A stretch of DNA of 64,000 bases from NCBI GenBank assembly GCA_027603065.1, contig JADGJP010000013.1:525706-589705 (forward strand), in the 5' to 3' direction. This DNA is from Geranomyces variabilis. Lineage: Eukaryota; Chytridiomycota; Chytridiomycetes; Spizellomycetales; Powellomycetaceae. Under the pieces are notes generated by a model, which was given only the letters and a program-made list of their open reading frames with translations, was not told the origin of the DNA and made no database searches. This document shows, one piece after another, positions 1 through 64,000 of this stretch (its first letter is position 1; each line of letters starts with the position of its first letter). A program made the translations under genes and the position numbers.

Positions 1-2
1 CC

Positions 3-77
3 GCGGTGACCGAGTCCGCGCCGGCAGAGACGCCAAAGAAAAAGAAGGCGAAGAAGGCGGGAAGCAAATGGGCATAA
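3..77 (+). CDS. C-terminal tail of an unidentified lysine-rich protein (partial)
   Basis: An open frame enters from the left edge and ends at TAA 75-77. It encodes 24 residues finishing in a strongly basic tail (PKKKKAKKAGSKWA). Such lysine-rich ends are common in nucleolar, ribosome-associated and translation proteins, so no family can be assigned. It converges on the threonyl-tRNA synthetase gene, with about 90 bp between the two stop codons. The last exon could start upstream of the window, and the frame is supported only by its length and composition. Confidence 0.5.
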   Translation, partial: AVTESAPAETPKKKKAKKAGSKWA

Positions 78-167
78 GGCTTTTGCGGTTTTTGGCCATG
101 TAGATGTATATATAATATTAAAGAAGGGGGGCTAGATCCGTGCCTCACCGGAGCAATTACTGAATTC

Positions 168-2677
168 TCAATGGAACTCCCTATCAAGCTGCATAAACAG
201 CGCTTTGACCTGAGGAATGGTCATGGTGCCCAGATCCGTGCCGTCACGCCTCCGCACGCTGACTGACTCGGCGGATCGCTCTCGCTCTCCAACGACCAGC
301 ATATAATTGTACTGCGCGGCCTGCGCGTCTCGAATGCGTTTGGGAAGGCTATGGTCGGATGTGTCGACATCGACATGCCAGTAAGAGGGAGCAGCTCGCC
401 CTACATCGGCCGGGTCAATGCCTCGCCCGCTGAGCTGCGCAGCCACTTGATCGGCGTATTCTGTAAACTCTTGCGCGACGGGAACCAGGACAGCTTGACG
501 TGGAGAAAGCCAGAATGGCCAGCGGCCGCCGTAGTGCTCAATCAACATGGCAAGCATCCGCTCAACTGAGCCCAGAACCGCGCGGTGAACGATGACTGGG
601 GTGTGGAACGCCCCATCCGCGGCTTGGTATTTGAGATCGAAACGGGCGGGAAGCTGAAAGTCGAGCTGACACGTAGCGCTTTGATGAGACCGGCCCAGGG
701 CGTCGTTGACCAGCACGTCAATCTTTGGGCCGTAGAAAGCGCCATCACCCTCGCGAAGTGTCCAAGGCATGCCACTGCGATCAAGGGCCGCACGAAGCTG
801 CGCTTCGGCGTGATCCCATTGCTCGGTGGACCCAATGTGCTTGGCTGGGCGCGTGGAGAGGACCAGCTCGTACGATGGCAGGCCAAACACGGTGTAGACA
901 CGATGGATGAACTGTAATGTTGACGAAACTTCGGACTGAATTTGCTCTGGAGTGCAAAAGATGTGCGCGTCATCCTGATGGAATTTGCGCACACGAGTGA
1001 GGCCCGTCAAGGCGCCGGATGCTTCGTTTCTAGCGAGCACGTAGCAAGGATTTTAGACGTGGATCCCCTTTTAAAAGCATTGCCGTTTCTCACACGTGTT
1101 GTTACCTGTGAAGTGGGCTGAACTCGGCCAGTCGTATTGGTAAATCGCGGTACGATTTTGCAGAGCTCGCATACACGAGGCAGTGGCCAGGGCAGTTCAT
1201 TGGCTTAAGTCCATGAATGTCCGAGTCAGCTGGATGAGCATCGTGAGAGCCACCACAGCAGCCTTCCGCCGCATCGCCGCTAGGTCCCGCTCCTGCCATG
1301 GTGACTGCAGGTGCGAGGGTGCTATCAGCACTCCCAGTGTGAACAACAAACATGTCGTCTTTATAGTGTTCCCAATGTCCCGAGGTCACCCACACATCCT
1401 TATTGAATAGCAATGGTGTTACCACCTCCAAATATCCAAATCTCCGGTACTCTGCTCGCAAAAAGTCAAGGAGCTTTTGCACGATGCGGGTTCCGTGAGG
1501 GAGCATAAACGGTGATCCTGGCGAAAGCGGGTTCATCACAAACAAGCCTTGCTGTTTGCCAACAACGCGGTGGTCGCGTCGTGCGGCCTCTTCCTGCAGA
1601 GTCTCCCACTGGCTCAGCGCCTGAGGAGTTGCAAACGAAATGCCATACACACGAGAGAGTGGCTGGACAGACGTGCCGGCTCGTGGAGCGCCAGCAGTTT
1701 CGTCCCACTGCGCGCCTGCGGTCTTGGTGATCTTGTGCGAACGCAGATAGCCCGTGTGAGGCACATGGGGTCCCCGGCACAGGTCAATAAAGTCACCGCA
1801 GCGATAGAGAGTGACTGGCGCGTCTGCAGGGATGCGAGATAGGAAGTGCAGCTTGAATGGATTGTGGACAAATATTGCTTCCGCAACCCCTCGCGGAACG
1901 ACAAGGCGCTGGAAGCGAGCCTTTTTCTTCGCAAAAGATTTCATGTGTCCGGCCAGTTGCCGTGCGTCTTCGGCAGTGACATGATACAATCCACCATCGT
2001 CGCTACGCATTAATCGCGCAATGCGCTGCTCGATTGTGCCGTCCAGCGACTCCGGATGAAGGTTGGCGCGGATCAGTGAGTCGTAAAAGAACCCGCCAGC
2101 TTTCAGCGCAGGACCGTCGCAGAGAGACACTGTATCGCCGAATTGCCGCTCCATAGCCCAGCCCAGCAAATGCGCGCCAGAGTGCCAAACAGTGTGCTGA
2201 GCAAGGGCAGCCGTGGAGTCCGTTGGAAGGAGCTCCAGCGCACAGTCGGTTTCCAGCGGTCGGAAAAGGTCCCAAGCATGATGCTTGTCAACCACGGCCA
2301 GGAGATAGGCATCCAAAGCGTTCGGAGCGTCAGGATTACCACCTAGGGCGTCGCCGGCGCGAGTGAGCGGCTATACGCATTCTCAGTCTGACCGAAATAG
2401 CCCACATACCTTTGATAATGTCCATTGGAGTCAAGACTCCGGCCTGTCCTGTCACGGTCCTGCCCTGCGGTAAAGCCACGTTTATGCTTTGGCCCGCAAA
2501 GCGCTGCTTGTGCTCTGTGCGGAGCTTCTCAGCATTTTCGTCCCAAACTGCAAGACGGTGCTGCGTGTGCGTGCCATGGTGGCGTATGGAAACGGCGGCG
2601 AGTCTAGCGAACCGGACTGAGACTTGCGCCCGACACCGCTCAGTGTGCCGCGGCAACAGTGGCGGGATTTTTAACAT
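168..2677 (-). CDS. threonyl-tRNA synthetase
   Basis: Class II synthetase that charges tRNA-Thr. Three exons, 2677-2410, 2342-1106 and 1029-168, join through introns of 67 and 76 nt (GTATGT..TAG, GTAACA..TAG) to give 788 residues. An N-terminal TGS domain (about 58-92) is followed by the second additional domain with [11 protein letters not shown] (about 272-282). The catalytic core has the zinc-site motif KPMNCPGHC (about 471) and the motif 2 region [16 protein letters not shown], which is created exactly at the second splice junction. The C-terminal anticodon-binding HGTP domain (about 680-788) contains VPVAQEF and VVGERE. The first 45 residues are Arg-rich with few acids ([16 protein letters not shown]), compatible with a mitochondrial presequence, so the product may be mitochondrial or dual-targeted. 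The start lies only 68 bp from the divergent RIB2-type gene. Confidence 0.95.
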
Positions 2678-2745
2678 GAGCGAGGTTGAGGGGATCTAAC
2701 AAAAATCCCGCCGCGTCGCTCTCCAACCAAACCATCGCATTCCCC

Positions 2746-3312
2746 ATGGCCAGCGCTACCGGTCCCGCATCGGCAGGCCCGACAGCTGCCGACGACCGCA
2801 CCCATATGCTCACGGCAATCTCCCTGGCAAAATCATGTATTCCAGTCACAACCGCCTACAACGTTGGCGCTGTGCTCCTGGCGCCCTCCTCACCGTCCAC
2901 TGTCCTCTCCACCGGCTTCTCCCGCGAGCTGCCCGGCAATACCCACGCTGAAGAATGTGCCCTTCTCAAAATCAGCAAGAACGATACCCTGCACCTTGCG
3001 CGCGGAGCAACAATGTACACGACGATGGAACCGTGTGGGGAGCGGCTGTCCGGGAAACGCACCTGTGCAGAGCGGTTGGTTGAAGCTGGCGTGTCAAGGG
3101 TTGTTGTTGGTGTGCGCGAGCCTAGTCATTTTATTGCCGAGTGCCAAGGAACTGTGATGCTGAGGGCGGCGGGCATTGTCGTGGATTATTTCAGCGGGCT
3201 GGAAGGTAAGCTATGACCTCTTTCAACAGCAAAGCACAGATGCAGGTCTCATTTGTTTACATCCTGCTCTTCCATTACAGAACAGTGTCAGGCGCTTAAT
3301 GAGCACATCTGA
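2746..3312 (+). CDS. RIB2-type pyrimidine deaminase (riboflavin pathway)
   Basis: Predicted zinc-dependent deaminase of 163 residues. The cytidine-deaminase-fold zinc site is complete: HAEECAL supplies the His and catalytic Glu, and PCGERLSGKRTC supplies the two cysteines. The PCxxRxSGxxxC spacing and the downstream VVVGVREP segment match the fungal DRAP deaminase (Rib2) group, which deaminates the diaminopyrimidine intermediate of riboflavin synthesis. The call by family resemblance is inference; a generic dCMP-type deaminase is the alternative. Two exons, 2746-3205 and 3281-3312, flank a 75-nt intron (GTAAGC..CAG); ignoring it would end the protein three residues after the donor. The ATG at 2746 is preferred because an upstream in-frame ATG (2686) falls almost on the start of the divergent ThrRS gene. 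Confidence 0.8.
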
Positions 3313-3340
3313 AAACACCAAGCCATTGATCCTTTCGCGA

Positions 3341-5213
3341 TCATTGTGCATCGTACGCCTTGAGCAATCCATCCAGCTCAGCCTGTCCCTTCGCGGCCGC
3401 TCCACTTCCCGCCTTCATCCACGCAATCAGATCCCGGACCGTCTGCTTCTCCGCCTTGGATAAAAACATGGCCGTCATCGCAAAGCGAGGGAGGCGCGAC
3501 AAAGCCAGCATGCACTCCCGCGCGAATGTCACATCATTGTGGTCGCGAGCTTGCGTGTTAAGGACCGCGAGGATCGTGGTCAGGTAGTCGCTTTCAAGAG
3601 AATTCTTGAAAATCTTGAGGTAGTTTGCCGGGCTGATGGCCTACATTAGATATGAAGGAGTTAGGTATACACTTCCAGCAAGTATAAATAGAGACCAGTT
3701 TGGAGAATTGGAAACGCACCTTCAAATACGAATACACAACCGCTGGATCCTGCTTGACGCTTTTCCAGTCGCGCTCGAATTCATACATAGTCCCCGGAAC
3801 AGCATATGTCCGATTTGCAGGGCTTATTGGCGTGATTACTCGTCGCGGCGCCGGGCTTGCAGTGCGAGCCGGGGATGCTGGCGGGGCGCGCTTGACGGGT
3901 GAAACGTTGGCGGCTACCTCCGGCACAGTGGGTGTCTGTGGTGGTATTTCCACCGGCTTCGGCGCAGACAAGGGGCTCCGTGGTGACGCCGGCGTGAGCA
4001 GTGGCGATTTCGAACGTGCCGGGTCAACGTCCATAAATATCGGCTTTACATCTTCGTCGCCAACTTCCTCGATCTCTAGTCGCCGCCGTAATGGCCGCGC
4101 CGAAGCTTCAGCATCCCGCGCACGCTTTTCCATGAGCTTCTGAAGGTCGTCTTTGACAGCCTTGTTTGTTGGTTCCAAAACTAGCGCTTTTTCAAAATCT
4201 GTACGAGACGAGCGCATGGTTTTAGTATATATATGGTGCGCATGGCATTCCTCGTGTCTCTCTCACCGGCTTTTGATTCAGCAAACTTTCCGAGTTCCCG
4301 GCGGCAAATTCCGCGCCGCCACAGCGCCTTGACGTTCTTAGCATCAAGTCTCAGGCCTTGAGTGCAGTCCGCCTCTGCTTCCGCATATCTAGAAGCAAAA
4401 CCCAACGTGTCAGAAACACAAGCTGCTCCATTTGTTCTCGCAAAATACTTTCATCAACCATCGCCGATCGCACATACTTGTTGATTTTAAGGTACGCCAT
4501 CGCCCGGTTGACGGGCAAGACCGCATTGGACTGATCCAGCTGCATGCTGCGGGTATAGCACGATACTGCGCGCTCATAATCGCCTTTCTTGAACCAGGCG
4601 TTGCCCTGAGGTGGGGAGTACTTGGTCAGCATGAAAGAGCGCAAATGACAAGAAAGCATGCCGCACACGAATGCCGGTGGTCCATCAAGCCATCGTAAAC
4701 ATCTCCGGAAGGAGAAAAAAAACACACCTTTTCCTTCTCGATCAGCGCGCGTTCCGTATCCTGCGCAGGCGGCTGAGAATCCTCGCGCGTCGTGATAGGG
4801 ATTGACGTGCCGGCCCTCGCTCCAACCATTCCAGCAGCGCCTGGTTTTTGTTTTGGCGGCGGCGCCGCTGTTGAGGTGCTTTGCCGCACGGGTGGGGTCT
4901 GCCGAAAACGCAATTCATTTTGAAATAAGCTCCGTGTCGGCGACGATGCGATTGACTCATCAAGCATCACAGCGTAGTGTTTGCCGTCCTCTTACCTGTG
5001 CGGGCTTCGCTGATTTAGCAGCCTGGTCTTTGGCTTTGATCTCCTGTTCCCATGACTGAAGGTCGCTGAGGTAGTTCTGCTCATTGGAAAGTGCGGTATG
5101 CTGTCAGCCAAGAGCCTGGGAACGGTAGCCGAAGATGCGGGCTGGCGGAACGGCTTAAGGCTTGCCTTGTAATCCTCTGCGTTCTTGCGAATGTTTATGG
5201 CTGCCGCGGACAT
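3341..5213 (-). CDS. RPAP3-like TPR co-chaperone
   Basis: Likely R2TP/Hsp90 co-chaperone of 450 residues. Exons: 5213-5166, 5100-4996, 4898-4728, 4605-4478, 4388-4267, 4198-3720, 3640-3341. An N-terminal acidic-basic helix (LSDLQSWEQEIKAKD) resembles the RPAP3 start. TPR repeats run about 109-225 (GNAWFKKGDYERAVSCYTRS, ALWRRGICRRELGKF, DFEKALVLEP), then a Pro/Ser-rich linker. From about 329 comes the RPAP3 C-terminal domain: YEFERDWKSVKQDP, YLKIFKNSL, LSRLPRFAMTAMFLS. That domain binds RUVBL ATPases in characterised orthologues. The first intron uses a GC donor (GCAAGC). The second intron may end at 4899 (chosen) or at a closer acceptor that keeps the frame and adds about 19 residues. It converges on the RIB2-type gene with a 28-bp gap. 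Confidence 0.88.
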
Positions 5214-5345
5214 AATGTTAAATTTCTTGGAATGGGCACCGGACGAAGAGGAAATTTGGACATGCGCGTATGCGAATTCAACGAATTCAGCACATTTTAC
5301 ATGAGCACAATATTAAGAGTTCAAATACACGCTACTGGCCTAGTA

Positions 5346-5915
5346 TTACATCTCCTTGTCTTTAGCATCGCTGCCAGATGCTGTCAAGGCTGTGCCTCTC
5401 CCGACCAGCGCAGCGCCGACAAGCACGCACGCGACTCCCGCCCACCATTGCGGGGCCTCGATAGCTCTATCACCAAACAATACATATCCACATGCAGCAG
5501 CAACTATAACATTCGCTGCATTTGATGCAGTGGTGACGTGCACAGACGACGGGGCATTTCCGAGCGCCTTTGTAAAGGACATCCACATTAACACATTTGC
5601 GAGGACGGTGAGACCAACGCAAGTGGTGCGGAAGGCCTGTATTGTTTTTTGTTGCCGCGGCAAAAGAACAGTTATTGCCAAAGGAAGCGGAAGCCTGCCC
5701 AGAAAGGAAACGTGTGTGCTCACCACGGCGCCCGCTGCCGAGTCCTGGAATGCCCACGCGATCCAAGGGCCGAGCGTGTCGGCGGGCGACGCCGCAAGCT
5801 TGCTAAACACCGAAGCAAGGCTGCCTAGCGAGCCCGTCAAGACGGCGAGGGGAAGGTAAGCGGTGCCCGCGGCTGCTGCTTGCGCTGCGGCTGGTGGTGA
5901 CGATGGCGGGGACAT
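5346..5915 (-). CDS. TMEM42-like small multidrug/EamA-type membrane protein
   Basis: Protein of 160 residues from exons 5915-5724 and 5636-5346. The 87-nt intron (GTGAGC..CAG) keeps the frame open, so an unspliced 189-residue form is also possible. Splicing restores a TMEM42-like pattern: LASVFSKLA in the first hydrophobic segment, then VLANVLMWMSFTKAL, SNAANVIVAAACGYVLFGD, and WWAGVACVLVGAALVG. Four hydrophobic segments are expected. TMEM42 belongs to the drug/metabolite transporter superfamily and has no established substrate, so only membrane localisation is inferred. A 430-bp region separates its stop from nothing else but the RPAP3 start (5214-5345), in which I see no gene. Confidence 0.75.
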   Translation of the reverse strand: MSPPSSPPAAAQAAAAGTAYLPLAVLTGSLGSLASVFSKLAASPADTLGPWIAWAFQDSAAGAVVSTHVSFLGRLPLPLAITVLLPRQQKTIQAFRTTCVGLTVLANVLMWMSFTKALGNAPSSVHVTTASNAANVIVAAACGYVLFGDRAIEAPQWWAGVACVLVGAALVGRGTALTASGSDAKDKEM

Positions 5916-5977
5916 GACCGTGCGCGTTTGTCAGAAGTTCTCGGTGTGTCTCTTTCCTCCGCCCATCCATTTCCACA

Positions 5978-6856
5978 ATGACTGCCACACCGTCCGCCCC
6001 TACCGACCCAACGCAGCTCGTTCTCGGCGGGCTCGAGGTCTTTATCTTTGGCGCTGTGCCGGCGCCACGCATCGGCGCATCCACCTCCGCTGTCTTCTTC
6101 CTTCACGGCCGTCATTCCAGTGCTCGCGAGTCATTCGCCGTCTGCCAGGACCTGCATTCGCAACTCAGCACATTGCTCTCACCCAATCCGGCACCGCTGG
6201 TCATCACATTCGACCAGCGCAACCACGGCACCCGCCTCGTCGACCCGGCGCGCAACGGCGCCTGGAAGGATGGCAACGTCACGCACGCCATGGACATGTA
6301 CTCGCTCCAATGGGGTACCGCCGTTGACGTCTCCACGCTGATCGACACGCTACCCATGGCGCTCGCCGTGGACGTCTCGGCATGGGGAGTTTGTGGGATC
6401 AGTCTTGGCGGCCACGCGACGCTTCTGGCTCTCGCCAACGAACCGCGACTCGAATGCGGGGTTGCGATTATTGGATGCGGGGACTACCTCTCGTTGATGA
6501 CCAACCGCGCTGCGCGCATGACGAGGAAGGCAAAAACGCCCGAGGATAGGGTGCTGCTGCCGCCGGCATCAGAGGCGGCAGTTAACCGTCAGCTGCTTGC
6601 GTTGCTAAAGCTGCGTGACCCGGTCAACCGCCCAGAGGCGTTTAGCGGCAAGGCCGTGCTGCTGCTGAACGGCGGCGCCGATAAGCTAGTTCCTGCAGAC
6701 TGCAATCAAGGTTTCATCGCGCGTGTGAGGGACTTGAAGACCCCGGCAAAAGCATTCCAGGAAATCGTGGAAGACGGCATCGGTCATGAGACCACGGATA
6801 CCATGAAGGCGAGCACGGCGCAGTGGTTTGCAAAATATCTCGGTCACAAAGCGTAA
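5978..6856 (+). CDS. alpha/beta hydrolase, probable esterase
   Basis: Single-exon protein of 292 residues with an alpha/beta-hydrolase fold. The nucleophile elbow GISLGG places the catalytic Ser at residue 142. An early strand-turn HGRHSS, the acidic residue in NGGADKLVP and a late His in GIGHETT complete a plausible Ser-Asp-His triad. The substrate is unknown; members with this layout include dienelactone-hydrolase-like and S9-like esterases. It is divergent from the TMEM42-like gene with only 62 bp between the start codons, so the two probably share a promoter region. 6857-7152 holds only convergent 3' ends. Confidence 0.85.
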   Translation: MTATPSAPTDPTQLVLGGLEVFIFGAVPAPRIGASTSAVFFLHGRHSSARESFAVCQDLHSQLSTLLSPNPAPLVITFDQRNHGTRLVDPARNGAWKDGNVTHAMDMYSLQWGTAVDVSTLIDTLPMALAVDVSAWGVCGISLGGHATLLALANEPRLECGVAIIGCGDYLSLMTNRAARMTRKAKTPEDRVLLPPASEAAVNRQLLALLKLRDPVNRPEAFSGKAVLLLNGGADKLVPADCNQGFIARVRDLKTPAKAFQEIVEDGIGHETTDTMKASTAQWFAKYLGHKA

Positions 6857-7152
6857 GACGTGCTTGGCATAAATGAAGACTCGGCGTAGTTATTAGCGCA
6901 TGGTCATTTGTACGTTTTCAAACATAGTTCATGGTATTTGGTTTCTAAATGCGGGGGCCGCGGCCAATGGTTCATTAAGTTAATTGGGTAATTTGAAGTC
7001 CCGAGCGTTCCGACGGGAAGAGCCGCTTCCCAGCGCGCAGTCCCAGGACCAGCCGGGGCAATCGCAGGGCAAGGGAAAGCCAAAACGAAGATCATTGCGG
7101 GCCGCGTGCTCTTCCTTGATGATGCGTGATGCCGCCCGCGGGCGGGCGTTGC

Positions 7153-9141
7153 TCACTGAGCCCACTCCGTAGTCTCGTAATACTGTCCGTCGTCCGACTG
7201 TCGCCCTCCCGCAAAAAAGTCGGCAATACCCGCGTCCGAATCCTGCTTCATCTGTCCCATCGCACGGTCCAGCTCTCCCATGTCATACTCCTTCGCTTCA
7301 TCCACCGACATGCGGTCATCACCATCATCCTCATCCTCCATCATCATCATCCGATCGTTATCCTCCTCATCTTCCTCAATCTTGCCGTGCCCGACCGAAG
7401 TCTCCCTCTTGGTCTCCTCCTCCGCCGACGCGGACGCCTCAATCTTGGCAGCAACATCCTCCGCGTGCGTAAACGTCTTTTTATGGTACCGCAACCCGGC
7501 AGCCGTGCTATACTGTTTCGAACATTTCGGGCACGAATAATGGTCCGGTTTACGGCTCGGCGGGCGCTGCGGCGGCTGGCGCGGGATCGTCGTCATCTTA
7601 TGGAAATTGCGCAAATGATATCGCAGGCCTGCACCTGTGCCGTATTGTTTCGTGCAGTCGGGGACAAAGCAGCGGTACACCCGCCCCGTCATGGGTGGAG
7701 TGTTGCTTCCAGAGTTGTTGCCCGAGGAGTTCTTTGATGAGCGGCCCGTTCCGGCGCCGACGCCGGTGAGATGGGACGACGCGGTTGCGGGTGATGACGC
7801 CGACCGCACATGGGTGGGGCGTGGGGAGGAGGACGCGGAGGATGGAAATCCCTGTGGGGTTGTGGTGAGATTGTAGTGGCGTTGACGTGGTGATGCCGGC
7901 AAAGAAGGCGCGGGCGACGACCACGTGCTAGACGGCGTGACGGTGCCGGAGGCGAGAGCGTAATCTAAATAAGGCGACGATACGCCCGTGTTGGGCGGCG
8001 GTGCCGCGCCTTCGGGATTGTGCCGGGTTCCCGGCAGGTCAAGATGCCGGTTGTGTAGCGGTGGGTGTTCCTGCAGTCGCGACTGCACGGGGTATCCGCC
8101 CTGATCTACTTCCTCCTCGTCGCCGTAGCCAGGGTCGCTGTGGTGCGCAGGGTGATCGTAATGATGCGATTGCTGTTGGTGGTGCTGATGAAGGTACTGC
8201 GGCTGCTGGTGCGGTTGGCTCTGGTTCTGCTGCTGCTGCAGCAACATTGCTTCGGTAGGCGAGCGCGGGTATGCAAGAGGCGGTGGGATGCGGTGATGAT
8301 ACGCATCTCCACCGCTGGTCGAGGCCGTGAACGGCGGCGTGGGAAGCGAATGCAATTGGTGTTGTTGGTCGGCAGACAGGCCGGCTGGCGAGTGTCCAGG
8401 GCCCTGATGCGCTGGAGGCTGTTGCGATGTCGCGATGACATGCTGCTGTTGCTGTTGTTGCTGGTGCTGTTTATGAAGAGAAAGCATATGTCGCTGCCGC
8501 TGCTGCTGCATTCGATGCTGCTGATAGTGAGCGCCGAGTATATCTTCAAAGTTATTGAACACGGGAGTGGGCAATGACGGCAGGCCAGTTCCCGTTGGCG
8601 AAGATTGGAACAAATGATCCGTCATCAGGCTGGGAAGGTTGTTGAACGACCCGCTGCCAGTAAAGCTGCCTGGCCCGCTGCCGCCTGGACTATGAGCGTA
8701 ATCGCCACCTCCGCCCGATGACTCGTTCCCGCCGCCTGCGGCCAGTGCATGAGGCGAAGAGTACCCGCTTGCGTGTTGACCTCCGTCATATTGAATTCCG
8801 TGATGGCCATGCGGATGTTGCTGCTTGCTCTGATTTTGTTGCTGCTGCTGCTGATGCTGATGCTGCTGGTACAGTTGGCTAGGCAGATAGTCGGTTGGCG
8901 AGAAAGGGTATGCGGACCTTGGCATTGACAGCATCGGGTCGGACTGCGAGCGCTGAATTGGATGACCGTGTTGGCGGTGCCGGTGAAATTGATCCAGCGT
9001 CATTGTCAGGCCGCAGCACGAGGTCAATTGCTGTTGATTTTGCGATGCGTCGGCCGCTGCGATGTCTCCATGGTATGCGTCTGCAATGGCGACATGGTGG
9101 TGGTATGCGCTGCTGACATGACCTGCCGACGACTGTTGCAA
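7153..9141 (-). CDS. C2H2 zinc-finger transcription factor, glutamine/histidine-rich
   Basis: Single-exon protein of 662 residues. Most of it is low complexity: Gln/His tracts encoded by CAG/CAA runs, then Pro/Ser-rich sequence. Two C2H2 fingers lie near the C-terminus. Finger 1 (about 488-514) reads CFVPDCTKQYGTGAGLRYH, with a four-residue Cys spacing; finger 2 (about 534-556) reads CPKCSKQYSTAAGLRYH. The GLRYH core resembles Sfp1-type fungal factors that control ribosome biogenesis and cell size, but the match is to finger pattern only. An acidic tail (EEDEEDNDR, EDEDDGDDR) could be an activation domain. The start at 9141 is the first ATG of the frame; upstream DNA is pyrimidine-rich on this strand, as expected for a fungal leader. 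Confidence 0.85.
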   Translation of the reverse strand: MQQSSAGHVSSAYHHHVAIADAYHGDIAAADASQNQQQLTSCCGLTMTLDQFHRHRQHGHPIQRSQSDPMLSMPRSAYPFSPTDYLPSQLYQQHQHQQQQQQNQSKQQHPHGHHGIQYDGGQHASGYSSPHALAAGGGNESSGGGGDYAHSPGGSGPGSFTGSGSFNNLPSLMTDHLFQSSPTGTGLPSLPTPVFNNFEDILGAHYQQHRMQQQRQRHMLSLHKQHQQQQQQQHVIATSQQPPAHQGPGHSPAGLSADQQHQLHSLPTPPFTASTSGGDAYHHRIPPPLAYPRSPTEAMLLQQQQNQSQPHQQPQYLHQHHQQQSHHYDHPAHHSDPGYGDEEEVDQGGYPVQSRLQEHPPLHNRHLDLPGTRHNPEGAAPPPNTGVSSPYLDYALASGTVTPSSTWSSPAPSLPASPRQRHYNLTTTPQGFPSSASSSPRPTHVRSASSPATASSHLTGVGAGTGRSSKNSSGNNSGSNTPPMTGRVYRCFVPDCTKQYGTGAGLRYHLRNFHKMTTIPRQPPQRPPSRKPDHYSCPKCSKQYSTAAGLRYHKKTFTHAEDVAAKIEASASAEEETKRETSVGHGKIEEDEEDNDRMMMMEDEDDGDDRMSVDEAKEYDMGELDRAMGQMKQDSDAGIADFFAGGRQSDDGQYYETTEWAQ

Positions 9142-9968
9142 GTGACTAAATGAAATGCGAGAGCATGATAGCGGAAGCGATGCAAATCAAATCAGTGAGC
9201 TGACATATGTGTGCGCCCGCCCAGGCGTCCATCCTTTGGGATGACAACCAAATCCACAGGAGAGGAAGGAGAGGAGACAAGGGAGGTTGCAACTTGCAAG
9301 GACCCCCTCGCGCGCGCGGCGGGAGAGAAACCTGCGCGACGCAGAGCCACTCACGCACCTCATTCTCCGTCACTTGCGACCAATGATTCCTGCAAGAAAC
9401 GCTGATGAAACGACGAAATGCGCCGTGCGATGCGGATGCGGAAGACGGACGGGGCGGGGGGCGAGTTGTTGCGAGGGCGAGAGTGGGGGGACGGACGGCT
9501 TGGGGGGGTGGACGGTGCACGGCCCGGCCAAAGCGAGACGCACCTGTACTGCCGCGTGCTGCTCTGCACGGCCGTTCGCGCAAAAGACAAGCAAGAAGAA
9601 AAAAAAACAAACAGCACGACAAGCATGCAGCTGCGCAACGGCTGGCGGCAAGGATGAGGGATCATGGATGCGGCGGAGCGGCCACAAGTTGTGACAGATG
9701 GACGAGTTCTACAGACTTGCATATCATGTCAACCCATTGTCTCTGACATCCCCGACATCAGTCTGCCCTTCCTGCATCTCGGCCAGTAAGTGACATATAT
9801 CAAGTCTGCACTACAGGCGTAGCAGCCAACTGACAATGCATTCCCTTCGTAGAATATCTCGTCCACCATGCGACTCCTTCCGCCTATTATTGCCCGTTGT
9901 CTCGGTTTTCTTAGACGAGGCTGAAGAAGAGCGGTGGAGGCGGGCGACGAGCGCATCTGCGCAACTCG

Positions 9969-10033
9969 CCTTCGCTGGCCGACGCTGTGCCACTCTCCTT
10001 CCCTGTTGACTGCACAGCGTCGGCCAGCGAAGG
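9969..10033. repeat. perfect 22-bp inverted repeat (hairpin)
   Basis: Arms 9969-9990 and 10012-10033 are perfect reverse complements (core CTTCGCTGGCCGACGCTGTG), separated by a 21-nt loop. The stem is GC-rich and would be very stable in RNA or single-stranded DNA. It lies about 230 bp upstream of the GIY-YIG/GATA start. Confidence 0.9.
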
Positions 10034-10083
10034 GGACGGCGCCAATGGCGCAAATCGCGATGATATCGAGACCATCATCCCCC

Positions 10084-10114
10084 CTACGGGACGTGTCCCA
10101 CGATCGTCCCGTAG
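10084..10114. repeat. perfect 10-bp inverted repeat
   Basis: Arms CTACGGGACG at 10084-10093 and CGTCCCGTAG at 10105-10114 surround an 11-nt loop. It sits 50 bp downstream of the 22-bp hairpin and is on the same side of the GIY-YIG/GATA gene. Confidence 0.85.
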
Positions 10115-10261
10115 CGAGAGGCGCTCTCGCTCTCGTTCTCGCTGTGCTGGAAGTGAGCAAGGAAGCTGTCCGCAAGCAGAATTTCTCGCAACAAGGAAGC
10201 CGAGGATCTCGAGACACGGTTCAGGCTGCATGATGGCAAACAGTTCCGGGAGCAGCGTTTC

Positions 10262-11425
10262 TTGACGATGGCGGGGTTGGTTCGGGCATGTGCAACCAGC
10301 AGCGCCAAGCTTTCTCGCAAGTTCTTCGAGTGGGCAGTAGTTACCGCCAACCCACCCAACGCGCCATTCCCCACCGTGCGCACGGTTCTTACCCTTGCTT
10401 GTCGGCCGATGGCTGGTATTTATTTCATCATCTTGGGCACGGTGAAGGCCTTACGTAAATCCATGGCGTTGCCTTACGACAAACGCGGTCGCCTTCTGGT
10501 CGTTAAATTTGGCAAGGCCTTGGACGTTAAGCAGCGGCTTCAGCACGAGGCCCACTTCGCCCCGTTGACAGGCACGTCCCTTGAGGTCAAGCGCCTGCTG
10601 GTCACGGAAGAGGGCGTCTGGCTCCGAACAATGACTCGGAGGGTGCTGAACTTGATGCGAACGTCTTGGACCCTTCAGCAGCAGCTAGCTACCAATACGT
10701 TTCTTGGCAAGCTGCGTAGTACTGGATGCAAGACCGAATCATTGCCAGCAGGATGGACCACTCGCGCTCAACCCCAAGTTGAGGGGTTTCTGTGCCACGG
10801 CTGTGCAGTCACCTATGGGATCACGGGACAATTTAGGATGACAGGACCGTGCAATTTCTGCGGGAGCTCAGAAACCTCGAGCTGCGGTTGGCGGCGTGAT
10901 CCTTGGCCCGCAACCGATGCCGACACACGAAAGCAATACTGCAATGCTTGCGCGACTTACTGTACGAGAACCAAGGAATTGCCTCATCAGAGTGTCCTTG
11001 ACGCGCGCAAAGGCAGGATACCTTACCAAAAAGACGGACTACGTGACCACTGCGAGGAGTCGGGCACCAACAAATGGTACCGTAATCGTTACGCCGTGAC
11101 GACCGACGAAAAACGAAAACGATACTGCAAACTTTGCTACGCCCATCATCGTGTGAGAAACGAATGGCCTAGTAAGCGTGCCATCGAAGGGCGCGTCCTC
11201 GCCATCATGAAAGGAGCTTGCTTTCACTGCAGGATCAAAGAAACCCACAATGGATGGCAAAAACGGGAAAGTGGCCACGACAGTCGGCAATCGGCAGCCA
11301 AAAAAGGAAGTATCCGAACGAGAAGTACGCCGACGCCGAGTGACAACCACGAAGAGGGAAGGCTCTGCCGGCACTCACAGCTTTTATTTAAAAGCGCATT
11401 GGCTGTTGAGGCAACAGAGAGTTAG
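10262..11425 (+). CDS. GIY-YIG-like domain protein with GATA-type zinc fingers
   Basis: Single-exon frame of 387 residues. Residues 50-100 read GIYFIILGTVKALRKSM, then VVKFGKALDVKQRLQHE, which fits the GIY..(Y/K)(I/F)G core and Arg of the GIY-YIG nuclease fold in its T5orf172/MUG113-like form. Three GATA-like zinc modules follow. Module 1 is CNFC (195-198) with CNAC (225-228). Module 2 has KWYRNRY and CKLC (287-290) but its first pair is damaged (CEES). Module 3 begins CFHCRIKET (318-325) and then loses pattern, so the C-terminus may be frameshifted. Such combinations occur in expanded families of early fungi and large DNA viruses. A nuclease or DNA-binding role is inference. The catalytic Glu cannot be confidently placed. 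The true start could lie further upstream. Confidence 0.65.
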   Translation: MTMAGLVRACATSSAKLSRKFFEWAVVTANPPNAPFPTVRTVLTLACRPMAGIYFIILGTVKALRKSMALPYDKRGRLLVVKFGKALDVKQRLQHEAHFAPLTGTSLEVKRLLVTEEGVWLRTMTRRVLNLMRTSWTLQQQLATNTFLGKLRSTGCKTESLPAGWTTRAQPQVEGFLCHGCAVTYGITGQFRMTGPCNFCGSSETSSCGWRRDPWPATDADTRKQYCNACATYCTRTKELPHQSVLDARKGRIPYQKDGLRDHCEESGTNKWYRNRYAVTTDEKRKRYCKLCYAHHRVRNEWPSKRAIEGRVLAIMKGACFHCRIKETHNGWQKRESGHDSRQSAAKKGSIRTRSTPTPSDNHEEGRLCRHSQLLFKSALAVEATES

Positions 11426-11835
11426 TCAGATGACAGTGATGTGTCCTTGGCAGCGGATTCGACAGGGAAATCTCCCGCCCAAACAGATGAGAAAGCGGGG
11501 AGGGTGTATCGGCCGGAGGTCAAAGGTGTGAGAGGCGTAGTTAAGACTATCATCTCTTTTCTATTGCTCTTAAAAGTAATGTATTTAGAGTTCGAACTGA
11601 AATTGTGACGGGACGTCCTCCTTAAACGAGGTACGGAGAGTGTGTGCCATTTTCGAGATTACCATGCATGAAGGTGGGGGTTATGCGGCAGTGGGGTTTG
11701 GGGGCACATACCGATTGGCCAAAAGAAAGAAAGGTAAGTAGCAGCACGGTCTAATAATATTAAGTTATGTACAGAGTGTTTGCGCGCGGATGCAATCCAC
11801 GGTGGTGCCAAAAGCTTGTACCGAGTTTCTCTCAC
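11426..11835. other. intergenic, no gene recognised
   Basis: A 410-bp gap between the GIY-YIG/GATA stop and the end of the large coiled-coil gene. It carries AT-rich convergent 3' sequence and no recognisable gene or structured element. Confidence 0.5.
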
Positions 11836-14800
11836 TCAATAACCGCGGCCAGCAGGCTTCCACGCGACCTTACTCTCTCCAACCGGCCGTCGCGTGGCAG
11901 TTGCGCCGCTATATATGCGTCTCGGTACGGTCGGCGAGTTCACGGCTGATGTTGGACGAGTGCGCGGCTGAGAGGCCGTGGATGGGCCCGACGGCGTGTA
12001 ATGTTGCTGTTTAGCTTCTTCCAGCCTGTCGGGTTTTGCCAAAAATTAGACGAGTGAATTTAAATCCGCCTGCTGATGTATAGTGAGACTCACTTTTTCC
12101 ACTCCTCGTCCAACTTTTCTCGCCGCCGCTTCCACTCCTGCTTCATCGCCTCGGCGCCTACGCGCTTACTTTTGACCAAATCGTCGCGCATCTGCTTGAG
12201 CGTGTCAAGGTACTTGACTTTAGCCTTTTCCAGCGTCTTTTCAAAATCGCGGCTGCGGCTGCGCTCGGCATCATGAAGCTGTTGCGCGGCTTTAGCGAGC
12301 GACGCCTCGAGTGCGCGCTTCGAGTGTTCAAGCTGGGCCACGCGGGTTTGAAGCGACATACGGTCGTCGTCGTCGCCATGCTCATTGCCCGCCGAGTCCT
12401 GGTCGCGTGGGTCAGCCAGCTGCCGGCGGCGAGGCGACCGAGACCGCGACCGCGACCGATACCGCGGCGCATAATCGCGTCGACCATTTGCATAATCGCC
12501 GTCACCCTCGTCTCCATCGCCGCAATCAATTTCTGTAATCTCGATCAAGCGATGCGTGCGCGTCGGCGATAGCGCCCGCCGGTCTTTACCACCGCCGACA
12601 AGCATCGAGTCAGTCTGGGCCGGAGCTGTAAACTCCTCCACCTCAACCCGCATGTGGTGTCGCTCCAGCACGCTGGCCGAGCGCCGAAAAGCGCGGTCGA
12701 GTTCGGCGGCATGGCGTCCCTCAAGCCGCTCGAGCTCGGCTTCATGCTCCAGCCGCGCGCGGCGGAGCTCGGCTTCAAAATGACGGCGAGCAGCATCGCC
12801 AGTGTCACTACTGCTAATCGGAGCCGTGACTGGCTTGCCACGCGTGTACGTGCTTGCCAAAATCTCCTTGCGGATCGCCTCAATTTGCTCGGGGTATCGC
12901 GCACGCAATTCCGACACGGTAAGCCGGTGGCGTTCGTTGCGTGCCTGCTCGTTGCGCACCGCGTCCACCTGCTCTGGGAAGCGCGCACAGAGCTCTGTAA
13001 CTGTGAGACTGGAGTCAAGCCGCTGTTGTCGGTGCTGGTGTGCCGCGAGCGCCTGCCGGCGGATTGCGTCGGCCTGCGCCGGGTAACGCGCTAGCACCTC
13101 TTCCGGAGTCGGCTCGATCTGCTCCTCTTCCTCGCGATGGCGTTCGCGGTCTTCATGCTCGCGGATCTGCTCAGCGTATTCCTTCGTCCTCGCCCGCTCC
13201 GCCTCGAGCTGCTCACGCAGCTTCCGCGCTTCGCGCTGATGCCGGGCAATAACTGCGTCCGCGTCCCGCCGTCGTGCGTCATCCGCCTCATCCATAAGGT
13301 GGGCACGCTCAGCATCAATTTCTTCCTTCAACTTATGCATTTCGCGCTCATGCCGTGCCTTCAGTGCATCAATTTCGCGCCGCCGTGCCGCCGCACCCTT
13401 CTCAGTCACACCGCGCGATCGGGCATGCTCCTTTTGCACCTCGTCCTGCAACGCGCGCAACTCACGCTTATGCGCAGCCTTTAGCTTCTCGATCTCTTGC
13501 TGCCGCTCGTCGGCCGTTTCGAGCCCTGAGCGCGCCCGTGCACGCTCCTGCTCGACCGCACTGTTCAGTTGCGCCATCTCACGTTCGTGTGCAGCACGCA
13601 GGGCTTCAACCTCGCGGGCGAGCGCATCGGCTTCTTTAGCGCGAGCTTCGGCGCCAAGCGCCCGCAGACGCTCATTCTCGAGCACGTCACGCTGTTTCTT
13701 GAGCTCAGCCTCGTATGTTGCCCGCAAAGTGTCCAATTCCTGCTGGTAATTATCTTTGCCCGCCCCGGTGGTGCTCACCCTGGGTGCCGCGACCCGCGCC
13801 ACGTGAAGCTCCTGCTCCAGCGCCGCGACCTCTCGCTCATGCGCGGCCTTCATTGCCTCGGCATCGCGTTTAAGTTTATCGGCGGCATCAGCAGCCTTCT
13901 CGGCTTGCTCGCGCAAGGCAGCAGTCTCATCCTTGTGTTTGCTTTGCGCCGCTGTAAGCTCCTGCTTGGCTTCGAGCGCAGCGCGCAGTCGTGAACGGCT
14001 CTTGTCCAAATCTTCTTGCACGGCGCGCATTTCGCGCGCGTGTCGCGCTTTACCTTCGTCAATCTCAGCCTTGACTCCATCCGCGAGGAGCGCCCGCTCG
14101 CGCTCTTTTTCGAGTTTTTCCATAAGATCACGCATTTTCCGCTCGTATGTGCTACGCAGCGCAGCGAGCTGCTGCCGGGGTTGCGCCGCGTCCTCACTTT
14201 TGCCGGCAGCTGTGCCAGCTGTTGCTGACGCTGATTGCGCTGCAGCTGCCGCCGCGCGCTGTTTCTCCAACTCATCTTTCAGCGCGCGAACCTCCCGCTG
14301 ATGCTCACGCCTCAATGCGTCGGTTTCATGCTCAAGCTTGTCCGCGCCTTGCGCCAGCACCGCGCGCGATCGTGCGCGTTCGCGTTCAATCTGGTCCGCG
14401 AATGACTTTCTTTCGCGCGCGTGCTGTGTCTTAAGTTCGGCGATTTCTGCACGCATGGCTTTGGTCTCCTCTTCCAGCGATTTGCTAATGCCATGCATCG
14501 AAACTAGCTTCTCACGCGCCCGGGCACGCTGTTGCTCGAGCTCGACCTGCATTGCATGAAGATCGCGTTTCTTGCTCGCATCAAGCTGTTGTAGCTCTTT
14601 TGAAAGCGCCGCTACATGGGCTTCCAGCGCCGCCGCCGCGGCCACCGCTGCATGATTCTCCTGTTCAGTGGCGTCGAACTGTTGTGAAAAATCATCCGTT
14701 TCTGGCGGCGGCGGCCTAGCCGACCGCGCGTATAGCCTCTCCTCCAGCTCCCTCGCCTCATCGTCCTTTTGCTTCAGCAGTTTACGCAGCCGGCCCAGAT

Positions 14801-17800
14801 CGCTGCGCGCCTTTTCGCCCTCCTCCCGCGCGCGTTGGACCTCTTGTGCGGCTTCAGCTTTTTCTGCTGCCATCGCCCGACGCAGTTCATGCAGTTCACG
14901 TTCTTTCTGCGCGGCAAGGTCTTTGCGGATCCCAAGAATGTCGAGTTCCTTTTCCTGCTGAAGGGTGGCGCGAATGGCGGACATTTGCTCCTGATCGGCG
15001 CGTGCGCGAGCGAGTTCTTGTTCTGCTATAGCTAGCTTTTGATGCAGATCCCGGTATCGTTCTGACTCGTCTTCCTGTGAAAGAAAACAATAGCCGTATT
15101 AGTAGTTGGACTCGATATGCCAGCGCCGAGACTCTCGCATCGCTCATTGTCCATACGTCACGATCCACGAGCTTGGCCTCGTAGTCCAGACGTAAAGCCT
15201 CTTGCACGCGATCCTTTTCGTGCAGCGCGGCTTCTGCAACCAGCACAACAAGTAAAACACAGCTTTCAACAACCTTATACGGAGACAGAGAGATGCTCCT
15301 TCCGCCGCTTACCTAAATCCCCTCTAAGCTCTTCCAGATTCCGCATCAGTCGCTCGTTTAGCGCGCGCAAACTGCGTGCTTCGTCGTCGTTACGCCCGAC
15401 TTCGTTCGCACTCCCATATGCCGAGCGTAAAGCATTATCTGACCGCTCCTCCTCAAACTGATGCTCGTTGCCGTCCGGTGACTCATCATATTGATCGTTA
15501 CCTAACGGCTCTGCTGCTAGTTCTGATGGCGAGGCATCTTCGTGTTGTCCATCACCATGGTCGTCATATTCATCGCCCACAAGCTGAGTCTGCGAGTCAC
15601 CCGTGAGGCGCGAGGTGTGACGGCTGAGACCGCCATGGTCATCGTCCAGAAGATGGGTCTGCGAGTTTCCCGTGAGGCGCGAGCTGTGACGGCTGAGACT
15701 GCCACGGTCATTTTCTAGAAGCTGCGTACGCGAATTTCCCACGAGGCGCGAGCTGTGGCGGCTGAGACCGCCATGGTCATCTTCTACAAGCTGGGGCTGC
15801 GAATCTCCCGCGAAGCGCGAGCTATGACGGCTGAAGTTGTCACCGTCCACAAGCTGGGCCTGCGAGTCTCCCGCGAGGCGCGAGCTGTGACGGCTGAGAA
15901 AATCGCGTTCGCTCGGCGAAGTGGATGGCTGTTGAGATGACTGAGGGGATTGCTGATGATCATGGTAGTGGCCATTGAGGGAATGAGAGGAAGCGCGCTG
16001 TTGAGCGCCCGACTCGGAGGCACCAGAGTCGGAGAGAACGCCTAATGAGCTTTCGAGGCTGTCGCCTTTCAGGTGTGCGTCTGCGTAATGGCCGTCGTCT
16101 GCTATTGATTCCGGCTGTTCGTTCGCGTATCGCGCGTCGTCGGTTATGAACTCCGGCTGCTCGTCCGCGTATTGGGCGTCGTCTTCCAATGATTCAGGTC
16201 TATCATCTGCGTAATTGCCGTCATTAGCTGTTGATTCCGGCTGTCCGTTCGCGTATCGCGCGTCGTCGGCTATGAATTCCGGCTGCTCGTCAGTGTAATG
16301 GCCGTCGTTAGCTAGTGAATCCGGCTGTGCGTCCGCATATTGGCCATCGTCGGCTATTGATTCCGGCTCTGCTTGGTTCTGAGGTTTTGACTTGCGTTCG
16401 TTAGCCCGTACTAAGCACAAAGTTAGTTAATTAATTGCATTGTCGAGACCATGACATGCGGAATAGACACTTACCTTCTGAGGGTTGGCGACGAGATCTG
16501 CGAGTGCGCCAATAAGACGGAGAATCACCCCACAATGGCTCTTCCTGCTCGAGATCCAGTTCATTGAGCGACCTGCGCGATCCACGCGCGCTCACGCGGC
16601 CATAGTTTGCTGGGGTGGGAGTCGCCGCAGACGGAGAATCCCACATTGTGTCATCCTGTTCAAATTCCGGTTCTTGCGCAAGGTCGCCAGATGCATTGAT
16701 CGACCGGCGCGATCCATGCACGGAGCTATACGGAGCTGAACGCGTTGTCACACTTTCCGCGCGATGCTCCTCTGCAGATTCGTTGACCGTCCGGCGCGAT
16801 CCATGCACGGAACTATACGGAGCAGAACGCGTGGTCACACTTCCGCCGCGATCGTCCTCTGCAGAGCCATTGACCGTACGGCGCGATCCATGCACAGAGC
16901 TATACGGAGCCGAACGCGTTGTTACGCTCTCAGCGCGATCCTCCTCTGTCCATGCCGGGGAGGATGGGCGCGTGTTGTCTTTGGACAACGGCGGACCCAG
17001 ACCGGTAAGATCCAGGTCCTCGAGCCCACCGGCGGAATCACCCTCTCCAAAATTGAGGTCATCGTCGCCGAAATCCAGCTCATCATCATCCTCACCGCGG
17101 CCAAACTCAGCATCAAGGAGTTCAAGAGTTGGCGTGCTGAGAAAGTGGTGTTTTGGGTCCTGCCCATCGCTGAACGCGTGCTGAAGATCACGGTCCAGGC
17201 TGGCATGGCTCATGTCTTCCGAGTACCCGGTTATGCTGCCTGCATAGTCCACTACGCCTCCGCGGTCATGGCTATTCATGTCTGAGCTATCGAAAACTCT
17301 GCCATTTGCTCCGCGGCGGGCGTCGTGGTTTTCATATGCATCGCGCAGTCCGCTGCCAGCGCGGCCACTTTCACTACCGCCCTCGAATGCGCCATCTTCA
17401 TGGTCCTTAGCTGCTGCATGGCCACCGGCGTTTCCACCGCCACCTCCACCATCGCCGATACCGCCGCCGCCGCCGCCGCCATTCAATTCTTCGGCGCCCA
17501 GTTGGTCTACCATTCGCTTAAACTCATCGTCGACAAATGACAGTTCGGACTCTGCATCCTCCTCATCTCGACGCTGCTGCGACGGATACGGCGACGACGG
17601 TGACAGAGAGTTATTGGAGCGGCGGGCGGCGTTCGCAGACCGCGGAGACGGCGGTGCCGTGCGCTCTTTCCGCTCGTTGATGCTGGAACGGCGAGATTCT
17701 GATAGACTTTCTGCGCGCTGTGCTGGCGTGCGGGCACCGTCCGTGGCGCCTCCGCCAATGCTAAGCCTACCACCCCCACCACCACCACCACCACCGCTAT

Positions 17801-18137
17801 TTACAGAACCGGATGACGTTCTTTTGCTCAGCGACCGGCGGTTTGCGGAAATAGCATACACGACGACGTCGCCGTCGCTGCGTCGTTGCGGCGGGGTGCG
17901 GTAGGCGGAGGCACCCAGCGATTCGTGTGAGGTAGTCGAGTACGCAGCTTTGCCACCCTTATTAAGCTGATGGGCAGAGCCGTGGCTTTTATTTGGGCGC
18001 CAGTCGTTTGGCGTTACTGGTGGGCGAGGGGGCTGGCGGACGGCGGTCGGAGACGCGCGGGACGAGTCTCGGACGTGTGAGGATGACGACTTTGCGATTA
18101 TTGGAGTATGCTGCGGAGCCGAGTGTAGGAGCTCCAT
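11836..18137 (-). CDS. giant repeat-rich coiled-coil protein (2002 aa)
   Basis: Five exons: 18137-16475, 16410-15313, 15233-15157, 15074-12094, 12025-11836. Residues 1-950 are disordered: poly-Gly, acidic patches, three near-identical copies of a module containing TTRSAPYSSVHGSRR (period about 28), a run of about 17-residue units (DDGHYADEQPES type), and five units of about 22 residues built on LSRHSSRLxGDSQxQL. Residues about 950-1950 form an almost continuous coiled coil with a roughly 35-residue period (ALKARHEREMHKLKEEI type). It is interrupted by three copies of a motif like ELRARYPEQIEAIR. The last exon (LEEAKQQHYTPSG) is basic. The architecture suggests a cytoskeletal, centrosomal or basal-body scaffold; this is inference only and no family is recognised. 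The terminal intron has a clean GTGAGT donor; ignoring it would stop the protein right after EEWKK. Confidence 0.85.
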
Positions 18138-19615
18138 TGCCTGCGACGACTATGGCGGGAGGGAGAAGCAAAGCAGCGACATGAAGTGGCCCCGATGCCA
18201 CTGGTCTTGTCTGTCCAAGATGGCAAGCGAGGATGAGGCGCTTGCTCTTTTAAACCGCATTTAACCATCTGGTCAGTCGTCCCTAAATTCTACGCGGAGA
18301 CACTGGCCCGCACATAAACGAATGGACCGAGCAGAAGCAGAGATATCATATCAAGCCCATAAAAGAGGATGCCCCCGACATAATTGTAGGCTCTTTGGAC
18401 TTCTCGCTGAGAATTTTAAATAGTAAGCAGAGACATCCTCGCAACCTTTCGTACAGTCTCCATAGGGATAATGCAGAGCAATTGGCACCTCTTGCTGTCC
18501 CAGATTTAAATCTTTTTCTTTGTTGCTCGGTCCCATGCTACTTTGCTCATACGAGATATCAGGCAAGATATGAATATTTGATCAAAGCTTTTTCCAAAAA
18601 ATCGAGACAAAAGAAAGGGCGCTAACCCAATCTCTACCGGTGTTTGAACCTGGACCCCAAGGCATGGGAGACCCGCGTCCAACCGATTGGCGTACACAAG
18701 CAGGTTAGAATAAAGTGCATTCTTGGTCGCTTATGTAGAGAGAGAGCCAGGGGCAAGAGGTAAATTAGCAGGTTGCACGCGCGCGTGCGCAGTCAGCAAA
18801 GACACTCCTTCCATTTATGGACTAAATCAGCAATCCCGAAAATCTACGGCGCAAAATCTTTTAACAACGTCAGACCAGCTCCGCCGGGCAGGCTGCCACG
18901 ATTTGTCTGCTAGTGAGAAGACTCATATACGGGCATTGAAGAACTTGATGGCGTCCAGTCTCTGTCACGGGGAATCTCTGTCATATCCTTCAACGTTGGC
19001 GGTTTGCAAGAGGTATCGTTCAAAAGCATTTACGGGAACCTAATCTGTAGCACACAAACCTGATCATCATTGGTTGCTACAATAGGTGCCTTTGGGCATA
19101 CCTTGAGTAATATGAGTTGACTCCTTCATGGAACTGGAGACAAATCCAGGGCTTGTAAAACGATATGGACATTAGAAGATGCCAAGTAAAGAGGAGGCTT
19201 TCTTCCATCCATTGGTGGCAGTTTCTTGCTGATGTACTTACGCAGGGTCACGTACAGTAGATGACCTCAAACGATAGGCGCTGACTTTGCATGGAGCGCT
19301 GTGAGCCAGGAGGCATATGAAGCAGTGTGATACTGTGTGTGCAAGGATGGCGAGCGGCCCTAGGTTACCTTAGAAATCTTGACAACTGGCAAATATGAGC
19401 AATGGCTGCGGGAGCTGTTGGCGGAAAAAGTAGAGTAGAAGTGTGTACATAGCATGTAGATAGACGCTTCCCTTCACGCTCCGTATAGGTCGTGTGTTGA
19501 CAGGTATGTCTGAGGGGGCGGACCCGGTACCGGCGGCTCGGCTCGGAGCGAAGTTTCCGGGTCGATATCTCTTCTCCCAAGTTTGCAAACTCACCTTTGC
19601 ATTAAGAAAAACGAA
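18138..19615. other. intergenic region, no gene recognised apart from a tRNA-like relic
   Basis: About 1.5 kb between the divergent coiled-coil and SDO1 genes. Apart from the tRNA-like segment near 18630-18710, no frame with domain-like composition or paired splice sites was found on either strand. Confidence 0.5.
18630..18710 (-). pseudogene. degenerate tRNA-like sequence (possible tRNA relic or SINE head)
   Basis: On the minus strand a B-box-like GGTTCAAACACC (18639-18650 region) is preceded by an A-box-like GCCAATCGGTTGG. The distance from CGGT of the D loop to the T-loop is 36 nt, as in a true tRNA. The middle contains GGGTCTCCCATGC at the anticodon position (CTC or CCC). The T-stem and acceptor stems pair poorly, so it is unlikely to be functional. 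Confidence 0.35.
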
Positions 19616-20709
19616 ATGTCAGCGCAGATATTCACACCCATCAATCAGGTAATGACACGCTATGCAGACGGCAGCACGGCCTCTGCTTGATTCCATTAGT
19701 AACCCTCTTTATGCATGCCAGGTTCGGTTAACAAATGTCTCGGTTGTCCGACTCAAGAAAGGTGGCAAGCGCTTCGAAATTGCTTGCTACAAGAACAAAG
19801 TAATGGAATGGAGAAACAACGTGTACGTACTCGCCACACCGGCAGCCGACCGCTGATGAGGATTGCCGACTGGTAGAATTGTCGTTTCTGACAAAGCGAG
19901 TGTGTGTCCTACAGCGAGACGGACCTTGATAACGTCCTGCAAGTACGAAGCGTTTTCACAAATGTCTCGAAGGGCCAAGCCGCAAATAAGGAGGATTTAC
20001 AGACTGCATTCAAGACGACGGACGATGACAAGATAATTCTAGAGGTAAGCTTACGAACACCAACGGGTCACTCCGCCCCAGCCGACCTGCACCGGTCGCT
20101 TTTACAAATCGCCCTCCCTCCTCCCCGCCAGCGCAGATCCTCAAAAAGGGTGAACTTCAAGTAGGCGAAAAGGAGCGAAGTCAGCAACTGGGCAATCTCT
20201 CACGCGATATTGCTACAACCGTTGCCGAAAAATGCATCAACCCTGACACAAAACGACCATACACCGTCACCATGATTGAAAAGGCCATGGCGGATCTCCA
20301 TTACAGCGTGAACCCGAATCGCAATGCGAAGCAACAGGCGCTTGATGTTATTAAACAGTTGCAGGAGAAGAAGACTATCCCGATCGCGCGCGCGCAAATG
20401 CGTGTGCGGGTGGTTGCGCCTGGAAAGGAAGGGAAGAAGTTAAAGGAGCATTTTGGCGCCATGGTGCAGAGCACGGAGGACGAGGACTGGGGCGAGGAAT
20501 ACGAGCTGGTGAGTGGAGGTCGCCAAGTCTTGCAAGGCTTGTCAGACCATTTTCCACTCATGGCTTACTTTACCCAACAGATTTGTTTGATCGATCCTGG
20601 TCATTTCCGCACAATGACGGACATTGTGCAAAATCACACAAAAGGACGCGGTCAAATCGAGGTTCTTTCGATTCGGGACACGAACGACAAGGACGAAGGG
20701 TTTGAGTAA
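19616..20709 (+). CDS. SDO1: SBDS/SDO1 ribosome maturation factor
   Basis: Orthologue of the Shwachman-Bodian-Diamond protein, which works with the GTPase EFL1 to release eIF6/Tif6 from pre-60S subunits. Five exons, 19616-19648, 19722-19822, 19915-20044, 20137-20508, 20581-20709, give 254 residues, the usual family length. Domain I contains [20 protein letters not shown] and [10 protein letters not shown]. The central helices hold [20 protein letters not shown] and [13 protein letters not shown]. The C-terminal ferredoxin-like domain has [15 protein letters not shown] and [10 protein letters not shown]. All three conserved domains are present without gaps, and the four introns (73-92 nt) fall between conserved residues, which supports the splice choices. 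Confidence 0.96.
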
Positions 20710-21047
20710 AGTGCGCGGGGAGTCAGGGTGGTTCACATACGTGCGCAAGGGAGAGGCCCGCGCAGACTGGGGCAGACATCATCATATATATATAGCGCTC
20801 AGATAGTTTAAGCCGTTTGTCTATGCAACATACAAAGTTTGCCTGTGCACCAGCAGCGAGCCCCTAGCAGAGGATGACTTTTGTCCGCGAGATGCGCAGA
20901 GTTTGTTGTTGTGAAATGAAATGCAGCGCCACGAGCGGCCGCACGCGCGACGCCGCAATTGATTTTGTTGTTGTTTCATCTTTGTTTTTGACGCACGAAG
21001 GCACTGAGGCACAGCCCATCCCCACCCGCCCATCTCTCGACGTCGCA
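20710..21047. other. intergenic, shared 3'/5' flank
   Basis: 338 bp between SDO1 and the bestrophin-like start. An in-frame ATG at 20874 would add 58 residues to the channel protein, but those residues lack conserved character. Nothing else is visible. Confidence 0.4.
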
Positions 21048-22613
21048 ATGGCTATCCCGTCCTCCTCCTCGTCGTCGCCGTCTTCGTCCTCGCCGCCGCC
21101 CGCCTACGCAGGCTCTAGCAACAACAACCGCCGCTCCGTCTCGCGCGAGAACCTCGTCAACGCCGCTGCCTCCTCCACCGCAGGCTCCTTCTCGTCCTCG
21201 TCCGTCCGCGCCGTGCCCTCGCTTGCCTCGCTCAACAATACCAACGCCGCCGCCGCAGCGCGCAATACCACCACCTTTTCCATGGCCGAACAAGCAAGCG
21301 GCATTGCCTCTGCAGGGCCCGGTCGCAGGCCCACGCGCCCAACCCGCTCGCAGTCGCATATGCACCTCAAGCATCTCAACAACGAGTCAAACTACTCGCA
21401 CACGTTCCAGATGCTGTTCCGCTTCACAGGCTCAGTCATCCCGCATGTCTTGCTGCCTGCAATCGTGTTGACCCTCTGGGCGACGCTCTGGACCGCTTTT
21501 TACCAAAAGTTCCCGGACACGTGGCTTACGGGCTTTATCCCTAATTCAAACATTCTGGTCACCATCATTTCAGTCGTCATGGGTCTGCTGCTGGTGTTTA
21601 GGAACAACACGGCTTATGGTGCGTGCTTGTACTGGAAAGGATGCGGTCGCTTCGAAGTTTTTACTGACACGCGCTTTGTGTATTTAGATCGCTACTGGGA
21701 GGGCAGGCGTCTTCTCGCAACGCTGGAATGCCAAGTCCGCAACATGTCCCGCTTCATCTGGATCGGCGTTGCGGCGAAAAGCCCGCACGGTGCGCTCGAG
21801 AAACGCGGCGCCATGAACCTCCTCGTCGCCTTCATGCACGCCACAAAGCACTACCTCCGCAATGAGCTCGGCGTGCACTACGACGACGTCTACCCATACA
21901 TCTCGCACCTGCCAGACTACGCGCCTGACAACATTGTGCACGCTACTGACGACAACAGCGGCAAGAACCTCCCGCTGGAGATTTCGTTCCACTTGGCCGG
22001 ATTTGTGATGAAGGCGCGCCAGACGGACGAGATTGATGTTTCGCAGCAAGGGTGCATGAACAATGCGCTGAATTCTATGATTGACTGCCTGACGGGCTTT
22101 GAGCGTATTCGCGGCACGCCGCTGCCGCATGCGTATGGGATCCACTTGAAGCAGACGCTGTTTGTGTATCTCCTGTCCTTGCCATTCCAGCTACTGCGGA
22201 CCGGCGGGTGGAGCACAAGTGAGTTTACAACGCTTTCGTTGGTATTTGTGGCACGAAAGCCCTTGAATTTCTGATCTTTTTCGTTTCCTTCCCGTTTTTC
22301 AGTCGTTATGTGCTGCCTTGCAAGCTTTACGCTACTCGGACTCGAAGCCATCGGCGGCGAGATCGAAAACCCGTTCGGCTTTGACGCCAACGATCTGCCC
22401 ATTGACGACATTTGCGACATGATCCAGCACGAGATTCTCTCCATCATGAACCGCCCCGAAAAGCTCAGCGTCGACAACTGGGCCGCGCCGTGGGAGGACC
22501 TGACGTCCACCCACGCCGACCTGAACCAGGAGGCCATGCTGCTCGCGCGCAAGAGCGCCGATGCTGCTAAGCGCGCCTCTGCGGCGAGCAACAACAATGA
22601 TAAGGACAAATAA
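21048..22613 (+). CDS. bestrophin-like anion channel protein
   Basis: Membrane protein of 470 residues in the bestrophin/RFP-TM (UPF0187) family, predicted to form chloride or other anion channels. Exons 21048-21618, 21688-22218, 22303-22613. The second exon begins inside the signature FRNNTAYDRYWEGRR, which is rebuilt by splicing and is close to the family hallmark. Hydrophobic segments are VIPHVLLPAIVLTLWATLW, ILVTIISVVMGLLLVF and VMCCLASFTLLGLEAIG, ending with the family-typical GGEIENPFG and PIDDICDMIQ. The first 110 residues are Ser/Ala-rich and disordered. The chosen start (MAIPSSSS) is preferred to the one at 20874 because it directly precedes this low-complexity leader. Confidence 0.9.
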
Positions 22614-22902
22614 ATAGCGTAATTTCTTTTGCCCGCACCCAAATGTATCATATCATATATCTTTAGTCTCTGTATCCATGTATGTAGACATCTCTTCACA
22701 TAAGACATTTTTATCATTCCCTTGATTAAAACATCGCATGGAAATGTATTGGAGGCGCACGAAAAACAGTTGTTCATGCTGCCCATCAAATATCGGTCAC
22801 TTTTGTTCAAGATGCAGTGCAATGTTGATCCGTAATGTTTTATGTGTCTGTAATTTGCTTTCGCCACCGAAAACAATAGATGAAGAGGCCCCGCCGGCCC
22901 GT

Positions 22903-25296
22903 TCAGAACCGCGTGATATCGCGTCCAAAGATCATGCTGTGCAGAGAGGAGCACGACGAGTCAGTTAAACAAAAACACACAACAACCAAATATAGTTCTG
23001 CGCCAACAAAAAAAGAAAAAACTCTACCTCTTTGTCCAATCGATCGCTAGCAGCACACGCGTGCGCAGGCTGACCTGCTTGGCCAAGTACGCGCCACGCC
23101 ACAGCAAAAACGCGCCAAACCCGCCCGCGGTCTTTGCGCCGCCAAGGTCAATCACGGCCGCGTCGCCGCCGACGTAAGAGAAACTACCGAGGTGTTTGTA
23201 CGAAAAAGGGCGCAGAGATTCTTCGGCTGCGGCTGCGGACGAGAGATTTTTGTGCAGCGGTGAGGGTGCGGGCAGTGGTGGTTGTTGTTGTTGTTGTTGT
23301 GGGGAGGATGGCGATGGCGATGATGGCGTTGTTGGTGTGATGGATAGAGGGCGGGAGGGTCCGGGTGTGATTACAGGAGAAAGACGGTTCAGCTTCTTTG
23401 CGAGGTATTCGCCCTGTTGCCGGGCGACTTGCGCGGTCGCGGGAAGGGACGTAAGCTTTTTGTTGGTTTCGTCGACCAGTAACTATGTTTATTCAAGCAC
23501 AACGCGCGAACCATCATTAGTTTCCAGCACCTCAAAGTGCGCCTGGCCTTCATTTAAAGGACAACTCACCGCAATTTCGCTCATGTCCAGCTCATTGTTG
23601 TGGTCCGCATCGTACTTTTTAAACACGTGGGTAAGCATTTGCAAATGCATTGCCGTCTGCGGGTAGCGATCAACGATGTTTGCAACAACAGTCGAGAAGG
23701 AATCGTAGTCGAGCGATTCGCGCCCAGTTTCGACAAACTTCTGTTTGACGAGCTCCATCATATTCGGATTTTCGATTGTCGAACAGTCGCCGATTCTGCG
23801 GCTGGCGTGAGTATCGAACAAAAGGCGGTGTGCTTTGTCTTCAGCAAGTTCACTTACGCGTAAACATCCTCAACGCCCTTGACCCTCAACCGTGAGTCAA
23901 CCTCGATTGCCCGCTTGTTCTTCTGAATCTCAACCTTATCCACAATCCGGCGAGTAAAATCGCGGAGTCCAATGCCCGTGCTCCACAGGCAGATTCCAAA
24001 CGGTAGCTTGTGCGTGCATTGCTCTTCAGGTTTTGCCTTTTTGTTTCGATACGTCAACAGTCCCGGCTCGACCTTTTCCACCCGCGCGTTTGTGATGACG
24101 TTAATGCCGTGTTTCTTGCACTTATCCTCAGCGTACAGCGAGATCGCTTCAGAAAATGTGTTGAGGATGTGATCAGCACTCTGCACGATCGTCACGCTGA
24201 CAGACGACGCCGTCAGGTCCGGAAAGTATTTGATCAGATCCTCGTGCAAGAAATCATACAGCTCGGCGGCGTATTCGACACCAGTCGGGCCACCGCCGGC
24301 AATGACAAAGCTGAGCAAACGGCGGCGCTCTTCTTGTGATGTGGTCGGGAGTTGAGCAATCTCGAAATTGGTCATGAGCTTGTTACGAAGATAGCGCGCG
24401 TCCCCAATATCTTTCAAGAAGCGAGCGTTTTCTTTCACGCCTGGAATGCCGAATGTGTTATTCATGGCGCCTACCGCGATGACGAGTTTGTCATATGGGA
24501 TCAAAAAAGATGTGCCGTCGTCGGCCTTTACCTATTAAACGCAAAAAGTTAGGGTCAACATCGGTTCGGCGAGCCTGGGCCCGCCGAAAAGAATCGCTTG
24601 GTGGTGGTCGCAGTGGTCCTACGCGCGTACCTCGACCATCTTGGCCTCAAAATGCACATCCTGTGCTTCAGCCTCGCAGAAATGGGAGCGCGATCGACGA
24701 CAGATCTTTCGAATACTCTCAATCAAGCTCCTCAGCTCCGTAGTTCCCGTCGTTGCCTCAGGAAGGAGCGGCGTGAACAAAAAGTAGTTCTGTGGGGACA
24801 CAACTACAGTGTAGTATCCGTTCGCTTCCAGGTCTTTCAGGATACTAGTTGCGCCCCAGCCGCTGCCGAGAATGACAAGGCGGGGCTTGTGCAAGTCAGC
24901 TGGGTCGGCGCCAAAGCACGTTGCAACAGGAAGCACCCGGCCGTCGGGAAGCGTCATTGTTGCCGGGTAAGAAGTGCCAGTGCTGGGGTCTGTCACCGGC
25001 GTGAAAGTCGGTAGTTCCTTCTCGCCTTCGGCAGCGAGATAGTAAGACTCGCCTGCCCACAGCGTTGCGCCTGCGCCGACAACGGTGGCGGCAATGATAG
25101 CGGCAAGTGCCGGGCGGCGAGACTTGGTTGCATTTGGGGCCGGTGGCGGCGGCGGGACAGCGGACGACCCTGAGGTCGCTGCTGTTGAGCCGAGGCGGAC
25201 CGGCGCGAAGACGTTGGAGCGGGCTAGCCTGACAATGGGCGGGCGAGCGAGCGCGGCCAAAGGCCGCATGCTGGTGACTGTGCGTTGAGTGAACAT
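22903..25296 (-). CDS. external alternative NADH:ubiquinone oxidoreductase with EF-hand
   Basis: Rotenone-insensitive type II NADH dehydrogenase (NDE type), oxidising NADH on the inner mitochondrial membrane. Five exons, 25296-24631, 24531-23858, 23795-23570, 23482-23028, 22936-22903, give 684 residues. An Arg-rich presequence and one hydrophobic segment (ALAAIIAATVVGAGATLW) precede the FAD-binding LVILGSGWGATS and the NAD-binding FVIAGGGPTGVEYAAEL. An EF-hand loop DADHNNELDMSE lies at about 495-520, which implies Ca2+ regulation as in fungal NDE1 proteins. A low-complexity Pro/Ser/Gln insert follows AKKLNRL and precedes RPFSYKHLGS. The C-terminus GRDITRF, reached only by the last intron, matches the family's conserved end. 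Convergent with the bestrophin-like gene (290-bp gap). Confidence 0.94.
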
Positions 25297-26822
25297 TATG
25301 TTGAGGAAAGGAAAGAGACTAGGCCGTTGAGATAGATGTCAAATGTCAAGATGTGCCGATAAAGAAGAGAGGCTGTGAGCATTGAGTGCCATTGACGTGA
25401 CCGCGCGCGTCACTCGGCGTCACCGCCCAACAGACGGAAAAGAAACAAGCAGGCAAAGCACTGACTGGCCCGACGTTCGTGTGGTGAACAAAGTCACAGT
25501 ACGGGCATTGTTTTGTTGTGTACTCCTCCGTCGTGGCAATCACGTCCTTCACAATGCCTGTACTGTCACTCTGTTCACCACAGGATCAGCGGAAGCAAGG
25601 TGTTCAAGTGTGGCACGTGTGGATTTGTTGGAGGCCGGGACAACGTTGGCGCCTTCACCGCGGGACTTCGCTCAATTGTGAAGGGCGAGGTGCTGGAGGT
25701 GTCATAATAGTGTATTTGCTATTGAGTGCGACCCTACCTGTCGGGTCGAAGAGGACTTGATGCTGCTCGCTGCGAGTGGTTGATATGGACACTCTTCTAG
25801 TAGATAGGTGGCCGGACAGAATTCCCTTAACGGCATGGATGGGAGGATTCGAATATGCGCATTCTTTCCGCGACAAATGCGGGCAGTGTTCTCGAGCTCA
25901 ACTTGCTCAAGAACCAGTGTTTTCGTTTGCATTATGGTTATTAATAGGCTTGACAATGTCATCACGGACAGTCGTCAGAGTCTTATTTCATTTTTCGCGC
26001 AATGAAAGCAAATGTACGATCTCGGCACAAAAGCCCGGGCACTATTCCCCGAGAGGAACGCCGCGACCTCTTGTTTAAGAGATCATTTGGTGACTATTCG
26101 CGCCATGTAGAAATAAAGCACTGTCCTAATTATAAACCCCATGGAAGAAGAGGGCGAGTGTGCTGGGTTGTGGGCGGTTTGTTCTCAGATGCATGCATAT
26201 CATGGAATGGGAGGGTTTCGAGTACCAACTGCTGACGACAGCAGCGTTCGCAGCTGGACGAGCGAGTGGTGCACTCTGCTGTCGTGGGCCTGCTGCCAAG
26301 GTTTCGCAGGCCCAGGACAGCGTCATGCACTACTACTCGAGGACATTTTGGGCCGTTTGTGAATGGAATGGAAAGCCGAGGAGATGCGTGGAGACACTCT
26401 GGCGCTCTGCTTCGTTTTATTCGGTTGTGGATGCCATGACAACGGATGACTCAGCGCCCGATCATTTTGACGCTCGCATACAATAGAAGAGGAGAGGTGC
26501 CAGCTGTCGGAAAACGTAGGGCTCGTCGGCTTGACAGGTCGACTCTCCCTGCGAAAAAGGACGGCGGGTTTGCACTGCCTTTGCTCGGCATGTATAAGGG
26601 ACCATGTGGGCTTGTCCCTGCAGCACCGCCTTCTCTCTTTGGTGCGCATAAAGGCGTGCCGCCATCCGCCCGCCCACGCGCTCTTTCGCCAACTTTCTCT
26701 ATCCTTGTCGAGTTTCCCACCACAAACAGTCGACTTTGATTCTCTGAACCTTTGATCTCCCATTCACATTCCAAGCCCCTCAACATCTAAATCCACTTTA
26801 CCCTATTTCACAATTAACTGCA
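25297..26822. other. intergenic region with decayed transposon sequence
   Basis: No intact gene. 25470-25707 contains the inverted zinc-ribbon relic listed separately. 25840-25860 and 26208-26228 share a motif like ATGGGAGGnTTCGA, whose origin is unclear. The last 400 bp are pyrimidine-rich and carry TATAAG near 26593, and probably form the promoter of the next gene. Confidence 0.5.
25470..25707. mobile_element. inverted relic of a Fanzor/TnpB-type zinc ribbon
   Basis: On the plus strand (about 25550-25707) the frame reads CLYCHSVHH, then KVFKCGTCGFVGGRDNVGAF, and stops at 25705-25707. The paired CxxC motifs followed by GRDxxGA resemble the OrfB/TnpB zinc ribbon and adjacent RuvC-III aspartate. 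On the minus strand (25552-25470) a second fragment reads EEYTTKQCPYCDFVHH. The two are arms of an imperfect inverted repeat: 25475-25510 against 25552-25587, 31 of 36 positions matching, 41-nt spacer. This looks like a fold-back rearrangement of a dead copy. No N-terminal part of the protein is present nearby. A cellular zinc-ribbon protein is a less likely alternative, because neither frame has a start or upstream exons. Confidence 0.6.
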
Positions 26823-27684
26823 ATGGCACCGCGCAAGCCTGCGGTCAAAAACACTCGTGTCCCGTCCGACGAGAGCAGCCTGCAAGACCCGCCTGCCACC
26901 ACTGCGGGCTCCCCGCCTTCTTCAAACGACACTGTTACCAGCACTACCACTGTAGTACAGAAGACAAAAGCTCCAGCCAAGCCTCGAAAGGTAAATGACA
27001 TGTGCGCTCTCACACGGTCGCTCGTTAACCTAACTGAGCCCATTTGTGCTCACTGCCTCCCAGCGCAAGTCGAGCGATGAGTCGTCGGGCGAGTCCAAAA
27101 CCAAGAAGCAGCGCCGTGGCCCCGCTAAGAAGGATTCGGCGACGGCAAATGACGTCAATACCGAGCAAAAGAAAACCGTTGCGAGCACCGGCAATGGATC
27201 CAAGCCCACTCGCAACGCGGTACGCTTTAGTCGCCTGTGAAATCTTTTCGGTAGTATTACATCTTCCCAATACATTCATTGACTCGCCCATCAGGCCGAA
27301 ACCATTACCAAAATGGGCTCAGATGCCGAAGCCTGGGTTGTTGACCAGTTGGCAAAGCAAATAGTGGCCGGCCAAACAATGAACGTCCGAAAAGTCTACG
27401 AGGACTACATTGCTCGCTTCTCTCTTCAGTACGACGAATTTCACCGTGCGCACAGGAATTCACTTCGCTACAAGGCGAACAGGGCGGCGGCTGCGATGAA
27501 GGCAGCGATGCCACCTGCACCTGCACCGGACGCCAAATCCGCCGACACCGACGTCAAGTCCGAGGTCAACAATCAAAGCCACCACAGCGACAACGAGGAT
27601 ATCGACACAGCCGAGCTGGACGCCATGCTCGCAGATCTTGTACAAGACGCCGAAGCCTCCCGCGAGGTTTCGTGTGAGGCTTGA
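26823..27684 (+). CDS. uncharacterised basic nuclear-type protein
   Basis: Three exons, 26823-26990, 27064-27219 and 27295-27684, give 237 residues. The N-terminal half is disordered and basic, with a likely nuclear localisation signal (KPRKRKSS, KTKKQRRGPAKK). A compact helical segment follows at about 118-170 (AEAWVVDQLAKQIVAGQTMN, VRKVYEDYIARFSLQYDEFH). The tail is acidic (DNEDIDTAELDAMLADL). No family was recognised; a chromatin-associated role is only suggested by composition. Both introns (73 and 75 nt) have good GTAAAT/GTACGC donors and CAG acceptors, and they keep one frame, which supports a real gene. Confidence 0.7.
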
Positions 27685-27979
27685 AGCATGAAACAAAATG
27701 AAACGAACGATAACAAGCGAGGCATGGGAGGAAGGAGAACAACACCATCGAAGAAAGAGAGAAACACTGTAGTCCCCCTTCCCGCTTGGTTTTGCGAAAA
27801 GAAATATATAGCTGGCGTATTGTAAAATGCTATCCCGTCGTCAGCAAGAAATACCATTGTCTTTTCACAGCTTCTCCTTTCGTGTGCCAGAACATGATCG
27901 GCTTTGGTATTCAAATATATACATGTTGCAATTATTCCCCCAAAAAAGCGAGGCCTGGTATTGAAGCACTCAGTGCTTC

Positions 27980-28435
27980 TCACGGATAGGATGTCTCGTC
28001 AAATGGGTCGCCAAAAGCTGTAATGGAAGGAAAATCAGGGCAATGAGAGCGCTTGCCAATTACCCGATCCTCAAGCTGTTTTTCACATGCAAAAGGACTC
28101 TCGTCCCCACGCTCCACTCCGAAACCTGCATGACACTCACAGTTAAAAAAGTCCTGGTCGAGCACCTTCTCAGCTTCCTGCTTATGGCCCTTTTTCCCAC
28201 GTCCGTGCTGGCCACCGCCGTCGGCTCCAAAGATACGGTCGTCTATGGCCGAGTAGTGATAAGGCCGGTGGGCGGTTGAGGAGGATTTCGGCGTCGCTGG
28301 CTGTGGGTAGATGTACGAGGACGACGAGGAGCCGGGCGTCGCGGCGGTGGAGGACGACGACTGAGACGGGAAGACACGGTCGACGTCCATGACGACCTCT
28401 GGGCTTGGAAGGGACGATTCGCCTGTAAAGCTCAT
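27980..28435 (-). CDS. uncharacterised small protein with an FFNSFGDPFDE end
   Basis: Exons 28435-28141 and 28017-27980 give 110 residues. The product is Ser/Pro-rich and largely disordered, with a basic patch (GRGKKGHKQEAEK) and a hydrophobic-acidic C-terminus made by splicing (DQDFFNSFGDPFDETSYP). That terminal motif looks like a short linear binding motif. An unspliced reading would give 151 residues with a Cys-containing segment. I prefer the spliced form because the donor GTGAGT and the acceptor TTACAG are strong. The gene is divergent from the ITFG1 homologue, with about 190 bp between starts. No function is assigned. Confidence 0.55.
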   Translation of the reverse strand: MSFTGESSLPSPEVVMDVDRVFPSQSSSSTAATPGSSSSSYIYPQPATPKSSSTAHRPYHYSAIDDRIFGADGGGQHGRGKKGHKQEAEKVLDQDFFNCECHAGFGVERGDESPFACEKQLEDRVIGKRSHCPDFPSITAFGDPFDETSYP

Positions 28436-28622
28436 ACTGTACTTTGTACTTTAGAATTCGGTCGGTCGTTTGGTCTGGCTGTGAATCGGTGATGAATGCG
28501 AGCGACGCGGGGGAAGTTGGCAGAGGCGGAGCTGCGGAGCGGAGCCACGTCGCGCTTTCCTCGCCAGCGTGAGGCTCTTGGCGGTCGGCAAGTTCATCCC
28601 AGCACCCATGCAACTAGCACCC

Positions 28623-31395
28623 ATGACTCGCATACCTCGCTCAATTCAAAAGCTACCGACCGCGCTTCTCTCATATCTCCTGCCGCCGCTGCTGGTGCTT
28701 TGCGCCACTGTGTCTGCGAAGGCTCCAAAGTTCTCAACTCCCGGCCTCTTCGACGTCGACGTCGGCCTGGGCCAAGTCGACGGCATTGTTGCCGCTTTTG
28801 GTGACTTCAACGGAGACAAATTGTATGACACTCTTACGGTCGGCAGTAGTGGAAGATGAGCAAAGGGATCTTGTTTTTTCTCAACGCCTATCGTTCCCTT
28901 TCGGCAGCACCGACATCTTTGTCCTGGATGCCGCCCAAACCACCCTGACAGCATACGCTTGGGATCATGGTAATGCCAGTTACTACTAACTGCAACTGTT
29001 ATCGATTTTAATCACTCATTATTCTGCCTGAAACAGGAAGCTTTCGATTTCGCGCACTGCCGGATACAGCAATCGCATTTGATCCAACAAAGCCGTCAGC
29101 CGTCGCTATATCCAATGTCATACCAGGAGACTTCAACTACGACGGCAAGCTCGATGTTCTACTAATGGGGCAGAATGACGGCAAGGGCGACATTGGGATG
29201 CGGATATTCTTCGGGAACGGTGTCGACTCGTTGAGTAAACGTCGGGGAGGGAGGCGGCGAGCGGTGCAAAAGCCTGGCCTGGATCCGCGGGCTTGGGACT
29301 CGCAGCCACCGATGAGCTGACGACGGGGCATCTCTCCTTGTGCCGTGCTCGCTATTACAGACGCGACAAGCTTTTTGGAACTGGAGAGTGCGACGGATAT
29401 GCAGCCGTTTGTCGTCGACTACACCGGCGCGATGAAACCAGAGCTGCTAGGGTATCCCGTGGGAAAAGACCGCAAGCTGTCGCTCTGGCAGCCGACAGTT
29501 GGAGGCACGGCGTAAGCACTCTATTTTGTTTCCGGCCGGCTGCGGATACAGCTATCGACATCATGAGATCTTCTCTTATCATAGATCTGAAGTACCGCTA
29601 GCGCAAAATTCGACCACGCTATGCACGCTTGCGAGTCCACACTCTAATGCTTTTGTGGATTTTGACGGCGACTGTCTTGCTGGTGAGCACGAGTAAGCGC
29701 GCGCCAAGACAGCGCAGACCTCAGCGCACTGCGGGACCATTTTTGATGTGTGTCGTCACCCCCACCAGATATGTTTTTGACGTGCGACCTGGCGGGAACT
29801 GGCCACACGACGGTACAGATATGGCGCAACACGGCCGAGGGCTTCGTGTTCTCGCAGCAGTATGCTCTGCCTGTCGGAAGTGGACCGGTCACATTCGCCG
29901 ATATTGGTGAGGAAAGAAAGCGTGCCCGTTTGAAGCGGGGTGACATGGAACAGTTGGCGAGGAGCAGCTATTTTGACAATGTCCTGGTCCCCTCTGATTT
30001 GCACAGATGGCGATGGCGCGATGGATATGATATTTCCAACTTGCGACTCCTCCGACTGCTACATCCACGTGCTGTACAATAAGCAGATTCCTCTATGTGT
30101 GGGGGAGGAAACTCAAAACTGCCGCAACCCGCATGATCTGTGCGTTGCAGACCCGAATTTCATGTTTGATCTCACTGATAAAAGCTCGGTATGCTCGCTC
30201 AACTGGGGCGACGCCCTCTCTCTCCCCACATCCATCCTGTTCTTCGCGAAGCTTTTCTAACGCTTTTCGTTTTATCACCAGGGCCACGTTGTCCAATCAC
30301 TCTCTGCCATCACCGGCAACTCCAAAGACCGCTTCCTGCTCGAAGCCAGCAAGCTGAAATCCGCACCACCCGTCCCCATCCGTGTCGGAGATTTCAACAA
30401 TGACGGGTATCCCGATCTGCTCGTTACAACATCCGCCGGCGGAAGCGGTAGCAGCAGCACAGTTGTGCGGCTGCTGGAATCGGTTTCGTGCGAGTCATCC
30501 ACGTGCTCGGCTGCCGCGGACAGCGCGGGTCGCCGCGCGTTTGAGCTTGTGGATAATGGAGTTGCGGCGTTGGCGGTGCCCGGTGGTGGCGTGAATGTTG
30601 TCGCGACATTTATGGATCTGGATGAAGATGTACGCTTGCCTTGACAGATGGGTCTGTTCTTTCTGGTCGCAATCATCTCATCTGCTTTTCATGTAGGGAA
30701 CCCTCGACGTTCTAGTCGGCGTTCTTGTTGAAGGAAAGTTCCGCACGCATGCGATCCTCAACAACTTTTACAACGACGCGTTTTTCCTTAAAGCGCTTGG
30801 TGGGTATAAGTGGCGCTTATCGCATTTCAGCTCCTTTGGGTTCTCTTTGTACTGATCACTGCTTGTGTGTTAAATGACAGTGTCGAACGGCGTGTGCCCG
30901 GCGTGGTGCCCGACAGGGGACAAATTTCCCTCACCAAAGCCCTATGGCGTTAACTACGCAGGCGCGAGCTTTAAATACACAGTGCTTGACACCGCAGGGC
31001 GGCGCCGGGCGAGGCAGGGTAAAGAAAGATGGGTGCGGCGATGATTTCACAACAACATTGACTGACGACTCTTTGGGTCCTCATAACAGCCGCGCAGCTT
31101 TCGCAATCTACCTACTTTTCGCTCCAAACACCTTATGCGCTGTTTGGTCTCGGCCGCACAAACAACTATATTGAAGATTTGTTTGTCGGTGTTGCGCGGC
31201 GGAAAGCAAAGGTTAGGCGCAACTTATGTTCTGAATACGCCGGCCTCAAATTTTCTAACAATGCGTTGCGATTACATGCAGAGCGCAGAGGTTGCAACTT
31301 TCCAAGGAGTGATTCCAAATTCGCAGCTGATTGTTATTCCGTATGAGGATAGCGAGGATGCCGGTCCGACAAGGTTCGTGTTGTTTTATAAGGCA

Positions 31396-31455
<60 letters not shown>

Positions 31456-31785
31456 CGAGACATGAGAGATGGGAGGGAGTCTCCGCAATACGCGCACGCT
31501 AATCTCCCCGCGCGCGGAACGTCTTTCAGTTGGATCCTAGAGCTGTACGTAAATCCGTCCTCGGCGTCTCGTTCTGTGATGCTGGTGCTATTAACATCGC
31601 TGGCGATCCTCGCGTCGGTAGTAGGTGGGCTGCATTGGACAGAAAAGGTACGCGGCCGGGGTCGTGTGGGAGACTTGGCGCGCGTTTGCTGTTTCGTCAC
31701 TCATATGCTTACTTTTCTTCACAAGCGTGAGGACGAGAAGGAGAGACGCAAAGCGTTACATGCGATTAACTTTGACGCGCTATGA
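28623..31785 (+). CDS. T-cell immunomodulatory protein homologue (ITFG1/LINKIN)
   Basis: Type I membrane protein of 669 residues with FG-GAP/VCBS repeats. Fourteen exons: 28623-28822, 28908-28969, 29037-29234, 29361-29511, 29585-29682, 29769-29906, 30007-30188, 30282-30629, 30697-30799, 30881-31018, 31090-31211, 31282-31373, 31530-31647, 31726-31785. After a signal peptide (LLSYLLPPLLVLCATVSA) come Ca2+-binding beta-propeller loops: GDFNGDKFTDIFVLD, GDFNYDGKLDVLL, DGDGAMDMIF, GDFNNDGYPDLLV and DLDEDGTLDVLVG. The distal part is diagnostic of the family: PYGVNYAGASFKYTVLD and QTPYALFGLGRTNNYIE. One transmembrane helix (SVMLVLLTSLAILASVVGG) precedes a short tail ending INFDAL. Animal LINKIN acts in cell adhesion; the fungal role is unknown. 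In-frame ATGs at 28608 or 28623 are possible. Confidence 0.93.
31399..31449 (+). repeat. (GA)n microsatellite in an ITFG1-homologue intron
   Basis: An uninterrupted GA run of about 25 units lies inside the 156-nt intron 31374-31529. It lengthens an intron in a gene whose other introns are 67-126 nt. Confidence 0.95.
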
Positions 31786-32724
31786 AGAATCGTCACTTCA
31801 ATCTCCGCATTTTTTGAGGTTTTTTGTATTTAATGTATGAAACTGTTTCTTTCCAACCCCTCTCGCGGCCCCTTGCACCCCCATATATGTGAACCGTGAG
31901 CGTCCTGGTAAAAGAAGGCGCGACCGACGCTTCATATGCCGCCAGACGACTCGTTCAGTTTGCGTGCGAGCGTGTACATTTCCTACATACCCCGAGTCCC
32001 TGGTCGTCCGCCTCCCCACATGATCCTAAGCCAAGTACGCGTAAAGCAGCATTTAGCACAACGAGTGGTCTTCAAGGCACCAAAGGCAGTGGAGGATGTG
32101 CACGGCGTACGGAGGACGTCCAGACCCGGGAATTGAACAGACGTGGACGGCGTTGTCGAGGCCGGCTCGAGATGATACGAGTGAGGTAAAAGCGACGAGC
32201 GTAATAAAGACACGGACTTGGCCGACATTTTGCTTGCTCCAGGCAAGATTCCTCATGTTGATTTTGCGGTTTGCGGTGCCGCCCCCCGAGTCGATGGTTT
32301 TAGGCTTCAAAAAAAGCGGAATCGAGGGAAAAGGGGTTCGGCGGTGTACCCAGGGCCTCAGCGGTCGTTTTGTTGCCAATTGAGGTTGGCAGAGAGAAGT
32401 AGCTGCGTTCGGCTTTTGCGTTCAGCAACATGCAGCCGGTTTGCCGCCGCACTCATAAATTTGAAAGGCGAGCCACCTTTGACTTGGGCTTCCCATTGGC
32501 ATTCAGCCTAACGGCCGCGTCGAGCTGTCGAGCTCATGCTTGGATTGGCGCTTGGGCGTAGGCTCGTTAGAGGTGTCCCGACCTGACAACGACGCGAGGT
32601 CTCCAGAGACGACAGACACGACGGACTTGCGGCCACCGTCGCAGAAGCCAAGCCTGTAGCGCAGCGTCGCCTCATGGTGGCTATCGTGTAAAAGAAAGGC
32701 GGGTGGCGACTAAGCAGGAGCGCT

Positions 32725-32862
32725 GCAGCGTTTCCATTGACCTTTGCTTTGAGGACGTGCTTCGAGGCACGCAGCGTTTCCATTGACCTTTGCTTTGAGG
32801 ACGTGCTTCGAGGCGCGCAGCATTTCCATTGACCTTTGCTTAGAGGACGTGCGAGGCGTGCA
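32725..32862. repeat. three-copy 46-bp minisatellite
   Basis: Units begin at 32725, 32771 and 32817, each starting GCAGCrTTTCCATTGACC and continuing TTTGCTTnGAGGACGTGC. Copies 1 and 2 are almost identical; copy 3 diverges at its end. Confidence 0.9.
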
Positions 32863-33407
32863 ACGGATATCGTGTGGATGGTAAATGCCCGAGACGGCGG
32901 GACATCTGTGGTAACGCCACCAGAATTACCATCACTGGAAGCGTTATGTTATGTACAGCCGCGACACCACCTCGACCGATTGTGAGCGAGGAGGGAGTAT
33001 GTGCGAGCGGAAACTCCCAAAGGCAATCATGAGTCATCGTGTGTCCCACTCGATGGTCACCTGGCGCTGTTTTCCCCATTGCACTGAAAACAGAAGCATA
33101 CCGCTACCCATGATCCCGAAATCCATTGTCAATGGGCGACAAAGGGAACATAGCAGCATTACTGATTGGCTGAGACAAAGTAGGCCAAGTGACTGCGCTC
33201 CACGCATCGACATACCCTTTTGGAGTCAGGGGTATGACGTGGGAAGCCTTGGGCGCATGTCAGGTCCGGACGGGGCGTCTGGCAATCGCAAAACGACGCC
33301 AACGCGACGGGTCGCTATACACAGGCTACATATACGGTGCTATTGGCCGCTTGAGGATCTTGCCCACTTTTGAGATTGACATCCAGCAATGACAATCGGT
33401 CACAACA

Positions 33408-33647
33408 CTAGCGGACAATTCTAGGCAAATGAGCACATGCCCGGACTGGTAGAAATAATTGCGACTGGTTTTCTAGAAGTGCTGTTAGGGCCATTCTGTG
33501 CCTGTCGCAGGCTTGCAGGTGGTTAAACGTGATCACGCCGACTGAAGCTGTCAAATCTCGGCAAAGGGCGCCGTTTTTTTGATCCACCAGTGGTTTGGCG
33601 CAGAAAGCCGTCCCGTCGCACTTTGGGCAGCTCTGAAGCCCGTGCAA
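33408..33647 (-). pseudogene. possible TnpB/Fanzor zinc-ribbon fragment
   Basis: A minus-strand frame of 79 residues reads LQSCPKCDGTAFCAKPL and then CRDLTASVGVI. A CPxC pair followed by xRDLxAS is the pattern of the OrfB/TnpB zinc ribbon and RuvC-III aspartate, but the second Cys pair is reduced to one Cys. There is no upstream catalytic domain. It may instead be chance, since the frame is short. It does not align closely with the relic at 25.5 kb. Confidence 0.35.
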
Positions 33648-33871
33648 CGCCGCGCCCCGAGCCTTAGTAGCCCCCTTTGCACTCGAAATGCAACCAAGAA
33701 ATATGCACGGATTTCGGGTGACCGGGCACCGGGCTATCCGCGAATTGTGCTGGTGGGTCTATATAGTTGCTTTTCTGAATGTTTGAACGAGCTTTGCGAT
33801 AAAAAGTATATATATTGCGAACGCCTCCAAGCAAAAAAGAAAAGGGTGGAGAAAAAAAAAATACAGTGAAC

Positions 33872-34903
33872 TTAATGCTTTGGCTTCTTGGTCACGGGCT
33901 GCTCGTGGTCCGCAGCTCGCTTTCGCGGAACCGAGCCAGGTACATTTCTAAGCAAAAGCAGAGCGAAGAAGGGGTTCGTGTGGGTTGGCGGGCAAAACAG
34001 CGCGGGCGAAATGTGATTCGTCGCCCACAGAAAAAATGCGGAAGTGAGGGGTAATGTGGGCACTTTACGCCTGGCTGAAGTACTCCTTCGATCCGTTGGG
34101 GTCGGCCTTGATGGTCTTTCCACCCTTGTTCCAGTTGGCGGGGCAAACCTCGCCGAACTCGGCGTTGAAGATGAGAGCCTCGAGGAGACGCACGTACTCC
34201 TTGACGTTGCGGCCGATCGGGAGGTCATGGACGTGGGCGATGCGGAGGTTCTGCTCAGGGTCGATAATAAAGGTGCCGCGGAGCGCAACACCGGCGTCGG
34301 GGCCATCAGCAATGAGGACACCGTAGTCGCTGGCAATCTGGAGAGAGAAAGCCGGTGGATTGTGAGTAAACGGATGAACTACGTTCCGTTTGATAGCATA
34401 GCCTTCCAGTTTTCAGACATTACCTTCTTGGTGACGTCGGCGAGGATCGGGATTTTCATCTCGCCAAGACCGCCCTGCTTGCGCGGCTGCTGGGTCCAGG
34501 CAAGGTGAGAGAACTGGGTGTCGGTGGAGCACGCAACAACCTCGGCGTTTTGCTTGCGGAACTCTTCAATGGCGTCAGAGAAGGCAATGATCTCGGTGGG
34601 GCACACAAAGGTGAAGTCCATGGGGTAGAAGAACTACGGGATCACGAAGGCAGGACAGCGAATTAGAGATCACTTGATTTACTTGGGCGCAAATCGCCTG
34701 CACGCAACTCACCAGGACGACGTATTTGCCCTTGTAGTCGTCGAGCGAGACGGTCTTGAACTCGCCGTTGGAGACGGCAACGGCCGAGAAGTTGGGAGCT
34801 TTAGAGCCGATGGTGGGAGCTGCAATCGAGATTGAACGTGAGTAGAGTTCTAAGCGAGCACGCCTGAGAGATTGGCGAAGCGCCGAGCGATGCACTTACA
34901 CAT
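33872..34903 (-). CDS. typical 2-Cys peroxiredoxin (long splice form given)
   Basis: Thiol peroxidase reducing H2O2 and organic peroxides. Exons 34903-34900, 34819-34713, 34633-34424 and 34337-34065 give a 197-residue enzyme. The peroxidatic Cys is in FTFVCPTE (about 49), the resolving Cys in EVCPANW (about 172). GGLGEM and a C-terminal YF motif (KEYFSQA) are features of eukaryotic, overoxidation-sensitive members. The first intron follows ATG-T. Instead of stopping at 34065, an intron 34068-33948 (GTAAAG, pyrimidine tract, CTTAG) can join an exon ending at 33872. This replaces the stop with [18 protein letters not shown] and TKKPKH, giving 221 residues and a bipartite nuclear-signal-like tail. 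The short form is the conservative model; the span given includes the alternative exon. Confidence 0.95.
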
Positions 34904-35213
34904 GATGCAATTGAGGATGGAGGAGTGGAGTTGAGAGAAAGAGTCGTGTGCGTGAGTGATGGACGAGGGGGCAGGGGGATTGCTGGTTGCTGAAGCCTTT
35001 TATCCCTCTCGCTCTCTCTGACTGTGAGCTCGCGCTGTTCGGAATTAGCCGGCGGCCGCTGCGCCCCACTGCCATTTGAGGCTCCGGTCGCCCCGCGCGC
35101 GTCGCTGCGTCACAACAAAAAAACGCTGACAGATATTCAATCCAGGCTCCGGTCCCCTGTCAGAGGGGTGGGCAGGCTCCGGTCTACAGCACATTACTAT
35201 TCTACACTATAAC

Positions 35214-36238
35214 CTACCGCTGCTGCGATTTACCCCAGCTCACGCCAACAAGTGCAAGCGCAACACCAACCATACCTTCATCAACCTCCCGCCACTTGGC
35301 CGCCAGCGGCACCGACACCTCTTCAAACCCTCCGCCTACCGCCCACACCGCCAGGGACATCCCAGCAGCACAAGCATACGCCACGCGCGTCCACGTTCCA
35401 GGCTTCAATCTGCGGCCGCGCATGCCGAGGACGCTTAGTGCCTGCTGGATTCCGTATGCGGAATGATAAAGCCCCGCGGCGCCAAACACACTGAAGTATG
35501 CAAAATACACCCAACCGAGACCGTTTGGACTGTTTAGTGCATGCGTAATTTGCGTCAGGTCCACGATGGATGGATCGGGAAGAACTGAAAGATGAGAAAA
35601 AAAGAGTGAGAACAAGGTTCTTCAGAACAATAAACTCGGATGCTCTGCGCAAGATCTTACTTAATAACGGCGCGATTCGAGTCGCAAACACGTGGCCCAC
35701 GACAAGCGGCGTCAGCAGCCATCCGGCGTACCGATGCAAGCGCAGTTCGTAAATCGCGGCCCCGCGCGAAGGCCAAGCGGCTGACGACGTCGTCGTCGTT
35801 GCCGCAACCGCCGACTTCTCCTCAGTCTCCTTAACGGCCTCAGGGCTGGCATCATCTAGCTCTAATAAACTCGATTGGCTATCCCGCACAGCCTTCTTTT
35901 GCTGATGCAGCTGCTGTCGCCGAAGTCGCAAAAATATTCGCGCTACGCTTGATCCGATGTGGATAACTAGGGACCCGCCTATCACTAGCGGTTCAATCAG
36001 CGGGTTCTGGTAGTCTAGAACGTCAAGGCCAAAGTTTCAATAATCAATAGTCACTTGAGGCTAGCATAGCACCCATAGCCTTACAAACTCTGCTAAAGTA
36101 CAAAGCTGAATCCGCAAGCGAGAAGCTGAGCGGGGCAAGGAGGTGGCCAGACAAGTGCAGCAGGGTGAAGGACGAAAAGACCAGCCCAGACGTCTGCTGC
36201 ACCAAGCCAAGCGTTCTGTCGAGTCTATGAGCGTTCAT
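35214..36238 (-). CDS. MCP1-like mitochondrial membrane protein (DUF1691)
   Basis: Predicted outer mitochondrial membrane protein of 292 residues, related to yeast Mcp1, a multicopy suppressor linked to the ERMES/Vps13 lipid-transfer pathway. Exons 36238-36085, 36014-35661, 35584-35214. The DUF1691 core is clear: LIEPLVIGGSLVIHIGSSVA, then LHRYAGWLLTPLVVGHVFAT, and PDPSIVDLTQI followed by GAAGLYHSAYGIQQAL. The conserved histidines in the membrane segments could coordinate haem. An in-frame ATG at 36325 would add 29 residues. The start is 174 bp from the divergent TIM8 gene. Confidence 0.88.
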
Positions 36239-36412
36239 TGCGGGCGACGAGCACAGGACACCGTGAACTTTGAATGAACAAAGCGAGTGACGACCACTCG
36301 GAGCGTTGGCGCAGCACGCGGGCAAAAACCAGCGAGCAAAACCAACTTGTCCCTAGAGATCCTCGCCCTCATCCCCACACAGCAAAGCTCACTTGCATAT
36401 CCATAAACCACC

Positions 36413-36958
36413 ATGAACATTCCAACGGCAGACCTCGACGAGAAGAGCAAGCAGGAGCTTGTGCAGTTTGTGGAGAACGAGCAGGTGAGCAATTTACGCT
36501 TTAGAAACCAAAATTACTTGGAACTTGCAATTGACCCGTAGCTTTTTTGCCGACAAAACGCAGCGGCGCGCAAACTTCCAGTCTACGGTGCATCAATATA
36601 CTGACGTCTGCTGGTAAAGATTACGAGTGACAAAAACTCCGTCCGACACGCGGGCTGTGTGGAGCCGGACCTTTGCTTTATCAGCATTCCCGGGCTAGAA
36701 AGGCGAGCGAAGAGCTGATTCATCCGCCCGCTTTTGTATAGGGATAAGTGCATCACAAAAGTAAAGCCCACGCTCGACAAATCCGATGAAGGTGCGCTGT
36801 CTATACCGCCGATATGTCTGCCACGGGCAACTTCGTTGACCTTCCTTCAACTGACGTTTCTCTCTACAGTTTGCCTGACCAACTGCGTCGAGCGTTTCTT
36901 GGATAGCACAATCTTGCTGCTGAACTCGCTTGGAGCGCAAGGGCAAGGGCGTAGATAG
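36413..36958 (+). CDS. TIM8: mitochondrial import chaperone Tim8
   Basis: Small Tim chaperone of 86 residues from four exons: 36413-36484, 36564-36613, 36742-36791, 36870-36958. The twin CX3C motif is intact: CWDKC (40-44) and CLTNC (59-63), 14 residues apart. NCVERFLDSTILLL after the second motif and the QxxFxxxVHQYTDVCW context are Tim8-like rather than Tim9/10-like. With Tim13 it guides hydrophobic precursors across the intermembrane space. Ordinary GT-AG introns of 78-128 nt split even this tiny gene. Confidence 0.93.
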
Positions 36959-38033
36959 ATTCAGCGGCGTTTTGCGATAGAAAGGGCGGAGAAACAGAGT
37001 CTGATTTGGAGCGGTCTAAGCGAGTGAGCTTTGATATTTACGGCTGGCTCGACTCCGCCGTGCTTGGAGATTGATGATTGTTGATGCTGCCGCGAATTGG
37101 CGATGCCACTAGGCTGTCCCGAGTGCGCGATGCGGCGTACCGCTTTGAAGGGACCACTTACCATGTCATGAAGGGGTTAACAAAGGCATCTCGAGATCTC
37201 GATCGATTGTGAGCAGCCACTGTCTTGAGCCGTAAAAGCAAGTGTTAGTCCATCGATGAGCGAAACAGGAAGCAGCGACATAGGTGGCAAAGGGCGCAAC
37301 AGTCAGATAGAGTCAGGTGAGTCATACTGCTCGTGGCTATGCGGGTTCATGATAGAGGCATTTTTCTGAAACGGAGAGTTACGCTGGAGCCAACGTCTGT
37401 TCTCATTGTTCTGGGAGCCCTTAAAGATCTGTAGCTGGATGTTTGCTCGAGAGAGGCACGATGGAAGGACAAACTTAGTTCATTCTTCGTGTCCGCTCTT
37501 GCTGCTTCAGGTTCCATTGACTGCTCTCTCCGGCCTGTTGCTCCGCCCTGGTTGTGATGGAACGTGGACAGACAAAAAAGTAGTCTGTCAGAGGTGCCCG
37601 AAGGCGTGGATTTATCGTCCTTTGCAGGGTCTTAAGCTGCTCGGTAACACGGACCAATTTGCTTCGTCACTCAGACTGTTCCAAACAAAATTCTTGTCTG
37701 AAGATACGAAATCCTATTCGGAATCGAACTGAGGTGTTAGGGCGTCGGAGACGCGCCCGAGACCGTTTGACCACAGGACCGCGATCTAGGGAGTAGGAAT
37801 TGACAGAACATACATAACAAGTTTCAAAGGGGCCCTTGCTGACGTGAGCGTACACGTAAGCGGTCGATCGTCCCGTCAATCGATAACCAACAACACTCCC
37901 CCGACAACCCAGCGCTTCACATCCCCCGCTCATCCTCCAAACCCCGCCCCGGCAACCGTCCTAACTTCCTTCACCACCCCCCGCCGCCGGCCGCTCGTTT
38001 CCGCATACCCTCATCCTCTCTCACATTCATCAA
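36959..38033. other. intergenic region with a tRNA-like relic
   Basis: About 1.1 kb between TIM8 and the PDH E1 alpha gene. It holds the minus-strand tRNA-like segment 37710-37780. 37850-38030 is C-rich on the plus strand, consistent with the PDH leader. No protein gene is recognised. Confidence 0.5.
37710..37780 (-). pseudogene. degenerate tRNA-like sequence, anticodon position CTC
   Basis: On the minus strand GGTCCT and AGGATT can pair as an acceptor stem (two G-U pairs). GTGGTCAAACGGTC resembles a D-arm/A box and AGTTCGATTCC a near-perfect B box. The 17-nt anticodon arm has stem GGCGC/ACGCC with loop GTCTCCG, giving CTC (Glu). D-stem and T-stem pairing are incomplete, so a decayed tRNA-Glu or a tRNA-derived repeat is more likely than an active gene. 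Geometry matches the relic at 18.6 kb. Confidence 0.4.
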
Positions 38034-39702
38034 ATGCTCACAGCATCCTTCCTCCGGCCAGCCCGCTCGGCCCTGCGCGTCGTGCCGTCGTCCGCGCGTC
38101 TCTTTTCCACGTCGCGAGTGGCTCGCTACGCGGACGAGGCCGGCGACAAGCACAGCTTCACCTTCCCAGAGTCGCACTTTGCATACCACAAATGTGGACC
38201 AGTGTCGCTTGAGGTTGATGCGACAAAGAACGAGATGTTGGAGATGTACAAGAACATGGTGCTCATTCGGAGGCTCGAGACGGCGTCGGACCAGGTAAAT
38301 CAGTGATCGGCAGACAAAAATTGATGGGAACCAGCGATGCAGGTTTTTGAACCTTTTGCTGCGAGGAGGAGGTGGCGTGAGCATTGCTGCAGTTGGCGCA
38401 GCGCGGGATTGGGCAAAAAGTGTCTGCTATTTCTCCGGCTGCCAATTGGCGTAGAAGATGCTTCGAATACGTTACCCGTGCGTTTGCCATGCCTATCACC
38501 CACGCGGCGGCGTGTGCTTCTGTCGCTTCAGGCTTGTGGTCTTGACTTTTGGATTCTAAACATTTTCTTCCCCTCTCGTGCAGCTTTACAAAGCGAAAAT
38601 GATTCGCGGTTTCTGCCACCTCTCCACCGGACAGGAGGCCGTCGCCGCAGGCATGCATGCGGCAATTGCCAAAGACGACGCTATTATCACCGCATACCGC
38701 TGCCACGGCTTCACACTGCTGCGCGGCGCATCAGCCATGTCTATCATTGCCGAGCTGATGGGCCGCCGCGACGGCTGCTCGCAGGGCAAGGGAGGATCCA
38801 TGCACATGTTTGCCCATGAGTTCTACGGTGGAAACGGAATTGTCGGTGCTCAGGTTCCGATTGGCGCTGGAATTGCATTGGCGCAAAAGTACCTGGAGAA
38901 GGGAACAATGACATTTGCGATGTACGGAGATGGAGGTATACACGGCACTAAACTGTCGACAGGCCGAGTCGCTGTTTTTGCAGAGGGCTAATTGTTGCTC
39001 TGATATTTAGCTGCCAACCAGGGTCAGGTATTTGAGGCCTTCAACATGGCCAAGCTCTGGAACCTCCCTTGCGTCTTTGTCTGCGAAAACAACAACTACG
39101 GCATGGGTACCTCGGCACTTCGTGCATCTGCGTCTACGAAGTACTACACCCGTGGTGACTACATTCCTGGAATCCGTGTCAACGTAAGGCATTTTGTGTT
39201 TGTACCAAGCATAAGGTGGATTCCACTGGTGCGCCCGGAGTTTGACAGCCCGAATTCCTCTGTTTTTTTTTTTCGCAAATAGGGAATGGATGTATTGGCT
39301 GTTCGCGAGGCCTCTAAGTACGCGCGCGAGTGGACTCTGGCCGGCAACGGGCCGCTGGTAATGGAGATGGTCACATACCGTTACGGCGGTCACTCCATGT
39401 CCGACCCAGGCACAACTTACCGCACGCGTGAGGAGATCCAGCACATGCGCTCGACTAACGACCCCATCACTGGTCTGAAGGAGCGGATTCTTGAGCGCGG
39501 CATCGCGACCGAGGATGAGCTCAAGAAGATGGATAAGGAGGCGAGGACCGACATTGACAAGGCGGTCGCAGAGGCAAAGGAGAGTGCCGAGCCGGACCTT
39601 AAGGAGCTGTTCACTGACATCTACACGGTCGGAAACGAGCCGCCGTTCCTCAGGGGTACCGCGCCGGACGAGATCCACCACTACGCAAAGAGCCAGCTGT
39701 AG
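38034..39702 (+). CDS. PDA1: pyruvate dehydrogenase E1 component subunit alpha
   Basis: Mitochondrial PDH E1 alpha, which decarboxylates pyruvate with thiamine diphosphate. Exons 38034-38294, 38584-38935, 39011-39183, 39283-39702 give 401 residues. A presequence ([17 protein letters not shown]) precedes the enzyme. The TDP/Mg2+ motif [15 protein letters not shown] is formed across the second splice junction at about 202. The regulatory phosphorylation loop [11 protein letters not shown] lies at about 294. [15 protein letters not shown] and GGSMHMFA are family signatures. The first intron is 289 nt, unusually long for this window. The poly-T at its third intron's end serves as the pyrimidine tract. 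Confidence 0.97.
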
Positions 39703-39872
39703 AGGCGGAGAAAACAGGCCAGAAGAAACAAAAAAGAAGGAGAAAACTCACATACACAACGCATGAAAAGTGGGGAGCGGCTGTTACCGTCCTTTGTTGT
39801 GGAAAAACATCATATCTTGTGCTTTTGACGCCAGCGCCCCTCACTTTTTAAATTTCTGTCTTTACAATTCAT

Positions 39873-41318
39873 TTACGTTTTTGCACTTTTTTCTCTCACA
39901 TCTTCCTGTTCATTGTGGTAGTCATACGCGATCCGTGCCAGCTCCTCGTTGAAGGCCTGATACACATCTGCGGTAAAATGATTATCGTCGCGATAATGCT
40001 GGCCACTTGCTTCCCCAAACTTTTCCCGTAGGACGCGTCCAGTGTCGAGGACCCGAACATTTGGCAGATCCGTCGGCACGCGTAAGCTGGCGTCTGGATC
40101 TGGTCCTCCACTGCGCTTTGGCGTCGTGGTCTTCCAGATTAGCAATGGCGGCGGCGGTGGTTGCTGGCTTGCATCCGTCGGCGTCGTCGCCGTCGTTACT
40201 GTCGTCGCCGCGTCTGAACTCAACCGCACAAACATGTCCACTATGGCGTTGAAGGTCTCGTTCTTCAGCGGCTCATGCAGCCCACAGTTCAGCACTATCG
40301 TTAGAGGCGCCGGCAACGCCGCCACCGCTGCTGCTGCTGGCACGCTCGTCGCAGTTTCAGACCGCCCAGATTGCAGCCCGCTACCGCTACTAGCACCACC
40401 ATGACCCTCATCCCAGTTATCCACCAAAAGCCCCTTGATGAAAGACGCCAGCGTCGCACACCAATCCGGCAGCTCGTCTCCAGGTTTATCAAGCCGCACG
40501 CCGTCCTTTGGGCCCAGTCGCCGCCCGCGCAGCGAGCACACCCCCACGTCTTTAAAATACTGATGAAAGCGTATCTTTGTTGTTTTCGTTGTCGTTTTCG
40601 TTGTTGCTACGCTGTTCACAGCGGGGTTAATGGTACCAGTATCGTCAACGCTGTCGTGTCGATCATAGTATCGGTTTTCGATATGTTCCGTTGGATGCCA
40701 CTCGGGCGTGCGGCGGCAGTCGCAGAACCCATGCGACGACGGCGCGGCAATGAAATCGGTTGTGGCGCGATAATAGTGTTCCCAGTTTGGCCATAGTGGT
40801 TGGAATGTTGGGTCGTATTTGTTTTCGATGAGGGTTGAGGGCTGCAAGTCGGTGGGCACGTTCTTTGTTTCCCAGTTGTATTGCAGTTGAATAAATTGAT
40901 ACCTAAACGACCAGCGGGGGTGAGGAGAGAGAGTTGGAAGGTGTGAGCAAAATGATTCCCTCTCTACAGGCTGTCACTAAGTCATGACTGCGCATGCCTA
41001 CCGTGTTACAGAGTCGCCAATGAAGTGCACTGTATGTCCGGTCAGTGCGCGGATGCCGTCGGGCTTTACAGACTGCGGTGGCTGTGGCGGCGGCGGCGGC
41101 GAGTCCGAAAGGCCCAGGCGGTCCGGCAGCGCATGTTTCAGCGCGGGAACGACACGGCCATCTACGAGGAGAAGGTATGTACCCAGAGCGAGGGTCGTTG
41201 CGCCGGCGGCGAGTGCGAGGGCGCGCGCAGAGGGCCTTCCGGATGGTTTAGGTGGTACCGCGGTCGCCTCTGCTGGCGAACGCGCAAGAATGGAGTAGAG
41301 AGAGTCCAAAGGTCGCAT
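39873..41318 (-). CDS. SGNH-type (NXPE/PC-esterase-like) membrane protein
   Basis: Type II membrane protein of 448 residues from exons 41318-41002 and 40902-39873. A hydrophobic anchor (ALALAAGATTLALGTYLLLV, about 33-52) precedes a Pro-rich stalk. The block I motif FIGDSVTRYQF is completed by splicing and carries the putative nucleophile Ser. The late DDNHFTADVYQAFNEEL provides a plausible Asp/His pair. Intervening sequence carries TIVLNCGLHE and low-complexity Thr/Pro stretches. Relatives act as O-acyl esterases or acetyltransferases on glycans in the Golgi; the substrate here is unknown. Confidence 0.75.
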
Positions 41319-42877
41319 GCTTGTGTGAGAGAGTTAAGCCCGAGGTGGAAACGAGTGAGAAGAGATACCTGCTGCGCACGCGCCGGGGGGTTCATTTTTT
41401 TCTGACAGGTCGACTCGTTGACCGTCCACATATTGGCCGTTCTTATCCTCGCCCGCCCATCCTTCCGGTCTCCTCGTACCCACACCCTGGACCAGGCCAA
41501 AGAAACATATTGGGTTTCCAAAATGGAGTTCGAATGGAGGCGGAAGTGAAGATTAAAGGTGTAAGTGGTTCTATCAATCGTCGATTCCGCAAGCCTAATG
41601 CTCCCCAGGATTTCATATATGATAAAACGCGTCTACGCCCTGCAATCACGCCGAATTCCTGGCTCTGCGCACTCTCGGTGTCCGCTTGCCTGTTTCGAAG
41701 CTATATTTGATGTACAGGGTTCCGTGCGCAGCGGGTAGCGTGAAAGTCACGATCCTGGTCGCAAACGCCCGCAGATATTTGAGCGGATCGAGAATAATGC
41801 TGCGACAGCCATGCAAGGCTCCTAACAAAGAGGTCAACAACTACTGTTCCTCACTGCCACTAGGGCTATCACGACGGTTTTGCCTTGTGTTTCACAGGTT
41901 GTTGTGTGCCGCTGAGCAACTTGCACCTCCCTGGTTGCCATTGCCACTAAGGCCGCCGGATCTGACGACCGGTTGGCTTCATTTTCATGGAAATCTTTCA
42001 CTCGACGGCAACCCGTTTGTATCCGATAAACTCGGCGAGCGCATTCGCTCGTCTTCTTTTGTCCTGGTTGCGTTCCACAATATTCGCAAAGTGAGGTCTA
42101 GTCCGTCAACCAGCTGTTGCTGTTGCTGTTGTTCATAGCTCCGGATTCTGGGAGATGAAAGTAATGGGGTTGAGCCCGGCGGGATCCTCTTTGCCGACAG
42201 CCACTGGCCCTCCTCATAGTTAGCCTAGCGAACGAGCAGAAAGACTGAGGAAAGAAGAATGTAAGCAAAGTAAGGGTTCTCATCAAGTGTCGCTTCGTGG
42301 GAGCAGAGCGTGCGCGTAAGTACTTTATCTGCGCATAGGAAAATGTGCGACAGACAAGTAGTTATCACACGGCATGAACCCTTTTGCTACTTGCCCCCTC
42401 CGGCCCACCGCGGGCAGGATATTGTTTGAGACAATGATCTACTGTGAACCTCGTTGTAGAAAGTATTTCGAATCTCGACTTCCGCTGATTGTCCAGTCCT
42501 CAAACCGCTCGCGAGAGGCGGCCCGGCTCCGAGTATAATCCATCGGGGCGGGCGTAGGCGGGAAAGAGAAGATCACATTTAGTATCTCTTGCGCTGTCTG
42601 AACAGAAACAGATGAGCGATGAACAAGGACAGCGCACGGTCAGCGCGAGGTCTGCATGTCAGGTATGACTCACAGCTTTTGGTCAAAATCCACTCACCCT
42701 TTCGTGCTTGCCAAGAGAAGCAATTAACAGTGCCGTTGGCTCTCACAGGTCATACGTGGCCGGATCAGTTACTGCCGTGCGGTTTCGAAGCTGGCGGTTT
42801 ACGCCCAACTCTTTTTGTCTCGATGTTTTTTTTCCGTCGATGACAACCAACCCGAAAAAAAAACCTGTCGTCATCTC

Positions 42878-42904
42878 TTTTTTTTTTTTTTTTTTTTTTT
42901 TTTT
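42878..42904 (+). repeat. 27-nt poly-T tract
   Basis: An uninterrupted T run about 275 bp before the ATG at 43180 and about 140 bp upstream of its TATA box. Such tracts exclude nucleosomes in fungal promoters, so it may help keep this promoter open. Confidence 0.8.
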
Positions 42905-43043
42905 AGGTTGCGTGGGCATATGGCGGTGCAGTTTTTTTATTTGCATTTTTGAGAAAGCCGCGGCAAAAACCAAGTGGCACCCGCTTTCTTTTTTCCTCGA
43001 CAGGCATAGCCTCATTATCAAAAAAAGGACCCTCTCTCTCAGC

Positions 43044-43052
43044 TATAAAAGG
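43044..43052 (+). promoter_or_regulatory. consensus TATA box
   Basis: TATAAAAGG, 128 bp before the ATG at 43180 and followed by a C/T/A-rich leader. This is one of two clear TATA consensus sites in the window. Confidence 0.75.
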
Positions 43053-43179
43053 CCGCGGGTAAGTCGGCGGGAGGACCTTTTCATCATCCTGCACACACAC
43101 ACCGACAGCTACACAGTACTCTACACCCAGCACTACCTCTCCTTCTCTTCCAAACACACAAACCAACCAACCATCCACA

Positions 43180-43392
43180 ATGCCTGTCAACCACACTTTC
43201 GACGCCGCCCTCATCTCGCTCTCCTCTGGCGCCGCTGCCCCTGCCTCTCCCAACCGCGCCCAGTCTGGAGCCGTCAAGCCGAAAACCCACAACAACGCTG
43301 TGTCCTCGTCCGCTGCGTCCACTGCTAGCGCGAAAATCCAGAACGCACACCAAGTCATCGGCGGATTGCCGCTGCACCACAAGCTAATTTGA
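43180..43392 (+). CDS. small 70-residue protein, probably highly expressed
   Basis: Single-exon protein of 70 residues (MPVNHTFDAALISLSSGAAA start, VIGGLPLHHKLI end), rich in Ala, Ser and Asn with no cysteine and no signal peptide. The promoter is unusually well formed: a poly-T tract, TATAAAAGG, a long pyrimidine/A-rich leader and a CCACAATGCC start context. Codons favour C-ending forms. No family is recognised. These features resemble promoters of abundantly transcribed or condition-induced small fungal proteins, but expression cannot be judged from sequence. Confidence 0.6.
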   Translation: MPVNHTFDAALISLSSGAAAPASPNRAQSGAVKPKTHNNAVSSSAASTASAKIQNAHQVIGGLPLHHKLI

Positions 43393-43835
43393 GCAAGGAG
43401 GACTCCCTCCCTCTCTCTCTCCCTCTCTCTTTTGGGCTACCAAATTTTGACACCCCTTGAAATACCCTCCTACACTCTTTACTATATCTTCATCTGTAAT
43501 TTTCCCATTCATGTATCCCCGGCCCCTGGCAAGTTAATACCATATCATATCTGCAACATTATCTAAGATATAAGAAGCTATCTCATCTGATTCACTGCCC
43601 GGTGTGGGCGCTGGCTTTTGTAGGGAAGAAGCTTCCTCCATGCCATCACGAGACCGGACGTGACAAAGATTAAATATAGTAGAAGAAAATCACAAAAAAA
43701 GGTGGGGGTGGGGGTAGTACGTAGTATGTTATGAGACGGTTGACGGTGAGGCGCAAGTGAGGAGAGTGTGTGGACAAGTTTCCTGGTTGTCTGCCTCGAC
43801 CGCTCAGTTATAAGCGCGTTGCACGACGGAAGGAT
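43393..43835. other. intergenic, convergent 3' region
   Basis: About 440 bp with a CT-rich run just after the 70-residue gene and a G-rich patch near 43700. No gene or structured element recognised. Confidence 0.4.
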
Positions 43836-45413
43836 TTACTTGCTCAGGTTGGCAATAACCTCCTGAGTGAACGCGCTGTTGGTCGCCTTGCCACCGAGAT
43901 CACCGGTGCGGGCCTGCGGCGAAAATTTTAAAAAATAAGCAGAAAAGCGTGAGCAAAAAACTTGATCCTATGAATGCCTGTGCACCCAGTCTCACTGCAC
44001 GCTTTTATTGCGCGTTTCCTAACCTTGCCCTCCGCAATAGTCTTAAGGACAGCCTTCTGGATTGTGTCGGCGTGGTCGTCCATCTTGATGTGACGCAACA
44101 TCATGACGGCAGACAGCAAAAGTGCAGTCGGGTTGGCAAGGTCCTTGCCCGCAATGTCGGGCGCAGTTCCGTGCACCGACTCAAAGATGCTAGCTTTTTG
44201 GCCAATGTTGCCAGACGGGGTCAGACCCAGACCGCCAATGAGGCCGGCGCACAGGTCGGACAGAATGTCGCCGTAAAGGTTGGGCATGACCATGACGGTG
44301 TTGTTCCAGCCCTTTGTGGGGTCCTGGACGATCTGCAAGCACACGCGGTCGAGAAGCATCTCGTCGAGCTTGATGTCGGGATAGTCCTTGGCGACTTCTT
44401 CAGCAACCGAGAGGAACAAGCCGTCAGAGAGCTTCCTGGAAAAAGTCAAAGACAAATGCGTGATTAGAGCCATAAAACGATATAATAGACTTTGTCTGAC
44501 AAGTTTGACGTGGCAACGTACTGGATGTTGGCCTTGTGGACGACGGTGACCTTTCCACGGCCAATAGCACGCGCGTACTCAAACGCGTAGGTCGCGCACC
44601 GGCGCGAGGCCTCCTCAGTAATGAGTTTGATCGACTGGACGACGCCGTCAACCACGACGTGCTCGATACCAGAGTACTCGCCCTCGGTGTTTTCACGAAT
44701 AAGGACAGTGTCAACGTCATCAAACGGCGTCTTGTATCCAACAATCGACTTGCACGGGCGGACGTTGGCAAAGAGGTCAAAGGTCCTTCGGAGGGTCAAG
44801 TTCATCGACACGTGGCCTTTTCCAATGGGAGTCGCAAGAGGTCCCTTCAATGCGACTTTGTTTTTGTTGATCGACAGAAGCGAGTCCTCGGGAATGGTGG
44901 TCTTGCCGTCCTTCAAGATCGGGTAAACGTCCACTGTCTCCCAAACGACCGGAACCTGCGAGCCGCTCGACAATATGAGACCTCGAGCTTCAGAGCTGCA
45001 ACTAGTCGGCGCACTTTTCAACTTACGCCCTGTGCCTTGAAGATCTCGACAACCGACTTTGAGATTTCCGGGCCAATACCGTCACCGGGGATGAGAGTCA
45101 CGATGCGCTTGCCGTCCTGTGTTGAGGATGTTAGTACTGACTTGTGCTTAGGCGCAAGTGTGAACCCCTCCCACGGTGTGCCGGACAATGTCTACCTGAG
45201 TGTAAGCTCCCTCTCCGGCGGCGGTGGCGAACCTCCGGCGCATCACAGGTGCGGCGGACTATCGTGTTGGAGAGGAGAAAAGGTATTAGACCTGGAGCAA
45301 TGCATCGTAGGCCTGTCGGCAATCTCAAAAACCGCGGGCGTCGCCTGTGTCGCGCGGGCAAGAGTCGTGATCATTACCTGACGAGCAGCGCGGGCGAATG
45401 CAGACCTGAACAT
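43836..45413 (-). CDS. IDH2: NAD-dependent isocitrate dehydrogenase, catalytic-type subunit
   Basis: Mitochondrial TCA-cycle enzyme subunit of 370 residues. Six exons: 45413-45378, 45258-45196, 45116-45027, 44955-44522, 44435-44024, 43913-43836. The presequence ([19 protein letters not shown]) is Arg-rich. Catalytic-subunit signatures are present: [25 protein letters not shown] with [24 protein letters not shown], and [20 protein letters not shown]. These match yeast Idh2/animal IDH3A rather than the regulatory subunit. The fifth intron has a non-canonical-looking GTTAGG donor. The gene is divergent from the PsiD-like gene, about 400 bp apart. Confidence 0.95.
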
Positions 45414-45811
45414 GGTTGGGCGTAGGGGGAGGGTATGGACTGGGGTTGAAGGAAGAAAGGTCGTCTCAAACAGCGGGTGACGGTGCAAGTCGTTTGCTTG
45501 TTCCCTCTGTCTGGTCGCTGGGGGGCCGCCCGGCTGCCGTTTTCAGACGAGTCCTAAATCTAGGATGGAGTTCGCGCATAAGCTTCGGTGGCGCAGTTCC
45601 AGCCGGCACATCTATTGTAACCGTCATCGCCCTACAACTTGTGGAATGTTCCGTCATCATGAACGTGGAACAATCGGCCGTGACGTCGTCGCCGGCACCC
45701 GGCACTCGCATATAAAAAGGACAGGACAGGACAATCCCCACCGCCGCCAGCGCAACTATCGCTATACAATCTTACCCCAAACCACACTCAACTCAAAAGC
45801 ATCATCACATC
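45414..45811. other. divergent promoter region (IDH2 and PsiD-like gene)
   Basis: 398 bp between two divergent starts. It contains TGACGTCG at about 45681, a near-CRE site, and a TATA box on the plus side. The minus side shows no TATA. Confidence 0.5.
45711..45719 (+). promoter_or_regulatory. TATA box of the PsiD-like gene
   Basis: TATAAAAAG, about 101 bp before the ATG at 45812. A TATA box is typical of regulated rather than constitutive fungal genes. Confidence 0.7.
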
Positions 45812-47303
45812 ATGGTCAGCACGCACGACATCCCCGAGCACGAACGCGTCCATCGCCCGCACGACTGGCTCCCAGCAGACCACCGCGTGCACAGAGACTG
45901 GCTCGCTGGCGTCGTCGACGAGGTTGACAAGAAGAACTACACCACAAAGGATCTCCATCCCGTCCTGCAAGAACTCAAAAAGACGGTCGAGAACGATACC
46001 CGCCTGTACATGCTTTTCACTGCCATGTTTGAGGAAATCCCGCACAAAAAGCCATACAACCGAGACCCTGACGGCCGTCACAAGCAGGTCCGCGACTTTC
46101 CGCACATGCTGGCCGTGCTGAACCATATCCTTCGCATGGCGCCAGATTGGAACGACAGCTCAAAGCGCGTTGGAATGGTCGGGTATGTACACACCTCCCT
46201 TGACTATTTTATGACCATCCCACGCCTCCTTCACGGTACTCATTCCCCGCCTCCGTTTTGCAGAACTCCGGTGAGCGCAGTCCTCGACTGGCCCATGGGC
46301 ACGCCCAGCGGCGTCGCCGCATTCCTCGACCCGCAAGTAAATGCGCTCTTGAAAAAAGTCCTCAACGTCTGGGGCCACTTCCTCACCACATCCGACTCCG
46401 CATACGTTCTCCGCCGCGACAACTCGTCCTGGTTCAGCGCACACGGCAAAAAGCAACTCGAAATCACCGCTAACGCCGCCAAAACCGACCTCTCGTTCGA
46501 AGAAATGTTTGTCTGCGACCCGACTCACGAAACGCATGGGTACAAGTCCTGGGATGACTTCTTCACGCGCCAATTTCGCGACGGCGTGCGCCCTGTCGCG
46601 TCGCCTGATGACGACTCGGTCATTGTCAACGCGTGCGAGTCCAAGCCCTTTAACGTCGCGTATGATGTCAAAGCCCGGGATCGGTTCTGGGCCAAAGGCC
46701 AGCCGTACTCGGTCGTCGATATGCTGTCGCAGGATGACCTTGCGCCGCGATTTGTAGGCGGCACCGTGTACCAAGCGTTCCTGTCGGCCTTGTCCTTTCA
46801 CAGGTGGGTTTCTCCAGTGTCCGGCTCCATCGTCAAAGCGTACGTCGTCGATGGCACCTACTTTGCCGAACCTTTGTTCACGGCCATGCACCCTGGTCAC
46901 GACACTATCGACCGCGGAGGTGAGAACGAGGGTCAGGGTTACTTAGCCGCGACCGCCACGCGCGCCATCATCATTATCGAGGCCGACAACAAGGACATTG
47001 GCCTGGTCGCTTTCCTCGGCATCGGTATGGTTGAGGTCTCCACATGCGAGTTATCAGTCAAGGCCGGCCAAAAAGTGAAAAAGGGTGACGAGCTTGGAAT
47101 GGTAAGTTTCTATAGAGAGAGAACCTGGGCATTTCCATTTGACTATATTGCTTACTTTTCGTCTTGCGCATCAGTTCCACTTCGGTGGCTCCACTCATTG
47201 TGTGATGTTCGAAAAGGGTGTGCGGGTGGAAGGGTTCCCGCAGCTGGGCGGTTCGAACAACGTGCCCGTCCGCAGCCAGCTTTGCCGAGTCGTCAAGGCG
47301 TAA
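45812..47303 (+). CDS. PsiD-like phosphatidylserine-decarboxylase family enzyme
   Basis: Pyruvoyl-dependent decarboxylase-like protein of 445 residues. Exons 45812-46182, 46264-47101, 47175-47303. The N-terminal PSDC-associated domain (about 20-150: PADHRVHRDWLAGVVDEVD, DWPMGTPSGVAAF) is found in the subfamily that includes PsiD, the L-tryptophan decarboxylase of psilocybin synthesis, rather than in mitochondrial PSD. The decarboxylase domain has RQFRDGVRPV, FHRWVSPVSG and the self-cleavage motif FHFGGSTHC (about 404-412), with Ser409 the likely pyruvoyl precursor. There is no mitochondrial presequence or membrane anchor, suggesting a soluble enzyme. Substrate is unknown: an aromatic amino acid decarboxylase is the inference by subfamily. 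No kinase, methyltransferase or P450 gene is nearby, so it is not in a psilocybin-type cluster. Confidence 0.85.
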
Positions 47304-47503
47304 GACCAACCAACACACAGTACATAAATGCGTTCGCGGCGCGAGTTTCTGTTACCTCACCTAAGGGCTTCTAGATATTGCCCTCGCGTATTGCGCCGAA
47401 ATACACACACGAGCATAGTTTTAAATATCAATTTTGTTAAAGCAAAGCGCGAAAACCAGGAAGCAAGACTTTGGCGTAGGCAGAAAATCGAGAGACGTAA
47501 TCA

Positions 47504-50500
47504 CTAGATAACGGTCAAAACTGCATCCTCGCCGCCGCACCAGGCGCCTTCACCCGCGGCCGCATCCGCTGCATCGAGGTCCTCAACAGTCCACAGAAAG
47601 CACACGGCACCGGAGCCCGTCGCCAGCAGTGGCAAGGTGTGCGACACGGAGCTACCGGGCGGAACAGGCGGCAGCACGGCAGTCAGCGGCGCCGCGGGAA
47701 TTACATTCGTCGCAGCCGCAGAGACTTGCCGCGGCGAGAGGGACACACCGGCAGGCGAGCTACTAGTAGTAATGGCAGGGGTAGCTCCACTCGTAAGCGG
47801 CGGTGGATTGCGAGTCGGCAGCACGCGGAGCAGCGGCAATAGCTGCCGGTCCGTCATGTTTCGCACCGTCCACACGAGCGTGACTTCCTCCCACACTTTC
47901 AAAGTCCACCGAGTCTGGCCAGCAGCGGCTTTTCCAGCAACGTCAACATCAACCGCCACCCGCTGCTGCCGCAGCGCTGCGCCCATCTCGGGCCCGAGCT
48001 TGAGCGCACGGAGCGGCACCGTGCCCGCGCGGTTACCACTCGCGTGCCACCGCACTCGCACGCGGCGGAGCAGCTCCTCGCGATACCAGAACCATGTGCG
48101 GCGTGCGTGCTCTTCGCGCGGCGCTCGCTTGCGCGTCTTGCCTACGACAAATTGCTTCCATGACGGCTCGGGAATGCGTTGGCTTGTTTGGGATGCCGGA
48201 AGTAGGAGCCGCCGAATTGGAAGGTGAATTCTATTACGATTGCAACTTTAGTAAGTGCAATCTACCACTAGCAGAGCGTGACCCAGACTATGCAACATAC
48301 CTTTTGGTCACCCCTGAGTGTATCACGGTTCTTGTCTCGTAACTTGGGACGACCGACTCTGGATCTACAGAAGATAACGGGTGGGCATTTTCAGTGAAGC
48401 GACCAATCCGCATCAACCCTCGATCCTCGAGCTCGCCCACACCCACCATCGAAAACCTCGAAAACGACCTCGAACACTCCGCGCCAAAAGTTTCGGAGAT
48501 CCAGCACAAAGAGGCAATAATCGTCCTTCTGCCGCTTTTCAGAATCTTCGCGCTCGTCCTCTTCTCCGCCAACATCCACAGTAAGCTCCTCCAAACTCAT
48601 GTCCCGGTGCTGACCACCAGCTCCCTCTTCAGTCGACCCAACAAAGTCCCGCCGGTCCGTCAACAGCAGCACATCCATCGTCAATGGATGAAGCGATCGC
48701 GTCACAGTGACATGCACCGGCTGGACCAAGACGCGTGTATGGAATGTCGGCGAATCGGGTGGCGACGCATCCGTCGACGCATAGGACACGGTTATAGTCC
48801 CGCCCGTGCAGCCCAGTTTGCCAAATACCCCGATCCAAACATCGGCAGACTCGCCCGGCGCGAGGCGCATATCCAGCCGCTCGACGACCGCCTCGCCAAG
48901 CACAGGCGGGCCACCTGCTAGGCCGCCACCGCCGCTGCCTGCCGTCCTGCGCGGATCTTTCTCAACCCACAGAGCGCGAACGCTGCGCCAATGCACGTCG
49001 CGCTCGTAAACATCCTCGGGTTCCTCCAGCGCCATCTCAGCACCCGCAGCGCCTGGCGCAGGTTCTACATAAGACTCCAGCATGCCAACGGTAACAAAGT
49101 CCACAACCGTCTGGCCGATATTTTCCAACCGCAGAGGGAAGGCGGTGCGTTCGCCCGCAAACAGCATGCGAGAAGCTTGCGCGCCACCACCTGTTGCGTC
49201 CTTCACAATCTGCAACACTGGTTGGGCGGGTATCACAGATATCGGGATACTCCACGGCGGAAGCGGCGCATCGTCACCTTTCGACGCAGGTTTGAGGTCA
49301 GTGACACGTTTTCCGAACCTCGCAGTTTCATCCTGCGGCCGCCGATGACCGTCCTTCGTCCGCACTCTCGGGTTTTCAATCAATCGCGACAAGCATTCAA
49401 TCTCGACCCGCAACCCGCCAAACAGCCTGGCTGAAACGCCCTTGATTTCTAGCGTTCCCGACTCACGCGGCGTACCCGCAAGGCGGATAGTATGCGCGCG
49501 GGCATGTGCCGGAATTGGCGCGGACGGCCGCGGCACAGGATCAAACGCAACCCCCGACGTGTGCAATGCTAAATCGTCCACATCGAGGTCAAAAAGAAAC
49601 GGGTTGGCAAATGTGACGTCAAAGAACGCCAGCTCGCCGGCAACAAGGAGAACGCTGCGGCCCAGATCGCGTTTTGCGGATTTGCCCTTGTCCGCAAATG
49701 GATTGTACAAGAACGGGTCCTTCTTTTCATCAGCCGCCGCCGTGACCTTGCCGGACAGCAGCCCGCGGGGATGCGGATACGGCACTTCTGTCAGGCCCTG
49801 TCGAAGGACCTCGACGCGACGTAGAACCGGAACGCGGCATGTAGACGAGCCAGACGGCAGGCTGAATTGCGGACCGAGCGCGGCCTCAAGGGTGTCAAGG
49901 ACATCATGCTGCTCGTTCTCGCTCAGGTTTCGGTGGAGACGATGAAGCAGCCGGAGCGCGGCATTTACTAGCGCGGCCTGCGCGCCTACCGTCTCGGCCA
50001 TCTCAATCGTTTCCTTCAATACCGAGATCTGAAGGTCCGGCCAGCCATACCGAACTCTCGTCAGTGGCGCAGACGGGCGTATGTAGCGGTGTGCATCAGG
50101 GTCATCAATGGAGCTGACGTCCAGGTCTGACTCGTCAAAGTAGGCATCGACCCAGTCATCGTTTTCGTCATCGTAAAGCGCCATCGGCCCATCGACATCG
50201 GCTGCGCCGCCGAGTTGCCCAGCTCCATAGGCTTTGCAAACGATATCCATGCACTCCAAGAGACTGCCCGATTCTAACGGGCCGCCACGCGCTGTCACGG
50301 TCACGCGGCCAACCCTCACATCCGGCGCCTCCGCAATGTCCGGAAGTGAGCCCATGCGCGCTCTTTGCGGCCCGCGCAAATTCGCAGCAAGCAAGAGGGC
50401 TGTTTGCCGGAGAAAGAACGCATGCTTTTTCCTCAGTCCGACAAGAGCATACGCCGTCGTGATACCTGTAACGCAGCGGATTTGGTCCGACAGCGTCAAA

Positions 50501-52457
50501 TACTCGATTCCAAGGCCCCACGCCTTCATTGCCCACGATGATACGTCTACGCGCGAACATCCGAGCCCGCCATTGAGAACAATCCGATCCTTGTCTGACG
50601 CCGGCCCGGAAGATCCCATACCGCCCGTTGCGCTGGCACCTGCCTGTCGGGCCGGTTGCAGACCCATATTGGTGGCAATGTCGGCGATGCCCTTGCTCTC
50701 GGGTGTGTAAAGCAGAATGCCCGCGCCGCCCGTAATCGGGCCGTTGAACTTGTTCAGCCACATTGCTGCCAAAAACTTGGCAATGGTGAGGCACGCCTGC
50801 GTCTGAAAGTGCGGATAATAACCCTGCTGCCCTGGAGCGCATGCCTTTTCGTACAATGTTACGATCTCTCGGTAACGCTCGGGAATTTCACAGATCAGTG
50901 CTCGGAATTGCGCGTTTATTCGAGCAGCCTCAAATAAAGTAGCGTAAGTGGGAGGTTTTAAGGGCTGACGCGTGAACAAAGCAGGGAGTGCATTATCCTC
51001 GGACATAAAGGACGCATTGTCGTTGTTTTCTGGTGGCGGCTGTCCAATGTCGTCAGCGAGGAGCAGTGCTCAGCGTGGAACCTTTTTTAACTAAAACTTA
51101 CCCAAGCACCTGTTTTTGATAGCAGCGACAGCAGAAGAGCGCAGTAGTACGATTCCATTGTGCAGGCTTGCCACTGATAGTCCGCCATGGCTTTCATGGC
51201 CTCTAGCGCTGTCGAATAGCTAATGCGAAGCGAGCATTAGCGGCGACTGGAAGAAATTGAGCAGCGGGGAGTTCTGACCGCAATGAAGGGGGAAATGCTC
51301 TTTATCATGCCTGCTGATAGCCAAGTCCAGGCGTCCCGCTAGCAAAAACAGATCGCCGACTATTTTTTGCGCTCGCGCCGGTGTGCGCTTCTTCGTCTTG
51401 TCGGGAGCGAAAATGTTGCCGAGCATGGAGGATGCAGAGTCTTGTGGCATTAGCGTTGGGGCGGATGCTTCCCGAATCCCAGCAGAGGGAAGCGACGCGC
51501 CATGAGGGCTCGGGATGATTGATGTGGCGGATTGGGCGGCGTGCAAGGCGCTTGGAGAGGCACTAATGCCGATAGGAGACGGCGCTGCTGATGTTGACAG
51601 CGGCAGAATCAGTGGCGAGGTCAGTAACGGACCATTGATCATCGGTCGCTTTTCCGCATGGGCTGCCTGAAAATCGCAGAAGAAGACTGAGTAACTCGTA
51701 TTCCATGCATATGTCCGCAAGCAAAGAAAACAACGGGGACGCTACCATGTTGCCAAACGCGACCAAGAGCTCATTTGCTAAATCATTTATCTGCGTTTGC
51801 AAGTAAAACGATAGCTTCTTTGGGTCATCTGGGATCATGATGCAGCCTCTCGTGTCGTCGGCCTGTTGTTCAGTAGGTTCAAATGCAAAGCACCGTGACG
51901 CCAACACGGCCGGGTAGCGGTTCAAGATACTCTGAAAACGCTTTCCGCCTTCCCCGATGCTCGTAACTTGCTGGCAGTGCATGACTCCGACTACCTACAG
52001 GAAGGTAGCTCCACAGCGTCAGAAATCATGCTCTGATTTCAGAAGGTCATCCACACGTGGTACACGCCGGCTTACCGCGACAATTTGACGCCACGGCTGC
52101 ATTTCCTCCAATGGCGCGTGGTCTTTGTCATAGAAAGTGACGTAGTTCATATGCAAGTACCCATCATGCTCGTACATTTGCTGAGAGAACTTTGCTACGC
52201 GACGAAAGGGGCGGGAAACGCTCTGTGTGAGTTTCGCACGCAAAAGATGCCCATGTCATCTTAGCCATCTCATTCCCGACATTACACGTCGCTTTGGTCG
52301 AGTCGGGCTTTGTGAGATCGCTAGTGGACACGACGGCAAACTCAGATATCGTATCGACATACTGGCGAAAGGTGTCTTTGCGGATAGGGTGTATTGGAAC
52401 GAGCAGCACGCGGATGTGCGCCGGGCGGAGCAAGGCCACGGGCAACTGGTCGGTCAT
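47504..52457 (-). CDS. TRS120: TRAPPII complex subunit Trs120/TRAPPC9
   Basis: Protein of 1465 residues in the TRAPPII complex, the exchange factor for Rab11/Ypt31-type GTPases at the late Golgi. Eight exons: 52457-52286, 52194-52076, 51994-51746, 51666-51311, 51219-51102, 51039-48447, 48364-48301, 48230-47504. The N-terminus reads PAHIRVLLVPIHPIRKDTF, then FQP-type EEMQPWRQIVAVVGVMHC. KKRTPARAQKIVGDLFLLAG is the central hallmark. C-terminal beta-sandwich segments include TVIHSGVTKRIHLPIRRLLL and PSWKQFVVGK, both restored only by splicing. The fourth intron uses a GC donor (GCATGA). The overall order of conserved blocks matches the family. Confidence 0.9.
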
Positions 52458-52761
52458 TAAGGCTTCTGACTCGATCTGACGACAGGATAATGGGTCGACA
52501 GCAGCGCATGCAATGACGCCGCGCTCTGCACGAATGTAATGCCGAGGAAGGTTTGGCCGGAAAGTTTATGTAGGTTCAAAACGCTAGGAGGTCGCAAGGT
52601 GCAAGCGCAACTTTGACGAAAAGGCAGGTCGCGGGACAGCGTCATTCTCTTTCCAGCTCACCCAAGCCGCAACCACCTCATCCCCTCACCAACAGGCCGC
52701 ACTCCCTGTTTAACACTCTTTCCCCCCTCGATATCCTGCAGCCCGCATCCCGTCTGCAATC

Positions 52762-53608
52762 ATGAATTATGAAGGAGTGCGTGTTTGGCAGAAGGCTCCT
52801 TTGAGCTAAAGTTACGCGCGACTCCCAACCGCACCCGCTAATGCCCATCTCGTTCCTACCTTTCGCGCTCTCAATAGTGGCTGTTTCTTTTCGCCGTGGT
52901 GATGGCCGCGGTGCTGCTATTCTCCATGGTCTTCTTTGTACGTCCCTGCCGCAGCTTGATATGAGTGAACTCTGTTTAAATTGTCTCCCTTTGCAGATCA
53001 TTATGTTCTCAGACCTGGAGTGTGATTACATCAATCCAATCGACCTATGCAACAGACTCAATACTGTGCGTTGTAGAAAGCGGACGAACGCCGTGTTTTA
53101 TGATGGCTTGGATCACACGCTAACCGGCATTCATGTTGCTAGTTCGTCTTGCCGGAGAAATTCGCACATGCGTTCCTGTGGTTGATGTTCCTTTTAAACG
53201 GCAGTTGGATAGCATTGTTGTTGAATACTCCTCTCTTGGCGTGGCACGTCTATAAGTAAGTGCGATGTCTCCTCGCTCCTCTCGACAGGAAATGTCTAGT
53301 GTCCTACGGCCTGCAAACCGGCAGACTTACTATGATTTCCTCCCGCGTGCAGAGTGGTCAACAATCGACACATGTACGACGCGACAGAAATTTTTCGAAC
53401 CCTCCAGCAACACAAAAAGGAGTGCTTCTTGAAACTCGGATTCTACCTTCTTTGCTTCTTCTACTGTAAGTGGTGGCGTGTCTTGTTCGCGGCGGGATCT
53501 CATGGGCTTGATATGAGGCACCCATAACTGTTGGCTCATCGTCTCTTCCTTGCTCTTTCGCGCGTTGTAGACCTCTATCGCATGATCCTAGCATTGTTGA
53601 ATGATTGA
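52762..53608 (+). CDS. ERV14: cornichon/ERV14 ER cargo receptor
   Basis: COPII cargo receptor of 135 residues that exports membrane proteins from the ER. Six short exons: 52762-52776, 52878-52937, 52997-53065, 53143-53255, 53353-53465, 53571-53608. No exon is longer than 113 nt. Family signatures appear only after joining: [78 protein letters not shown], and [17 protein letters not shown]. Three hydrophobic segments fit the family topology. The five-residue first exon (MNYEG) is the least certain part. It is divergent from Trs120, with 304 bp between the starts. Confidence 0.92.
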
Positions 53609-53938
53609 TAAGTCGCTTTAGCAAGCGAGAGAGAGGGGGGAAAACCAGCGCATATCGTATAATAATTTTCCTGATTCGGGGTCGTTGCGGTCCCATTCGT
53701 TTGCTCGCTTCTTTCTTTGACACTCTTGATGGCGGCCCGGCATGCCGTGCTGGCCAACGCTCGCTTCAAACACTTAAAGCTTGCTACGCCAGTTTGCCCA
53801 AGAGTTTCATGGACCAGATGTACTTTCCGTTCCAACAGCGCAATGGTGTTATTGATTTGTGAATACAAATATCGCTGTATGATAGCGTGCTGCTGCATTT
53901 GGGCGCAGCGAAATGCAAGTGTTTGATTTCTGTAAGCT

Positions 53939-55807
53939 TCAAGCCTTGCTAAGGGCAAGGTGTTCGTTCCATAAACTGGTAAAGTCTGCAGCTTTCAGCC
54001 TGTGCAAATGGCTCGTGCGTTAGCAAATGCCTTGTGAAACAGGCAATGCAGAAACTGTTACTCCGTTACCGATTTACGAAGTCTTCCAGAGTTCGGACTT
54101 CCTGGCAATACGGCTCACCAGCGTCGTCCACAATCTTGCGGCGTTCCCCTTTCCGGTCGTTGGGGATCAAGTCCTTGACGCGGACGCTGGACGATTTTTT
54201 GATTGCCTGATGAAGAACTTCTTTGAGCAGCTAAAACCGAGGCGAGCCCTTCAAACGTTTGTGAGAATCTACCGCTAGCTCGGCAAGGAATGACTCTATG
54301 TTCGTCACGACGCCCTCTACCATGGCAAACCCGCGAGAACCCGTGTAAAGAATAAGGCCAAGGCGGAGTTTGGTGGCACATTGTGCAAGTGCGGTGCGTT
54401 CTAGAATAGATCATGGAAACATATCATTAAGTGCTGCACTTGCGATTATGCTTTAAGAAGAGCGGTTACTTACTAGACGTGGCCGTGAGTTGATCGATGC
54501 TGATCAGGTAGCGTGCACGTGGTTCAGTAGGCGCCGCAGTCTTGGCATCTGTTGTCTCTTTCTTGGATTCTTTTGGGCTGTCGACTCCGGTTCCCGTGGA
54601 AGCTAGGTTGGCATTTGTTTTGTCCGCAAGTTCTGTTTTCACCGCGGATTTGGTCGGCTCGGCTTGGATGTCGCCGTTCACTTTCGAGGCTGTCTCCACC
54701 GAGTCCACGTTGTCAGTGTTGATGCTTTTGGCGACGCTCTCCGTCGTGGCAGAATCGGTCTTTTTTAAGTTTTCCGTCTGAATAACGCCGTTGGGCTTCA
54801 GCGCTGTTTCCACCGGGTTCACGTTGCAGTTTGAGGTGGTGTTACGTTCGGTCTTGGTAATGTCTTCAGATTGGACAGCGTCGTGCGGTTTCGCGGTGGC
54901 GTTCGCTTTCATAGCGGAAGTAACAACCTTTTTGACAAAATCAGTGCGGACGACGCCGTTCGCTTTCCTCGTTTGCGCCTCCGGTCTCACACTTGTTGCA
55001 GACTTGGGCGAAGGGCCGGCACTTTGAATTTTGGGGTTCGCGACCGACTGTCTGAGCGGCGCGTTGGCTTTCGTTGGACCGGAACCGGTCGGAAGGGAAG
55101 GCCATGCTGTTTCCGCGAGATTGTTACGGTTGACAGTTGGAGGGGGATGCTGTTTTCCATTTATCTTCGAGCCAGATGCCGCGGGTTTCGAAGGTCCGGC
55201 AGCTGCGGCCACAGGCTGCGGAGCGGACGGCTGTTGAGACGGCGCAGGGTTGACGGGTGCTGGTGGGTTCTGAACAACTGATGCGCTGCGCACAGGCTGC
55301 GAGGGCGGTGGCGGTACGCCATTTGCACGGGCGTTGTATGCGGCGCTCCCTGGAACATTCACACCGGGTCTCTGTCAAGGTTTTAACGAACCGGCACAGG
55401 CGTGTGAGCGCTGTTACGCTGTTACGAATACCTCGACCGCGCAACTGTGACCGAAAGCGTACCTCATCGTCACCTTCGGGAGGAACATCCCAGCCGCCAG
55501 AGACGGGCCTGACGCCGGCGGTGCTGGAGAGGTTGTCGCGCGCTTGCAGGCCGCCGGTCCTTGCCCACAGGGCTGTGTTTTTGAAGTCTGCCCACGACCC
55601 TTCGTAATTTGCGACGCAGCGGTAGCACGCTCTCTTGTAGTCGCGGCTGCGTTGTGTTTGGGAGAAATGGCCGCGAGTTAGGTTCTCCTTGCAGTGGCTG
55701 CACTGCAAGTCGCCCATGTATCCGGGCGGAGCGGGTTTCGGCGCCCACATCCACGCCGGGTTGAACGCCTTCTTTTTCTTCTTGGGCTTAACGTAGGTGG
55801 ATGGCAT
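53939..55807 (-). CDS. zinc-knuckle-like protein with RWD-associated (DUF1115-like) C-terminus
   Basis: Exons 55807-55463, 55371-54474, 54400-54273, 54230-54070, 53999-53939 give 530 residues. The N-terminus is basic (KPKKKKKAFNPAWMW) and carries two Cys pairs (CSHC, CYRC) that could bind zinc. A disordered Ala/Pro/Thr-rich middle (about 115-410) follows. The C-terminal 110 residues (ARYLISIDQLTATSKR, LGLILYTGSRGFAMVEG, FVNRLKAADFTSLWNEHLAL) resemble the domain found after RWD in RWDD2/3 and Prp3 proteins; this is a tentative match. The model needs a 42-nt intron (54272-54231) to bypass an in-frame TAG. Without it the protein ends at 470 residues. An upstream in-frame ATG at 55945 is possible. 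Confidence 0.6.
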
Positions 55808-56947
55808 GCTGGGTGAGTGTGTGTTGAGCGAGAAGGCAGGCTGTATGGGGATGGTGTTGGGCTGATTCCGCTTTCGCGGGTAGCAGCGTTTGAGTGTGGG
55901 AAAGAGCGAGGAACCAAAGCAAGTCCCCTCAAAAAGCGGCGCCATTGTGAGTCACCGCAGCGCCTGCCCAGAAAACCGCAACAGCCCGACCACGTTAACT
56001 CGAAAAAAAAAACAGCAGCGGCCAGACTCAATGCAGTGGTGTTTGCGATGTGGATTGTAAATAATTTCTAGCTTATTCTCCGATCTTGTGGTCATGTTTG
56101 GCCTCGTGTACCACAAAAAGAAGGTGTGATAGGGATACTTGGCATTGTGGTAAGTAGGTCTGTCGAAACCTTGATAAATCCGCGAATCACTACATGATGA
56201 TAAAACGTTCTCCAGATCCTTCCAAGTATTGAGCAATGGAGCATTGCTTGCTGTTTTGGCAGCTAGTTCAAGAGCTTGCTTTAGCCGGCAGGGCTTGAAA
56301 CGCTTAAACAATGGCCAACATTTATTTTCGTCAGAATGGATGTATCTTGACCAACAGCTCTGTCCCGCACCTGTTTTCGGCCCTGCAAAGCGCTGATTGG
56401 CTGGTTTTTTTTGTGGAAACGCAGACCAGGTGGCATGGTGGAGACAGATAAATATGTTTTCGCAGAGCCTTCTCATTCCGGCCGTCAAACTACAACTGTC
56501 ACAGACATATTTGCAGCTAACTCCACGCAGTAAGCTTACAGCTGCCTATAAGGAGACTTCTCTATAGTCGAGAGAAATGCGGAAGCAGCTTAAAGTTGAC
56601 GTTTGCGCAAGTCGTAACACGGCTGTTCAGCTGAGAAACAACATTTCCACGCAGAGTTTGTCGACATCCCCAGTGTTGACGCATGTCCACATCAAGTGGC
56701 CGGCAAAAGCCAAGCCCCGCACATGCGGACCGGCAGTACATGTAAAATGCGTTGGCTGGGATGTTCTGCACATACGGTTGTCGAAGGACTTGGAGAGTCT
56801 TATGGCCGTGCTTGGTGGCGTGCAAGTTAATGTTGTGCGACCGGCACACTGACGTTTCGCCTTGTTGGACACCTTCGCTCTCGCCAGCGTTTTTCTGCCG
56901 ACACTCATCCTTCATTCATCATCTACCCCGCACTCGCAAACTCACTC
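55808..56947. other. intergenic region, possible short gene
   Basis: About 1.1 kb between two divergent genes. A plus-strand frame 56577-56852 (91 residues, VHIKWPAKAKPRTCGPAVHV) ends 95 bp before the E2 start, but has no recognised family and may be a leader ORF or chance. Nothing else is convincing. Confidence 0.4.
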
Positions 56948-58868
56948 ATGCATCGCTGTCCTGCATCTCGTTCGGCCGCTGCAGTGCGTGCGGTCTCCCG
57001 CTCGCTCGCGTTCAAGGTATGGGTAGCAGTGAGCTGGTCTCTTCCGGCCGCGTCATTCTCCGTTTTGCTGTAAGATACACCAACTAAAAGGTTCTGACGC
57101 CTATTGTCTGCTGCCTACAGGAATCTCGCGGCGCGCTCGGACTTGCGGCAACACCGCGGTCGGCGTCCACACTGTGCAGCTCATCGTCGCCGCGTGTCTT
57201 GCAGGTGGGTGTGGGTTCAATTGACTTACGCGCAACCCAGAGCTTTCCTATATGAGGCTGACCTTGTCTCGTCATTGTTTGCTATTGTTCAGTCAGTGCT
57301 GCGGACAACGAGTGTTTCCGGTGCAGCGACCGCGCTGCAGAGCCGCAGGAGCTTCATGGCTGGTACGCCAGTGGCACGAAAAGATGTTCCGTTCCTCCTA
57401 GCGGATATTGGCGAAGGAATCACAGAGTGCGAGGTCATTCAATGGTACGTGGTACGCTCGCTAGCCGAACCGCATTAGATAGTTTGGTCCTTACGCATCA
57501 TTACCGTAGGTTCGTGAAGGAGGGCGACCACGTTGAGCAGTTCTCGCCGATCTGCGAGGTCCAGTCAGACAAGGCGGCGGTCGAGATCACATCTCGCTAT
57601 GACGGTGTGATCAAAAAGCTCTACTACGGCACCGGCGACGTTGCACGCGTGGGATCTCCACTGGTCGACATCACCACAAACGAAGCTGGCGAAGATGCCG
57701 GCAGCCCAATCGCAGAGAAGGCAGCCGCCGTGATGGACAGCGTCAAGGCCGCCGCTGCCCCAGCGGTGGAAGCCGTAACAGCAGCGTTCTCTACAATCAG
57801 CAAGGAGATGGAGGCCGCATACACTCTCGCCACGCCTGCTGTGCGGCGCGTCGCGCGGGAGAACAAGGTCGACTTGGCCAAGATCAGCGGAAGCGGTCCC
57901 AGTGGAAGGATTTTGAAGGGTGACGTTCTCGCGTACGTCAGTGGTACCGCGACTTCTGTATCCGCATCTTCGGCTTCTGCGAGCAAGCCGCCGACAGCGA
58001 CTAAATCCAAGGCGCCTGCGCCTGCAACGCCCAGCGGTCCTGTGGAGGGCGACCGTACCGTCCCGCTCGGGGCGATTCAAAAGGCCATGTTCAAAGCCAT
58101 GACGCGCTCGCTCCAGATCCCGCACTTTGGCTTCTCGGAAGAAATTGTGCTGAACGCGACATCTGCACAGCGCGCCGCCATCAACAGGCAACTGAAGCAC
58201 GCACCTGTCCATGGCCTCAAGAAGATTAGCTACATGCCTATATTTATCAAGGCGCTCAGCATGGCATTGAACGACTTCCCGATCCTAAACGCGCGCCTGT
58301 TGAACACTGAGGATGCCAGCAAGGCTCAGCTGCAGTACCGGGGCTCGCACAACATCGGAGTCGCCATGGACACGCCTCAAGGGTAAGTAAGCGATTTAGC
58401 AATATCTGAATACTTAGTCCTAACGACGTCCACTCCTTTCTCTCTTCCAGTCTTATCGTTCCCAATGTCAAGAACGTCAACTCCAAATCGATTCTCGAGA
58501 TTGCCGCTGAGCTCGAACGCCTGAAAGTCGCCGGATCCAGCAACTCGCTCGCGGCCGCCGACCTAGCCGACGGCACCATCACGCTGTCCAACGTTGGCAA
58601 CATTGGGGGCACGCTTCTGCACCCGGTTCTCGTTTCGTCCGAGGTCTGCATTGGCGCCATTGGCCGCATCCAGCGTCTGCCGCGGTTTGAGACCGTCGTA
58701 GACCCGGAAACGGGCGATAAGAAAGAGGTGGTTGTTGCAAAGGAGATCCTTAACGTGAGCTTCAACGCTGACCATAGGGTGATTGACGGCGCAACTGTAG
58801 CGCGATTTGTGAGCGTGTGGAAGAACTACCTGGAGCACCCAGCCACAATGTCTGCAAACCTCCGCTAG
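56948..58868 (+). CDS. branched-chain 2-oxoacid dehydrogenase E2 (dihydrolipoyl transacylase)
   Basis: Mitochondrial E2 of 531 residues, transferring acyl groups from branched-chain oxoacids to CoA. Exons 56948-57016, 57121-57204, 57293-57444, 57510-58382, 58451-58868. An Arg-rich presequence precedes the lipoyl domain (about 68-145) with the lipoyl Lys in VQSDKAAVE (about 123). The E1/E3-binding domain (about 209-245) has TPAVRRVARENKVDL and GRILKGDVLAY. The catalytic domain has MTRSLQIPHFGFSEE, a DBT-type signature, and the active-site NADHRVIDGATVARF. FLLADIGEGITECEVIQW at the lipoyl start also favours DBT over PDH or oxoglutarate E2. It implies mitochondrial Leu/Ile/Val catabolism. Confidence 0.95.
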
Positions 58869-59126
58869 TTATTTTTTTTGAAGACATTCATCCATAGCAC
58901 ACATTAGAGGGCTTTAAATCAATGTAATGACACTTTCGCATGGATATATTGTCCTTCTTTCTCTTAGGCTACCACGGCGTGCTGCGCCAGTAGTTCCGCG
59001 TCACGTCCGGGAGATGACTCACGGAGCCATTTAAGCGACATGATCTTCCTCCTCCTCGCTCACCTCGCCATTTCCGACCCGTTGCCCTTCACCCCGCCCG
59101 TGCGCTTTCTTATCCTCTGAGTAGAT

Positions 59127-60617
59127 ATGCAATCCCCGCGGTCACCCACAAGCCCGCGGCAGGAGCTGTCCGTTAGCGTCACCCACCTCACAGTAGATTT
59201 CGGAGCGCCCGTGTTCCACATTTCCGCTCAGGTATTTACACTTGAGACTCTCGCAGAGCGGGCATTTCTCAACTCGCGCTGGATCACCCGGCCGCAGCGA
59301 TAACTAAAGCGTGCACTGCAGACCCCTCTCAGCGGCTATCTCCGCTCAACATGCACCGCCACGCGCTTGCATAAAGAATTTGACCGACTGTACGAGTACC
59401 TGTGTAGCGCGTTTCCCGAACACATTCCGCCAGTGCCACCGTCTGCAGCGATTGGGCCCGGCGCTGCCGAGCGCGAGGTCTTGCGCGCCGCGGCTGAGGC
59501 GTTTCTGCAGCGCGTGGCTGACCACTACGTATTCCGAATATCAGAAGGATTTAAAATGTTTCTCGAGAGCGACTTTGAGGTTAGCATATTTAGCGACGGG
59601 GTTACAAGAGTGCAGCTGGAGAACGACTCGATGCTTACTCGCTGCCGCGCATGGTAGTTTGTGCCGCCGCCAGCAACACCGCTAAGGCGTCCCGCAACGG
59701 GTCTCTTGCGGGCCTTTGGGTCATCTCTGTCAAATGTGAAGGAGGTCGACGTGTTTTTTGACCAAGCGCGGGCAGCAACAACTGCTATGGAGACTGGCCT
59801 TCTTGCGCTGGGAAAGGCCATAGAGAAAGCTGCAAAAGTTGAAAAGGGTACGCTGGCCACCGATCATCTGGCTGCCTCTAACTGGTTGTGCGACGCACTA
59901 ACGCGCTTTCTGCCAGAATGTGCCAAAGCAACAGGAGAAGTTGGAACGCAACTTTCAACTATGACGTTGAATGAGAACAAGACCATTGTGAGGTGAGCGC
60001 TGACTTGTGAAGACCATAAAGATGGTTGCTCGTGACGTTGACCTTTGAGCGCGAATACTTCAGGGCAACGCGGACGCTAGGAAAGGGATTTCTCACATGC
60101 GAAAAACAGCGCGCAGACCAAGCCGTGTACCTCGGTGGTCGGCTAACATCAACGCTCCTCACAACCCAGCTTCGCAATGCACATACCGCCCAAGCCGCAC
60201 TTGAGCACCGCACCCGTACGTTGCTGGAATACGAAACTGCGTGCAAAAATACGCAAAAGAAGTTACAGGCGATGGAGCGTTTGCGATCCACGTCGCGAAT
60301 ACAGCAGGAGAAAGTGGATGCTGCATTGGATGAGCTGCAAGAGGTATGCGATTGCGGTTTGATGATGTAATAACCGCACTTTCTCGTCGCTCAACAGTCC
60401 CACATCATTACTATAGGCAAAGCAAGTCGAAGCAGAGTGCCGAGCGCAGTTCCGTTCTGCTAGCGACGTACTCAAAACCGAACACCCTGCGTTTGCAGCG
60501 TTACAAGAGCGAGAGCTGGCTCAGACTTTGAATGAATATGCGCGGTGTCAGGCTGCAGACAGCCGCAAGCAGCTGGAAAACTGGGAACAGGTGCTTGCTG
60601 ATATTTCAATAGCATAG
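59127..60617 (+). CDS. PX/BAR-type sorting nexin
   Basis: Protein of 392 residues from exons 59127-59231, 59322-59579, 59658-59992, 60064-60343, 60417-60617. The N-terminus (about 20-110) looks like a divergent PX domain: THLTVDFGAPVFHISAQ, HKEFDRLYEYLCSAFPEHIP, RISEGFKMFLESDFE. A linker EFVPPPATPLRRP then leads to a helical BAR-like region (about 145-390) with heptad-like pattern. This is the layout of SNX-BAR proteins that tubulate endosomal membranes. The basic phosphoinositide-binding residues of PX are weakly conserved, so lipid binding is uncertain. The exact SNX class cannot be named. The second intron has a GTTAGC donor. Confidence 0.72.
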
Positions 60618-60802
60618 CGTAATACGGCGTATGAAAAGCAGCGGGAGGAGTAAGCGTGGTAGCCGGTCTGGGATTACATGTGCTGCGCAGCCAGCTTGCA
60701 CCCCCGCCATTTCTCTTCCCGCGTCCTCCTCATCCTCGTCCTCCACCATTCGCTCCTGACTCCATATCATCGCTTTCGTCCTCCTCCTTGTGCGTTTGGA
60801 GG

Positions 60803-61681
60803 ATGCTTCACGAGCATGGCCAGTCGCCAGAGCCTTCGGCCGGTGGTTCAGAATCGTCACCGGCCGAACTTGAGGGTCTTGCTCCGGCTCTCGCCTCGAT
60901 GAATTTGGCAGCCAATCAACCGCCGCGGCCGCCGCCACCGCCGAAAGAAAAAGCTAAGCGCCCGCCCAAACCCGGAAGCAAGGCAGCCATCCTTCTCAAA
61001 CAGCAGCAGCAGCAGCAGCAAAAACAACAGCAAGCTTCCACCTCGTGTGGACCGTCCACCGACGAGTCTACAGCCGACCCGCCAGATCTAACCTTTGACG
61101 AAGCTACAGGCGTGCTCATCCTCTCGTTCCGCAATCCATCCGCACTTGCAGCCGCCCTCCTCCGCCCACACGTCGCCTATGAAGGCGGCCACCTCAACGG
61201 CCCGCTCAAAGGCGTAAACTTCCCTTCCTCCCACTATACCACCTGGCTTGCAACAGGAACCTCCTCCTCCTCCTCCTCCTCCTCCTCCTCTTCAATAACG
61301 CCAACGCCGCCAGCTCTCACCGCCGCCGAACAAGCCACCGCCGCGCTCGTCCCACCCACGACATCATACATCTGCGCATACATCCGCAACGACAGGTCGA
61401 CGCTGCTTCACGAGTGGGCTCACGCGCGGTTCCACGTGTCGGACGCGTATCGTGCGCTGTGTGTCGCACAGTGGGCAGCGCTGGACGCTGCGACGGTTAA
61501 AGTTGTGCGGAAGGAGCTTGAGATGCGTGGGTATAGGGAGGATGTGTATGTAGATGAGTGGCAAGCCTATTGCGTTGAAGGGCCTGGGGAGTTTGGCAAG
61601 AAGGCTGGGCGGGCGCTGGGCGAGGCGCACTGCATCCTCAGGCGCGAGGTGGGAGTGCCGCCAACTGCTTCGAGAGCGTGA
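60803..61681 (+). CDS. HEWAH-motif protein, possible metallopeptidase-like
   Basis: Single-exon protein of 292 residues. The first 120 are disordered, Pro-rich with a Gln tract. The conserved-looking part starts at ILSFRNPSALAAALLRPHVA and contains YEGGHLNGPLKGVNFPSSHY, a serine-tract insertion, then YICAYIRNDRSTLLHEWAHA. HEWAH occupies residues 203-207 and fits the HExxH zinc-protease pattern. A third ligand could be Glu in YVDEWQAYCVEGPGEFGKK, giving a gluzincin-like set. A fungal protein family of unknown function is likely; protease activity is not shown. The ATG at 60803 is used because an earlier in-frame ATG gives only Pro-rich sequence running into the previous gene. Confidence 0.65.
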   Translation: MLHEHGQSPEPSAGGSESSPAELEGLAPALASMNLAANQPPRPPPPPKEKAKRPPKPGSKAAILLKQQQQQQQKQQQASTSCGPSTDESTADPPDLTFDEATGVLILSFRNPSALAAALLRPHVAYEGGHLNGPLKGVNFPSSHYTTWLATGTSSSSSSSSSSSITPTPPALTAAEQATAALVPPTTSYICAYIRNDRSTLLHEWAHARFHVSDAYRALCVAQWAALDAATVKVVRKELEMRGYREDVYVDEWQAYCVEGPGEFGKKAGRALGEAHCILRREVGVPPTASRA

Positions 61682-61786
61682 TTGGACCCATTACATCTTT
61701 CTTTTGCAAGACATAATGTCTTTTTGCGCCACGTACATCTTATAACACAACGAGCGTCATGGATAATAAAACTGTGGTACGCCAAC

Positions 61787-64000
61787 ATGCCACATCCGGA
61801 GGTATGTGTTGCTGATTTAAGGCAAAGCATTATTTATCCGTCATATATTGACTTCTATCTTTTTTCAAGCGCGCACAGATCTTGATGGACAAGGACGTCA
61901 AACATCTGCTGGATGCCCTCAACTACGGTGAAATCACTCGCGGCGGCATCTTTCAAGCCACGCTGCACGATTATGACACCAACGTTGAGAATCTGACGGC
62001 GGTATCACAAGGCCCAGGGTGTGGACGTAGCTATCTGCAAAATACAATTGGCTACACCGCTACCAGCTTGGTTACAAACCTTGAAGTCAACGTGTCCGTC
62101 AACTTCATGAAGAAGTTGCGACAATACGTCGAGCGCAGGTTTTGCATCAAGGCGATCTTGCGGGAGTTCAACCACGTTACCAACAAACGCATACGCAAGT
62201 TCCTGTGTAAACGTCTGCGGCGTCGTTTTAACCGGCTGTGGAGGCTGATCACAAACCTGGATGTTCTCTCGGAAGATGAACTACCCGCTTTTGAACCGGC
62301 TTTCGACAGCGTTTTCTTTGAGATTTGGGGTGAGATTTTGTGCATCTTGCCGGCTGATCCAAAATCCCTCGAGTTCAATCTTGCATATGCGGTGGCATGC
62401 GAACCTGCAAAATACGTCGGCGCATACTGCGCACTCTCTCGCTTGTGGCAAGCGGCGCGATTTCCGGCCCTCTTCTCAGCTATTCCTGTGCGCACCAGCC
62501 ATGTTCAATCGTATGTCCCCATTGACACGAAAACGCTCCTCGATGTTATAACTCGCCTACCTGGCCGTTCAACTCTATTGCACTCAAGTCTCGAGCAAAA
62601 GCTAGCACATTGGAATGTGCTTTGCAACGTCAACCACAAGTCTTTTCAAGATCGCGGAAATTATAAATTTTCAGGTATTGATGCTGTCTGCGTGCATACG
62701 TTACTCTCATATTAATTGCTAAATCTTTTTTAGGAACCATTATGACGGACGGCGTTGGTGTCTCGGTTCGGCATGTTGACATGACCAAGGTCACCGTGAC
62801 TACAACAGGCCGTCCCATGATGCCGAAACCATGCAAAGTATCCAAGGCAGCTCAGCGTGCAGCGGTCGACAGGCTCTACATGGACACGCCAGAAAATGCT
62901 GCAGTTATTTGTGACCGCATCTTGCATCCAGATCCCAATGCGCCGGTGGTCCTCTGTGATCCGAATATCTGCGACATGCTGTATTTGAAAGAGTACAGCA
63001 CCGACAATATCATGCGGTACACACTCTCGCAGCAGAAGAAGGAAACAAAGGCTCGCGAGCGTATTAAGGAGTGCAACAAGGAGCGGCTTCGCAACTTGCC
63101 AGCGCCCGGTGGTGGATCTTTAGAGGCAACAATGCCAGGGCACAAGTCAATGCTGATAAGTCACAGTGGCGGTAGCTGGGGTGCACTGCGGATGCTGAGA
63201 TGCTGAGATGCGCGATGCGCAATGCTGGAGTGTATAGCGGATGCTGAGATGCGCGATGCGCGATGTTGGGGTGCTGGAGTGTATAGCGGATGCTGTGATG
63301 CTGTGATGCTGTGATGCGCAATGCAGATGCTGGAGTGCATAGCGGATGCTGCGACGCGCGATGCAGATGCTGTGGCGCGCTGGTGGATGCTGTGGCGCGC
63401 GATGCAGGCGCGCATGCGCGATGCAGATGCAGATGTTGAAGTGCGATGCTGTGATGCGGTGCCTCTGTGATGCGCGATGCATGCTAAGATGCGCGATGCT
63501 GTGATGCGCAATGCATGCTGAGATGCGTGATGCTGTGACGCGGTGCATGGCGGATTGCATGGTGGATGCTGTGATGCTGTGATGCGCAATGCAGATGCTG
63601 GAGTCGGCGGATGCTGTGATGCGCGATGCTGTGATGCACGATGCAGATGCTGGAGTCGGCGGATGCTGAAATGCACGATGCTGTGATGCGCGATGCAGAT
63701 GCTGGAGTTGGCGGATGCTGAGATGCGCGATGCTGTGATGCGCGATGCAGATGCTGGAGTCGGCGGATGCTGTGATGCGCAATGCGCAATGCGCAATGCT
63801 GAAGTGCACGGCGGATTGCATGGTGGATGCTGTGATGCTGTCATACTGCTGTGTCACAGTGCCAGTCTTCAACATCAGTCATTGGTAACTAACGTTTTTT
63901 TTATTTTCTTTTTCTGCTAGGCTATCGATTTCAATCAATGGCTGGCATTTCAAGTGCAGCATTGCCTGGCATTTGAAAACTGCTATGCTGCAACCACCCG
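61787..64000 (+). CDS. Fanzor (eukaryotic TnpB-like) RNA-guided nuclease, 5' part
   Basis: The gene runs off the right edge. Exons 61787-61801, 61879-62674 and 62734 to about 63125 give roughly 400 residues. NYKFSGTIMTDGVGVSVRHV, restored at the second splice junction, and VVLCDPNICDMLYLKEY match the region that leads into the RuvC-I aspartate of Fanzor/OrfB proteins. MRYTLSQQKKETKARERIKE is also typical of that segment. The glutamate, zinc ribbon and last RuvC aspartate lie outside the window, so intactness cannot be judged. A third intron of about 795 nt, holding the satellite, probably runs to the acceptor CTGCTAG at 63920; the next exon would begin AIDFNQWLAF. Its donor is uncertain: a GC donor at 63126 keeps the frame. 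It starts only 105 bp after the HEWAH gene. Confidence 0.75.
63178..63850. repeat. satellite array with 52-bp higher-order units
   Basis: Built from short GATGC-containing units (GATGCTGTGATGCGCGATGC type). Three clean 52-bp copies lie at 63610-63661, 63662-63713 and 63714-63765; earlier copies are more diverged and shorter. The array lacks stop codons in two minus-strand frames, so long artificial Ser/Ala/His/Ile-rich frames appear. It lies inside the inferred third Fanzor intron. Confidence 0.9.

Follow-up and report, generated by a model that had tools for sequence, protein, structure and literature searches.

The right-hand end of the window very probably carries a 5'-truncated, splice-damaged copy of an element that is dispersed and mobile in Geranomyces variabilis and codes for a Fanzor1, an RNA-guided DNA endonuclease. 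The window is the whole stretch of DNA that was analysed, 64,000 nucleotides of contig C5 (C5:525706-589705). In the same reading, a complete copy of the element would have five coding exons, whose splicing yields a protein of roughly 770-810 amino acids. A structured right end of about 107 nt just past the stop codon would most likely give rise to an omega-RNA, with the unique DNA flanking each copy as its guide. Since the guide would be unique flanking DNA, a copy would direct cleavage of its own insertion site where this is empty, and so favour being retained or copied itself, in a manner resembling a gene drive. The earlier note on this DNA had identified a Fanzor gene and regarded it as a candidate accessory system. 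The identification holds and can be narrowed to Fanzor1, while the term accessory system overstates the case, the evidence being that of a dispersed mobile element. What is gained is a large family of Fanzor1 genes that have spliceosomal introns and are close to the best-studied Fanzor, SpuFz1 of Spizellomyces punctatus, a fungus of the same chytrid order as Geranomyces (Spizellomycetales).

The truncated gene at the end of the window

The partial Fanzor1 gene, delimited from the sequence and its open frames, spans window positions 61706-64000 on the plus strand and runs to the window end. Its open frames at 61852-62715 and 62682-63206 match the earlier description. Coding exon 1 is present only as a remnant of its 3' part (61706..61801). 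Homology to other copies begins at 61706-61707, and all 23 of the other copies that have this region begin their match at query base 107-108; about 130 N-terminal residues of the copy on contig C78 are absent. Intron 1 (61802..61869) is 68 nt long, reads GTATGT...CAAG and is in phase 0; five copies have introns of 63-75 nt at this position. Coding exon 2 (61870..62674) is open and free of stops, and its homology to SpuFz1 is seen through the C78 copy. Intron 2 (62675..62733; 59 nt, GTATTG...TTTAG, phase 1) has its donor GTATTG at 62675 and its acceptor AG at 62732-62733, and the joined product reads FSG-TIMTDGVGVSV. The junction 62674|62734 agrees with the spliced N-terminal half that the earlier note had described with the TIMTDGVGVSV motif. 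Coding exon 3 (62734..63155), placed by the open frames and the C78 alignment, contains the TDG motif and the RuvC-I motif VLCDPN. The D-P-N codons lie at 62958..62966, and by alignment through the C78 copy the D and N correspond to D383 and N385 of SpuFz1, which are magnesium ligands. These two ligands can be read in the window copy; the glutamate and the final aspartate fall past the contig end.

Intron 3 (63156..63920, plus strand) is a GATGC-rich minisatellite of 765 nt with the donor ATAAGT. Both of its boundaries are in phase 0 (KSML|AIDFNQW), and a branch-like CTAAC lies about 30 nt upstream of the acceptor AG, which ends at 63920. Coding had been proposed to resume at 63921 (AIDFNQWLAF) after about 795 nt filled mainly by tandem repeats, with a donor at about 63125. 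The resumption point is in phase and the repeat filling is real, but the donor is at 63156 and the intron is correspondingly 765 nt. The tandem arrays (63188..63799, plus strand; periods 8, 15, 16, 19, 40, 49, 52 and 156) were resolved by TRF into 63188-63407 and 63443-63799, with a gap at 63408-63442, and cover 75% of the intron. GATGC occurs 53 times in it, against 0.7 expected. The start of coding exon 4 (63921..64000, AIDFNQWLAF...) is cut by the end of contig C5, which is 589705 bases long and ends where the window ends. The downstream half of the gene was therefore taken from other copies. The exon 1 remnant, intron 1, the AT donor and the contig end had been missed in the earlier note. 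Because exon 1 is truncated and the intron 3 donor is lost, the window copy is probably a decayed, non-functional fragment, although exons 2 and 3 are open.

Two other features of the window were noted. A gene at 60764-61678 lies directly upstream of the truncated Fanzor gene, and its stop falls some 25 bases short of the Fanzor boundary. The encoded protein contains HEWAH, a motif of the HExxH type, along with S/Q stretches of low complexity, and a Pfam search with it returned no family at a significant E-value. Tandem repeats with periods 69 and 42/84/126 are located at 15570-16368, within a long minus-strand open frame (15275-16426).

A Fanzor1 family dispersed in the genome

The C78 copy encodes an open protein of 784 amino acids in five coding exons, separated by introns of 65, 68, 872 and 75 nt. 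Its protein matches SpuFz1 (PDB 8gkh) over residues 91-777 with an E-value of 9.2e-68. The Fanzor1 of Parasitella parasitica (PDB 9cf0; E 2.9e-26) is matched in two stretches, residues 219-542 and the C-terminal 601-777; it is more distant, in that no single alignment covers the whole protein as it does for SpuFz1. Homology over most of the protein length assigns the C78 copy to Fanzor1, and the window copy supplies part of exon 1 to part of exon 4 of the same gene family. Chance is not the explanation, since the exon 2 piece also hits 23 further copies elsewhere in the genome, each with a best match of 76-90% identity. According to the SpuFz1 paper (PMC10432273), two magnesium ions are bound by D383, N385, E541 and D606. 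All four are kept in the C78 copy, as the D and N of VLCDPN, the E of IDEFRTSS and the D of YYNRD, with the correspondence counted by hand along the alignment to 8gkh. Between the E and the final D, the C78 protein has the cysteine motifs CPFVIC and CTGREC, candidates for zinc binding, where the aligned region of SpuFz1 has CPRC and CTNPNC, and the spacing of the first pair differs. The glutamate, cysteine-containing and final aspartate motifs for which the earlier note had proposed a search are present in the downstream exons of this sister copy.

No significant Pfam family was found for the exon pieces or for the C78 protein, and NCBIfam gave no relevant family; PF26935 appears as a precomputed Pfam accession on 10 of 13 G. 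variabilis homologues. A genome search with PF07282, the zinc-ribbon nuclease domain of TnpB/OrfB, matched seven places (five above the cut-off), none of them at a family copy, and membership of TnpB/OrfB by this domain was not found. Matches to PF07282, together with a DPGSR motif, mark a separate Fanzor/TnpB-like family on contigs C11, C18 and C13, which gave no tblastn match to the Fanzor1 family studied here below an E-value of 0.8. A distant Fanzor1 relative is located at C71:23972-27625, with 25-35% identity to the family studied here in three main matched stretches.

Among deposited sequences, 13 G. variabilis proteins (P0003-P0015, including HDU88_007178) match with 73-87% identity, and two of them, P0003 and P0004, span the whole query. 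All are named hypothetical proteins in their sources. They fall under four locus-tag prefixes, which are taken to be different strains. A literature search by title, whose coverage takes in few subscription journals, returned no title about this Geranomyces family.

Exon 2 matches 29 places in the genome, which represent 24 family copies, the window copy included. This count excludes three second pieces of listed copies as well as the matches on C71 (33%) and C11 (48% over 42 residues), which are not family. Stops interrupt exon 2 or exon 3 in several copies; C34a, for one, has a single stop in exon 2. Splice-site picking gave a shifted frame for C34b, C45 and C56, and these three are not used to judge coding integrity. 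Coding constraint is evident in both exons: the median pairwise dN/dS is 0.35 across the 190 pairs formed by 20 copies of exon 2 and 0.28 across the 120 pairs formed by 16 copies of exon 3. Copies with less than 90% exon coverage in one match were excluded, and gap and stop codons were masked. N-terminal coding repeats resembling QLDEVEVDAGAM vary in number among copies, as in exon 1 of C34b and in the models P0007, P0011 and P0014.

The SpuFz1 element, as described in PMC10432273, likewise has many copies with roughly 80-90% identity, and 134 'ghost' elements without the open reading frame. Its locus of about 2.1 kb has a single open reading frame and 30-nt inverted repeats. The Geranomyces family, in contrast, has five coding exons, a minisatellite intron and N-terminal coding repeats. 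Since SpuFz1 is described there as a single open reading frame, the introns and the satellite set the Geranomyces family apart.

Many copies are found at contig ends. The 5' halves lie less than 500 bases from 18 contig ends and all point outward. The right end matches 29 places in the genome; right ends occur at 21 contig ends, reading inward, and the upstream part is missing from the contig at 21 of the 29. The copy on C31 is cut in the opposite sense, with its 5' part missing. Outward-pointing 5' halves at so many ends could suggest a subtelomeric gene that spreads by exchange of telomere ends. We rejected this idea as scarcely credible on the positions of the telomere repeats and the complementary right ends. 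Telomere repeats, (TTAGGG)4, are present on eight contigs, including C20, C67, C30, C25 and C38, and on C20, C67 and C30 the telomere repeat is at one end and the element piece at the other. Because of these opposite ends and the complementary inward right ends, the element-bearing contig ends are most likely places where the assembly broke within the repeat, and not chromosome ends.

The intron 3 minisatellite and its probable splicing

The satellite-swollen intron that the earlier note had described in one gene is a trait shared by the family, and it is an odd and uncommon gene anatomy. Intron 3 is readable end to end in 16 copies, with lengths from 251 to 1229 nt. All 16 of these closed introns contain GATGC-rich arrays and end in an acceptor AG after a pyrimidine tract, and 15 of the 16 have a branch-like CT(A/G)A(C/T) within the last 90 nt. 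The donor is readable in 19 of 26 sequences. It is GT in 18, reading GTAAGT or GTGAGT, and AT in one, the window copy only. Five of the 13 deposited models (P0003, P0004, P0005, P0010 and P0014) pass straight from KSML to A(I/N)DFN. The other eight lack the exact intron 3 junction. Two of them (P0006 and P0008) end within exon 3, two (P0007 and P0012) read through into the intron, and two (P0009 and P0013) go on at another place; P0011 is joined to exon 5, and P0015 breaks off at an earlier point. The junctions in these protein models are annotations.

These features suggest that intron 3 is removed by ordinary splicing in full copies. The family's ancestor probably already carried the minisatellite, which varies in length and would be spliced out normally. 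Alternatively, the satellite could be a repeat insertion that interrupts the frame, in which case it would not be a spliced intron and the gene family would consist of pseudogenes. The AT donor of the window copy, the stops in several copies and the eight models without the exact join, two of which enter the intron, speak for this view. It is quite unlikely, however, in view of the donors, acceptors and CTAAC/CTAAT-like branch motifs shared among copies, the phase 0 on both sides with an exact join in five models, and dN/dS ratios well under 1. Active splicing and recent decay had been put forward as the two ways of accommodating a satellite in the gene. Each appears to have its place, splicing in the family, as far as five of the 13 models and the 18 GT donors go, and probable decay in the window copy, where most of exon 1 is absent and the donor is AT.

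The ends of the element and its mobility

The 3' end of the element is sharply defined. All 29 right ends terminate at GGGCTTGT or a near variant, and the next base is A in 28 of them (...TTGTA), after which 29 differing flanks follow. In a comparison from which self-matches and matches 100% identical across 250 nt had been filtered out, these right flanks had no similarity to each other, to other examined loci or to the window. The 107 nt after the stop codon of the C78 copy fold at -42.9 kcal/mol (z -3.18), a value reached by 2 of 200 shuffled sequences, and the last hairpin pairs TACAGG with the terminal CTTGTA. Four bases of the middle hairpin are absent from 9 of the 29 right ends, with the GACC/GGTC stem still kept. 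In gap-free columns of six copies, conservation was 0.958 for the right end, 0.957 for exon 4, 0.919 for exon 5 and 0.905 for intron 4. Since the right end does not exceed exon 4 in this measure, conservation alone is no proof of an RNA. A search of Rfam found no family for the right end, the best match being far under its gathering score.

The right end is likely a putative omega-RNA. Its position, its fold and the variety of its flanks agree with an omega-RNA whose guide is derived from the flank. The omega-RNA of SpuFz1 has a 75-nt scaffold followed by a variable, guide-like extension of 14-15 nt (PMC10432273). The right end could also be the terminus used by some transposase, with no guide RNA and with the protein as the only working part. 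A transposon end would need conservation too, and the lack of an Rfam family fits such a terminus. We consider this rather unlikely, because a hairpin-forming structure just past the stop codon, followed by a variable flank, is the arrangement that the same paper describes for the SpuFz1 omega-RNA, and because Y1 and serine recombinases were not found. Neither the Y1 family (PF01797) nor the serine recombinase family (PF00239) was detected in the genome, with 5 and 10 of 14 control genomes positive; membership of IS200/IS605 or IS607 by way of such a partner was not found. The Helitron Rep family (PF14214) was not found in the genome either, and the control search for it was likewise positive nowhere.

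The 5' side appears different. SpuFz1 has 30-nt inverted repeats (PMC10432273), whereas a search of 24 upstream sequences of the Geranomyces family for an inverted repeat of the right end gave none above the best of 20 shuffles. The copies C37e and C6s have a short TACAAG(T/C)CC match, which offers a lead but no proof. An alignment read partly by eye places the upstream regions in about four groups with mosaic blocks and differing break points, and no common left motif was seen among them. No target duplication was found in C34b or C45. The 5' side of the element thus looks ragged or mosaic, with a fixed 3' end. The copy at the end of C47 adjoins, on its upstream side, the 3' end of a host gene. 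Gene and element are annotated together as one fused protein, P0015, which has Pfam accessions for CAP-Gly and leucine-rich repeat. A broken piece of this host-gene end, 93-94% identical, was read from the alignment upstream of the C78 copy, which suggests that 5' host flank can travel with the element.

A family with these ends might spread without a dedicated transposase, its fixed 3' end being the omega-RNA hairpin and its ragged 5' ends carrying host flank. Movement would then be driven by the nuclease, by host repair or by the machinery of another element acting in trans, and the intronic minisatellite would persist through an effect of its length on splicing or on recombination among the copies. 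We give this account a small chance, slightly raised by the piece of host gene found upstream of the C78 copy. Three things are unusual: the minisatellite that the introns share, the pairing of ragged 5' ends with a fixed 3' end, and the lack of a partner transposase among the families searched. The family offers a set for comparison in its 29 right ends, each with a different flank, its copies both complete and decayed, and the deposited proteins. A comparison of occupied with empty sites among the presumed strains could make the role of Fanzor for its element testable.

At the contig starts L017 and L026, both copies are interrupted by the same sequence, which starts TGTGAGATGCGTATCG, and the copy at L031 is interrupted by a sequence with a similar start. 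The interrupting sequence may represent one end of a different transposon that lies nested within the Fanzor gene.
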